From the IMG/VR virus record IMGVR_UViG_3300035145_001618, positions 1 to 39,455 of that record: a DNA stretch of 39,455 nucleotides; one strand, written 5' to 3'. Below the pieces are notes generated by a model. That model worked only from the letters and a program-made list of their open reading frames with translations. It searched no databases and had not been told where the DNA came from. The stretch is from a virus. A program made the translations under genes and the position numbers. Numbering within the stretch: position 1 is the first letter of the stretch; each line of letters opens with the position of its first letter. This document shows, in pieces, positions 1-39,455 of the stretch.

Positions 1-159
1 CAGACAGAAGACGTGGCACCTAAGTTTCCTAGGAGCATGAAATTTATAAGATTCTGGCATAAGGAAATAGATGCTGTAATAAAAGAAGCATATCTATCCC
101 ATACAAACTATTGGGGCGGAACAGAATTTATTAATGTAGATAAAGTGTATAAAGTATAA
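1..159 (+). CDS. Unknown protein, C-terminal part only
   Basis: The first frame is open from the window edge to a TAA at 157-159, giving the last 52 residues of a protein that begins upstream. The tail is rich in aromatic and charged residues (it ends TEFINVDKVYKV). Its stop overlaps the start of the terminase gene (TAATG), so the two are almost certainly co-translated. In T4-like genomes the small terminase often precedes gp17, but nothing visible in this tail identifies it as gp16, so no function is assigned. Confidence 0.6.
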   Translation, partial: QTEDVAPKFPRSMKFIRFWHKEIDAVIKEAYLSHTNYWGGTEFINVDKVYKV

Positions 160-1727
160 TGGCAAGTAAAAGTTTAGACGGTGTTTTAGTAAAGAAAGCC
201 AACAAAGGGCAATCGTTTACTGAACCTCAATTAGAAGAGTTTATGAAATGTGCTGACTCTAAAACAGGGCCAGATCATTTTCTTGAACATTATTTTTACA
301 TTCAACATCCAGTTGCTGGAAAGATGCTTTACAAACCTTATAAGTTTCAAAAAGGACTTGTAGACAATTATCATAATTATAGATTTAGTATTAACCTGTT
401 AAGTAGGCAAATGGGTAAAACTACAACAGCGGCAGGGTATCTGCTTTGGTACGCTATGTTTATTCCTGACAGTGTAATATTAATTGCGGCACACAAATAT
501 TCAGGTGCTCAAGAAATCATGCAACGTATACGTTATGGATATGAACTTTGTCCTGATCATATTAGAGCAGGAGTTACAAACTACAACAAAGGTTCAATTG
601 AATTTGAAAACGGTAGTAGAATTGTAGCACAGGCAACTACAGAAAACACAGGCAGAGGTATGTCTATTACAATGTTGTACTGTGATGAGTTTGCCTTTGT
701 GAGAAATAATATTGCTACGGAATTTTGGACTTCAATTTCTCCTACACTAGCAACAGGTGGTAAAGCGATTATTACTTCAACACCAAACTCAGATGAAGAT
801 CAATTTTGGTTATTGTGGACAGAAGCAAATAAAACACTAGACAATTTTGGTAATGATCAAGATGTAGGTGTTAATGGCTTTAAGTCTTATAAAACATTAT
901 GGAATGAACACCCTGATCGTGATGATAAATGGGCAGAAGATGAACGAGGAAGAATTGGTATAGAGAGGTTCAAACGTGAACACGAATGTGAGCCGATTAT
1001 ATACGACGAAACGTTGATCAATCCTATTATACTTGCTAGTTTAGAAGGCAGAGAACCACTGTTCAAACAAGGACAAATACGTTGGTACAGTAAACCTAAA
1101 AAAGGAAAAACTTATGTTGTAGGTTTAGATCCTAGTTTAGGAACAGGAGGCGACTTTAGTGCTATACAAGTTTTTGAATTACCTGGAATGGTACAAGTAG
1201 CAGAGTGGCAACATAATAAAACAACGGTACAACAGCAAGTAAACGTAATAAAACAGTTAACAAAATACATTTATGGTATTACGGGTGATAACAACAGCAT
1301 CTACTACAGCGTAGAAAACAATACGCTAGGAGAAGCGGCTCTTGTTGCTATTGCTGAAATAGGTGAAGAAAATATACACGGTTATTTTATGAGCGAACCT
1401 GCTAGAAGTGGTCACGTTAGACGCTTTAGAAAAGGATTTAACACAACACACAAATCAAAGTTAAGTTCATGTAGCAAGTTAAAAGAATTAATGGAAAACA
1501 ATAAACTTACTGTACACAGTAAAAGTTTAATATCACAACTAAAAACATTCGTTGCTAGTGGCAATAGTTTCCAAGGAAAGCCTGGAGAACACGATGATTT
1601 AGTTATGGCACTGGTTTTAGCACTAAGAGTAGCAACATTTTTAGGCAGTTATGACCCTCAAATACAGCAAGATATGAGATCTAGTGAGGATGACTATATC
1701 GAGCCTATGCCGTTTGTGATAATATAA
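159..1727 (+). CDS. terL: Terminase large subunit (gp17-like)
   Basis: This is the DNA-packaging motor ATPase/nuclease that pumps phage DNA into the prohead and cuts the concatemer. The N-terminal ATPase domain shows a Walker A variant SRQMGKTT at residues 82-89, as in T4 gp17, and a Walker B MLYCDE at 172-177. The C-terminal RNase H-like nuclease begins with VGLDPSLGTGGDF around 321-333 (Asp324). Later acidic residues in SVENNTLGE and EHDDLVMAL complete the metal site. The length of 522 aa is a little shorter than T4 gp17 (610 aa), as in other marine relatives. The start overlaps the upstream stop (TAATG), and its own stop overlaps the next gene in the same way. Motifs and length agree, so the identification is secure. 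Confidence 0.95.
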   Translation: MASKSLDGVLVKKANKGQSFTEPQLEEFMKCADSKTGPDHFLEHYFYIQHPVAGKMLYKPYKFQKGLVDNYHNYRFSINLLSRQMGKTTTAAGYLLWYAMFIPDSVILIAAHKYSGAQEIMQRIRYGYELCPDHIRAGVTNYNKGSIEFENGSRIVAQATTENTGRGMSITMLYCDEFAFVRNNIATEFWTSISPTLATGGKAIITSTPNSDEDQFWLLWTEANKTLDNFGNDQDVGVNGFKSYKTLWNEHPDRDDKWAEDERGRIGIERFKREHECEPIIYDETLINPIILASLEGREPLFKQGQIRWYSKPKKGKTYVVGLDPSLGTGGDFSAIQVFELPGMVQVAEWQHNKTTVQQQVNVIKQLTKYIYGITGDNNSIYYSVENNTLGEAALVAIAEIGEENIHGYFMSEPARSGHVRRFRKGFNTTHKSKLSSCSKLKELMENNKLTVHSKSLISQLKTFVASGNSFQGKPGEHDDLVMALVLALRVATFLGSYDPQIQQDMRSSEDDYIEPMPFVII

Positions 1728-3643
1728 TGGTAAATAATAGTATGGAACTGATTAACAAAATTGCTGATAACTTATATCAGAATATTGCTAGTAAATTTGG
1801 CGCTGTAAATATCGCCGATGTTAATGCTTCTAGTGTAATAGAAAGCAGTCAAGCAAGGTTATTTGACTTTAACTTCGTTGTAGAAGGTGAAAATTACGGT
1901 CCAGTAACAATAAGCATAATTGATCCTAAAAATTTTACAATTTATTTTAGTGAGGGTTTAAGCGGATCATTACCTGAAACAATACAAGATAGTTGGTTTG
2001 GGTTTTTAAAAGAAATGAGGCAATTTGCCAAAAGACATATGATGAATTTCGATGTTAGAAATATTGGCAAGAATCAGTTAGACAAGAGAGATTACGAGGC
2101 TATTACTAAAAATAGCTCACAATATACAACGGATGAAATTACTATGGAATCAGTCAGCAAATTATTTGGTTCTACAAAAACAAGTTATCAAACTGTAGAA
2201 TCAGCAAGAATTATTATTAAACATAGAACAGCGGTAGATGAAGATAAAGCAGGCTCTAGAAGTAGACAAGTACAAAGTGTTTACATTGAAAACTCTGCTA
2301 AGGAAAGATTTAAATTTCCGTTCAAACACTTACCAGGTGCTAGAGCAATGGCAAGGCACGTTTCCGCTGGTGGTAACCCACATGATGAGTTGGGCAAACA
2401 CATAATTGAAAACGTAAAAGAAATGTATGACTTGAGAAACTTTGTTCGTAAACTAGAACGTGCTGACGGTTTTACAAACGACGAAGCAAAAGAAGTTATT
2501 CACGACGCTAAGAAACGTTACCAAGGTTTAAAACAAACAATCTTAACACTTGGTAAAACAAACGGTTATAAAAATTATGCTGAAAACTTTCAGCCCACAG
2601 AAGCAGAATTTGACGAATCTGAAATTGATAGTCTTAAAGACAAACTTGTTAGACAAGTTGATCAATCAGATTTAACTGATGTGCTTCCAAGTGTTTTAAA
2701 AGCAACTAGAAAAGTTAAAGAAGACGCTAGTGCTTTAAATGACTACCTAGCAGGCAAAAAGAAATTTACAGTCAAGCCTGATGAAGAAGAAGATGCTATA
2801 ATTAAAAAGACTTTAGATTTTGTTAGAAAAACAAAAACAAAAAGTCCTAACGATACACAAGGATTGGATCATAGAGAAAATCCGCTACACGGTTTAATTA
2901 GACGAATCTTGGTAACTCTTAGTAAAAGAACAACAGATGATGAATTAGCAAGAGCAATATTCAACATTGATACAGACTTTACAAACCAAAGAGATCTTAA
3001 ATTAGCAACTGCTATAGCAAGTAAATGGCTAAAAGGTGAAGTAGAAGTTGAAGACTTTGATCCTAAATTTGCTCCTAAGAAAGAAGCAGTTGAACAGTTT
3101 GAACAATGGACAAATTCTATCTTACAAGAAGGCACATGGCATTTACCGTCAGATGATGCTGAAGTAAAAGCATTTGCTCAAGTAATGAGTAAACCTATTC
3201 CAGTAGGTAATACTGATGAGCCAGGTACAGATGGAGCAACAGACGTTATTGGTAAGTTCTTTGGCGATGATGAATTGTTTGATGAAATGTATGTAGTACA
3301 TCAAAAGAATGGCGAAGAAGCAGATGCTCGTCCGGCAATTTATGCTTGGTTGAAAAAGGCCGCTGAAGCAGGTTATGATGAACCACATGATTCTATTTTA
3401 AAGAAAATGGTTCAAGCAGTAAATCCTAACTTTGACACAAATTACAAAATGGAAGAAGGTGATGTTGAAGAAGAGCAAAGTTTTGAAGATACTATTGATG
3501 AGCCACAGTTTGAAGATGAGTCAATTGCTGAAATCGATCATATGAGAAAACTAGCAGGTGTAATGAGTCAAACTCCAAAAGCCAAAAAGCAAGAAAATAT
3601 TCATAAAACTACTCCAAGAAGTATTCACAAAAGACAGAAATAG
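1727..3643 (+). CDS. Conserved-style 638-aa protein of unknown function next to terminase
   Basis: I do not recognise a family. The protein is soluble-looking, with no signal peptide or membrane segment. It has a lysine-rich middle (about residues 250-380) with predicted helices, and a strongly acidic stretch near residues 575-610 that precedes a basic C-terminal tail (KTTPRSIHKRQK). The start overlaps the terL stop (TAATG), so it is translationally coupled to terminase and presumably belongs to late or packaging/structural expression. The acidic-then-basic tail resembles scaffold-like or DNA-associated proteins, but that is only a resemblance. Being long, intact and in the terL operon argues that it is a core gene rather than cargo. 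Confidence 0.75.
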   Translation: MVNNSMELINKIADNLYQNIASKFGAVNIADVNASSVIESSQARLFDFNFVVEGENYGPVTISIIDPKNFTIYFSEGLSGSLPETIQDSWFGFLKEMRQFAKRHMMNFDVRNIGKNQLDKRDYEAITKNSSQYTTDEITMESVSKLFGSTKTSYQTVESARIIIKHRTAVDEDKAGSRSRQVQSVYIENSAKERFKFPFKHLPGARAMARHVSAGGNPHDELGKHIIENVKEMYDLRNFVRKLERADGFTNDEAKEVIHDAKKRYQGLKQTILTLGKTNGYKNYAENFQPTEAEFDESEIDSLKDKLVRQVDQSDLTDVLPSVLKATRKVKEDASALNDYLAGKKKFTVKPDEEEDAIIKKTLDFVRKTKTKSPNDTQGLDHRENPLHGLIRRILVTLSKRTTDDELARAIFNIDTDFTNQRDLKLATAIASKWLKGEVEVEDFDPKFAPKKEAVEQFEQWTNSILQEGTWHLPSDDAEVKAFAQVMSKPIPVGNTDEPGTDGATDVIGKFFGDDELFDEMYVVHQKNGEEADARPAIYAWLKKAAEAGYDEPHDSILKKMVQAVNPNFDTNYKMEEGDVEEEQSFEDTIDEPQFEDESIAEIDHMRKLAGVMSQTPKAKKQENIHKTTPRSIHKRQK

Positions 3644-3666
3644 TCTTGTAACACTTTTCCACTGAT

Positions 3667-3686
3667 AATTATTATTATCAATAATT
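3667..3686 (+). other. AT-only inverted repeat ahead of tctA
   Basis: AATTATT (3667-3673) and AATAATT (3680-3686) form a 7-bp stem with a 6-nt loop in the 59-bp gap between the 638-aa gene and tctA. All pairs are A-T, so the hairpin is weak. No T-tract follows it, and no good promoter or Shine-Dalgarno site was seen ahead of tctA. Confidence 0.25.
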
Positions 3687-3702
3687 AATCGGTAATAATA
3701 TC

Positions 3703-5142
3703 ATGGAAGAAATTTATACACTATTAGCAGGAACATTATACGGTCTAATTGTAGGTCTAGTACCCAGTGCTGGAGCAACAACAGGATTAGTAGCCTTATT
3801 TGGATTTATCAGTTACTTTGGATTTGATCCTTACTTAGGCGTAATATTTTGTATGGCAGTAGTAGCCGCCAGTACAACAGGCGACACATACTCAGGTGTG
3901 CTTTTAGGAATTCCAGGTGCTAACAGTGCCGCGGCAACTATGGTTGACGGATATCCTTTAGCAAAACAAGGCAAAGCCACTTATGCTTTAACGGCCGCAA
4001 TCACAACTTCAACACTTAATGGATTAATTTGGGGTACATTAACCTTTGCTTTATTGCCTTGGTATGTACAACTTATTATGTACTTTGGTATCCCAGAGCT
4101 CTGGGCTTTTGTAATGTTAGCCCTTGCTTGTGTAGGATTTGTTAGTAATAGATATTGGGTTAGAAGTATTATAGCAATCATGATAGGATTGATAATTGGA
4201 CTTATAGGTGTTGACCCAGCAACGAATGTTGATAGATATACACTAGGTTGGGACTACTTGGCAGATGGAGTTCAACTACTTCCTTTTGTTGCTGGTTTGT
4301 TTGCCTTCCCAGAAATACTTGATGGGTGGAAACAAGGTAAGAGTATAGCAACAGTAGGAAAAGACAGTCATGGTAAACAAACATGGCAAGGTATAAAAGA
4401 AGTTTGGCGTTGTAAGTGGGACGCTCTAAGAGGTGGTGCCATAGGAGCATTTATTGGTTTTCTTCCAGGACTAGGTGGTGCTATGGGCGATTGGATGGCT
4501 TATGGTTCAACAGTGGCAACACACCCTAAAGAAAAATTTGGTAACGGTAATATCAGAGGAGTAATAGGACCAGAAGGTGCTAACAATTCACAAAAAGCAA
4601 CTAGTATGATACCAACAGTATTGTTTGGTATACCTGGAGCAAGTTTTGCCGCCGTGTTAATGGCGCTGTTTATGTATTTAGGTTTTGAATTAGGTACACC
4701 GGATCTTGCTTACGATACAAGATTTTTTGACAGTTTAACATTTGGCTTTATGTGGGCGACAGTAATAGTTGGTGTCGTGTGTGTAGCGTTTAACAGATAT
4801 ATTGCTAAGATCTGTTATGTACCATACAAGTATTATTTTCCTTTAATTGTAGCATTTATAGTTTGGGCCTGTGTTCAATATACAGGTGGTTGGGAAGATT
4901 ATGCTATACTAGGTATTTGTTCGGCATTGGGTTATTTTGCTAAGAAGTACAAGTTTAGTCGACCTGCTATGTTGATGGCATTTATTCTAGCAATGAAAGT
5001 TGAGGCCTTGACAATCCAGATGACATCGTTGTATAATATACAAATGTTACTACAAAGACCTTTATTTTTAGTATTATGTTTAGCAATTACTTGTTTATTT
5101 CTTTATGGTATTTCTAGAAAAAATAGATTGGAGTATTCGTAA
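3703..5142 (+). CDS. tctA: TctA-family permease of a tripartite tricarboxylate transporter
   Basis: This is the large membrane subunit of a secondary, binding-protein-dependent carboxylate uptake system in the inner membrane. The 479-aa length and about a dozen hydrophobic segments fit the TctA family (about 500 aa). The family's internal duplication is visible. Half one has GLIVGLVPSAGATTG near residues 14-28 and SGVLLGIPGANSAAATMVDG near 64-83. Half two has GFLPGLGGAMGD near 251-262 and TVLFGIPGASFAAV near 305-318. The first-half glycine motif reads PSAG rather than the usual PGLG. There is no clear Shine-Dalgarno before the ATG. The gene is followed, with a TAATG overlap, by a 2OG oxygenase; the binding-protein gene lies 1.6 kb downstream. 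Substrate cannot be read from sequence. Confidence 0.88.
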   Translation: MEEIYTLLAGTLYGLIVGLVPSAGATTGLVALFGFISYFGFDPYLGVIFCMAVVAASTTGDTYSGVLLGIPGANSAAATMVDGYPLAKQGKATYALTAAITTSTLNGLIWGTLTFALLPWYVQLIMYFGIPELWAFVMLALACVGFVSNRYWVRSIIAIMIGLIIGLIGVDPATNVDRYTLGWDYLADGVQLLPFVAGLFAFPEILDGWKQGKSIATVGKDSHGKQTWQGIKEVWRCKWDALRGGAIGAFIGFLPGLGGAMGDWMAYGSTVATHPKEKFGNGNIRGVIGPEGANNSQKATSMIPTVLFGIPGASFAAVLMALFMYLGFELGTPDLAYDTRFFDSLTFGFMWATVIVGVVCVAFNRYIAKICYVPYKYYFPLIVAFIVWACVQYTGGWEDYAILGICSALGYFAKKYKFSRPAMLMAFILAMKVEALTIQMTSLYNIQMLLQRPLFLVLCLAITCLFLYGISRKNRLEYS

Positions 5143-5885
5143 TGATTAGCAAAGACGACATTGACGCCCTTGCAGAAACCCCAGAGCAAAAAGAATATTG
5201 GGGAGAAAGCCGTTGGGAATTTACAAAAAGCAAAAGCAAATGGCATTTTGACCCTAGTTTAAAAACAAAAGACTATAAAGAAGTTTGTACGTTTGATGGC
5301 GAATGGCATAATGAAATATTTGAATGTTTAGGCAGAGTACAAACAAGTACATGGGCAAACAGAAATCAATTTGACGAACGAATTTACAGTGCTACACAAG
5401 AAGAAAACGATTTAATTAATGCTGGTGCTAAACCTGATATGGAAATTTTTAATAGAGCAAAAGCAGAAGATATTCCAGTGTTTCAACGTATAGCAGAATA
5501 CTTTAGTATGAAAGAAGCCACAATAAAATTTCATAATCAAACTACAGGACAACTTTTAAATTGGCATATTGATAACTTTGCTGGGCGTAAAGAACGTGGT
5601 AACAGTTTTACAGAAATAGAAGCAGATAAAAATCCTAATCTAATGAGGCGTTTTGCTATTATGTTAGACGATTGGAGACATGGACAAGTTTTTCAATTAG
5701 GAAACAGCAACTGGCACCAATGGCGAAAAGGTGAATGTATAACTTGGGAGTGGAGAGATATTCCACACGCTACTTGTAATATGGGCTGGGACGATCGTCC
5801 TATGCTACAAGTTACAGGTTGGACAACAGATACAACCAACGATGTTGTACAATTTGGATCTTTTGGAAACGTAGTTAAAGTATAA
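5142..5885 (+). CDS. 2-oxoglutarate/Fe(II)-dependent oxygenase-like protein
   Basis: The protein carries the facial triad of a double-stranded beta-helix dioxygenase: H142-I-D144 (WHIDN), a distal H209 (DIPHATCN) and R219 (DDRPMLQVTGW), which would bind the 2-oxoglutarate carboxylate. Spacing and flanking aromatic strands fit cupin-fold hydroxylases. The N-terminal 120 residues have no recognisable domain. Substrate is unknown; small metabolites, peptides or glycans are all possible. It sits between tctA and a methyltransferase with TAATG overlaps on both sides, so it is part of the tctA transcription unit. A transporter for carboxylates beside an enzyme consuming 2-oxoglutarate is suggestive but not evidence of a shared pathway. 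Confidence 0.7.
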   Translation: MISKDDIDALAETPEQKEYWGESRWEFTKSKSKWHFDPSLKTKDYKEVCTFDGEWHNEIFECLGRVQTSTWANRNQFDERIYSATQEENDLINAGAKPDMEIFNRAKAEDIPVFQRIAEYFSMKEATIKFHNQTTGQLLNWHIDNFAGRKERGNSFTEIEADKNPNLMRRFAIMLDDWRHGQVFQLGNSNWHQWRKGECITWEWRDIPHATCNMGWDDRPMLQVTGWTTDTTNDVVQFGSFGNVVKV

Positions 5886-6577
5886 TGAACACTAAAATTT
5901 TAGACAGGCTTTGTATTATGTTTAAATCTAGTCCTCAGTTAATGGATAATGATGAGCTATTACAACAAGCAATCAACGGTACCTTTGGTGTTGACATTAA
6001 AGATATTAAGTTTACTAATGTAAAACAGTTAACGGAACTTACTCATTATCACGTGCTTAAAAAATATTTTACTAGTGTTTGGCAACCTATCACAAAAAAG
6101 TACAAGTATAGTGGGTTAAGTATTATAGATGAAGTTAACAACTTAAAGCCTTTAAAAGTTTTAGACTTAGGCTGTGGTTATAACGAATTCAAAGGAAAGA
6201 TCAACAACTTAATTGGTGTAGACCCGTACAATGAAAGAGCAGATATAAACAGCAGTATACTAGAATATAAGTCATCTGAACAATATGATGTTACTATTTG
6301 TTTAGGTAGTATTAATTTTGGTACTGTAGACAAGATATATGCTGAATTAAAAAATGCTGTTAACTTAACAAAGCCCAACGGTTTATTATATTTTAGAGTT
6401 AACCCAGGAGAACAGCACAAGGCTCCTGAAGCACAATGGATAGAGTTTTTTAATTGGACTAATGAGTTTATTATTAATTCTGCTAGTGCTTTAAATTGTA
6501 GTATTTTAACCCTTGAACAAGAAGTTAATGATAGAGGCGTCAGATATTACTTTGTGCTAAGAAAGAACGATAAATAA
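5885..6577 (+). CDS. SAM-dependent methyltransferase, class I
   Basis: A Rossmann-fold methyltransferase with motif I VLDLGCGYNEF around residues 93-103, an acidic post-I strand (LIGVDPYN) and motif IV region YDVTICLGSINFGT. About 90 N-terminal residues precede the core, including KYFTSVWQPITKKYKYSG. The core is clearly related to the methyltransferase at 9368-9964 (shared GCG.NEF, LGS.NFGT and the NPG motif), so the two are paralogs bracketing the transporter/sulfotransferase block. The substrate is not apparent. It is co-translated with the oxygenase upstream (TAATG). Confidence 0.8.
   Translation: MNTKILDRLCIMFKSSPQLMDNDELLQQAINGTFGVDIKDIKFTNVKQLTELTHYHVLKKYFTSVWQPITKKYKYSGLSIIDEVNNLKPLKVLDLGCGYNEFKGKINNLIGVDPYNERADINSSILEYKSSEQYDVTICLGSINFGTVDKIYAELKNAVNLTKPNGLLYFRVNPGEQHKAPEAQWIEFFNWTNEFIINSASALNCSILTLEQEVNDRGVRYYFVLRKNDK
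6569..6576 (+). promoter_or_regulatory. Late-type promoter box GATAAATA
   Basis: GATAAATA matches the T4-family late consensus (TATAAATA, NATAAATA in marine relatives). It overlaps the end of the methyltransferase gene and lies about 150 nt upstream of the tctC-like gene, which begins a new transcription segment after a gap. Three other such boxes in this window also precede genes. An 8-bp match in AT-rich DNA can arise by chance. Confidence 0.35.
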
Positions 6578-6613
6578 AATTGTAATACAGAGCTGTATTA
6601 TTACTTCACAATT
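6578..6613 (+). other. Nested inverted repeat in the tctC leader
   Basis: TAATACAG (6583-6590) pairs with CTGTATTA (6593-6600) around only 2 nt, and an outer pair AATTGT (6578-6583) / ACAATT (6608-6613) encloses it. Because the inner loop is so short, this reads better as a protein-binding dyad than as an RNA hairpin, although a slightly opened hairpin is possible. It sits just downstream of the late-type box and upstream of tctC. Confidence 0.45.
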
Positions 6614-6674
6614 ACACAAACTTAGACGAGTGTCAGGGTTCGAAGTGTAAAAATAATCAAACACATTAAAATAA

Positions 6675-6698
6675 AAAACACAAGGTTTTGTGTGTTTT
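6675..6698 (+). terminator. Hairpin just upstream of the tctC ribosome binding site
   Basis: AAAACACA (6675-6682) pairs with TGTGTTTT (6691-6698), so the A-rich arm and T-rich arm could act as a weak bidirectional terminator for the tctA-oxygenase-methyltransferase unit. Alternatively it shapes the 5' leader of tctC, because the Shine-Dalgarno AAAAGGAG begins only 13 nt later. The low GC content makes strong termination doubtful. Confidence 0.4.
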
Positions 6699-6724
6699 CT
6701 CATATCAAATAAAAGGAGATAAAA

Positions 6725-7777
6725 ATGAGATCAATCAAAAAATTAATCTTAGGTGCTGTAGCATCTGTAATGATTAGTACTTCGGCAATGGCAGACTATA
6801 CGTTTGTAATTCCTCAAAAGCCAGGTGGCGGTACTAGTGTATGGGCAGAAATTATTGCCGGACAACTAGAGCCGTTTTTAGGCGAGAAAATAAAATTACA
6901 ACATTATCCAGGAGCAAGAGATATCCCTGGTTTTAATAAATGGCACAACGAATTACGTGGTGATGACAACGTAGTTATGGTATCACATGGTGGTAATGGT
7001 GTTGCTTTTTTACAAGAAAACGTTGATTATAACTATGCTGATTATGAGTCAATTGGTTTAATGAACTTGAACATTATTGCCGGCAAGGCAAAAGGTGCTG
7101 ATATGGACAACCCATCATTTGCGGCAGGTTCAGGTATGGTACCAGAAGCATTTGCTTTTACTATGTTAATTTGTGGACCAGATAAATCTATTGACGAGTA
7201 CACTGCTTGTTTCAAAGAAAAAGTAACATGGGTAAAAGGTATGTCAGGCGGTGAAAGACGTTTAGCATTTAAACGTGGTGAACTAAATGGCACTAGAGAA
7301 AATCCAGCGGCATATAAAAAACACGTCGAACCAAATGAAAATGCTGAAGTGTGGTTCCATCATGGTATTCTACAAGCAGACGGAAGTCATGCTGATGATC
7401 CAAACTACCCAGGCTTCCAGTTTGAGATTCTTTTCGAACAGCGTTGGGGTGTAGCACCTAGTGGTGATATGTATGATGCTTATAAACTTGTTAAATCATT
7501 CCGTGATGGTTTACAAAAAGCGTTATGGGTTAACAAAGGTAATCCTAATAAAGCAGAATTAGTTAAAGCACTAGAAAAAATGTCAAATGACCCAGATGCT
7601 ATGGCGGCCATTGCCAAAAAAGTAGGAAACTACGATTGGGTTATTGGCGATGCTGGTGATTCTCACAGAGATACACTAATGACTTTTATTACAGAAGATG
7701 CTTTAAAAAATCTTGTTAAGTTTAACACAGAAGCATTAGGATTGTCTAGTGTATACAAAGACAATTTAGTAAAATAA
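6725..7777 (+). CDS. tctC: Periplasmic substrate-binding protein, TctC/Bug family
   Basis: This is the extracytoplasmic receptor that captures a carboxylate and delivers it to TctA/TctB. A textbook signal peptide is present: MRSIKK, a hydrophobic core, then AMA-DY with probable cleavage after residue 23. The mature N-terminus FVIPQKPGGGTSVWAEIIAG matches the TctC start pattern (P-GGGTD..AR..A), with Ser in place of the usual Asp. A PGA motif follows (HYPGARDIPG). At 350 aa it is slightly longer than the usual 320-330. A strong ribosome site (AAAAGGAGAT) precedes the ATG, and a structured 147-nt leader separates it from the upstream methyltransferase. The next gene starts 1 nt after its stop. 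The family call is good but the sequence is divergent, so substrate prediction is not possible. Confidence 0.82.
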   Translation: MRSIKKLILGAVASVMISTSAMADYTFVIPQKPGGGTSVWAEIIAGQLEPFLGEKIKLQHYPGARDIPGFNKWHNELRGDDNVVMVSHGGNGVAFLQENVDYNYADYESIGLMNLNIIAGKAKGADMDNPSFAAGSGMVPEAFAFTMLICGPDKSIDEYTACFKEKVTWVKGMSGGERRLAFKRGELNGTRENPAAYKKHVEPNENAEVWFHHGILQADGSHADDPNYPGFQFEILFEQRWGVAPSGDMYDAYKLVKSFRDGLQKALWVNKGNPNKAELVKALEKMSNDPDAMAAIAKKVGNYDWVIGDAGDSHRDTLMTFITEDALKNLVKFNTEALGLSSVYKDNLVK

Positions 7778-7778
7778 C

Positions 7779-8132
7779 ATGATTGAGTTAGCGATTGCTA
7801 ACGTAACTTATGTACTTTATAGACTAGCGGTTTCCGGACCGCTAGTTAAGTTCTTAAACAAATATCTTTCGTATTATGTTGCTGTTTTTATAATGGCACA
7901 GTTGAGTTTTATATACGATAATTTCATATTTTACAACTATTTTGAAGCAAATGGCTTTTTATGGCTTGACATCATAGTGGCTGATGTGTTATACTCTATA
8001 AGAGTTTTAATGGCATGGTGGGTCATAAAACAGTTATGGAATTGGATTGGCAATTATTGGATAGCAGTATTTTTAGGTGCTGAGTTGACATTTGTTGTTG
8101 ATTACTTTATAATAGGAAGTGTATACACATGA
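7779..8132 (+). CDS. Small integral membrane protein in the TctB position
   Basis: A 117-aa hydrophobic protein with about three to four membrane spans (near residues 5-20, 32-50, 62-85 and 92-112). TctB subunits are poorly conserved four-span proteins of about 140-160 aa encoded beside tctC, so position and topology fit a short TctB. Sequence alone does not prove it. The start is 1 nt after the tctC stop, which implies co-translation, and its own stop overlaps the next gene. Two Trp-rich loops (AWWVIKQLWNWIGNYW) are notable. Alternatives include an unrelated phage membrane protein, but the fused arrangement with tctC favours a transporter subunit. Confidence 0.55.
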   Translation: MIELAIANVTYVLYRLAVSGPLVKFLNKYLSYYVAVFIMAQLSFIYDNFIFYNYFEANGFLWLDIIVADVLYSIRVLMAWWVIKQLWNWIGNYWIAVFLGAELTFVVDYFIIGSVYT

Positions 8133-8728
8133 AAAATTGGATTTTCTTTACAGGAGCACCCGGTAGTCGTTGGAGTGGTGTAAGTCAAACAATTAGAGAT
8201 AATTGGGATAATGTAGACAACACAGATTTAACAGAAGATAAAAAATACACACATCACAAATATAGTGGCCACATTGGAAACTATTACGGGCCTGATATGT
8301 TAAACGGTCAATGGTTAGATAATTCGTTTGGCACTAATCGTATGTGGGAAGAAGAAATTAATAAAAGTTTTCACGGACCAGAGAATAGTTGGAAAGTTAT
8401 TTTAAGTCATCATTTTGCTTATCATTTAGAACAAATTAAAAAACAATATCCAGATAGTAAACTGGTAATGTGCTGGCGCCCAGATTCTGTATGTTATGAC
8501 TGGTGGCACGAAGCAGGTGGCTGGGATATTAGTTACCCAAATTATAGTTGGTATGAAAATAATAATAAAATGTGGGAAGAAATCTGTACACAAAACAGAG
8601 CCATACTTGAATTTGTATACAAGCATAATCTCACTTTTAGAAAACCAGGACGAGAATGGTTTAGAAATACTTGGGGTGTAGATAAAGATTTTATTTTTGA
8701 AAAGGACGTTTGGATCGCCGAATGCTAG
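8129..8728 (+). CDS. P-loop sulfotransferase-like protein
   Basis: The N-terminus IFFTGAPGSRWSGVSQTI resembles the 5'-phosphosulfate-binding loop of PAPS-dependent sulfotransferases. The stretch KLVMCWRPDSVCYDWW (about residues 111-126) resembles the 3'-phosphate-binding strand-helix (R-x-x-x-x followed by polar residues). The protein is small (199 aa against 250-350 for most sulfotransferases) and very rich in Trp. It overlaps the TctB-like gene by 4 nt (ATGA). The role could be sulfation of a glycan or small molecule. A different P-loop transferase or kinase cannot be excluded. Confidence 0.5.
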   Translation: MKNWIFFTGAPGSRWSGVSQTIRDNWDNVDNTDLTEDKKYTHHKYSGHIGNYYGPDMLNGQWLDNSFGTNRMWEEEINKSFHGPENSWKVILSHHFAYHLEQIKKQYPDSKLVMCWRPDSVCYDWWHEAGGWDISYPNYSWYENNNKMWEEICTQNRAILEFVYKHNLTFRKPGREWFRNTWGVDKDFIFEKDVWIAEC

Positions 8729-9357
8729 GATTAACAGTCATATATGACACAGGTGCTGGTGGACAATATTTAAGTGGTGCTATTGCTACTGCTTTAGGTG
8801 ACGCTGTAGCACCTTTTGAGTTTCATAAAAAAGACTTTGATAAAGATGGTGTTAATCTACAAAATAGAAACAGATGGTTTTTCAATACAAAAAATTCAGA
8901 CTATAAAGAAGATAAAGTAAACATTTATGTTTCTGGACTTCATGCTAACCCTTTAGACTTTCATAAAAGCAATGGCCACACATACTTTGATCGAATAATA
9001 AAGGTAAAAATTGACTGTAGTACTCTTTGGGAATTTAGCATGATAAGTTTTAACAAGCATATTAAAAATAATCCAGATACTGACACTGTAAGATATCTTT
9101 CAGATTTTTTTAACTTCAAAAGGCCAACTGTTTGTGATTTTGATTTGACTTTTGAGAGAGACTGTACTGGTTTAGATTTTGACGTATATTTTCCTTATAG
9201 GGCATTTTACGATGTACAAAGACAAAAACAATTCTGTAAAGAATTAGAAAGTAAACTTGACAAATCTGTAGACTATACTATATTCTCTAGTATGTGTAGA
9301 CAGTATGTTAAAGGAAATACTAAACTATATAACGATTATTTGATAAGGGATTTTTAG
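8722..9357 (+). CDS. P-loop-like protein, possible sulfotransferase relative
   Basis: The start is placed at ATG 8722, overlapping the upstream stop by 7 nt; an in-frame TTG lies 12 nt upstream. The N-terminus LTVIYDTGAGGQYLSGAIATAL has a strand-loop-helix with GAGGQ, closely resembling [15 protein letters not shown] in the gene at 34656. The two probably share a fold, although each lacks the GKS/T of a classical Walker A. No other motif is recognised. By neighbour and N-terminal pattern it may belong to the phage sulfotransferase-like group, but the reaction is unknown. Confidence 0.5.
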   Translation: MLGLTVIYDTGAGGQYLSGAIATALGDAVAPFEFHKKDFDKDGVNLQNRNRWFFNTKNSDYKEDKVNIYVSGLHANPLDFHKSNGHTYFDRIIKVKIDCSTLWEFSMISFNKHIKNNPDTDTVRYLSDFFNFKRPTVCDFDLTFERDCTGLDFDVYFPYRAFYDVQRQKQFCKELESKLDKSVDYTIFSSMCRQYVKGNTKLYNDYLIRDF

Positions 9358-9367
9358 TGAATGATTT

Positions 9368-9964
9368 ATGATAGATAGAGACAAACTAAATGATTACTTT
9401 GGAAATCATTGGAAAAGAGATAAGGAGGGTAATAAAGTGGATAAGGCAACAGTAAACAAGTACTTTGGCAATAATTGGAAACCAGACTACAAGCATTATG
9501 AGTATAGTGGTTGGGCGTTGTTGGACAAAGTAGGACCTACAGATACAGTAATTGACATTGGGTGTGGGTTTAATGAATTTAAAGAAAAGTTAGGTGACCG
9601 ACTATATGGGTTTGACCCTGCTAACGATAAAGCAGACGAGGTAGTTGGTATTGAAGAATTCGAAGCAAATGGTAAACAATGGGATATAGCATTTGTTTTG
9701 GGTAGTTTGAACTTTGGAACAGCAGAAGATGTTGAACCACAAGTTGAAAAAGCAGTCAGTCTTGTAAAACCAGGCGGTATGCTGTATTGGAGACAAAATC
9801 CAGGTTTAGGCGACCATCCTTGGAAGGGAGTAGAAGAAATTAAGTTCTTTCCGTGGACATTTGACCTCAATTACGAATGGGCTGAAAAATACGGCTGTGA
9901 TGTACTTGAGTGTAAGTGGGACGCCAAAAGCGACAGAATATACTCGGAATGGAAAAAAAGATAG
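9368..9964 (+). CDS. SAM-dependent methyltransferase with duplicated N-terminus
   Basis: The core has motif I TVIDIGCGFNEF, post-I LYGFDPAND and WDIAFVLGSLNFGTAED, followed by GGMLYWRQNPG. It is a paralog of the 5885-6577 methyltransferase. The N-terminus is odd: LNDYFGNHWKRD is repeated 23 residues later as VNKYFGNNWKPD. Between them the DNA AAGGAGGG (9422-9429) forms a strong Shine-Dalgarno seven bases before an in-frame GTG at 9437, whereas the first ATG (9368) has no good ribosome site. The main product may therefore start at 9437 (175 aa, a single repeat copy), with 9368 giving a longer form. Substrate unknown. Confidence 0.78.
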   Translation: MIDRDKLNDYFGNHWKRDKEGNKVDKATVNKYFGNNWKPDYKHYEYSGWALLDKVGPTDTVIDIGCGFNEFKEKLGDRLYGFDPANDKADEVVGIEEFEANGKQWDIAFVLGSLNFGTAEDVEPQVEKAVSLVKPGGMLYWRQNPGLGDHPWKGVEEIKFFPWTFDLNYEWAEKYGCDVLECKWDAKSDRIYSEWKKR

Positions 9965-9973
9965 ACAATTAGG

Positions 9974-10002
9974 TTGACTTTGTTACTGTGATCGTATATT
10001 AT
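9974..10002 (+). promoter_or_regulatory. Sigma70-type early promoter upstream of gp32
   Basis: TTGACT (9974-9979), 17-nt spacer, TATTAT (9997-10002). The -10 lies inside an inverted repeat TGTTACT (9981-9987) / AGTAACA (10003-10009), so a repressor or activator could act here. It lies about 150 nt upstream of the gp32 start. Confidence 0.65.
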
Positions 10003-10062
10003 AGTAACATGATTAAGCGGCCTAAGTATTTTTTCAGAAAAGAAGGGTTCTTTTTTGGAAAT

Positions 10063-10070
10063 GATAAATA
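10063..10070 (+). promoter_or_regulatory. Late-type promoter box GATAAATA upstream of gp32
   Basis: The same octamer as at 6569, about 83 nt before the gp32 start and downstream of the early promoter. This would give gp32 expression in both phases of infection, which fits a protein needed throughout replication. Confidence 0.45.
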
Positions 10071-10152
10071 CTAACGTTAAAGTACAGTTGGAACTGATAC
10101 TTTATCAAGGCAAAAGTAAAAAACATAAAAGGCAATATAGGAGGCTAACATT

Positions 10153-11154
10153 ATGGCAACACTTGCAGAAATCCGTGCTAGGCTACAAGCACAAGAAACA
10201 CGCCAATCAGGCGGTAGCAACACAGGCGATAACGCCATCTTCCCCCACTGGAATATTCAAGAAAATGAAACAACCGTTTTAAGGTTTCTACCTGACGGCA
10301 ATGCTTCAAACACATTCTTTTGGGCAGAACGTCAAATGATTCGTTTACCTTTCCAAGGTATTAAAGGCGAAGTTGACAGTAAACCTACAACTGTACAAGT
10401 TCCTTGTATGGAGATGTGGGAACCAACAGGATCATGTCCAATTTTATCAGAAGTACGTCCATGGTTTAAGGATGCTTCGTTGGAAGATCAAGGTCGTAAA
10501 TATTGGAAAAAGCGTAGTTATGTATTCCAAGGATTTGTAAGAGAAAATCCATTGAATGAAGATACTACTCCTGAAAATCCAATCAGAAGATTTATTATGG
10601 GACCTCAACTGTTTAATATTATTAAAGCAAGTTTGATGGATCCAGAAATGGAAGAACTACCAACAGATTATACTGCTGGACTAGACTTCCGTGTAACTAA
10701 AACAACCAAAGGTGGATATGCTGATTATTCTACTTCTAAATGGGCAAGAAAAGAAAGTGCTCTAAGTGAAGCAGAAGCAAAAGCAATCGAACAAAATGGT
10801 TTGTTTAACCTTAGCGAATTCTTACCTAAGAAACCGTCAGAAACAGAATTGAATATTATCAAGCAGATGTTTGAAGATTCAGTCGACGGCAAGCCTTACG
10901 ATACTGAGAAATATGGTGCTTATTATCGTCCGGCGGGTGTAAGTGCTCCACAGGGTTCAACAGTTTCAACTCAAACAGCAACACCGTCTCCCGCTCCGGC
11001 TTCACAGCCAGTTGCTCAAGAAACTACAGAAACAGCAACCCCAGAGCCTATTCAAACTGAGCAGGCTCCAGTGGCACAGGCCCCAGTCGAAACTACATCA
11101 CCTAAGAAAGCAGATGATATCTTAGCGATGATTAGAGAAAGACAAAACAAGTAA
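10153..11154 (+). CDS. 32: Single-stranded DNA-binding protein gp32
   Basis: This protein coats single-stranded DNA during replication, recombination and repair, and works with UvsX/UvsY encoded just downstream. The N-terminal LAEIRARLQAQE helix resembles the cooperativity domain, and the core has FLPDGN...FFWAERQMIRLPF. Of the T4 zinc ligands only two cysteines are visible (C85 and C95, with the X9 spacing of T4 Cys77/Cys87). The His64 and Cys90 equivalents appear absent, so zinc binding may be altered. A low-complexity Thr/Pro/Gln/Ala-rich linker (about 255-315) leads to a C-terminal helix ADDILAMIRERQNK instead of the very acidic T4 tail. The ribosome site TAGGAGGC is strong. Confidence 0.9.
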   Translation: MATLAEIRARLQAQETRQSGGSNTGDNAIFPHWNIQENETTVLRFLPDGNASNTFFWAERQMIRLPFQGIKGEVDSKPTTVQVPCMEMWEPTGSCPILSEVRPWFKDASLEDQGRKYWKKRSYVFQGFVRENPLNEDTTPENPIRRFIMGPQLFNIIKASLMDPEMEELPTDYTAGLDFRVTKTTKGGYADYSTSKWARKESALSEAEAKAIEQNGLFNLSEFLPKKPSETELNIIKQMFEDSVDGKPYDTEKYGAYYRPAGVSAPQGSTVSTQTATPSPAPASQPVAQETTETATPEPIQTEQAPVAQAPVETTSPKKADDILAMIRERQNK

Positions 11155-11167
11155 TCTTAGTAAGATA

Positions 11168-11190
11168 GGGTGTAGCGTAATGCTACACCC
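11168..11190 (+). terminator. Stable hairpin between gp32 and uvsX
   Basis: GGGTGTAGC (11168-11176) and GCTACACCC (11182-11190) form a perfect 9-bp stem with a 5-nt loop, one of the strongest hairpins in this AT-rich window. The following bases (GACTTTAATT) lack a good T-tract. It may be a partial terminator or a 3' stabiliser that lets gp32 mRNA accumulate above uvsX. Confidence 0.6.
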
Positions 11191-11215
11191 GACTTTAATT
11201 CAAGGAAGGTAAGTT

Positions 11216-12286
11216 ATGGTAAAACCATTCGATGTAAGTAAATTTAGAAAAGATATAACAAAGTCAATTGATGGATTATCAATTGGTTTTAATGATCCAA
11301 CAGATTGGATCAGCACAGGAAATTATTGCCTTAATTATTTGATTAGTGGCGATTTCCACAAAGGTGTTCCGCTAGGTAAAGTAACTGTATTTGCTGGAGA
11401 ATCAGGAGCAGGTAAAAGTTATTTCGCGGCAGGTAACATTGTAAAACACGCTCAGGAGCAAGGTATTTTTGTTGTACTAATTGACTCAGAAAATGCTTTA
11501 GATGAAAAATGGCTACAGGCATTAAATGTTAGTACTGATCCTGACAAGTTATTAAAGTTATCAATGAGTATGATTGATGACGTTGCTTTAACTATTAGTA
11601 AGTTTATGAAAGATTACAAAGACATGGAGCCTGAAGAAAGGCCAAAAGTGTTGTTTGTAATTGATTCACTAGGTATGTTGTTAACTCCAACAGATGTAGA
11701 TCAGTTTGATAAAGGTGACATGAAAGGTGACATGGGTAGAAAACCTAAGGCACTTACAGCCCTTGTTCGTAATACTGTTAACATGATTGGTGCTTATAAC
11801 GTAGGATTAGTAGCAACAAATCACACTTATGCTTCACAAGATATGTTTGACCCAGATGACAAAATTAGTGGCGGTCAAGGTTTCATTTATGCTTCGAGTA
11901 TTGTTGTAGCAATGAAGAAACTAAAACTAAAAGAAGATGAAGCAGGTAACAAAATCAGTGAAGTACGTGGTATTAGAGCTGGTTGTAAAGTTATGAAAAC
12001 ACGTTACTCTAAACCTTTTGAAGCAGTACAAGTAAAAATTCCTTATGATAGAGGAATGGATCCACATAGTGGTTTGCTTGATATGTTTGAAAAACAAGGT
12101 ATTATTGTAAAAGACGGAAACAAACTAAAGTATACTCCTTCTTCAGGAGAAGAAATTAAAGAATTCCGTAAAGGATGGACTGGTGAAAAACTAGACATTG
12201 TAATGAAAGATATACTTTCTGGAGGTACACTTCTTCACGATGATAATATAAGTAGTGAAGTAGAAGAACAATCAGAAGGTGAATAA
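11216..12286 (+). CDS. uvsX: UvsX recombinase (RecA-like)
   Basis: This is the strand-exchange ATPase of recombination-dependent replication. Walker A GESGAGKS is at residues 61-68, with a Walker B strand KVLFVIDSLGMLL about 85 residues later. VATNHTYASQDMFDPDDKISGGQG corresponds to the RecA L2/DNA-binding region. The 356-aa length is close to T4 UvsX (391). The ribosome site AAGGAAGG fits the chosen ATG. The tail is acidic (SSEVEEQSEGE). A small acidic gene and uvsY follow directly, forming a recombination operon. Confidence 0.93.
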   Translation: MVKPFDVSKFRKDITKSIDGLSIGFNDPTDWISTGNYCLNYLISGDFHKGVPLGKVTVFAGESGAGKSYFAAGNIVKHAQEQGIFVVLIDSENALDEKWLQALNVSTDPDKLLKLSMSMIDDVALTISKFMKDYKDMEPEERPKVLFVIDSLGMLLTPTDVDQFDKGDMKGDMGRKPKALTALVRNTVNMIGAYNVGLVATNHTYASQDMFDPDDKISGGQGFIYASSIVVAMKKLKLKEDEAGNKISEVRGIRAGCKVMKTRYSKPFEAVQVKIPYDRGMDPHSGLLDMFEKQGIIVKDGNKLKYTPSSGEEIKEFRKGWTGEKLDIVMKDILSGGTLLHDDNISSEVEEQSEGE

Positions 12287-12287
12287 A

Positions 12288-12542
12288 ATGAGTAACGAAG
12301 CAGATTTTTTAGTTGAGTCTTGGAAAGTATTACAAGAGTATATACCGGAAAAAGACAGACTTAAAGCAGGCGAGCAATGGGTTAAAATTCTACAAGACCT
12401 CGGAGCAGGCGAAGAAGTGTTTGACGCTTTATCAGAAGCAGATGACATTTTAGAAGATCTGTGCCGAGAAGCGACAGAAGAAGAACCATTCTACGAAGAT
12501 GACGACGAAGAAGATGATGAACTCAATGAATACTACGATTAA
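12288..12542 (+). CDS. Small acidic protein between uvsX and uvsY
   Basis: The start is set at ATG 12288, directly after the uvsX stop; an in-frame GTG at 12279 would overlap uvsX. The 84-aa product begins with a helical region (DFLVESWKVLQEYIPEKDRL, with AGEQWVKILQDLG after it) and ends in a run of Glu/Asp/Tyr. I do not recognise a named family. Its position suggests a recombination or replication accessory; the acidic tail could mimic DNA or contact gp32/UvsX, which is inference. Confidence 0.65.
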   Translation: MSNEADFLVESWKVLQEYIPEKDRLKAGEQWVKILQDLGAGEEVFDALSEADDILEDLCREATEEEPFYEDDDEEDDELNEYYD

Positions 12543-12993
12543 TTGGTACAGTAAAATTGTTCACGATTTGGGTGCTATCCCAGACTTTATTGATTATTAT
12601 CAAGACGAACTGATAGTAGCAAGACGTGACAGTAGTATTAATGGTAACATTGAAAAAAATCTTAAAGAACTTCCGGCTCAAACGGAAATTAGGTTTAGCC
12701 AACTTCAAGAAATTGAGGCTGTGCTAAACCTACTTAACATCAAGTTAAGAAAAATTAGACAAACACACTTTAAAAAATATTTAGAAAGTTATGCTAGAGC
12801 ATTATCAACAAGAGATGCTGAGAAATATGTTGATGGCGAAGACGAAGTTATTGACTTTGAAACTATCATTAATGAAGTAGCATTACTAAGAAATAAGTGG
12901 CTAGGTATTATGAAAGGACTAGAAGCAAAACAGTGGCAACTAGGACACATCACAAGACTTAGAACAGCAGGTATGGAAGATGTCAGTTTATAA
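12526..12993 (+). CDS. uvsY: UvsY-like recombination mediator
   Basis: UvsY loads UvsX onto gp32-coated DNA. The 155-aa product has the helical, basic middle (LNIKLRKIRQTHFKKYLE) and the conserved-looking end (VALLRNKWLGIMKGLEAK followed by QWQLGHITRLRTAGMED) expected of marine T4-like UvsY proteins. T4 UvsY is 137 aa. ATG 12526 is preferred (MNTTINWYSKIVHDLG), overlapping the small acidic gene by 17 nt; an earlier in-frame ATG at 12499 would lie deeper in that gene. Location beside uvsX supports the call. Confidence 0.8.
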   Translation: MNTTINWYSKIVHDLGAIPDFIDYYQDELIVARRDSSINGNIEKNLKELPAQTEIRFSQLQEIEAVLNLLNIKLRKIRQTHFKKYLESYARALSTRDAEKYVDGEDEVIDFETIINEVALLRNKWLGIMKGLEAKQWQLGHITRLRTAGMEDVSL

Positions 12994-13270
12994 TCAAGCA
13001 TTGAAGTTGATACAAGAATATCAAAAAGATCATTGGTTAGAAGTACAAATAGAAGATGTCGAATACAACACTATTAAAACAACACTAAAAGTTTTAATGG
13101 ACGACTTAGGTCGTATAGTAAACAAATATAACACTGTTAAAAATGCTAGTACGTTAAATGTACTGAAGATGAAATTTCGTAAAGCAAAAGATTATTATGA
13201 TATATACAAGTATCAATCAATTAAGTCAGGAATAACAAATGGATCTACTATTAAACAACCATCAAACTAG
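12980..13270 (+). CDS. Small unknown protein after uvsY
   Basis: A 96-aa, mostly helical, lysine-rich protein (LKLIQEYQKDHWLEVQIEDV, then KMKFRKAKDYYDIYKYQSIK). It overlaps the end of uvsY by 14 nt and the following methyltransferase by 32 nt, so it is translated from the same message. No known motif. The helical basic character resembles UvsY itself, which might reflect a related accessory role, but this is speculative. Confidence 0.6.
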   Translation: MSVYNQALKLIQEYQKDHWLEVQIEDVEYNTIKTTLKVLMDDLGRIVNKYNTVKNASTLNVLKMKFRKAKDYYDIYKYQSIKSGITNGSTIKQPSN

Positions 13271-14009
13271 AGGACTTCACAGTCTTAGAATATTAAACGA
13301 AATTGAAACTCACAGAGAATTAATGATGAGTGTTAAGAATGTACTTGACATTGATTCTGGAATTGGATTAGATTCTGAATGGTGGGCAACTAGAACTGAT
13401 TTAGATGATGAGAACCCACAACCGTTGGATATTGATGTTCATGCTATAAGTTATGTAGACGAGATGAAACAAGAAGTTACCAACTTACCTAATGTTGAGT
13501 ATAATACTGCTCCGTGGAAGTTTTGGGAAGGTCCTATTAAGTCTAAAAAGTTTGACGTAGTTTGGGGACATTGTTTTTTACACAAATATCACGATCCATA
13601 TGAAGTGTTAAGAGGCATTAATACACTACAAGAAAAAGACGGATTGCTTTGTATTACAGTTCCAAAGATAAACAATTTCTTTTATAACGAACCTGATGTT
13701 AGAGTTTATCCTAAAGTTTACACAGATATTAATATTGTTAATTTAATATACGGATTAGCATTAGCAGGATATGACTGTCGCGACGCTTACTTCTTACAAG
13801 ATAGAAACAGTAATCTATTAAACTTTGTAGGATATAAAGATTCAAATGATACCTATGAACCAAATGAAGTTACTGTTTATGATTTATTAGAGATGGAACG
13901 TTTACCAACTAGTATGATTCAACAAATGGAAAAATTTGGTTATATTAGCAATAAGAATTTACTTCTTAGTTGGATGGACGGTACTCTTGTAGACTACTCT
14001 TCAATCTAG
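13239..14009 (+). CDS. SAM-dependent methyltransferase-like protein
   Basis: The class I fold is recognisable. A motif I-like strand VKNVLDIDSGIGLDSEWW has DSGIG instead of GxGxG. Later regions are FDVVWGHCFLHKYHDPYEVL, resembling the motif IV/V segment of Methyltransf_11/23, and GLLCITVPKINNFF. The altered glycine motif suggests a divergent or possibly inactive enzyme. It is the first gene of the glycan-type island and converges on the minus-strand glycosyltransferase, with the two reading frames overlapping by 44 nt at their 3' ends. Confidence 0.6.
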   Translation: MDLLLNNHQTRGLHSLRILNEIETHRELMMSVKNVLDIDSGIGLDSEWWATRTDLDDENPQPLDIDVHAISYVDEMKQEVTNLPNVEYNTAPWKFWEGPIKSKKFDVVWGHCFLHKYHDPYEVLRGINTLQEKDGLLCITVPKINNFFYNEPDVRVYPKVYTDINIVNLIYGLALAGYDCRDAYFLQDRNSNLLNFVGYKDSNDTYEPNEVTVYDLLEMERLPTSMIQQMEKFGYISNKNLLLSWMDGTLVDYSSI

Positions 14010-14850
14010 TCCACGGTATACCTTTAGAAATTTCTTCAATAGTCCACTCAGTGTGACACAGTTTAACTAACCATTCTTCTCTATCAGGCAACGGCTTGTT
14101 TAAATTTTGTGGATGAACACTTACAGGATATGTTAAACTATCAGGACCAGTCCATGCTGGAACACCATTGATGGTAGCCTCCATAGCCGGGTTACTACTT
14201 TCACTTACAACTAACTTGGCATTCTTTAATGCTTCGTTAAAGTCAAAACTATCATAAGTTCCTTTAACATGATTTGCTGACATATATTTAACTTTATATT
14301 TTTTTTCTAAGTCAATTTCTTGAGAGTAGTGTATACTTCTTTGGTGTCTAGGATGATCTCTTAGAAATATAGGAGCGTCTGTAAATCTTTTTATTTCTAA
14401 AATTCTATTTTCATAATAATGATCAATGTGTGGCAAATTGATCCACTGTTCGCTTTTTTGATGTTGTCCACAAATAATAATATTCTCTCCACTAGTATTC
14501 CAAGGTTTAAGTTCTATGCCTAACTGTTTTGGCCTGGTAACATCTAAATCAGTGTTGTTAGCAAAATTGGCTCGAGCATTAATACCATCAATGCCTACTT
14601 TCCATGTGACGTTACGCTTTAATCCACCAACTTCTAAAACAATAATAGGCTTTCCTTGTCTTTTAAATTCGTTCCATATTGATTTATTAGGCGCCATTTT
14701 ACCATTCCATAGTACGCTCCATATAACAGCCACGTCAGCGTTAATATCGTTATAGGTTACTTGGTGTTGTGTTTTTACAAAATCAATTAAAGCATCAAAA
14801 ACAGGAACGCCTGCTTTACTAGAATTATTAACAAAAAAACTTACGTTCAT
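13966..14850 (-). CDS. KpsC/KpsS-like capsular polysaccharide transferase family protein
   Basis: A 294-aa protein with a GT-B-like pattern. The central strand-loop APIFLRDHPRH resembles a nucleotide-sugar-binding lobe. SESSNPAMEATINGVPAW is the hallmark also seen at 15106-15978 and 38976-39455, and DREEWLVKLCHTEWTIEEI is the shared C-terminal block. KpsC/S proteins add the Kdo linker to capsule lipids; phage versions are poorly characterised. It is encoded with an upstream 63-aa gene (4-nt overlap), both transcribed leftward from the 15039-15105 region. Confidence 0.65.
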   Translation of the reverse strand: MNVSFFVNNSSKAGVPVFDALIDFVKTQHQVTYNDINADVAVIWSVLWNGKMAPNKSIWNEFKRQGKPIIVLEVGGLKRNVTWKVGIDGINARANFANNTDLDVTRPKQLGIELKPWNTSGENIIICGQHQKSEQWINLPHIDHYYENRILEIKRFTDAPIFLRDHPRHQRSIHYSQEIDLEKKYKVKYMSANHVKGTYDSFDFNEALKNAKLVVSESSNPAMEATINGVPAWTGPDSLTYPVSVHPQNLNKPLPDREEWLVKLCHTEWTIEEISKGIPWTRLKSSLQEYRPSN

Positions 14851-15038
14851 AAATTACGTTTCTTCCATTCAATTTCAAACTGTTCATTATAATCATATAA
14901 TGGAGCACCATTGCCGCCAGCATACCATAGACGTTTAAAGTATCCGTCTGCTGACGCCAGCACAGTTTCAGGTGTGGCATCTAGATGTCCCTTTACCATA
15001 TAGAACAATCTATATGCCTCTTTGAGGTCGGTGTCCAT
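14847..15038 (-). CDS. Small unknown protein, 63 aa
   Basis: Its stop overlaps the start of the KpsC/S-like gene by 4 nt, the coupling pattern used throughout this genome, which supports a real gene. The product has aromatic and charged residues (YRLFYMVKGHLDATPETVL, then FKRLWYAGGNGAPLYDYN) and no membrane segment. No family recognised. The ATG at 15036-15038 lies 67 bp from the divergent plus-strand gene. Confidence 0.5.
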   Translation of the reverse strand: MDTDLKEAYRLFYMVKGHLDATPETVLASADGYFKRLWYAGGNGAPLYDYNEQFEIEWKKRNL

Positions 15039-15080
15039 ATAGGTATTTACTCAGGTTGTTATCTTCGAGTTGTATTTTCG

Positions 15081-15088
15081 AATAAATA
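15081..15088 (+). promoter_or_regulatory. Late-type promoter box AATAAATA
   Basis: AATAAATA fits NATAAATA and ends 17 nt before the ATG at 15106, the expected distance for a late promoter with a short leader. It probably drives the long plus-strand glycan operon (15106-23565), in which nearly every gene overlaps the next. Confidence 0.5.
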
Positions 15089-15105
15089 TCATAGAGTAAT
15101 TCAAT

Positions 15106-15978
15106 ATGTTAGTAGGATATAGCACACGTCGAAAAGGAACATCTCTTATTGTTAGAGATTTATGTAAAGGCTCAGGAGGCCTCTATTCCCCTATAGAAGA
15201 ATTTGATCAGTATGGACTTAATCCTCAAGCCACCTATGCGGCTAGTTTTGGCTTTTTAAGAGGAACACATAAGATCTTTAAAGAAGCAGAAAGACAAGGA
15301 AAAAATTATCTACATATAGATCATGCTTATTTCTTAGCAGGACATAATGGAAGTGACAGTTGGTATCGTGTTATGAGAAATAAAATGAATGTCAACATGA
15401 TCACTAAACGCTTTCCTGCTGATAGGTTTATGACAAAGTTTTACCCACACGTAAAGATTAAGCCTTGGCGTACAAATCCACAAGGACATATATTAGTTTT
15501 ACCGCCCACACAACCAACAGCATGGTATACACAGAATCAAAGTTGGCTAGATGATACTATGACTTGGTTAAAACACAATACAACAAGACCTGTTGTAGTT
15601 AGACACAAACCTCCTGTTACTTGGATTGACAATAACGGCTTTCCCTTACCACCAAGCGACATACAAGAAAATTTAAGAAAACTAAAACCTTTAATTAGAC
15701 AAACAAGTTTAGAAGATGATTTAAAGAGTGCTTATTGTGTAATAGCATTTAATAGTGGTGCTGTTGTAAGAGCATCACTTGAAGGAGTTCCTGTATTTTG
15801 TACTAATTACTGTGCCGCGGCACCTATCAGTTTTAAAATGGACGATATTGAAAGTACTAGAATGCTATCGATTGAGCCTGATAGGCAAGGTTGGTTTAAT
15901 GCTTTAGCATATCATCAATTCAGCAGAGATGAAATGAAAAACGGCACAGCCTGGAACTTAATTAGAGAACACCAATAA
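15106..15978 (+). CDS. KpsC/KpsS-like glycosyltransferase family protein
   Basis: A 290-aa paralog of the proteins at 13966-14850 and 38976-39455. Shared features are a KIKPWRTNPQGHILVL strand, VVVRHKPP, NSGAVVRASLEGVPVFCTN and a final block DRQGWFNALAYHQFSRDEM that is nearly the same as in the 38976 protein. This pattern is typical of the capsule/Kdo-transferase-like GT-B group. It heads the plus-strand glycan operon 17 nt after a late-type box, and its stop overlaps the kinase-fold gene (TAATG). Donor and acceptor are unknown. Confidence 0.65.
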   Translation: MLVGYSTRRKGTSLIVRDLCKGSGGLYSPIEEFDQYGLNPQATYAASFGFLRGTHKIFKEAERQGKNYLHIDHAYFLAGHNGSDSWYRVMRNKMNVNMITKRFPADRFMTKFYPHVKIKPWRTNPQGHILVLPPTQPTAWYTQNQSWLDDTMTWLKHNTTRPVVVRHKPPVTWIDNNGFPLPPSDIQENLRKLKPLIRQTSLEDDLKSAYCVIAFNSGAVVRASLEGVPVFCTNYCAAAPISFKMDDIESTRMLSIEPDRQGWFNALAYHQFSRDEMKNGTAWNLIREHQ

Positions 15979-16958
15979 TGAAAAAAATAACAGACGAAGA
16001 AAAACTTAAATCCGGGAATAATAATTTTGCTGATCCTTGTGGGTGGTTATGGCACAAATATGATAACAACAGGCAAAAGGTTGTTAGTAGAATAAAAATT
16101 GGCAAACTAAAATATGAAGTTGTTAAGATGATAGGCCAAGGTAAAGATGGCGAAACTTATCATTGTAACCACAAAGACAATCCTGATGTTATAATAAAAG
16201 TATTAACAAACTATGGTCGTAAGTATTGGCATAGGTATCAAACATTTAAACAAAGAGTAACAAAAACAGATTTGAAAAATGATGTAATAGTTAAACAAAT
16301 GTTACGTTGGCCTATCGATGGAAACAAAGGGCTGGCTTTACGAAAAGGAGATACTGTATTTCCTCCTACAACATATTGGTATAAAGGAGAGCCGTATGAG
16401 AACTTTGATCCTATTGAAAATCAATCTGAATGGTTAGGTGGCATAATTGACTTTACAAGACTTCAAGAAGAATTGTTATCAGAAAGAATAGCAATATGGG
16501 ATTTAGGTTTTAAAAGTGGATTAAATTATATGAAAGACGAAACTGGTAAAACAGTTTGGGTTGATTTTGGAGGTAATGCTTTTGCTGTTCCTAAAGAAGA
16601 TAGTAGAAATATTTTTAATAGATGGGTAAAATACGAACCTGAAAACGATTACCAACAAAAACCACAATTAGGAGCATTGACTTCTAATATGTTACGTTGG
16701 TATTTTCTTTTACATTTAGAATTTCATCATTACAGTGGATGGAATATACATGATTTGAACTTTATTAGCAGTATTGCTAGTGCCCTTCAAACAAGTTCTA
16801 GGTTTGAAGACTTTTTAGATCCTAATTACTTTACTTGGCGATTTGATTTGATAAAAAATATCTTACACGAAACAGACGGAATGAGTTGGGATAAACCTAA
16901 GACTTGGGAAACAGTTAGAGCAGTTATAGAGAGATACAATGTCGTTAGAGAAAGTTGA
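15978..16958 (+). CDS. Protein-kinase-fold phosphotransferase
   Basis: Canonical kinase landmarks are in order. There is a glycine-rich loop IGQGKDGETYHC (residues 52-63), a VIIKVL strand with Lys74, and a catalytic-loop-like IWDLGFKSGLNYM giving D175 and N183. A metal-binding VDFGGNAF gives a DFG at 196-198. The 326-aa length suits a single kinase-fold domain with a helical C-lobe. The HRD motif is replaced by IWD, so it may be closer to small-molecule, lipopolysaccharide or aminoglycoside-type kinases than to eukaryotic-like protein kinases. Sitting between a glycosyltransferase and a methyltransferase suggests phosphorylation of a sugar or glycan. A host-protein target is an alternative. 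Confidence 0.65.
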   Translation: MKKITDEEKLKSGNNNFADPCGWLWHKYDNNRQKVVSRIKIGKLKYEVVKMIGQGKDGETYHCNHKDNPDVIIKVLTNYGRKYWHRYQTFKQRVTKTDLKNDVIVKQMLRWPIDGNKGLALRKGDTVFPPTTYWYKGEPYENFDPIENQSEWLGGIIDFTRLQEELLSERIAIWDLGFKSGLNYMKDETGKTVWVDFGGNAFAVPKEDSRNIFNRWVKYEPENDYQQKPQLGALTSNMLRWYFLLHLEFHHYSGWNIHDLNFISSIASALQTSSRFEDFLDPNYFTWRFDLIKNILHETDGMSWDKPKTWETVRAVIERYNVVRES

Positions 16959-17598
16959 TTTATTTAATCTAGAAATAGAAGAACCTAGTACAGTACATAT
17001 AAAAGGGTATCAGTGCTATAGTATTTCACCTGAAAATTTTATACCATATGATAATACTGTGCTTAAAAAAAGAACTTGGACAAGTGTTAAGCATAAGTGG
17101 AGTTTATTAGAACCAGTACTAGACAATACAGATGCTAAGTCATACATGGATTTTGGAAGCAATCTGGGTGCTTTAGTTTTAGCATCAGGCCAGAAAGGAA
17201 TACAGTCTACAGGCGTTGATTATAATGAAGGATACATACATATATGCCGTCTTATACAGCATATAACAGGCGTACAAGCGGATTTTAAACAAGGGACTAC
17301 TAAGACACTACAAGGAACATGGTCTGACGTTTTAAGTGCTTTTTCAGTGTGGCATCACCTTTTTGATCGTACAGAAAACAATTCAATACATACATTAGTT
17401 AAGACGTTTATGCTTCATACAAATAATTTAGTTTTGGAATTTCCTACAGAGAAAGATCCAAAAGCAATGAAATGGACCAAAGGCGATCCTGGTTATACAA
17501 GACAAGTACTTGAAAACGCTATAATAGAAAATGGCTTTAAGTATAAAATAATAGACGAGTCAGATGTTCGCCCAACTTATTGGATTACAAAATTATGA
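16939..17598 (+). CDS. SAM-dependent methyltransferase
   Basis: Class I methyltransferase with motif I SYMDFGSNLGALVL (GSNLG), post-I TGVDYNEGY and WSDVLSAFSVWHHLFDR at the motif IV/V position, a pattern found in Methyltransf_23-type enzymes. The start (ATG 16939) overlaps the kinase gene by 20 nt, and the stop overlaps the next start (ATGA). Likely target is a sugar or lipid intermediate of the local glycan pathway, by context only. Confidence 0.72.
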   Translation: MSLEKVDLFNLEIEEPSTVHIKGYQCYSISPENFIPYDNTVLKKRTWTSVKHKWSLLEPVLDNTDAKSYMDFGSNLGALVLASGQKGIQSTGVDYNEGYIHICRLIQHITGVQADFKQGTTKTLQGTWSDVLSAFSVWHHLFDRTENNSIHTLVKTFMLHTNNLVLEFPTEKDPKAMKWTKGDPGYTRQVLENAIIENGFKYKIIDESDVRPTYWITKL

Positions 17599-18326
17599 TT
17601 ATAAAAACAGTTACAACATTTAATAACAATTTATATAATGAGTATGCTCATAGATTTATACAAACTTACAATTGGCCTTTTGAGTTAATTGTTTACAGTG
17701 AAGACAATGTACAGAATTTAGAAAGCATACAACACAATAACACTTTTACTCTCATACCACAATGTAAAGAGTTTGTTGAGAGAAACAGTAATAGAGAAGT
17801 ACCAAATTTAAATTTAGATACTTTTAAATATGATGCTGTAAGATTTTGTTACAAGGTATATGTGTATACACACGAAATAATTAAACAAGCCAAGTTAGGC
17901 AATGTTGATGGTCTTATTTGTATAGATGCTGACAGTGTTTTTTATAATCCTATTGACGTAAATTGGATGAAACAGCATATCCATAGAGATGAAAGTATGA
18001 TGACATATTTAGGCAGACCCAATTATAGTGAGTGTGGATACTTGTATTTTAATTTAAAACACCCTGAAGTGATAAACTATGCTCAAGCAGTACAAGATAT
18101 GTACAACACTGATTCTTTATACAACGAAAAAGAGTTTCATGACAGTTGGATATGGGACGTAGTAAGAGTAAAGTTTGAAAATGAAAGAAATGTTAAAAAC
18201 TATAATATAGGTGATGACCAAGTTGGTCATGTACAATGTAGAAGTGTGTTGGGCCAAGTGTATGATCATACAAAAGGTCCAAGGAGAAAGAAAGTAGGGC
18301 GAAGTGGCGAATTCAAAGGACAATAA
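17595..18326 (+). CDS. GT-A glycosyltransferase-like protein
   Basis: The start is set at ATG 17595 (MIIKTVTTFNNNLYNEY), giving a 4-nt ATGA overlap; an in-frame TTG lies 15 nt upstream. GLICIDADSVFYNPID carries a DxD (DAD), the metal/nucleotide-sugar site of GT-A enzymes. RPNYSECGYLYFNLKHPEVI and EFHDSWIWDVVRV resemble the acceptor and C-terminal regions. The basic tail (KGPRRKKVGRSGEFKGQ) could contact membranes or nucleic acid. Sugar specificity is unknown. Confidence 0.7.
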   Translation: MIIKTVTTFNNNLYNEYAHRFIQTYNWPFELIVYSEDNVQNLESIQHNNTFTLIPQCKEFVERNSNREVPNLNLDTFKYDAVRFCYKVYVYTHEIIKQAKLGNVDGLICIDADSVFYNPIDVNWMKQHIHRDESMMTYLGRPNYSECGYLYFNLKHPEVINYAQAVQDMYNTDSLYNEKEFHDSWIWDVVRVKFENERNVKNYNIGDDQVGHVQCRSVLGQVYDHTKGPRRKKVGRSGEFKGQ

Positions 18327-18327
18327 A

Positions 18328-19014
18328 ATGAATAATATATATGTAGGCTGGGACAGTAGAGAAGATATTGCTTATCAAGTTTGTGAGCATAGTATTCTTA
18401 ATAGGTCTAAGTCTACAGAAGTAATTCCTTTAAAGCAAAAGCATTTAAGGGATAGTGGCATATACACAAGAGACGTAGATAAACTTGCTAGTACAGAGTT
18501 TACATTCACACGTTTCTTAATTCCTTTTTTAAACAATTATGAAGGTTGGGCTATATTCTGTGATTGTGATATGGTCTTTTTAGTAGATGCCGATGAAATT
18601 TTTAAACAAGCAGATCCTAAGTATGCTGTGATGTGTGCCCAACATGATTACGCTCCACCAGAAGGTGAGAAAATGGATGGGCAATTACAGTTGCAATATC
18701 CTAGGAAAAACTGGAGTTCTATGGTTTTGTTTAATTGTGGCCACCCTAGCAACAAAAAACTTACAAAAGAACTTGTAAATGATCCTAAGACTACAGGAAA
18801 GTTTTTACACAGGTTTAGTTGGCTTCAAGATGACGAAATAGGACAACTAAGCCATGAATATAATTGGTTAGTCGGTTGGTATAAAGAACCTAAAGATGGT
18901 ACACCTAAAGTATTACACTACACAGAAGGCGGTCCTTGGTTTGATAATATGAGAAATTGTGAATATAGTGATGTATGGAAGAAAGAAGTTATAAACTTAT
19001 ATAGTAGCCAATGA
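18328..19014 (+). CDS. GT8-like glycosyltransferase
   Basis: The start is set at ATG 18328, 1 nt after the upstream stop; an upstream in-frame GTG (18304) is less likely. IYVGWDSREDIAYQVCEHSI is the nucleotide-sugar-binding N-terminus. WAIFCDCDMVFL has the DxD (DCD), NWSSMVLFNCGH is the donor-site strand, and VLHYTEGGPWF is the conserved metal-binding histidine segment. At 228 aa the domain is compact but complete. It is followed by the nucleotidyltransferase fusion with a 4-nt overlap. Confidence 0.8.
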   Translation: MNNIYVGWDSREDIAYQVCEHSILNRSKSTEVIPLKQKHLRDSGIYTRDVDKLASTEFTFTRFLIPFLNNYEGWAIFCDCDMVFLVDADEIFKQADPKYAVMCAQHDYAPPEGEKMDGQLQLQYPRKNWSSMVLFNCGHPSNKKLTKELVNDPKTTGKFLHRFSWLQDDEIGQLSHEYNWLVGWYKEPKDGTPKVLHYTEGGPWFDNMRNCEYSDVWKKEVINLYSSQ

Positions 19015-19802
19015 AGATAATTATGGTAACAGGAGGGTTTGATCCCCTACACAGTGGACACATTGCCTATTTTAAGGCCGCAAAAGCCTTAGGTGATAAA
19101 CTTGTTGTTGGTTTAAACTCTGATGAATGGTTAGAACGTAAAAAAGGCAAAGCATTTATGCCTTGGAATGAACGACTTGCTATCATAAACAATTTAGAAA
19201 TGGTAGATGAAGTGTTTACGTTTATGGATGACGATAACACAGCAATAAATTTTATAAAACAGGTTAAAGCACACTATCCAATTACAGCATACGAGTTAAT
19301 TTTTGCTAATGGTGGCGATAGAACTAAAGATAACATTCCAGAAATGGTATTTGATGATGTAGAATTTGTATTTGGTGTTGGTGGCGAAGATAAAAAGAAC
19401 TCTAGCAGTTGGATATTAGAGGAATGGAAAGCACCAAAAGTAGAACGTAGTTGGGGGCATTATAGAAATTTGTATAAAGGTAAAAACTTTATGGTAAAAG
19501 AGTTAGTTATTAACCCTAACAGCAGTTTATCAATGCAAAGACACAAATATAGAAGTGAAACTTGGAATTTAGTTAGTGGCAATGCTCAAATATTAGCAAA
19601 ATGGGGAACTGGTGATCCTTATGATGGTCCGGCTGTGTGGGAATTACATCCTAATAACCCTGTAGACATAGGCGTAGGCTATTGGCACAAAGGTAGAAAC
19701 ATTACAGATCATCCAGCACACATAATTGAAATATGGAAAGGGCCTACAGATAAATTAACAGAAGATGATATAGAAAGGTGGGAAGATGATACATCCAATT
19801 GA
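19011..19802 (+). CDS. Cytidylyltransferase-cupin fusion (sugar-nucleotide enzyme)
   Basis: The N-terminal domain (about 1-130) is a HxGH nucleotidyltransferase: TGGFDPLHSGHIAYF with H14-S-G-H17, VVGLNSDEWLERKKG and the ERLAIINNL helix, as in HldE/RfaE2- and glycerol-3-phosphate-cytidylyltransferase-type enzymes. The C-terminal domain (about 150-250) is a cupin like mannose-6-phosphate isomerase type II: FMVKELVINPNSSLSMQRHK, ETWNLVSGNAQI and a distal histidine in GVGYWHKG. The fusion would make or tailor an activated sugar for neighbouring glycosyltransferases. Which sugar cannot be told. The overlap with the previous gene is 4 nt. Confidence 0.82.
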   Translation: MKIIMVTGGFDPLHSGHIAYFKAAKALGDKLVVGLNSDEWLERKKGKAFMPWNERLAIINNLEMVDEVFTFMDDDNTAINFIKQVKAHYPITAYELIFANGGDRTKDNIPEMVFDDVEFVFGVGGEDKKNSSSWILEEWKAPKVERSWGHYRNLYKGKNFMVKELVINPNSSLSMQRHKYRSETWNLVSGNAQILAKWGTGDPYDGPAVWELHPNNPVDIGVGYWHKGRNITDHPAHIIEIWKGPTDKLTEDDIERWEDDTSN

Positions 19803-20445
19803 ACCAACAGCGTTACCTAAATCAATAGAAGGCGGATATCAGCCAGACTGGTATGAGAGGGATTACTTTTTAAGTGTTGACGGGAACAAAGAATTTCCAG
19901 GGCATCACTGTAAAGTTACATGGTTAGCAAGTGTTCCATACATTGATTCATATAATAATGCTATTGATATTGGCTGTAGAGATGGAGAATATAGTAGATA
20001 TCTTGCAAATAACTTTAATCATGTATATTGCTTTGACTATAGACCAAGAGCATTGTTTAACTATAATATACCTTTAGACAAAATAACATTGTTTCATACA
20101 GCACTAGGAGAAACTGAAACAACAGTTATGGCTAGCGGCGGAGCAAATATGATGGCGGCCAGAGCCGGCGGCGAACTTACTGCTTGGAAAGAACAAAAAG
20201 TTTATGCTTTGGATCAGTTTAATATACCTAATGTAGATTATATTAAAATAGATGTTGACGGTTTTGAAGAAAGAGTATTAACTGGTGCTAAGGAAACTAT
20301 ACTAAAACATAAACCTGTTTTAGTAATAGAAGATGACAAAACAATAGCTCATTCGGGAGTAGAATATTGTCAACAACAACTGAATTATAAAATTGTTGCT
20401 TGGGATAAATTTAAAAAGAACGTGGTGATGAAATATGAAGAATAG
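19786..20445 (+). CDS. FkbM-family methyltransferase
   Basis: The class I/FkbM pattern is present: NAIDIGCRDGEYSRYLA (motif I), VYCFDYRPRALFN (post-I acidic residue), then VDYIKIDVDGFEERVLTGAKE, the signature KxDxxGxE block of FkbM enzymes. These typically O-methylate sugars or small molecules. It is the first of three FkbM-like genes in the operon (others at 20435 and 22735). It overlaps its neighbours by 17 nt upstream and 11 nt downstream. Confidence 0.8.
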   Translation: MIHPIEPTALPKSIEGGYQPDWYERDYFLSVDGNKEFPGHHCKVTWLASVPYIDSYNNAIDIGCRDGEYSRYLANNFNHVYCFDYRPRALFNYNIPLDKITLFHTALGETETTVMASGGANMMAARAGGELTAWKEQKVYALDQFNIPNVDYIKIDVDGFEERVLTGAKETILKHKPVLVIEDDKTIAHSGVEYCQQQLNYKIVAWDKFKKNVVMKYEE

Positions 20446-21076
20446 AAGCGGTTGGTGGTTGCCAGATTATGATACTCATTTTGAAAAACATATTTTTGAA
20501 GGGAGTTATCAAAAAGCAAGTAGAGATATTACTCTCGAGTATGTAAAAGATTTTAACGTAGAAGCAATAGATGTAGGTGCTAACGTGGGTTTATGGACAA
20601 AGCCTCTTTGTGAGAAATTTACCCATGTCCATTCATTTGAACCGTTTGATGATAACAGAGAATGTTTACAAAAAAATGTTACCACTAACAATTACACACT
20701 GTATGATGTAGCATTAGGAAGTGAACAAAAAGAAAACCAATCTCTGTATTCAAGTAATAAAAATTGTGGTGCTGGAAGTTTAGATAAAGAATGGGCATCT
20801 ATAGATAGTGGTAAAACAACATCAGTAGTTACATTGGACAGTTATAACCTAACTAATATAGGATACATGAAAGTAGATGTACAAGGAACTGAAAAAGACG
20901 TAGTACTAGGATCGTTAGAAACCTTAAAGAATAATGATGTGTGTTTGGTAGTAGAATTGCCTAGACGTAATGAAAAAGAAATACAAACCCATGCTGAAAT
21001 AAGAAACATACTAGAAGAAATCGGATACCATTGGCAACCAAAACAATTTAAAAAAGAGGCAGTGTTTTTAAAATGA
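20435..21076 (+). CDS. FkbM-family methyltransferase
   Basis: EAIDVGANVGLWTKPLCEKF (motif I), HVHSFEPFDDNRECLQKN (post-I) and IGYMKVDVQGTEKDVVLGSLE (FkbM KxDxxGxE) make the family clear at 213 aa. The neighbouring gene at 19786 encodes a divergent relative, so the pair may act on different positions of the same glycan. The stop overlaps the SGNH-like gene (ATGATGG). Confidence 0.82.
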   Translation: MKNRSGWWLPDYDTHFEKHIFEGSYQKASRDITLEYVKDFNVEAIDVGANVGLWTKPLCEKFTHVHSFEPFDDNRECLQKNVTTNNYTLYDVALGSEQKENQSLYSSNKNCGAGSLDKEWASIDSGKTTSVVTLDSYNLTNIGYMKVDVQGTEKDVVLGSLETLKNNDVCLVVELPRRNEKEIQTHAEIRNILEEIGYHWQPKQFKKEAVFLK

Positions 21077-21687
21077 TGGCATTTGGCTGTAGCATAATGG
21101 CAGGCGAGGAGATAGAGAATCAACCACAGATTCCTAAGTTACTTGCTGAACACTTTGGTGAAGAACTAATTAACCACGCTAAGGTTGGTTCTAGTAATGA
21201 CGAAATCATTCACACAGCCTTTGAAAAAATAACACCTAGTCAAACTGTTATTATAGGAATAACAGATGTTGCTAGAGTGTATTGGCCTCATCATAAAACA
21301 AGTAATGTACAAAGTTTCAGCGTTTCTAACTTTAAAGGAAAGTTAACAGGATTGAAAGAAACTCTTGACTCTTGGTATAAATTCTGCTATAATGAAGAGG
21401 TATTAGAGCAATACTATTATAGCAAATATAAACATTTAGAACGTTATTGTCACATGATGGGAAACAACATTTATTTTATGAATTTTTGTGCTGGATCAGA
21501 CGCTGGGTTTTCTGAAGCACAAGGCGACAACTGGTGTACTTCTGGACCTAGTTTAGTAAAGTTTACTGATAGTTCACCGCAGTACGGTAGACAGCCTAAA
21601 GGTCATCCTAACAGCCAAGCCCATGTACAATATACAAGATACTTGTTGGAAACATTTCCAGCATTAAGAGAAAAGAGAAGAAAATGA
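21073..21687 (+). CDS. SGNH/GDSL hydrolase-like protein
   Basis: The N-terminus MMAFGCSIMAGEE resembles the GDS nucleophile block (Ser7). KVGSSNDEIIH matches block II/III, where Gly and Asn of the oxyanion hole occur, and PSQTVIIGITDVARVYW corresponds to the block III strand. KGHPNSQAHVQYTRYL supplies a C-terminal His in place of DxxH. Related phage or bacterial proteins remove or add acyl groups on glycans, which would fit the operon. Activity is inferred from motifs only. Confidence 0.6.
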   Translation: MMAFGCSIMAGEEIENQPQIPKLLAEHFGEELINHAKVGSSNDEIIHTAFEKITPSQTVIIGITDVARVYWPHHKTSNVQSFSVSNFKGKLTGLKETLDSWYKFCYNEEVLEQYYYSKYKHLERYCHMMGNNIYFMNFCAGSDAGFSEAQGDNWCTSGPSLVKFTDSSPQYGRQPKGHPNSQAHVQYTRYLLETFPALREKRRK

Positions 21688-22037
21688 AGGCAGGAAAAAT
21701 TTGGGGATCTACAGAACTTATTCATGCTAACGGTGTACTAGAATTCCACCGTATTGAATTTAAAAAAGGTTACAAGTGTTCAGAACATGAACACAGATAT
21801 AAATGGAACGGATTCTTTGTTGAATCGGGTAAGATGCTTGTCCGTGTTTGGCAAGACGACCAAGGATTAGTTGATGAAACTATTCTTGAAGCAGGAGATT
21901 TTACACAGGTTAAACCAGGTAAAGTACATCAATTTGAAGGACTAGAGGACGGTGTTGCTTTTGAATTGTATTGGGCAGAGTTTAATCATGACGATATAGT
22001 TCGTCGGACAGCAGGTAGTGAAGTTAATAAAAAATGA
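21684..22037 (+). CDS. Single-domain cupin
   Basis: A 117-aa cupin with motif 1 CSEHEHRYKWNGFFVESGKM (metal-binding His/His/Glu pattern) and motif 2 PGKVHQFEG. It may be a sugar isomerase/epimerase-like or binding protein. The cupin domain of the fusion at 19011 is a likely relative. It overlaps the preceding gene and the following glycosyltransferase by 4 nt each. Confidence 0.75.
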   Translation: MKAGKIWGSTELIHANGVLEFHRIEFKKGYKCSEHEHRYKWNGFFVESGKMLVRVWQDDQGLVDETILEAGDFTQVKPGKVHQFEGLEDGVAFELYWAEFNHDDIVRRTAGSEVNKK

Positions 22038-22738
22038 TCAATGTAGCGTGTGTTTGGATACCACCAAAGTATGATGTAGATTATGTATTTAAACTTAAAT
22101 CATCTGTTGACAGGCATCTATCAAAAAAATATAAATTCCATGTTTTAACAACACACCCCCAATTAATAAAAGATTCTAATATAAATGTAATACCTATTGC
22201 TGAAGATGAACGTATTAATTCTCATCCTCGAGGCAAATGGTGGTATAAAGCAAACTTGTTTGCTCAATTGAATTGGCAAGGTAGAGTTTTATATTTTGAT
22301 TTAGATAATGTTATTATTGGCAACCTTGATAAGTTAGTTGAATACGAAACAGATGATTTTATAATATGTCAAGATTTCAACAGGCACGGCAACCCGGAAT
22401 ATCCAGTTTGTAATAGTAGTGTTATGTGTTTTAATGCTAATAACTATACAACTTTTTTTGATAAATGGCAAACAGAAAAAGACACTATAATTAGAAAGTA
22501 CAAAGGCGACCAAGATTGGATTACAGTAATGTTAGGTAGTACTAAAAAATGGTGGCCGTATAATTGGGTTATGAGTTACAAATGGGAAGTTCTAAATGGC
22601 GGTCTAGCACGTTTAGGATCTAAAGAATACAGAAGTGATGTAACAACAGTTGACCCACAAACCAGCGTCTTAGTTTTTCATGGAAAGCCTAATCCAGATG
22701 AAGTAACAGACGATATAATTGTAAGTAATTGGAAATGA
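22034..22738 (+). CDS. GT-A glycosyltransferase-like protein
   Basis: GRVLYFDLDNVIIGNLDKL contains a DxD (DLD) at the end of a hydrophobic strand, typical of GT8-like and related GT-A enzymes. CNSSVMCFNANNY is the following donor-site strand, GDQDWITVML the acceptor region, and VLVFHGKPNPDEV the terminal metal-binding His segment. It is the third GT-A enzyme of the operon and about the same length (234 aa) as that at 18328. Its stop overlaps the next gene (ATGA). Confidence 0.8.
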   Translation: MINVACVWIPPKYDVDYVFKLKSSVDRHLSKKYKFHVLTTHPQLIKDSNINVIPIAEDERINSHPRGKWWYKANLFAQLNWQGRVLYFDLDNVIIGNLDKLVEYETDDFIICQDFNRHGNPEYPVCNSSVMCFNANNYTTFFDKWQTEKDTIIRKYKGDQDWITVMLGSTKKWWPYNWVMSYKWEVLNGGLARLGSKEYRSDVTTVDPQTSVLVFHGKPNPDEVTDDIIVSNWK

Positions 22739-23565
22739 TAAAAACAAAAGATTGTAAACACGGTAAATTTACTTTTTTTGAAAACGACACAGTTGTTGGA
22801 AAAAGTTTAAATGTATACGGAGAATATTGTGAATGGGAAATAATGTGCTTAGAACATATTATTGAACCAACTTGGCATATTATTGATATAGGAGCAAATA
22901 TAGGTACTCATACAATACCTTTTGCTAAAATGGCATATAGAGGTTATGTTCATGCTTTTGAACCTAATGAATTTAGTAGAGGATTACTAGAAAGAAATTT
23001 GTTAGATAATAAAGTAACAAATGCTACGAGTTATCCTTATGCTATTACTAGAAGCAATGGTAAAGGATATTTAGGATCATACAATATAGCAGTTCCTGGA
23101 AATTATGGCGAAGTTTCTTTACTTGATTCTGCGGCGAATATGTCGTTAGTTGATACTATGAGATTAGATGCTATAACATTTGAACAAGTAGATTTAATTA
23201 AAATGGATATTGAAGGTGCTGAACCAGATGCTTTAAAAGGAGCCAAACATTTACTAGCAAAATATTTGCCTACTGTTTTTGTAGAATGTAATAAAACTGA
23301 AAATGTAAAAAAACTTTATACAAGATTTAAAAAACTAGGATATCATAAAATGTATTGGTGTCCTGTTAGGAATTATAATCCAGATAATTTTTATGGGAAT
23401 AACAGTAATGTATTTGGAAGTAGTGGCGTAATAAACTTGCTATTTCTTTCACCAAAACTTAAAGTACGATTTGATTACTTAGAGCCTATAATAGACGAGA
23501 ATGATACCTATCAAAAAATGTATGCTAGAGTTTCTTCAGATCATAAAGCAAACAGATTACTTTAA
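22735..23565 (+). CDS. FkbM-family methyltransferase
   Basis: The start is set at ATG 22735, giving an ATGA overlap; an in-frame TTG lies 6 nt upstream. WHIIDIGANIGTHTIPFAKM (motif I), YVHAFEPNEFSRGLLERN (post-I) and VDLIKMDIEGAEPDALKGAK (FkbM motif) are all clear. It carries an extra C-terminal stretch of about 75 residues containing a Tyr/Asn-rich segment (VRNYNPDNFYGNNSNVFG). It is the last gene of the plus-strand operon and converges with the minus-strand block, the stop codons overlapping by 4 nt. Confidence 0.83.
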   Translation: MIKTKDCKHGKFTFFENDTVVGKSLNVYGEYCEWEIMCLEHIIEPTWHIIDIGANIGTHTIPFAKMAYRGYVHAFEPNEFSRGLLERNLLDNKVTNATSYPYAITRSNGKGYLGSYNIAVPGNYGEVSLLDSAANMSLVDTMRLDAITFEQVDLIKMDIEGAEPDALKGAKHLLAKYLPTVFVECNKTENVKKLYTRFKKLGYHKMYWCPVRNYNPDNFYGNNSNVFGSSGVINLLFLSPKLKVRFDYLEPIIDENDTYQKMYARVSSDHKANRLL

Positions 23566-24686
23566 TCAATCCAATCCCAACCTTGCCATTCACCTTTAAT
23601 AGGTAAACTTCCTAATACAAGGCTTTCTTTTGGTAATTTAGATCTAACACTTTGATATAGTCTATTTGCTATCTCTTTACGACTTTCTTGTTTGTATAGC
23701 ATATTGTCTAGTGTAGATGTGTAAGCACTAATAGGACTACTGTCAAAGATATTACTTAACCAAAGTAATGTGGAGTCATTTAATAAGTTAGAAAATAATA
23801 TTTGAGAACCTAATTGATCAAAAGCAATATTTAAGTTTATAAAACTAACATTACCTTCTACTCTTCCTTTCTTAAGTTCATTAAGTGTTTCTCTAATTTC
23901 ATCTACATTGCCAAACTCGTCAAGTTCTCTTTGCCAACAATCTTTCCAAAAACTAGGACCCATGCCTGGACGAATACCTTCATTAGTTTGTCCACTGCCA
24001 ATAAGTATTCCCTTTGTTACAGGATTTTCTAATGCCCAATCATGTAATGGTGTTACACCGTCCCAATCAGAAATCATTTCATTGACAAATGATAACGGGT
24101 ATGAACTAACATCATAAAACACAACAGGTTTATCTTTGTTGTAGTTAAACATTTTTAGTAACCATAAAAATTTTAATCCGCTTGGTAGTAAAACGTATTG
24201 GCTAATATCTTTGTTTAAAAACTTTTTAATCTTTCCTGTCATATACCTTTCGGTATTGTATATGTGATGAACCATACTATAGCCACCAAGTGTTGTTGAT
24301 ATAGCATTTTTAGTATATCCGCCTCGTAACCAGTCCTCGTTTATCTCTCTAATGCTTTCGTATAGTTCCCCCTCAAGCACTCTTACACCTTTTTTAAATT
24401 TCTTATTGTAAGCAATTACTTTTTTACCTGGTGTGTGTACTTCGGCAACTTCTTCTTCTATTTGTAATTTAACAAGATTGTATAGTATGTCTTCTACTAC
24501 AACTTTACACTCGTCTTGAATGACAATATAGCCTTCAGTTGTAACCTCTTCTGGAGTACTTACTATTCTGTCGTCTAAGCAATAAGCAGTATACTTGGCT
24601 AAAAATTTTGAAAATCGACTACTGTTTTTATCTACAACAATAGTGTAGTTTTCTCTCATGTAGTCTGCTAGATCCATATGCTTCAT
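23562..24686 (-). CDS. Unknown protein, paralog of the adjacent 393-aa gene
   Basis: 374 aa with no named family. It shares a patterned region with its neighbour at 24683: VVFYDVSSYPLSFVNEMISD here against ITLFDISGANLMFQKNLIQH there, and LLWLSNIFDSSPISAY against TFWFVSNIFTSHISRAW. The strand ending in a conserved Asp, and the later strand ending in SNIF, suggest a Rossmann-like, perhaps methyltransferase-type, fold without a clear glycine motif. The 4-nt overlap with its paralog implies tandem duplication and coupled translation. Role in the island is unknown. Confidence 0.65.
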   Translation of the reverse strand: MKHMDLADYMRENYTIVVDKNSSRFSKFLAKYTAYCLDDRIVSTPEEVTTEGYIVIQDECKVVVEDILYNLVKLQIEEEVAEVHTPGKKVIAYNKKFKKGVRVLEGELYESIREINEDWLRGGYTKNAISTTLGGYSMVHHIYNTERYMTGKIKKFLNKDISQYVLLPSGLKFLWLLKMFNYNKDKPVVFYDVSSYPLSFVNEMISDWDGVTPLHDWALENPVTKGILIGSGQTNEGIRPGMGPSFWKDCWQRELDEFGNVDEIRETLNELKKGRVEGNVSFINLNIAFDQLGSQILFSNLLNDSTLLWLSNIFDSSPISAYTSTLDNMLYKQESRKEIANRLYQSVRSKLPKESLVLGSLPIKGEWQGWDWID

Positions 24687-25864
24687 ACTATTTTTGCCTT
24701 TTTTGCTTTTTTAAGTTCGTCAGTTAATAAGGTACCAAACACAACATCTTCTTTATTAAAGAAACTTAATATTCTTTGCTGTTGTAAAAATTCTTCCGAG
24801 CGAGAACCATTTGCCCATGCTCTACTGATATGACTTGTAAAAATATTAGATACAAACCAGAATGTTTTACCTTTTAAAGCAGACACCCATTTTTTAATTA
24901 AACTATGGTCGGATATTAAGTTAACGTTAACGTATGTAATAGTAGAGTTTGCTTCTTTTCTTTTTATAATGTGCCATACATCACAGAATGTTTTGAAACC
25001 ATTGCCGTCAAACTTATCCCATTTTTCTATTTCTTGATCCCATAACTTATCTAAGATTTTTTTAGATTCTTCTACATTTATTTGTTTTGTTTTTGAATCT
25101 TCTAATAAAATACCAGCCTTGCTTAATTGTGTTCTAGCAAAGTCATTTTCTAAGCAAAAATCAGAATATGATTTAAGCCATGGTGACCAGTGTTGTATTA
25201 GATTCTTTTGAAACATTAAGTTTGCTCCACTGATATCAAACAGTGTAATTTGCTGATCAATCCATTTTTCTTTGTGACAGTGTAGTATGTAGCACCAGAA
25301 AAATCCACTTGCTACTAGGTTGTAATAATCAAAGTCTGTATCATTGATTTTTTGAAAGGGATTTTTATAAAGCTCTGTATTGAATGGAAAAAGTACGCCA
25401 TGCCAAGGACTTACTAATTCTTCACACATAAATTGATAAGGTGATCGATATAGTGGTCGGTCGTGATTTCGATATTGCTCTACGTTAATTTTAACAAATT
25501 CGTTTTCTTTATATTTGTTATTGTTTACGCCTATTATGTTTTTCGATACAACTTGCCCTGTGTCATGTTCGTGTAATGCTTCTATAGTTTTAATTAATGT
25601 TGTTTCTGAAAAAGGCTCATTATTAGTAATAATAATTTTATAACGACCGTTTTGTAAAGCGTATGCTTGTTCTAATGTTTGTACAGTTACAGTATTATAA
25701 ACACTACCACCTAAAATAAGACCTAATGATATTATTTCGTCATTTGGGTTTATTAAGATAAGTGTAGTTTCTTCTTCTAGTAATGTGTTTATATCTTGGT
25801 AATTGTTTTGGTTAGTGTGAAACTTGTCAAAATCAGTTAATGTTTTCTTCATAGAACTCGCCAT
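24683..25864 (-). CDS. Unknown protein, paralog of the adjacent 374-aa gene
   Basis: 393 aa. The C-terminal half is related to the 374-aa neighbour (FDIS strand, SNIFTSHISRAW), while the N-terminal half (about 1-130) has its own alternating strands and helices (TTLILINPNDEIISLGLILG, then IIITNNEPFSETTLIKTIEA). This may be a small separate domain. The ATG at 25864 overlaps the upstream gene by 32 nt; an internal ATG at 25852 would shorten the overlap. No catalytic motif recognised. Confidence 0.65.
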   Translation of the reverse strand: MASSMKKTLTDFDKFHTNQNNYQDINTLLEEETTLILINPNDEIISLGLILGGSVYNTVTVQTLEQAYALQNGRYKIIITNNEPFSETTLIKTIEALHEHDTGQVVSKNIIGVNNNKYKENEFVKINVEQYRNHDRPLYRSPYQFMCEELVSPWHGVLFPFNTELYKNPFQKINDTDFDYYNLVASGFFWCYILHCHKEKWIDQQITLFDISGANLMFQKNLIQHWSPWLKSYSDFCLENDFARTQLSKAGILLEDSKTKQINVEESKKILDKLWDQEIEKWDKFDGNGFKTFCDVWHIIKRKEANSTITYVNVNLISDHSLIKKWVSALKGKTFWFVSNIFTSHISRAWANGSRSEEFLQQQRILSFFNKEDVVFGTLLTDELKKAKKAKIV

Positions 25865-26567
25865 CTTCGACGTACTCAGCCATATTATCTATCAACCAAT
25901 TATGCTTTTTTAAATCTTCTTCGGATTCATAGTAAACAAATTGCCTAAATGGATTAAGCCTGTCACCATAAGTGTGTACTTCGTTATTTTTTTCTAAGAA
26001 ACTGTGAACCCAGTTCCAGCCGTAAAATAAACGACCGTCTACTGATTCTTCTTTCTCCCCATTGGTTTTAATGCCATTGTCTGTTTCTATAACTACTGGA
26101 AATTTTTGATTTGGTTCTGGAGCATCTCGCCTATTCCCAAAGAACGGTTTACCTACTTGTTTAAAATGCTGTAAGTTTAATACCATAGTGTAAGGCATCA
26201 CACCCCACCATCGATCTCCTTGGTCGTCTTTTTTATGTACAACTTGCCCAAGCAAACTACAGTCTGGATTCTTTTCCATATGGTTCATTGTTCTAATTGT
26301 AAATTCACTTGCTATTACACTTCCTGGTATTTGTATAATAGCAAACTTGGCATCACTTTTAGTAAGTGCTTTAATTATAGCAAGTTCTAGTACCGGAGTA
26401 GTAATTTCATAAGCAAACATATCTTTTAGATAATCATGATTTGCTTCAGTTAGTTGTTGTCCTAACGTTCCGGCGTTGTCAATGGTGTCAACTTTACTTG
26501 TTAAAAATTCTGGATAGTTCCAGTGGATTAATGCTACTTGGTTTTTAATAAAACTCCAACTAATCAT
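25833..26567 (-). CDS. Unknown protein, possibly GT-A-like
   Basis: A 244-aa soluble protein. The middle (KFAIIQIPGSVIASEFTI, MEKNPDCSLLGQVVHKKDD, then RWWGVMPYTMVLNLQHFKQV) alternates strands and helices in a way reminiscent of GT-A glycosyltransferases that set up a donor site, but no DxD is evident. It starts 2 nt before the hydroxylase-like gene ends (reading leftward), so it is cotranscribed with it. No confident function. Confidence 0.6.
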   Translation of the reverse strand: MISWSFIKNQVALIHWNYPEFLTSKVDTIDNAGTLGQQLTEANHDYLKDMFAYEITTPVLELAIIKALTKSDAKFAIIQIPGSVIASEFTIRTMNHMEKNPDCSLLGQVVHKKDDQGDRWWGVMPYTMVLNLQHFKQVGKPFFGNRRDAPEPNQKFPVVIETDNGIKTNGEKEESVDGRLFYGWNWVHSFLEKNNEVHTYGDRLNPFRQFVYYESEEDLKKHNWLIDNMAEYVEDGEFYEENIN

Positions 26568-26569
26568 AG

Positions 26570-27367
26570 TTAATCAATTCTCACATATTTTTCGTTGGCA
26601 CTATCCCAATCAACAAATTCACCCCACCATTGTCGTCTCCAACTATTTGCTGTAATATCTGCCCAGACAGTTTCGTCTGGAGTGCCACTAGCAATCATAT
26701 GGTATCTTGTTTCGTTAGAATTATTTTTAACCATGTGATAGTGATTGTTACCAAATAGCCACATAGTACCATCTTTACAAGGAACGTTACCCCAAAGTCC
26801 CATATTAAAGAAACAGTGCTCTGGATTGTTAAGAGCAATATTAACAACTCCTAAATCAAATGTAGGATCTTCGTTATCGGGTACATCATTATGCCAACGA
26901 ATAATACCACCAGGTGCTAGTTTCATAAATCTAATTCTATTGTATCTTTTGTAACTAAATTGTTCTTTAAAGAATTTTGTTGTAATAGGACATTGGTCAG
27001 CAATTTCTGTCCAATGTAGGGCACCTGCTTCTCTGGCTTCTTTGTAAGAAGAGTATCCGTATTCTTCTGGGGGTAGTGTAGAATCGCTACTTAACCCGTA
27101 AAGTGCTACAGCAGACCATCCTATATTGTTACCTGAGTTATAATCTGGGATTAACCCTTGTTCGTCTAAGGCTTTTGCTTCAGCCAACATTTCTTTATGT
27201 GGCCATTCTGGAAAGTCTAACATTAACCAAGGTAGGCCCATTCCAAAGTGCTGGTCTGTATCTGGATGATTGTTGTCTCTGATCCAGTCATATATTTGTT
27301 GGTTGTCGGTAGCATCGATGCCAAAGTCTTGCATCATTGGTATTAATTTATTGTCTATTTCTGGCAT
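26570..27367 (-). CDS. Aspartyl/asparaginyl beta-hydroxylase-like 2OG-Fe(II) oxygenase
   Basis: The fold and family signature are visible: RIRFMKLAPGGIIRWHNDVP, with H159-N-D161 (HxD), then VVNIALNNPEHCFFN and LFGNNHYHMVKNNSNETRYHM, giving the distal H211 and R221 for 2-oxoglutarate binding. The 265-aa length suits a single-domain Asp/Asn hydroxylase. Members hydroxylate Asp/Asn in proteins or amino-acid-derived metabolites. It is the promoter-proximal gene of the minus-strand operon, reading left from the promoter region at 27383-27410. Confidence 0.75.
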   Translation of the reverse strand: MPEIDNKLIPMMQDFGIDATDNQQIYDWIRDNNHPDTDQHFGMGLPWLMLDFPEWPHKEMLAEAKALDEQGLIPDYNSGNNIGWSAVALYGLSSDSTLPPEEYGYSSYKEAREAGALHWTEIADQCPITTKFFKEQFSYKRYNRIRFMKLAPGGIIRWHNDVPDNEDPTFDLGVVNIALNNPEHCFFNMGLWGNVPCKDGTMWLFGNNHYHMVKNNSNETRYHMIASGTPDETVWADITANSWRRQWWGEFVDWDSANEKYVRID

Positions 27368-27382
27368 GATTTTTTTCCTATA

Positions 27383-27410
27383 TACATACTTATTTTTAAA
27401 AAGTAGTCAA
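27383..27410 (-). promoter_or_regulatory. Probable minus-strand promoter for the hydroxylase operon
   Basis: On the minus strand TTGACT (27405-27410), a 16-nt spacer and TATGTA (27383-27388) lie 16 nt upstream of the ATG at 27367. The -10 is imperfect (TATATA follows at +4). It forms a back-to-back pair with the plus-strand promoter at 27426. Confidence 0.5.
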
Positions 27411-27425
27411 TGGTTATTTTTTGGC

Positions 27426-27454
27426 TTGACAAATTATACAATAGGTTGTATAAT
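27426..27454 (+). promoter_or_regulatory. Consensus sigma70 promoter for the nucleosidase gene
   Basis: TTGACA (27426-27431), exactly 17 nt, TATAAT (27449-27454): a perfect consensus in both boxes. It lies about 33 nt upstream of the MTA/SAH nucleosidase start, so that gene should be strongly and immediately expressed by host RNA polymerase. Confidence 0.88.
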
Positions 27455-27486
27455 CTAAGTATAATATTTAGTGAGGATAATAGACA

Positions 27487-28056
27487 ATGAGTAGCAATCT
27501 ATTAGTAGTAGCATTAGAAGACGAATACCCACAAGATTTGCCAAGGCCTGGATACGGCATACTTTATACAGGTGTAGGAAAAATAAATGCTTCACTTCAA
27601 CTTTCTCGTACTTTAAGTAGTTGGAAATTTGACAAATTACCCGAAGTTGTAAACTTTGGCACAGCCGGTAGTGTAAATAACAAGTATACAGGATTTGTTG
27701 AGGTCGATGTATTGATTCAAAGAGATATGATAGCAGAGCCACTAGCACCACGTGGCATAACACCATACGATACAGGTAAAACACCCGGAGCAGTAGTTTT
27801 AAATTCAGGCACTAGTATAACCTGTGGAACAGGTGATAGTTTTGTACAACAAAAAGACCCATGGTTTGAATATGCTAGTATTGATATTGTGGATATGGAG
27901 GCCTATGCTTTGGCCAAAGTTTGCCAAGATTTTGGAGTAAAATTCCGTTGTTTTAAGTATATTTCTGATCAGGCCGACGAAAACGCCCAAGATACGTGGC
28001 AAAAAAATGTAAAAAAAGGGCAAAAAAACCTCCAAAATTGGTTGACACAGAGTTAA
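27487..28056 (+). CDS. mtnN: MTA/SAH nucleosidase-like enzyme
   Basis: The purine nucleoside phosphorylase/MTAN fold is seen in GILYTGVGKINASLQLSR (about 24-41), VVNFGTAGSV (54-63), VDMEAYALAKVC (135-146) and YISDQADENA (158-167). E11, E138 and D161 sit where E. coli MTAN has catalytic E12, E174 and D197. The protein (189 aa) is shorter than bacterial MTAN (about 230). The enzyme would hydrolyse S-adenosylhomocysteine or methylthioadenosine, clearing the inhibitory product of the window's many methyltransferases. A very strong promoter precedes it. Nucleoside phosphorylase activity is an alternative. Confidence 0.78.
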   Translation: MSSNLLVVALEDEYPQDLPRPGYGILYTGVGKINASLQLSRTLSSWKFDKLPEVVNFGTAGSVNNKYTGFVEVDVLIQRDMIAEPLAPRGITPYDTGKTPGAVVLNSGTSITCGTGDSFVQQKDPWFEYASIDIVDMEAYALAKVCQDFGVKFRCFKYISDQADENAQDTWQKNVKKGQKNLQNWLTQS

Positions 28057-28069
28057 ATGATGTTATACT
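28042..28069 (+). promoter_or_regulatory. Early promoter for the AAA+ ATPase gene
   Basis: TTGACA (28042-28047), 16-nt spacer, TATACT (28064-28069) with an extended TGT before the -10. It overlaps the end of the nucleosidase gene. The -10 lies in a small inverted repeat TATAC / GTATA (28064-28078). The -35 is in a TTGGTTGACA context shared with 36688 and 37775. Confidence 0.75.
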
Positions 28070-28104
28070 ATATGTATAGACAATGAAAACAAAGGAGCAA
28101 ATAT

Positions 28105-29127
28105 ATGTCTTATGTACTAGTTAAAAGTGGTTCTTACAGAAATAAGCCTGTTAAGAATCTTGTATTTCCGTTGATTAAGAATATGACACAGGGTAAGAAG
28201 GGTATGTTTCTTACTGTTGATGGTAGTCAAGTTTTTGGTCCGGATTTCTCAAAAATCCGTGTTACGGTAAAACCCAATAGTTTTGAATTTGTTGATGAAA
28301 GTGATTATCTTTCACAAAGCGAAACACTTGGCCATGTTGAGTCAAACGATTCTGCTGTTGACGATGAAGCAAGAATTAAAGAAATTGACGAAAGGTTTGA
28401 AATCTTAGATGAAATGGCGGCCAGTTTGAAAAACGGCGACATTCGTGCTTTGATTGTTACAGGCCCTCCAGGTGTTGGTAAATCTTATGGTGTTGAAAAA
28501 ACACTAGATGACCACAGTGTGTTTGATGACATCGCTGGTAAAAGAAAGTATGAAGTAGTTAAAGGTGCTATGACACCAATTGGACTTTATGCTAAACTGT
28601 ATCAATACAGTGATCCAGGTAATGTTATTGTGTTTGACGACTGTGACTCAGTTCTACTTGATGACTTAGCCCTTAACATTTTGAAGGCGGCCTTAGACTC
28701 AGGTAAGAGACGTAAAATAATGTGGTCTTCCGATAGTGCTAAACTTAGAGCAGAAGGAATTCCAAATGAGTTTGAATTTAAAGGTTCGGCTTGTTTCATT
28801 ACTAACATTAAGTTTGAAAATGTGAAAAGTAAGAAACTTCAAGATCACCTTGAGGCACTTATGTCACGTTGTCACTATTTAGACTTAACGTTGGATACAA
28901 TGAGAGACAAGTATCTCCGTATTAAACAGATCCAAGAAAAAGGTGACTTGTTTACAGGATACGGATTTAGCCCTGAAGACGAGAAAGAAGTACTCGACTT
29001 TATCTATGCTAATAAGAATCGTCTTCGAGAGATGTCTTTGAGGACTGCTTTAAAAGTAGGAGACCTTAAGAAGATATCTGAGAAGTGGCAGAGTCTGGCT
29101 GTCTCAACCTGTATGAAACGGGTGTAG
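28105..29127 (+). CDS. AAA+ ATPase
   Basis: The ATPase core shows Walker A GPPGVGKS (120-127), Walker B VIVFDD (174-179) and a sensor-1 FITNI (Asn234). Arg residues follow in ALMSRCHYLDL and in a C-terminal lid. The N-terminal about 85 residues are a separate small domain (YVLVKSGSYRNKPVKNLV). At 340 aa it is longer than the T4 clamp-loader gp44 in its N-terminal half and lacks the usual SRC arginine finger context, so it is better called an AAA+ protein than gp44. It has its own early promoter and a strong terminator after it, so it forms a single-gene unit. The ribosome site AAAGGAGC is strong. Confidence 0.85.
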   Translation: MSYVLVKSGSYRNKPVKNLVFPLIKNMTQGKKGMFLTVDGSQVFGPDFSKIRVTVKPNSFEFVDESDYLSQSETLGHVESNDSAVDDEARIKEIDERFEILDEMAASLKNGDIRALIVTGPPGVGKSYGVEKTLDDHSVFDDIAGKRKYEVVKGAMTPIGLYAKLYQYSDPGNVIVFDDCDSVLLDDLALNILKAALDSGKRRKIMWSSDSAKLRAEGIPNEFEFKGSACFITNIKFENVKSKKLQDHLEALMSRCHYLDLTLDTMRDKYLRIKQIQEKGDLFTGYGFSPEDEKEVLDFIYANKNRLREMSLRTALKVGDLKKISEKWQSLAVSTCMKRV

Positions 29128-29150
29128 TTGCTCCTTAACCAGACAACACT

Positions 29151-29186
29151 GGGTAAGGTAGTTTCCACACTGCCTTACCCTTTTTT
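29151..29186 (+). terminator. Rho-independent terminator
   Basis: GGGTAAGGTAG (29151-29161) pairs with CTGCCTTACCC (29170-29180), with one G-T wobble, around an 8-nt loop. Six T residues follow (29181-29186). It is 24 nt after the AAA+ gene stop and is the clearest terminator in the window. Confidence 0.92.
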
Positions 29187-29198
29187 AGGATTAGAATT

Positions 29199-30365
29199 AT
29201 GTTTCCAGAAAATATAGAGTATTGTATTCAAATTATGAACGGGACGGTTACACCTCCTGTTACGAAATATCAAAGTTCAATTAAACTAGCAAGGTACGAT
29301 ATAAGTTTTGTACAGAATGCTACTTTCTTCATTAACAACGGACAGGGGTTAACAGAGTTACAACGTAACCTGGCTATTAAACTTACAAACAAATATAGAC
29401 GCCAGTATAAAAAGATGGGAATCTATATTGATAAGATTGTAGAGAATCCTGTATGGGCTACTCCTCTTAGAAAAGTTGATCGTACAAAATCATTTGATGT
29501 AGATAATGAGTCAATTTATTTAAAATTTCCTTATGATCAAGAACGTATCAAAGAACTACATCAACAGATTCGTGACGGACAATTAATTACAGAAGGTTCT
29601 CAATCCAATTGGAAGCAAACAGAACGTTATTGGAAATTTGATCTAATTGAACCAAACATGGTAGTACTTTGGAGTTGGGCAAGGGACAATGGTTTTGTTC
29701 CAAGCGACGATGCTAAAAAAATATATGATAAGTATCAAGAAATTCAATTAAACAAAAAGAAGTATTCAATCCATGCTATAGTTGAAGATGGAAAACTTAA
29801 AATTCAAAATGCTCCAGAAGAATTACAAGAATATTGGAATACTAATATAGCCAAACTTGATATAAAAGAACAGATAAAAAGTTGTACTGATTTGGCAATA
29901 AAGATTGACTTTGACCTACTAAACTATTATAATTACAATAGTATACAACAAAAGATTCTTTCAGATAGAAAGATCAATTTGGATTGTACACTAAAAGAAG
30001 CAGTGTTTAATTGTTTGGATTTAGGCTATGACAAAATTGCTATAGGGCTAAACAGTCATAGTCCAAAGAATATATTAGAAGTGAAAGGGATTAAGAGTGT
30101 GTTTATTAGTAGAGGATATGAACCATCACAGTTTGTTGTCAATGCTAAGAATACCGCTTTAAATAATGCTAGTGAGTTTCATCTTGCTGATGAAACTACA
30201 AAGATAGTTGTAACAGATAGAATGAGCAGATTAAATAATACAACGTTTAATTTTGAATGTGATGTTATGATTGGTTATGGTATGTACTCTCAAAGATCTT
30301 TGTTCAATTCAAACAAAGTTATTTCACTTCCACCTGTGGAAGAACAAGAGGAACTACCTTTTTAA
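29199..30365 (+). CDS. Unknown 388-aa protein with SSB-like C-terminal tip
   Basis: No named family. The middle contains GSQSNWKQTERYWKFDLIEP and a Trp-rich helix VVLWSWARDNGFVPSDD; a later part has alternating strands (KIAIGLNSHSPKNILEVKGI, KSVFISRGYEPSQFVV). The C-terminus is VEEQEELPF, an acidic stretch ending in Pro-Phe, matching the protein-interaction tip of bacterial SSB (DDDIPF). It is separated from uvsW by no gap (stop 30365, next start 30366), so it is probably a replication or recombination partner of UvsW. It starts 13 nt after the terminator and no promoter of its own was seen. Confidence 0.7.
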   Translation: MFPENIEYCIQIMNGTVTPPVTKYQSSIKLARYDISFVQNATFFINNGQGLTELQRNLAIKLTNKYRRQYKKMGIYIDKIVENPVWATPLRKVDRTKSFDVDNESIYLKFPYDQERIKELHQQIRDGQLITEGSQSNWKQTERYWKFDLIEPNMVVLWSWARDNGFVPSDDAKKIYDKYQEIQLNKKKYSIHAIVEDGKLKIQNAPEELQEYWNTNIAKLDIKEQIKSCTDLAIKIDFDLLNYYNYNSIQQKILSDRKINLDCTLKEAVFNCLDLGYDKIAIGLNSHSPKNILEVKGIKSVFISRGYEPSQFVVNAKNTALNNASEFHLADETTKIVVTDRMSRLNNTTFNFECDVMIGYGMYSQRSLFNSNKVISLPPVEEQEELPF

Positions 30366-31829
30366 ATGCCTAAATGTACACTAAACATTAAAGATGAAGT
30401 AAATGTAAAAATTGAGAATCTAGATTTAAATGCTAGACGTAAACTCAGTAATATGTTTAAGTATGAAGTTCCTTATGCTAGATATCTTCCGGCAGTAAGA
30501 TTAGGAAGATGGGACGGCAAAGTTGGATTCTTCCAACTAGGTGGCTCGACATATATTAACTTGTTGCCTAAAGTGTTACCTGCTTTAGAAGAAATGGGTT
30601 ATGATATAGAACTAAACGACCAAAGAGAATACAGTACAAAATTTAATTTTGAACAAGTACACGAAGATACTTACAGTCATATAAATTGGCCTGAAGGACA
30701 TCCAGTTGCCGGAACGCCTATAATGTTACGTGACTATCAAGTAGAAACTATAAACAAGTTTTTAGAAAACCCACAAAGCATACAAGAAATTGCCACAGGT
30801 GCTGGTAAGACTTTAATTACAGCAGTGTTAAGTCACAAAGTAGAACCTTATGGCAGAAGTATTGTAATTGTACCTAACAAGTCACTAGTAACACAAACAG
30901 AAGAAGACTATATTAACATGGGTCTTGACGTTGGTGTTTACTTTGGTGATCGAAAAGAGTTTGGTAAAACACATACAATTTGTACATGGCAAAGTTTAAA
31001 TATTCTGCTAAAGAATACCAAGAACCAAGAAGCACCTATTAGTATAACTGAGTTCTTAGAAGATGTAGTTTGTATTATGGTAGATGAAGTACACATGGCA
31101 AAGGCAGATGTACTGAAACAATTATTAACAAGCGTCATGGCACATATTCCTATTCGTTGGGGACTAACAGGAACAATACCAAAAGAAAATTTTGAATGGA
31201 TGAGTCTTTTGGTTAGTTTGGGTGATGTAACACAACGAATACAAGCAAGTGATTTACAAGATAGAGGTGTACTTGCTAATTGTAATGTGAACATAGTACA
31301 ACTGGTTGATTATGGAGACTATGGCGGTTACCAACAAGAACTAAAATATCTACTAACCAATGGTAAAAGGTTAGATTGGATTTCTAAACTATGTACTAAG
31401 GTTAATGAAGCAGGTAATACATTAATCTTAGTAGATAGGATTAGTGCTGGCAATGAACTAGTTGAAAGACTAGGTGACAAGGCAGTATTCATTTCTGGCG
31501 CTACTAAATCAGACGACAGGAAAGAACACTATGACGAAGTTAAAGTTGCTGATGGAAAAATCATTGTTGCTACATATGGCGTTGCCGCTGTTGGCATTAA
31601 TATTCCACGTATTTTTAATTTGGTACTTCTTGAGCCAGGTAAATCTTTTGTTAGAGTTATACAGTCAATAGGAAGAGGCATTCGTAAAGCAGAAGATAAA
31701 GATTTCGTACAGGTATGGGACATCACTAGTACTTGTAAGTTTGCTAAACGTCATTTAACTAAACGTAAAGCATTTTATAGAGAAGCAAATTACCCATTTC
31801 AAATAGAAAAAGTTGACTGGGAGAAATAA
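30366..31829 (+). CDS. uvsW: UvsW-like superfamily 2 helicase
   Basis: This helicase resolves recombination intermediates and remodels forks and R-loops. The motifs are Walker A ATGAGKT (142-148), DEVH box (240-243), motif III RWGLTGTIPKENF, and helicase C motifs IVATYGVAAVGINIPR and VIQSIGRGIRK. The N-terminal 100 residues form the expected DNA-binding subdomain (RYLPAVRLGRWDGKVGFF). At 487 aa it is close to T4 UvsW (503). It is immediately downstream of the unknown 388-aa gene; a promoter for the following genes lies inside its 3' end. Confidence 0.93.
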   Translation: MPKCTLNIKDEVNVKIENLDLNARRKLSNMFKYEVPYARYLPAVRLGRWDGKVGFFQLGGSTYINLLPKVLPALEEMGYDIELNDQREYSTKFNFEQVHEDTYSHINWPEGHPVAGTPIMLRDYQVETINKFLENPQSIQEIATGAGKTLITAVLSHKVEPYGRSIVIVPNKSLVTQTEEDYINMGLDVGVYFGDRKEFGKTHTICTWQSLNILLKNTKNQEAPISITEFLEDVVCIMVDEVHMAKADVLKQLLTSVMAHIPIRWGLTGTIPKENFEWMSLLVSLGDVTQRIQASDLQDRGVLANCNVNIVQLVDYGDYGGYQQELKYLLTNGKRLDWISKLCTKVNEAGNTLILVDRISAGNELVERLGDKAVFISGATKSDDRKEHYDEVKVADGKIIVATYGVAAVGINIPRIFNLVLLEPGKSFVRVIQSIGRGIRKAEDKDFVQVWDITSTCKFAKRHLTKRKAFYREANYPFQIEKVDWEK

Positions 31830-31841
31830 AGATGTTATACT
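31813..31841 (+). promoter_or_regulatory. Early promoter inside the end of uvsW
   Basis: TTGACT (31813-31818), exactly 17 nt, TATACT (31836-31841) with an extended TGT just before the -10. It would drive the run of small genes from 31864 onward. The context GATGTTATACTA is the same as at 28060. Confidence 0.7.
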
Positions 31842-31863
31842 ACATCACAATAAAGGATAAAAA

Positions 31864-32370
31864 ATGAGTCAAATATTAACATTAGATAATAAATGTTTTC
31901 CGATGACAGAGGTACCGGACGAAGTAGACGATATGAGATTTGGAGTATTAGATAATTCAAATCCAGATGATCCGGACTACTTCTTTATTCCTCTTATATT
32001 TTTAGAAAGTTTCAATAGCCCAGCACTAGTATTAAAAATTGGAGAGCATCAAATTAAGATGCCATTAGATTGGTGTATGCTTATTGGAGAAGAGGACCAC
32101 GGAGACCTAGAAGTATTAAGTTTAACAAGTATTAATGATAGAGGATTTAAAGCATTTGTGTTTAATCAGTTAACTGACTTTAAACCTGATTTCTATGATG
32201 TTGAAATTGTAGATGTCTATCAAGAAGTAAGATGGTTCTTTCCTAAGATGAAACAAGGACAGATGTTAGCAGTACCATTACATGACGGGCCAAAGCCTAA
32301 GTGTGCTTTCTTTGTTAAAGAAGTAACAAGGAATAATGAGATTGTAGATGTAGGAAAAGTATGGGGATGA
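31864..32370 (+). CDS. Unknown 168-aa protein downstream of uvsW
   Basis: A soluble, acidic and hydrophobic-patterned protein (FFIPLIFLESFNSPALVLKI, IKMPLDWCMLIGEEDHGD). No catalytic motif. Its placement after uvsW and a strong early promoter, with a ribosome site AAAGGAT, suggests an early or middle gene, and the stop overlaps the next start. I have the impression that this protein is conserved among marine T4-like phages, but I cannot confirm it here. Confidence 0.65.
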   Translation: MSQILTLDNKCFPMTEVPDEVDDMRFGVLDNSNPDDPDYFFIPLIFLESFNSPALVLKIGEHQIKMPLDWCMLIGEEDHGDLEVLSLTSINDRGFKAFVFNQLTDFKPDFYDVEIVDVYQEVRWFFPKMKQGQMLAVPLHDGPKPKCAFFVKEVTRNNEIVDVGKVWG

Positions 32371-32837
32371 GTTTACCTTTAAATAAAGTGCTACCAGCAC
32401 TCGATAAAAAAGATAGAAAGTTTTGGGATAGACTAAGTGATGAAGAAAAGAAATCGTTTAGTCCTTTTTTGTATAATCGATATGCTAGTAGTGTAAAGGC
32501 AGAACAACTATTACAAACTTGGTATCTTAGAGCAACGAATGAACGTACTAACAAAAACTTTTTTGATGTAAGTAGCAGTAAGCACCCTAAACTACATTGG
32601 TTATTGTTAACAACAATTAGTCCAGGTATGGGACAAAAGTTTCATGAATGGATACCACATAAGAAAAAAGCAAAATCTAGCAAAAATGGTTTTGACAAAA
32701 TTATTAGGAAGTTGTATCCTAATATGAAAGAAGATGAAGTTCAACTTTTATCAAGTATTGTTACAAAGAAAGAACTAAAAGAAATGCTAATAGAACTTGG
32801 CTGGGACGATAAACAGATAAAAGCAGAACTGAAATAA
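32367..32837 (+). CDS. Possible clamp-loader small subunit (gp62-like)
   Basis: A helical 156-aa protein; the start is ATG 32367 with an ATGA overlap (an earlier in-frame ATG at 32361 is possible). The segment FSPFLYNRYASSVKAEQLLQ resembles the conserved FMVENALS-type helix of T4 gp62, which works with the AAA+ clamp loader to place the sliding clamp. The middle HPKLHWLLLTTISPGMGQK is a plausible next helix pair. The similarity is weak and gp44/gp45 are not in this window. Treat the assignment as tentative. Confidence 0.4.
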   Translation: MSLPLNKVLPALDKKDRKFWDRLSDEEKKSFSPFLYNRYASSVKAEQLLQTWYLRATNERTNKNFFDVSSSKHPKLHWLLLTTISPGMGQKFHEWIPHKKKAKSSKNGFDKIIRKLYPNMKEDEVQLLSSIVTKKELKEMLIELGWDDKQIKAELK

Positions 32838-33568
32838 TGAACGGTGAATTAGTTAAATTGGCCGCTGAAGCAAGGAGAGATTATTTGAGTCAGAAAAAAT
32901 ATCATTGTGAATTTTGTGATAGATCATTTATCAAAGAATCTACTATGATGGCTCATATGTGTGAACAAAAACGCCGACACGATCAACGGCGTGAACGTTA
33001 CGTTCAATTAGGCTTACAGGCATATATGTTTTTCTATAAAGAAACGTCACCGAATCAAAGAGAACGAACTTATATTGATTTTAGAAAAAGTCAATACTAT
33101 AATGCTTTTGTAAAATTTGGTAAGTTTATGATTGACTATAATGTTATAAATCCAAAACGATATATGGAGTACATTATAAAGAGTAAATTTAAATTAGATA
33201 AATGGTGTACGGAAAGTTATTATACAGATTGGTTACCAAACTATTTAAAAACAGAGCATTGGCAAGATGCTATTCAACGTAGTTTAAACAATATGGAAGA
33301 TTGGGCAATTAAAGAAGGGGTGGAAATTAACTCTTACTTTTTCGCCGCTAGTACTAATAAAATTTGTCAAGATATTATTAATGCTAGGGTTTCTCCTTGG
33401 ATTATATACAACTGTGATAGCGGAAAGCAAATGTTATCAAAGTTAAATAATGAGCAGATACAATTAGTGTATGAGCATATTGATCCAGATTACTGGCGTC
33501 AATATTTTATAAAGATGAATAGAGACAGTAAAAGTGTTAAAGATACACTTAAAGAAGTAGGATTTTAA
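32837..33568 (+). CDS. Unknown protein with N-terminal zinc-finger motif
   Basis: The N-terminus has a C2H2/C2HC-like finger, YHCEFCDRSFIKESTMMAHM followed by CEQKRR: Cys-x2-Cys then His-x-Cys, with the hydrophobic Phe of a classical finger. The rest (residues 60-243) is helical and basic/aromatic without a known domain. A DNA-, RNA- or protein-binding role in early replication or transcription is likely from position, between the gp62-like and mini-DnaE genes. The start and stop both overlap neighbours (TAATG). Confidence 0.7.
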   Translation: MNGELVKLAAEARRDYLSQKKYHCEFCDRSFIKESTMMAHMCEQKRRHDQRRERYVQLGLQAYMFFYKETSPNQRERTYIDFRKSQYYNAFVKFGKFMIDYNVINPKRYMEYIIKSKFKLDKWCTESYYTDWLPNYLKTEHWQDAIQRSLNNMEDWAIKEGVEINSYFFAASTNKICQDIINARVSPWIIYNCDSGKQMLSKLNNEQIQLVYEHIDPDYWRQYFIKMNRDSKSVKDTLKEVGF

Positions 33569-34134
33569 TGGGTAAGTTACCTGACATTGATGTAGACTTT
33601 AGTAATAGAGATGCTATACTAGATTTGGTTAAGCATAACTCTGCTAGTTTAACAGATGGTAAAAAGCATAACACAGGCGTTTATGTTACTGATATACCTG
33701 TAAACCCATTAACTGGTAACAGTACAATAGATTTTAAACAAGCAGAAGATAGAGGATACTTTAAGTTAGATTTTTTAAATGTTAATGTTTATTCCGGAAT
33801 CAAAGATGAAGAACACTTAAACAAACTAATTAATAAAGAACCCAATTGGTATAAACTTTGGGAAGATGAAAAATTTTGTGATCAAGTTATACACGTTAAC
33901 GGACATCACAAGTTAATGGTCAAACTAAAACCAGATAGTATGACTAGGATGGCAATGTTTTTAGCAGTTATGAGACCAGGTAAGGCACACTTACAAAATT
34001 ATGACTGGAAACAAATTGCTGAACAAGTATGGACCAAGCCAACAGACGGTAGTTATTACTTTAAAAAAGCTCATGCTGTGGCTTATGCTCATTTAGTAGC
34101 AATACATATAAACTTATTAGAAGAAGGAAAATAA
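33568..34134 (+). CDS. Mini DnaE-like protein (bacterial Pol III alpha palm/finger motifs)
   Basis: This 188-aa protein carries, in order, hallmarks of the C-family DNA polymerase DnaE. LPDIDVDFSNRDAILDLV is residues 4-21; D8 and D10 match E. coli Asp401/403 in PDFDVDF. A stretch starting KHNTGVYV, like the KHAGGVVI region, leads to TIDFKQAEDRGYFKLDFLNV at 53-72, where D68 matches the third catalytic Asp of VKFDFLGL. RPGK (136-139) follows, like the ALYRPGP loop. YYFKKAHAVAYAHLVA (163-178) is like NKSHAVAYALVSY. About 1,000 residues (PHP, thumb, tau-binding, OB domains) are missing. Function is unknown: a trimmed polymerase, a decoy, or a repurposed fold. Confidence 0.72.
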   Translation: MGKLPDIDVDFSNRDAILDLVKHNSASLTDGKKHNTGVYVTDIPVNPLTGNSTIDFKQAEDRGYFKLDFLNVNVYSGIKDEEHLNKLINKEPNWYKLWEDEKFCDQVIHVNGHHKLMVKLKPDSMTRMAMFLAVMRPGKAHLQNYDWKQIAEQVWTKPTDGSYYFKKAHAVAYAHLVAIHINLLEEGK

Positions 34135-34135
34135 T

Positions 34136-34297
34136 ATGAACTTTGTAATTTGGCATTTATTGGCGATTATATCAGTAATGGTAATATCGTTTTTAGCAGG
34201 CTTTTGGTATGCTAACAACACTTGGATTAGATTTAAAAAAACAAATGATGTTCTTAAGACATCTAATCTTGGCAATACAAAATACATGAAGGAATAA
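34136..34297 (+). CDS. Single-span membrane peptide, 53 aa
   Basis: ATG 34136 to TAA 34297, directly between two genes with 1-nt spacing on the left and 0 nt on the right. Residues 4-24 (VIWHLLAIISVMVISFLAG) are a membrane helix, followed by a polar lysine-rich tail. It could be a small inner-membrane phage protein or a partner of the adjacent ferredoxin. No recognisable family. Confidence 0.65.
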   Translation: MNFVIWHLLAIISVMVISFLAGFWYANNTWIRFKKTNDVLKTSNLGNTKYMKE

Positions 34298-34663
34298 ATG
34301 ACTTATCTAGTAGACGACAAATGTGTTTTATGTAAACACAAAGACTGTGTAGAAGTTTGCCCTGTAGATTGTTTCTATGAGGGAGAAAATATGCTAGTAA
34401 TTAATCCAGACGAATGTATTGATTGTGGCGTATGTGAACCAGAATGCCCAGTAGAGGCAATCTGGGCAGATACAGATACTAGTAAAGACCCCGACGAGTT
34501 AGCCTATTGGCTAAAGTATAACAATTCAGAGTTTATTGAAAAGAACTCTTGGCCTGTTATAACAGAAAATGGCGATCCTATGCCTGAGCATGAAAAGTAC
34601 CATCCGGATAATTTTCCTGATGGTAAGAAGCACTTGTTAAGTGAGAACCCGCCTAGTGAGTAA
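34298..34663 (+). CDS. fdxA: 7Fe ferredoxin (FdxA-type, [3Fe-4S][4Fe-4S])
   Basis: Cysteines C9, C12, C17, C21, C25, C40, C43, C46 and C50 match Azotobacter FdI-type ferredoxins. C9/C17/C50 would bind the 3Fe cluster and C21/C40/C43/C46 the 4Fe cluster. The sequence [18 protein letters not shown] and [18 protein letters not shown] is characteristic. An extra C-terminal region of about 65 residues ([19 protein letters not shown]) is the family's normal tail. It would carry electrons to host or phage redox enzymes; neighbouring genes do not reveal the partner. The start immediately follows the membrane peptide. Confidence 0.92.
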
Positions 34664-35390
34664 TTGGTTTCAAGATCACCAAACAGTACTAGTTTATCAT
34701 CCAGGTTCGGGTGGTGAACATATCTGTTGTAAACTAAACGGCCAAAAACAATTATCAGATAAAAATAATAAGCATAGATGTATTAATAGTTTTCCTGGCT
34801 CTGACCGTATATATGATAAAGTGTATTCTAAATCAGGAGTTTCCTATGAATGGTCAGAAGAGTGTAGAATTACTTTTGAATCAGAAAAAGAACTAAAAGA
34901 ATTTGTAATTGAAGATCCAGATTGGAAGTTAAAAAGTGGAAACCCAGATAGGTTAAAACCTAGACTTGGGCAAAGAACAATAATAGATAATGTTAACCAT
35001 TTTCCTACACACTGGTGTTTTGGCCTTTTTAGAGAACCAGTATATAAATGGCTAGATTGTGATAATGATTATTGGATAAAGCATTGGGATCTGGTACTAG
35101 ATATAAAAGATCATTACTTTGAAAAAGAGATACAAGAATCAATTGGTAAATGGCTAAAGTACTCAGAAGCAGAAAAAGATTTTTACAGTTTTAAGAATAG
35201 GTATTTGAGATATAGAGAATACTACAAAACAAGATTCCCAAACAGTGTACTACTAGTTGAAGAATTAGCAGATAATGTAAACTATAAACAGTGGGCAAAA
35301 ACAAACCTAAGAGTTGCTGAACGCTTACTTAAAAAACATAATATTAAGTCTAAATATACAGATGAAGTGTTTGATAAATTTCCGTTATGA
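34656..35390 (+). CDS. P-loop/sulfotransferase-like protein
   Basis: The start is taken as GTG 34656 (overlaps the ferredoxin stop by 8 nt); a GTG at 34641 is possible. [20 protein letters not shown] is a strand-loop-helix with GSGGE, like the gene at 8722. [18 protein letters not shown] resembles the 3'-phosphate-binding motif (FREP) of sulfotransferases. The C-terminal part is helical and basic. The two motifs together favour a sulfotransferase-like fold, but activity is not shown. It converges on the minus-strand gene at 35385. Confidence 0.55.
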
Positions 35391-35759
35391 TGGTTTTTTA
35401 ACTAACTGAATACTTCTCTTTTTTACACGTTTTTCCATGATACTTTTTAGGCTCACTTGAGGCCCAGACACAACTTCACAGTCTTTTGATATAAGCGTTC
35501 TCAAACATGGTTTAAAAATTGTAAACTCATTCTTTAAAAATATGTTGATAGGTATCTTTCTGTTTGATTCCCACCACCATTGCTCGCCTAGTTCTAAAAA
35601 AACTTTAAGTAACTTAGGGTCTTTGATTTGGTCAATGTCGTATATACTTAGACAGTTTTTATCAAAGTTCTGTATGATTCCAATGTATTCGCTACCAGCA
35701 TAGCTCACTAGGCTTAAAAAAGGATACTTTTCACCTAGTTTGTCAAATTTTTTACTCAC
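35385..35759 (-). CDS. Unknown 124-aa protein, minus strand
   Basis: A compact soluble protein with a patterned core (FLSLVSYAGSEYIGIIQNFD, LLKVFLELGEQWWWESNRKI, then PINIFLKNEF). The WWWESNR stretch and proline-initiated strands look like a specialised domain. I have the impression that such short proteins recur in marine T4-like phages, but cannot name a function. It is the only minus-strand gene here, facing the P-loop gene with overlapping ends (6 nt) and divergent from the virion-like gene at 35800. Confidence 0.65.
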   Translation of the reverse strand: MSKKFDKLGEKYPFLSLVSYAGSEYIGIIQNFDKNCLSIYDIDQIKDPKLLKVFLELGEQWWWESNRKIPINIFLKNEFTIFKPCLRTLISKDCEVVSGPQVSLKSIMEKRVKKRSIQLVKKPS

Positions 35760-35767
35760 TCTCGCTC

Positions 35768-35775
35768 CATAAATA
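35768..35775 (+). promoter_or_regulatory. Late-type promoter box CATAAATA
   Basis: CATAAATA ends 24 nt before the ATG at 35800, the right distance for a late promoter with a short leader. It is in the divergent gap beside the minus-strand 124-aa gene. Confidence 0.55.
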
Positions 35776-35799
35776 CATTATAATAAAAGGTAAACTATA

Positions 35800-36552
35800 A
35801 TGCTTAAAACTACAACCTATTTAGTAGAACAGGTCCACTCAGTAGTATATAGTCCGAGTGGGACCACACCAAACAGGAATATGACTATGTATGCTCGTAA
35901 CTTAAAAATTTACAAAGGCGCTGACAATCCTATTGTAATAGAAATGAAAAACAGTGACCAAAAGCCTGTAGATATTACAGGAAAGACGTTTGTTCTTAAT
36001 ATACTTGACCAAGAGGAAAGAAAAACTCTTGTCAGTAGAACAGGTAACAATATTAATAACAGTAAAGGTAAAGTAAAATTTACTATTACAGAAAGTGATC
36101 TACTTAATGTTAGTGGACAGTTTTTGAACTACAGTATTTTAGAAAACACTAGTGGCAATAGAGGTGCTGTATTTGTTGATGATCAATATGGTGCTATGGG
36201 TAACATTGAAGTAATAGATGGACCATACACAGAGTTTAGAGATTCACAAGAAATTACACTACCAAACACTAATCCTGTTTCAGTAGAAGCGTTTCCACAA
36301 TTAAATCAAAACTCAGCATTACACACGGCACAATTATACATGACTAATTTTACAGGTAAGATTAAAGTTGAGGCAAGTTTGGCACCTGTTTCTGAACTTG
36401 ACAACGACGAATACTTTACTGTATTAGAAAAAACCTATACAAACGAAAGCAATAATCAATATTTTAACTTTAACGGCATTTATAGCCATGTTAGATTTAG
36501 TAAAAACACCGTAACAGGTGGTAGTATTGACAAAATTTTGTATAGATTGTAA
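35800..36552 (+). CDS. Probable virion/tail-associated protein
   Basis: 250 aa, beta-rich and Asn/Thr/Ser-rich, with no catalytic motif. The N-terminal half has an Ig-like/fibre-like pattern (LKIYKGADNPIVIEMKNSDQ, PVDITGKTFVLNILDQEE), as in tail or neck appendages. The C-terminal half contains repeated short strands (QLYMTNFTGKIKVEASLAPV). A late-type box lies just upstream and it stands alone, consistent with late structural expression. An internal ATG at 35881 (MTMYARNLK) is an alternative start. Its exact virion role is inference. Confidence 0.65.
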   Translation: MLKTTTYLVEQVHSVVYSPSGTTPNRNMTMYARNLKIYKGADNPIVIEMKNSDQKPVDITGKTFVLNILDQEERKTLVSRTGNNINNSKGKVKFTITESDLLNVSGQFLNYSILENTSGNRGAVFVDDQYGAMGNIEVIDGPYTEFRDSQEITLPNTNPVSVEAFPQLNQNSALHTAQLYMTNFTGKIKVEASLAPVSELDNDEYFTVLEKTYTNESNNQYFNFNGIYSHVRFSKNTVTGGSIDKILYRL

Positions 36553-36561
36553 AATTATTTT

Positions 36562-36671
36562 GTAAGTCATTGATTTTGCTATAAAACGTAAGTCATTGAT
36601 TTTACTAGAAAACTGAAAAAAGTTCCTTTGTAAGTCTTTGATTTCTCTACAAAACTGAAAAAAGATGAAAA
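36562..36671 (+). repeat. Three tandem imperfect repeats with small hairpins
   Basis: Units begin GTAAGTCATTGATTTT at 36562 and 36588 and GTAAGTCTTTGATTTC at 36630. Copies 2 (36588-36629) and 3 (36630-36671) are both 42 nt and share the downstream AAAACTGAAAAAAG; copy 1 is cut to 26 nt. Each unit holds TTTT-N5-AAAA or a close variant, so a hairpin is kept while the loop changes. They lie directly upstream of a consensus promoter. Confidence 0.75.
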
Positions 36672-36687
36672 AAAGATGTCATTTTGG

Positions 36688-36716
36688 TTGACATGATCTC
36701 CAAACCTCTGTATAAT
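36688..36716 (+). promoter_or_regulatory. Consensus early promoter after the tandem repeats
   Basis: TTGACA (36688-36693), 17-nt spacer, TATAAT (36711-36716): perfect consensus, about 31 nt upstream of the ATG at 36748. The -35 is preceded by TTTTGG, giving TTGGTTGACA as at 28042 and 37775. Confidence 0.88.
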
Positions 36717-36747
36717 ATTAATTTTAAACAGCAACAAAGGAGCAAAT

Positions 36748-37038
36748 ATGAATTTATCAAGTTTTAAAAACGATTACCAAGTTAGTGTTCGTCCTAAAAA
36801 TGCTAAATGTCACCATGTTGACAATTTGTTTATTAGAGCATTTACATCAGACGATGCTGTTAATAGAATCAAGAAACTTTTAAAGAACGGCGCCCATGTG
36901 CCAGCACTAGGCAAACGTATTGATTACGTTGTAGCAGGTGTTACTAATCCAGGTGAAGACTTATATGGGTTAGACGAAGTTGAATGCTGTGACTGTGATA
37001 GACCTACAGCATATATTGGTTCATCTTACATAGTTTAA
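36748..37038 (+). CDS. Small early protein, Cys-rich C-terminus
   Basis: A 96-aa protein behind a perfect promoter and an AAAGGAGC ribosome site. The C-terminus has VECCDCDRPTAYIG, and CHHVDN lies near residue 21, so clustered Cys/His could bind a metal. No family recognised. Its promoter strength suggests a host-takeover function. Confidence 0.6.
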   Translation: MNLSSFKNDYQVSVRPKNAKCHHVDNLFIRAFTSDDAVNRIKKLLKNGAHVPALGKRIDYVVAGVTNPGEDLYGLDEVECCDCDRPTAYIGSSYIV

Positions 37039-37057
37039 TTTTAAGGAGCATATAGAT

Positions 37058-37384
37058 ATGGTAGACAAGAATGATGAGTACGGCCCAGGTTATAAACAAT
37101 TAAAGATGTTTATACAGTTTGGTAAGATTGAAGATTCACAAGAAAGTCCAAAACCTTTAGACACTGTTAAAACAGATGACGGTAAAGTTATCAAAGTAAC
37201 ACTTGAACAGGCTACTAAAATGAAAGCATTGGAACGTTCATTTAGAAAGCCAATAGATAAGATTAAATTTGCTGACAAGATACAAACTAGCGAAGGATTA
37301 ACACAATGGCTTAATTCGCCTGTGCTTTCTTTGTTTGAAGTAGAAGACGGCGAAGTAGTTGGTGACAATTCAATTTATTCATAA
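37058..37384 (+). CDS. Small early protein, 108 aa
   Basis: A soluble, charged protein with no known motif; a helical middle (LEQATKMKALERSFRKPIDK) and an acidic tail. TAAGGAGC precedes it as a ribosome site. It is cotranscribed with the 96-aa and 82-aa genes. Confidence 0.6.
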   Translation: MVDKNDEYGPGYKQLKMFIQFGKIEDSQESPKPLDTVKTDDGKVIKVTLEQATKMKALERSFRKPIDKIKFADKIQTSEGLTQWLNSPVLSLFEVEDGEVVGDNSIYS

Positions 37385-37392
37385 GGAGTTAT

Positions 37393-37641
37393 ATGCCATA
37401 TAAAGACTTAATAGACTTAAAACAAAAAGGTAATACCATGTGTGTATATGCTGAAGGTACTGATTGGTTATTAGGCAAACTAAAAGGCAAAGGTCCTTGG
37501 TTCACATATACTACACAAGAGTGGAGCAATGAAGAACAATGTTTTAAGCCTATACCTAAAGTTACACATACATGGACACTTAAAGACATTCGTAAGTACT
37601 ATAACAATCGTATGATAGAACACTTTGTTCACTGCCAATAA
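37393..37641 (+). CDS. Small early protein, 82 aa
   Basis: Trp- and Lys-rich small protein (CVYAEGTDWLLGKLKGKGPW, then YTTQEWSNEEQCF). TAAGGAGT precedes the ATG. A GT-rich basic centre suggests nucleic-acid or protein binding but no family is evident. It is the last gene before a hairpin at 37668-37700. Confidence 0.55.
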   Translation: MPYKDLIDLKQKGNTMCVYAEGTDWLLGKLKGKGPWFTYTTQEWSNEEQCFKPIPKVTHTWTLKDIRKYYNNRMIEHFVHCQ

Positions 37642-37667
37642 AGAAGTAAGACAGAGCAACTTTCCAG

Positions 37668-37700
37668 GGGATTTTTGAGCTCTTTAAAAACTAAAATCCC
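37668..37700 (+). terminator. Weak hairpin terminator after the 82-aa gene
   Basis: GGGATTTT (37668-37675) pairs with AAAATCCC (37693-37700), an 8-bp stem around a 17-nt loop. The T-tract after it is poor (ACACTTATTCTT), so termination would be partial. Confidence 0.45.
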
Positions 37701-37715
37701 ACACTTATTCTTAGG

Positions 37716-37751
37716 CACTATATGTAGTCAGCAAAACACTATATATAGTGT
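37716..37751 (+). promoter_or_regulatory. Paired palindromic operator-like sites
   Basis: CACTATATGTAGTC (37716-37729) and the perfect 16-bp palindrome ACACTATATATAGTGT (37736-37751) share CACTATAT. They start 21 bp apart, two helical turns, so a dimeric regulator could bind both on one DNA face. They lie 24-59 bp upstream of the -35 at 37775. Confidence 0.6.
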
Positions 37752-37774
37752 CAAAAAATTGACATTTTTTTTGG

Positions 37775-37802
37775 TTGACAGATATCCAAAAGATGCTATA
37801 CT
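37775..37802 (+). promoter_or_regulatory. Early promoter for the 170-aa gene, with -10 inside a dyad
   Basis: TTGACA (37775-37780), 16-nt spacer, TATACT (37797-37802) with extended TGC. The -10 lies within CTATACT-GTA-AGTATAG (37796-37812). A second TTGACA at 37759 is a possible alternative -35 but is too far (32 nt) from this -10. Confidence 0.75.
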
Positions 37803-37830
37803 GTAAGTATAGTTAGAAAAGGAGCAAATT

Positions 37831-38343
37831 ATGTCAGATCTTACTACACACATCAAAAGCATTAACGCCAAGCACAAAGCAGAAATGGCGGCAAATCCAA
37901 ACATTTGGATTGGTATGATTGTAGAAGATGCCAAGCATTGGGCAGAATATGGCATATATACACCTGCTCAATACGATCGTTATATGGACGAGGTTACTCT
38001 TTATGAGACAGTTTCAATAGCGACTAGCAAATCTTATGCTCGTTCAGTTGTTGCTGACACAGAAGGTATGAGTAACGAAGAATTTAAAAAAGAGTTGGAC
38101 TATTGGAGCCAACAAGCGGATAACGAAATCAAACGAGAGCAAGAAGAAGAAGCAACTGCTCTTAAAGATTTTGAGAAACGAGTACTTAACACTATCGATA
38201 CAGGCGCTGGTGATCGACCAACTGCTATTAAATGGATTCTTCAAGGCGAAGGTCTTGATAAAGAACGTGACCCAGGTTACGTTTGTTATAGTCTTGGTCT
38301 TCCGTATTCTATGGAAAACGAATTTAAAAAAGTGTTGGCATAA
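37831..38343 (+). CDS. Early protein of unknown function, 170 aa
   Basis: A helical, charged protein (FKKELDYWSQQADNEIKREQ, EEEATALKDFEKRVLN) with no known motif and no membrane segment. It has a strong ribosome site (AAAGGAGC) and a regulated-looking promoter, so it is likely a host-interaction protein of early infection. Next to it is a small membrane protein gene. Confidence 0.65.
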   Translation: MSDLTTHIKSINAKHKAEMAANPNIWIGMIVEDAKHWAEYGIYTPAQYDRYMDEVTLYETVSIATSKSYARSVVADTEGMSNEEFKKELDYWSQQADNEIKREQEEEATALKDFEKRVLNTIDTGAGDRPTAIKWILQGEGLDKERDPGYVCYSLGLPYSMENEFKKVLA

Positions 38344-38499
38344 ATGAGTTTCGTAGGTTTTCTACTTTTAATTTTAGTTTTAATGTACGCCACTAAAAAC
38401 TTCCCTGGTGCTATTTCTAGTTTGTTTTGGGGAGTGTTAAAGATTTTAGCAGGCCTGTTGATAATTTTGATAATTATATATATTATAGGAATTAGATGA
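38344..38499 (+). CDS. Small membrane protein, 51 aa
   Basis: ATG 38344 directly after the upstream stop and TGA 38497-38499, with an ATGA overlap to the GNAT gene. The sequence has two hydrophobic segments (residues 3-16 and about 28-50, e.g. KILAGLLIILIIIYIIGI). It could be a small membrane modulator or holin-like peptide; no evidence fixes the role. Confidence 0.65.
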   Translation: MSFVGFLLLILVLMYATKNFPGAISSLFWGVLKILAGLLIILIIIYIIGIR

Positions 38500-38987
38500 A
38501 ATTATTTAAAGATAAAACAAATGATTTTTTTAGATGGGTAAATGGTACAGAACTAGTTGAACTAGATGATATTGATGTATCAGAGGATCCTGTAAGACCT
38601 GAACTTACACTAGGATTTAGAATCACACAAGGTAGAAAGATATTTGGTTTAAAATATCAAGATGAGATTGAAGCGATTGTGTGTATTGCTTTATGTCCAG
38701 AAATTCCTTATACAGTTAGAGAAATGGATTATATGTCTCAGGCCGCCAATCAAGATGGTCAGCGAGGAGAAATTGTAATTGCTTATACTGTATGGTCTAG
38801 AAAACGTGGAGCAGGAAAAGAAATTATTAAAAAACTAGGCGACTGGGCAAAAGAGAATAACTTCCAAAGACTAGTTACACTATCTCCACTTACACCAATG
38901 GCTACACATTTCCATATTAGAAATGGTGCTAAACAAGTTCATATAAACGACGAAACTCAAAACTTTGAGTACAAGTTAACTGAATAA
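38496..38987 (+). CDS. GNAT-family acetyltransferase
   Basis: The acetyl-CoA-binding motif A is seen in EIVIAYTVWSRKRGAGKEII: a strand, the RKRGAG pyrophosphate loop, then a helix KKLGDWAKENNF. Motif B follows with VTLSPLTPMATHFHIRNGAKQV. The 163-aa length is normal for single-domain GNAT enzymes. The target (protein, antibiotic, sugar or small amine) is unknown. It converges on the minus-strand gene with a 12-nt overlap of coding ends. Confidence 0.75.
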   Translation: MKLFKDKTNDFFRWVNGTELVELDDIDVSEDPVRPELTLGFRITQGRKIFGLKYQDEIEAIVCIALCPEIPYTVREMDYMSQAANQDGQRGEIVIAYTVWSRKRGAGKEIIKKLGDWAKENNFQRLVTLSPLTPMATHFHIRNGAKQVHINDETQNFEYKLTE

Positions 38988-39455
38988 TTCCGGATACATT
39001 TCTATATATAGGTCTTTTAAAATATAATAAGCAGACCCATTAATCATTTCATCCATTGTAAACTGATGATATTGTAAAGTTTTAAACCAATCTCTTCTAT
39101 CTGGTTTAACTATATTTCTAACATCTAAACTTCCAACTGGCGCCGCGGCACTTAAACTGTGACACACTACAGGAATACCATTTATTACAGCCTCCACTCC
39201 AACAATACTACAACTAGAAAAAACAAATTCTGCCTTAGCAAAATCATCTTCTAATGGAATAGTAGCAAAGTCAGGTCCGCTTTGTTTTCCGTTACGTGGT
39301 TTCTTTCTGTGTATTAAAGGCCATCTTGTGGGTTCTAGTGTTTTCTTAGCATAAGATTCCCAATGAGGTTCTCCTATAAATTGATTAATAGTAGGACTAC
39401 TTTCAGCAACTAACACATGAGTTCTTTTATCTGTTTTCCAGGGTTTTATATCCCA
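38976..39455 (-). CDS. KpsC/KpsS-like protein, third paralog, start off window
   Basis: The minus-strand frame is open from the window edge and carries WDIKPWKTDKRTHVLVAE, matching KIKPWRTNPQGHILVL of the 15106 gene. It continues with SIVGVEAVINGIPVVCHS and DRRDWFKTLQYHQFTMDEM, nearly identical in pattern to that protein's C-terminus. The N-terminus lies beyond 39455, so a GTG at 39414-39416 is not a real start. It is 23 kb from the other two paralogs, so this family is repeated across the genome. Confidence 0.65.
   Translation of the reverse strand, partial: WDIKPWKTDKRTHVLVAESSPTINQFIGEPHWESYAKKTLEPTRWPLIHRKKPRNGKQSGPDFATIPLEDDFAKAEFVFSSCSIVGVEAVINGIPVVCHSLSAAAPVGSLDVRNIVKPDRRDWFKTLQYHQFTMDEMINGSAYYILKDLYIEMYPELFS

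Follow-up and report, generated by a model that had tools for sequence, protein, structure and literature searches.

Jumbo-type, T4-like marine phages probably carry a phage-adapted, working tripartite tricarboxylate transporter (TTT) that imports carboxylate during infection. This reading is based on the identities of the encoded proteins, the phage context, a signal peptide, the fold of the receptor, the pairing of the genes, the selection acting on them and their common origin. The transporter region was found in the window, i.e. the whole stretch of 39,455 bases of virus record IMGVR_UViG_3300035145_001618 (Table 1). The ORF coordinates for TctA, the receptor and the 117-aa gene in an earlier note on this DNA were correct, including the start of the 117-aa ORF 1 nt past the stop of the receptor gene.

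Table 1 Features of the transporter region, with positions in the window
Feature	Positions	Strand	Basis
TctA permease (predicted), 479 aa	3703..5142	+	Pfam TctA, motifs, dN/dS
Oxygenase-like protein	5142..5885	+	HxD...H residues present
SAM-dependent methyltransferase-like protein	5885..6577	+	Methyltransf_23 E 5.5e-5, under curated cut-off
Gap of 147 nt upstream of tctC	6578..6724	.	AGGAG ribosome-binding site
Divergent TctC/Bug solute-binding protein (by predicted fold), 350 aa	6725..7777	+	Fold matches, signal peptide
Four-helix membrane protein, 117 aa, candidate TctB-position subunit	7779..8132	+	Model, linkage

Phage context

The window comprises a 39 kb fragment from the genome of a T4-like, jumbo-type marine phage. 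It encodes T4-like TerL, SSB, UvsX, UvsY and helicase, and its terminase has its nearest relatives in PA5oct-like jumbo phages of Pseudomonas (53% identity). The cassette also occurs on contigs of 183-323 kb, several of which carry a T4-type major capsid protein and a terminase. Because the same cassette was found on many mutually independent contigs, we exclude the bacterial/phage chimera that the earlier note had considered for the window. Among the isolate phages in INPHARED we found no homologue of the receptor or of the 117-aa protein, and the TctA matches were distant records with 25-32% identity. The cassette is also present on a contig of a Pelagibacter MAG (L104), which is possibly mis-binned.

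Permease and receptor

By its sequence, the first ORF is a TctA permease. It matched Pfam PF01970 with an E value of 1.8e-98 and 330 bits (cut-off 28.9) over residues 6-424. The TctA family is marked by a duplicated motif, G-Hy3-G-Hy3-G-Hy2-P-G-Hy-G, in TM1 and TM7 (PMC5812351). Both glycine/proline motif sets, as noticed earlier, are present: the G-x3-G-x3-G-x2-P part occurs at residues 10/14/18/21 and 244/248/252/255 and was invariant in 31 of 31 viral homologues. The full motif sites in the window protein are 10/14/18/21/24 and 244/248/252/255/258, likewise with invariant glycines and prolines, and with P-S-A-G for P-G-Hy-G in the first copy.

The identity of the 350-aa protein as a TctC/Bug-type receptor is well supported by the fold of its structure model (pLDDT 92). 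Neither the window protein nor any of the 33 viral members matched a Pfam family, including PF03401, and at the sequence level a weak match to BugD was obtained (E 0.0098). A Foldseek search with the model returned TTT-type receptors for all of the top 17 PDB matches (MatC, 2dvz, BugD, TphC, Bug27 and others), with an E value of 1.5e-9 at the top, TM scores of 0.50-0.59 and 11-16% identity. Since these leading matches were all TTT-type receptors, membership in another solute-binding family was rejected. Hence, the claim of a phage-borne TTT permease and receptor stands on the Pfam match of the one and the Bug/TctC fold of the other, and neither protein matched a different family better.

The signal peptide reported earlier for the receptor was recognised by inspection: a K-K pair is followed by a hydrophobic stretch and by A-M-A before D. 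Residue A23 was invariant in 33 of 33 homologues, and cleavage is predicted after this residue. Viral and cellular receptors have 24 near-invariant residues in common. In the pocket region, the viral receptors read SHGGN where their cellular relatives have TSAST, and GGGTS where these have GGGTD. Because residues conserved in the cellular relatives are changed, the substrate may differ.

The predicted folding of the gap upstream of tctC was not unusual (z -1.25). A promoter or terminator at this site was considered and rejected, as the signals were no better than chance and no terminator-like site was found.

Conserved pairing and selection

Searches of IMG/VR with TctA yielded 73 loci, and those with the receptor yielded 30. 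TctC was encoded at most 2.3 kb downstream in all 53 viral TctA loci that had enough downstream sequence, and the two genes mostly overlapped by 4-8 nt or lay within ~50 nt of each other. In the reverse direction, starting from the receptor, the pairing was found in 24 of 26 cases. All three genes are under strongly purifying selection, with dN/dS values of 0.09-0.16 for viral tctA, 0.06-0.21 for viral tctC and 0.06-0.21 overall when the 117-aa gene is included.

In the window, an oxygenase-like and a methyltransferase-like gene separate tctA from tctC. This arrangement is peculiar to the lineage of the window and its close relatives, and most relatives have the two transporter genes directly adjacent. 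The intervening genes are insertions within the window's own lineage. The earlier conclusion, which spoke against the copying of one intact host operon, is accordingly misleading, as tctA and tctC are neighbours in most relatives and derive from the same cellular subfamily.

Cellular relatives

Cellular TctA proteins were compared across 398 Pseudomonadota genomes. The top-scoring proteins were permeases of 655-700 aa whose C-terminus is extended by a TctB-like membrane region (TctAB fusions). Viral TctA scored 300-338 bits against these fused proteins versus about 230 bits against ordinary TctA. The neighbouring receptors followed the same division: 13 of the 14 receptors beside TctAB fusions matched the viral TctC profile (E 1e-27 to 3e-16), whereas receptors beside ordinary TctA matched it with E values of 1e-6 or weaker. 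Since the virus-like receptors adjoin the cellular TctA closest to the viral one, permease and receptor share one cellular ancestry. The receptors beside fused TctAB likewise fall under the PF03401 cut-off, although they are annotated as TTT receptors.

In a quick tree, viral TctA formed a single long-branched clade with deep divergence from all cellular TctA, and SAR11 TctA was placed apart from it. On its position in this quick tree SAR11 TctABC was rejected as donor, so the SAR11 source put up for comparison in the earlier note was not borne out.

Three plasmid loci with fused TctAB were inspected. The Thalassospira locus contains tcuA/tcuB (tricarballylate dehydrogenase), a 4-oxalomesaconate tautomerase and an isocitrate/isopropylmalate-type dehydrogenase; the Paracoccus locus contains a 4-oxalomesaconate tautomerase; and the Sagittula locus contains AMP-binding and thiolase genes and no tricarboxylate genes. 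Tricarboxylate-type catabolic genes at two of the three loci suggest tricarboxylate-type substrates.

The 117-aa membrane protein

The protein encoded behind the receptor was modelled with AF2 as four helices (residues 2-26, 32-55, 62-90 and 93-116; pLDDT 79), a predicted number that agrees with the four to five transmembrane helices expected of TctB. The description 'TctB-like' in the earlier note rests on these helices and on the linkage of the gene; no sequence relationship to TctB of the PF07331 type or to the fused TctB domain was detected. The protein matched no Pfam family, including TctB (PF07331), and its model matched no PDB structure. An hhalign comparison with TctB gave a probability of ~0.1%, while the positive control, SAR11 TctB against fused TctB, itself reached just 1.7%. 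TctB is very poorly conserved and is mainly defined by position and topology (PMC5812351). Given this poor conservation and the weak control, the missing profile signal says little.

Most likely, the 117-aa protein stands at the TctB position, a reading favoured by its linkage and topology and by the fact that viral TctA has lost the fused domain. It is rather doubtful, by comparison, that permease and receptor form a two-part transporter and that the 117-aa protein is an unrelated co-traveller of the region, for instance a holin-like or envelope-modifying protein. Such a co-traveller would account for the lack of a sequence or structural match to TctB, an argument that loses force with the weak control described above. 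It would also fit the absence of the gene from 22 of the 23 records picked for TctA/TctC, most of which are fragments but which include one contig of 203 kb. However, an independent search seeded with the 117-aa protein, which yielded 56 loci, led back to the transporter. We scanned 30 records, namely 28 viral contigs from this search and the MAG loci L103 and L104, both without the 117-aa protein; TctA was found in 24 of the 30 and a receptor match in 26 (two of them weak and partial). The gene orders were A-C-B (B being the 117-aa gene), C-A-oxygenase-B, or, in several lineages and more in line with a co-traveller, B at 5-8 kb from tctA/tctC. Because gene order varies, the A/C/B association outlasts rearrangement. 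Moreover, several lineages have the 117-aa gene 0-4 nt from the gene of a receptor, and among them are lake phages, whose receptor is a different, canonical one. An alternative TctB was sought in TctA-TctC loci without the 117-aa gene and rejected, as the small membrane ORF candidates resembled antisense or spurious frames.

The lake-type viral contigs, apparently from lakes (L120, L121, L123, L128 and L129), encode a canonical PF03401 receptor at or near the homologue of the 117-aa protein. In L121 this site spans 9039-10357, and its receptor matched PF03401 with an E value of 7.9e-20. The flanking genes match those of the tctA-tctC-tctB contigs. This arrangement ties the small protein to receptors generally. 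No TctA was found on L121 (63 kb), L123 (56 kb) or L128 (76 kb), all of which are fragments. These related lake phages come closest to the redirection of host receptors that the earlier note put forward as a possibility. One might conclude that receptor and small protein act mainly on host permeases or signalling, by receptor swap or sensing, rather than as part of a self-sufficient transporter, and in bacteria one TctA permease can indeed serve several TctC (PMC5812351). We nevertheless consider this unlikely, because the window and most of its relatives encode their own TctA beside the receptor, under strong purifying selection, and because the lake contigs are incomplete.

It is very improbable that the genes are host passengers, or part of a bacterial/phage chimera, and have no function for the phage. 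The pair on bacterial MAG contig L103, nested in the viral clade, would fit such a reading. Against it, the cassette occurs on dozens of viral contigs that are mutually independent and bear phage hallmarks, its TctA diverges deeply from all cellular TctA, and the genes show low dN/dS and conserved pairing.

Proposed function and relation to known systems

The TctA-TctC pair recurs in dozens of other large aquatic phages, nearly always side by side, and hence infection by these phages probably causes bacteria to take up a small organic acid. For the transporter proposed here we infer that it is active, that it takes a di- or tricarboxylate as substrate with energy-coupled uptake, that the small protein has a role in it and that it brings a benefit. 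The phage receptor would be exported to the host periplasm and bind a small carboxylate. The loaded receptor would then hand the carboxylate to phage TctA in the inner membrane, which would import it by ion-coupled symport, with the four-helix protein most likely taking the TctB position. The infected cell might thereby gain more carbon, or a cofactor-type carboxylate, over a long infection.

Among phage genes for nutrient acquisition, the most familiar ones, such as cyanophage pstS, provide a receptor only. If permease and receptor, probably together with the small subunit, are kept as a unit over many large phages, phages would alter what the infected cell imports and not just its use, which would link marine jumbo phages with the uptake of dissolved organic carbon. 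More tentatively, and with odds somewhat against it, the genes may represent a virus-specific branch of receptor-dependent secondary transporters, whose receptors form a family of their own that Pfam does not cover and whose small subunits form a new family with no relation to TctB. This branch would have been kept and reshuffled across large aquatic phages, with the permease kept or lost and the receptor exchanged, and would control uptake by the infected cell.

Among known systems, the fused TctAB of the Sagittula, Paracoccus, Shinella and Thalassospira plasmids is the best cellular match to viral TctA, and no cellular protein is more closely related to the viral receptor than the receptor encoded beside it. 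In contrast to these proteins, the viral permease has no C-terminal TctB domain and shares just ~35% identity with the fused permeases, and the viral receptor has altered residues in the pocket region. The phage genes share the permease family, the receptor fold and the three-part logic with canonical TctCBA (TC 2.A.80; Salmonella, SAR11), but differ in a receptor without a Pfam TctC match and a small subunit not recognisable as TctB. They also differ from SAR11 TctABC in the position of TctA in the tree. No TctDE-like two-component genes were found in the window.

TTT genes have been noted in marine viral contigs before, one of them myovirus-like. For viral contigs of SUP05, tctA was listed among the putative viral AMGs (PMC4164917), which was repeated in a review (PMC6359870), and 'tricarboxylate transport' genes were named in a norB/nirK myovirus region (PMC8115048). 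In PMC4164917 and PMC8115048 these were a tctA domain match or a passing annotation, and the main texts do not describe receptor pairing, conservation in large phages or a small partner. Such a transporter goes unmentioned in the main texts of three large papers on jumbo phages. Two Bug/TTT receptor-domain proteins of uncultured Caudovirales in UniProt (A0A6J5T247 and A0A6J5L7K0) are viral periplasmic receptors with the same fold but ~14% identity. We found no account of the pair, of its conservation or of the small partner in the open-access literature searched, in which tctA alone was known as a possible viral AMG.

Neighbouring genes and further loci

The oxygenase-like protein matched no Pfam family above the cut-off, and its homologues occur in many of the loci. 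The methyltransferase-like ORF is a paralogue (38%) of ORF 9368-9964. Methyltransferase-like paralogue families are gathered in one stretch of the window (5885-6577, 9368-9964, 19786-20442, 20435-21073 and 22729-23562). Along with them occur genes resembling oxygenases/cupins, one resembling a heptose-1-phosphate adenylyltransferase (19011) and one for an Asp/Arg hydroxylase (26570-27367). The products of ORFs 8129-8728 and 8710-9357, which begin FFTGAPGSRWSG and IYDTGAGGQYLSG, are P-loop (sulfotransferase-like) in appearance. The former adjoins the transporter in many loci and matches no family.

Viral contig L098 carries two different tctC copies (6262-7299 and 8836-9885) on either side of one tctA. 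In L103 (BQJD01000039.1), tctA spans 6506-7945 and tctC 7872-9008, and the contig also carries chromosomal genes (DnaJ-like, YcaO-like, Fe-S oxidoreductase and adenylate-cyclase-like). The L103 pair adjoins homologues of phage ORF 8129 and of the methyltransferase, and is possibly the result of a phage-to-bacterium transfer.

Follow-up and report, generated by a model that had tools for sequence, protein, structure and literature searches.

Duplicated start region and two putative in-frame initiation sites in a marine phage methyltransferase-like gene

Where does translation begin in a gene whose 5' end contains the start region twice? The question is raised by an open reading frame at 9368..9964 of the viral DNA analysed here, the IMG/VR record IMGVR_UViG_3300035145_001618, whose full 39,455 nucleotides are referred to as the window; this frame and all its features discussed below lie on the plus strand. 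An initial annotation had proposed that the gene may make two products, or that its 5' end had been duplicated from a start region and the annotated start is wrong. The two products and the duplication have largely withstood comparison with related loci, as parts of one story, whereas the wrong annotation has not. Because the start region is duplicated, the gene appears to possess two in-frame initiation regions, and the comparative evidence makes it rather probable that both are used, the internal one strongly for a short form and the upstream one more weakly for a long form.

The predicted enzyme and its repeated N-terminal motif

The long form, starting at ATG 9368, comprises 198 residues, and the short form, starting at GTG 9437 (9437..9964), comprises 175 and has the N-terminus typical of the family alignment. 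The AlphaFold2 model of the 198-residue product (pLDDT 83.7) is Rossmann-like and matches solved SAM-dependent methyltransferases, including SAM/SAH-bound enzymes, the best Foldseek match being 3h2b (E 1.1e-09, TM about 0.58). Motif I, of the D-x-G-x-G type, reads DIGCG: D63, G65, C66 and G67 are invariant in 39 sequences and the second residue varies. Pfam matches of this protein are sub-threshold (14.4 bits for Methyltransf_12 against a cut-off of 30, which is a detection threshold and not a property of class I methyltransferases); Methyltransf_23 is matched by 23 of the 39 family members at E up to 0.01. The product is best described as class I SAM-dependent methyltransferase-like, a putative enzyme that shares the DIGCG motif, the Rossmann-like model and the structural matches with Methyltransf_23/12 and TehB-like class I enzymes and differs from them in falling under the curated Pfam cut-offs. 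A tblastn search of the protein against 50,697 annotated phage records found no relative; a paralogue in the window and one distant relative gave weak matches, solely to one unannotated marine virus. A scan of bacterial and archaeal genomes revealed two distant relatives, both from metagenome-assembled genomes, where they may lie on contigs of viral origin.

The frame opens with 23 codons that are extra with respect to the family and missing from single-copy relatives (copy 1, 9368..9436). They contain the first motif, LNDYFGNHWKRD (9386..9421), which recurs as VNKYFGNNWKPD (9452..9487), the conserved N-terminal motif of the family, in which F33, W37 and P39 are invariant or nearly so in 39 sequences. 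The two motifs are identical at 8 of 12 residues and 27 of 36 bases. The repeat described initially is therefore real, with an offset of 22 residues (66 nt) instead of the 23 given. The best 12-residue self-match of the protein scores 52 and the best among 200 shuffles 39, so that chance is ruled out as its source; an assembly artefact is ruled out by the occurrence of the two-copy layout in independent IMG/VR contigs with different neighbours. In the AlphaFold2 model, the second motif lies in a predicted helix (residues 26-36), and copy 1 forms a similar helix of low confidence (residues 4-13). When 557 ORFs were scanned for start duplication, the methyltransferase gene was the only convincing case, the next-best match being a ferredoxin-like internal repeat; no general tendency of these phages towards such duplication was found.

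Family distribution and origin of the duplication

Two IMG/VR scans yielded about 80 loci. Outside the clade of the window, all relatives with 5' ends that were read carry one motif copy each; the start of single-copy relatives lies 2-9 codons before the Y-F motif in nearly all cases, and a few relatives, together with the paralogue in the window, have a longer N-terminus of other sequence. The comparison of homologs suggested at the outset thus reveals a single-copy family, not one with both repeats throughout. Two copies are found in the window, L018, L019, L020, L021, L022/L023/L027, L026, L010 and L028, and a pattern scan for a second copy detected no further contigs. A tree built from the body alone (residue 57 onwards) unites seven of the eight distinct two-copy sequences in a single group (100/98) and places L028 outside it, among single-copy relatives. 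In residues 24-56, L028 shares 79-85% identity with the two-copy clade, compared with 55-64% for others, and it looks like a recombinant. At the level of the whole L028 gene (1912-2493), the N-terminal part is near the two-copy clade up to about residue 56, and the body is equally near single-copy relatives. The distribution fits a single origin of the two copies followed by recombination of 5' ends; two separate origins of the layout are possible.

The nature of the change is best seen in syntenic pairs. L019 and L031 share an upstream gene with 85% identity along 563 bp that extend through the start codon (TAAAGGTAAAATAATGGATAG); directly after this codon, L019 has 66 extra bp. Similarly, L022 and L028 each share an upstream gene with L032 (82-83% over about 500 bp), with 66 extra bp in L022 and 54 in L028. 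The two-copy layout is accordingly marked by an in-frame insertion of 54/66 bp at the gene start, and both sets of loci indicate that copy 1 begins, by position, at the resident start and that copy 2 begins, relative to the body, at the family start. A single-copy family and syntenic relatives without the 54/66 bp bear out the proposed duplication from a start region. The suspicion that the annotated start is wrong finds no support: it is the resident start from the neighbouring context, and copy 1 looks translated and constrained (see below).

The two-copy gene is found behind at least five upstream contexts, namely those of the window, L019, L020/L010, L021/L024 and L022/L026/L028. In the window, the upstream neighbour (8710..9357, plus strand), which is not part of the duplication and differs between relatives, begins within the 3' end of the gene at 8129-8728 and ends 10 nt before ATG 9368; in L020 and L010, a gene ending like 8129-8728 runs straight into the methyltransferase gene. 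The 8710 gene turned up in only three viral loci, so that it looks like a rare swapped-in gene. Since copy 1 spans only 18-23 codons, tandem duplication within one gene and misaligned recombination between alleles are indistinguishable. The purine-rich SD (TGGAAGA in L032) could pair with the Trp-Lys codons TGGAAA, a possible origin of the duplication within a stretch too short for a test.

Internal and upstream initiation sites

As initially reported, a Shine-Dalgarno (SD) sequence, AAGGAGGG (9422..9429), lies 7 nt before GTG 9437 (9437..9439). It contains the single AAGGAGG of the window, both strands counted, and its duplex with the anti-SD has an energy of -12.4 kcal/mol, whereas the best of the window's 47 gene starts reaches -9.5; the internal SD is equalled at about 0.02% of the window positions sampled. 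Among 399 in-frame internal start-like codons, nine of which reach -6, it is by far the strongest. As the start codon itself, seven distinct sequences have GTG and two (L010, L028) have ATG. GTG accounts for 8.8% of the Val codons in the window, but its conservation alone is modest evidence, because the seven GTG sequences form one clade, in which 7 of the 11 other conserved Val codons likewise show no variation. Across the seven GTG sequences the energies of the SD range from -7.8 to -12.4, and it stays strong while the residues encoded over it vary (DKEGN, DERGN, DQGGN, DSEGN, DQEGN). The summed energy of -74.1 compares with a mean of -41.2 in synonymous resamplings, none of which reached it in 2000 trials, a number that overstates independence, because the sequences are related. 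In L010 and L028, the internal SD is moderate (-5.0 and -5.1). The internal site is predicted to be less structured than the upstream site in all eight sequences having both, marginally so in L026. In the near-identical contigs L024/L025, the first part of copy 1 is deleted and the upstream start is gone; TAG replaces the TGG of the others and is followed by no start codon before the GTG, the sole possible start nearby, and AGGAGGG-GTG is kept in front of an intact body. Taken together, the comparisons speak for initiation at the internal start.

The upstream start is less conspicuous. The SD energy of ATG 9368 is -3.1, rank 30 of the 47 gene starts in the window, and the early remark that this codon has no good ribosome site is therefore fair, though the site is unremarkable; weak ribosome sites are common where genes overlap. 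Weak upstream SDs (-0.9 to -3.4) are found in the window, L019, L020 and L010, and L022/L026 start upstream at a TTG with a strong SD (GGAGG, -9.3). In L020 and L010, the upstream ATG overlaps the stop codon of the preceding gene as ATGGATAG, a layout described in PMC6728339 as supporting termination-reinitiation.

Copy 1 contains no stop codon in any of the eight distinct sequences that retain it, and its length differences are multiples of three. Its pN/pS is 0.39 (95% 0.21-0.77), whereas copy 2 has 0.12 and the body 0.14 (codon-aligned counts; L028 has a one-codon gap); between the window and L020, differences in copy 1 are mostly synonymous (ratio 0.06). With about 72 substitutions in copy 1, counted on a spanning tree, absence of stops by chance would have a P of about 0.01-0.03 if the region were neutral. 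Open and constrained in eight sequences, copy 1 is nevertheless dispensable in L024/L025. These data suggest, but do not prove, that copy 1 is translated under relaxed protein-level constraint; as it took over its 5' codons from resident alleles, part of the constraint may be older than the duplication.

The observations can be accommodated in the following manner: the aligned loci show a family with one N-terminal motif and one start, in front of which a single clade has acquired an in-frame copy of 54/66 bp. Ribosomes would then start mainly at the internal GTG, whose SD is strong and open, giving the typical 175-residue enzyme, and less often at the upstream codon, probably through coupling to the preceding gene. 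The resulting long form would carry 18-23 extra N-terminal residues repeating the motif and may be tolerated or mildly useful. The internal site may keep the enzyme expressed when recombination swaps the upstream neighbour.

Alternatively, the internal GTG alone may be used, copy 1 being a relic of the 5' end of an old allele that persists as an untranslated or decaying leader. The intact body of L024/L025 behind a lost upstream start is what such a relic would predict, as are the weak SDs and the more structured upstream site in the window and its relatives and the clearly weaker constraint on copy 1 than on copy 2. A decaying leader would hardly remain free of stops in the other eight distinct sequences, differ in length by threes and keep a pN/pS below 1, nor would it be expected to possess the strong SD at the TTG of L022/L026, and we regard this alternative as unlikely, albeit the most serious one. 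Still less probable is the converse, that only the upstream start is used, the protein simply being longer in this clade and the internal SD a by-product of Lys-Glu-Gly codons. Some protein constraint on copy 1 is in line with it, and SD-like stretches do arise in genes by chance, as the nine internal codons reaching -6 illustrate. Yet the strongest SD of the window, at good spacing, would have to stand by accident beside an infrequent Val codon for which two relatives have ATG, its strength exceeds the synonymous expectation, and L024/L025 cannot use the upstream start. An artefact, be it an assembly or sequencing error or a chance repeat, deserves practically no credence in view of the independent contigs, the shuffles and the one convincing case in 557 ORFs. 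Use of both starts, unequally, is thus the reading we prefer. An extension of it, that the duplicated start region is a portable, self-sufficient translation module, is speculative and on present evidence doubtful. If true, in a stretch whose upstream neighbours recombination exchanges again and again, an enzyme with its own strong start within that of the resident gene could land on any related start and stay expressed, and mosaic phages could keep genes translated after shuffling.

Relation to known dual starts and genomic context

Dual in-frame starts are well documented in phages; the route via a duplicated start region is less usual, and a limited literature search found no description of it, which is weak evidence of absence. 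The holin/antiholin gene S of phage lambda (S105/S107) makes two N-terminal forms from closely spaced in-frame starts; these are two codons apart, lack a start-region duplication and serve lysis timing, whereas the methyltransferase gene encodes a putative enzyme. In lysA of mycobacteriophage Ms6 (Lysin384/Lysin241), an in-frame internal SD, TGGAGGT, precedes an internal GTG by 6 nt, the stop codon of the previous gene overlaps with the first start, and two products have been demonstrated (PMC3111421). An internal in-frame start with its own SD is common to lysA and the methyltransferase gene. In lysA, initiation at the internal start, codon 144, cuts away part of the protein, whereas the short methyltransferase form would be a complete, family-type enzyme; a start-region duplication, present in the methyltransferase gene, does not figure in the description of lysA cited here. 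The endolysin genes of CTP1L (PMC4777826) and LysIME-EF1 (PMC7098653) likewise each produce a full-length and an N-terminally shortened form. The short form of CTP1L, as described there, is the cell-wall binding domain only and forms complexes with the full-length protein; in contrast, both putative methyltransferase forms carry the whole predicted catalytic domain. Genes with a single start, with a duplicated start and with a duplicated start of which the first is lost make up a clean natural series among the related loci, illustrating how a phage gene can acquire a second start and how a start can shift within a gene. The start of the longest ORF differs here from the family start, and the starts assigned in related phages therefore need checking.

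The two-copy clade belongs to marine viruses of bacteria. A UvsX-like recombinase in the window (11216-12286) is closest (61-70% identity) to those of jumbo phages of about 350-490 kb, such as Phosso, Atu_ph07 and GAP32. A close methyltransferase relative lies on a 204-kb contig, and the window therefore probably derives, as a fragment, from the genome of a marine jumbo phage. It also carries a tripartite tricarboxylate transporter set (3703-5142, 6725-7777 and 7779-8132): TctA is recognized by PF01970 (E 1.8e-98), and the other two members, one a TctC-like binding protein and one a small membrane protein, were assigned by eye only. TctA-like ORFs adjoin the methyltransferase gene in L046, L055, L073, L091 and L092. 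On SUP05 virus contigs, tctA and a 2OG-Fe(II) oxygenase have been listed as putative auxiliary genes (reviewed in PMC6359870). The paralogue in the window (5885-6577) has one motif copy and 39% identity to the 9368-9964 product; it groups with L097 (53% over the body), which comes from a contig assigned by binning to Candidatus Pelagibacter. An ORF of that contig, beginning MYILFTGAPGSKW, resembles the 8129-8728 product of the window, and the contig may therefore itself be viral.
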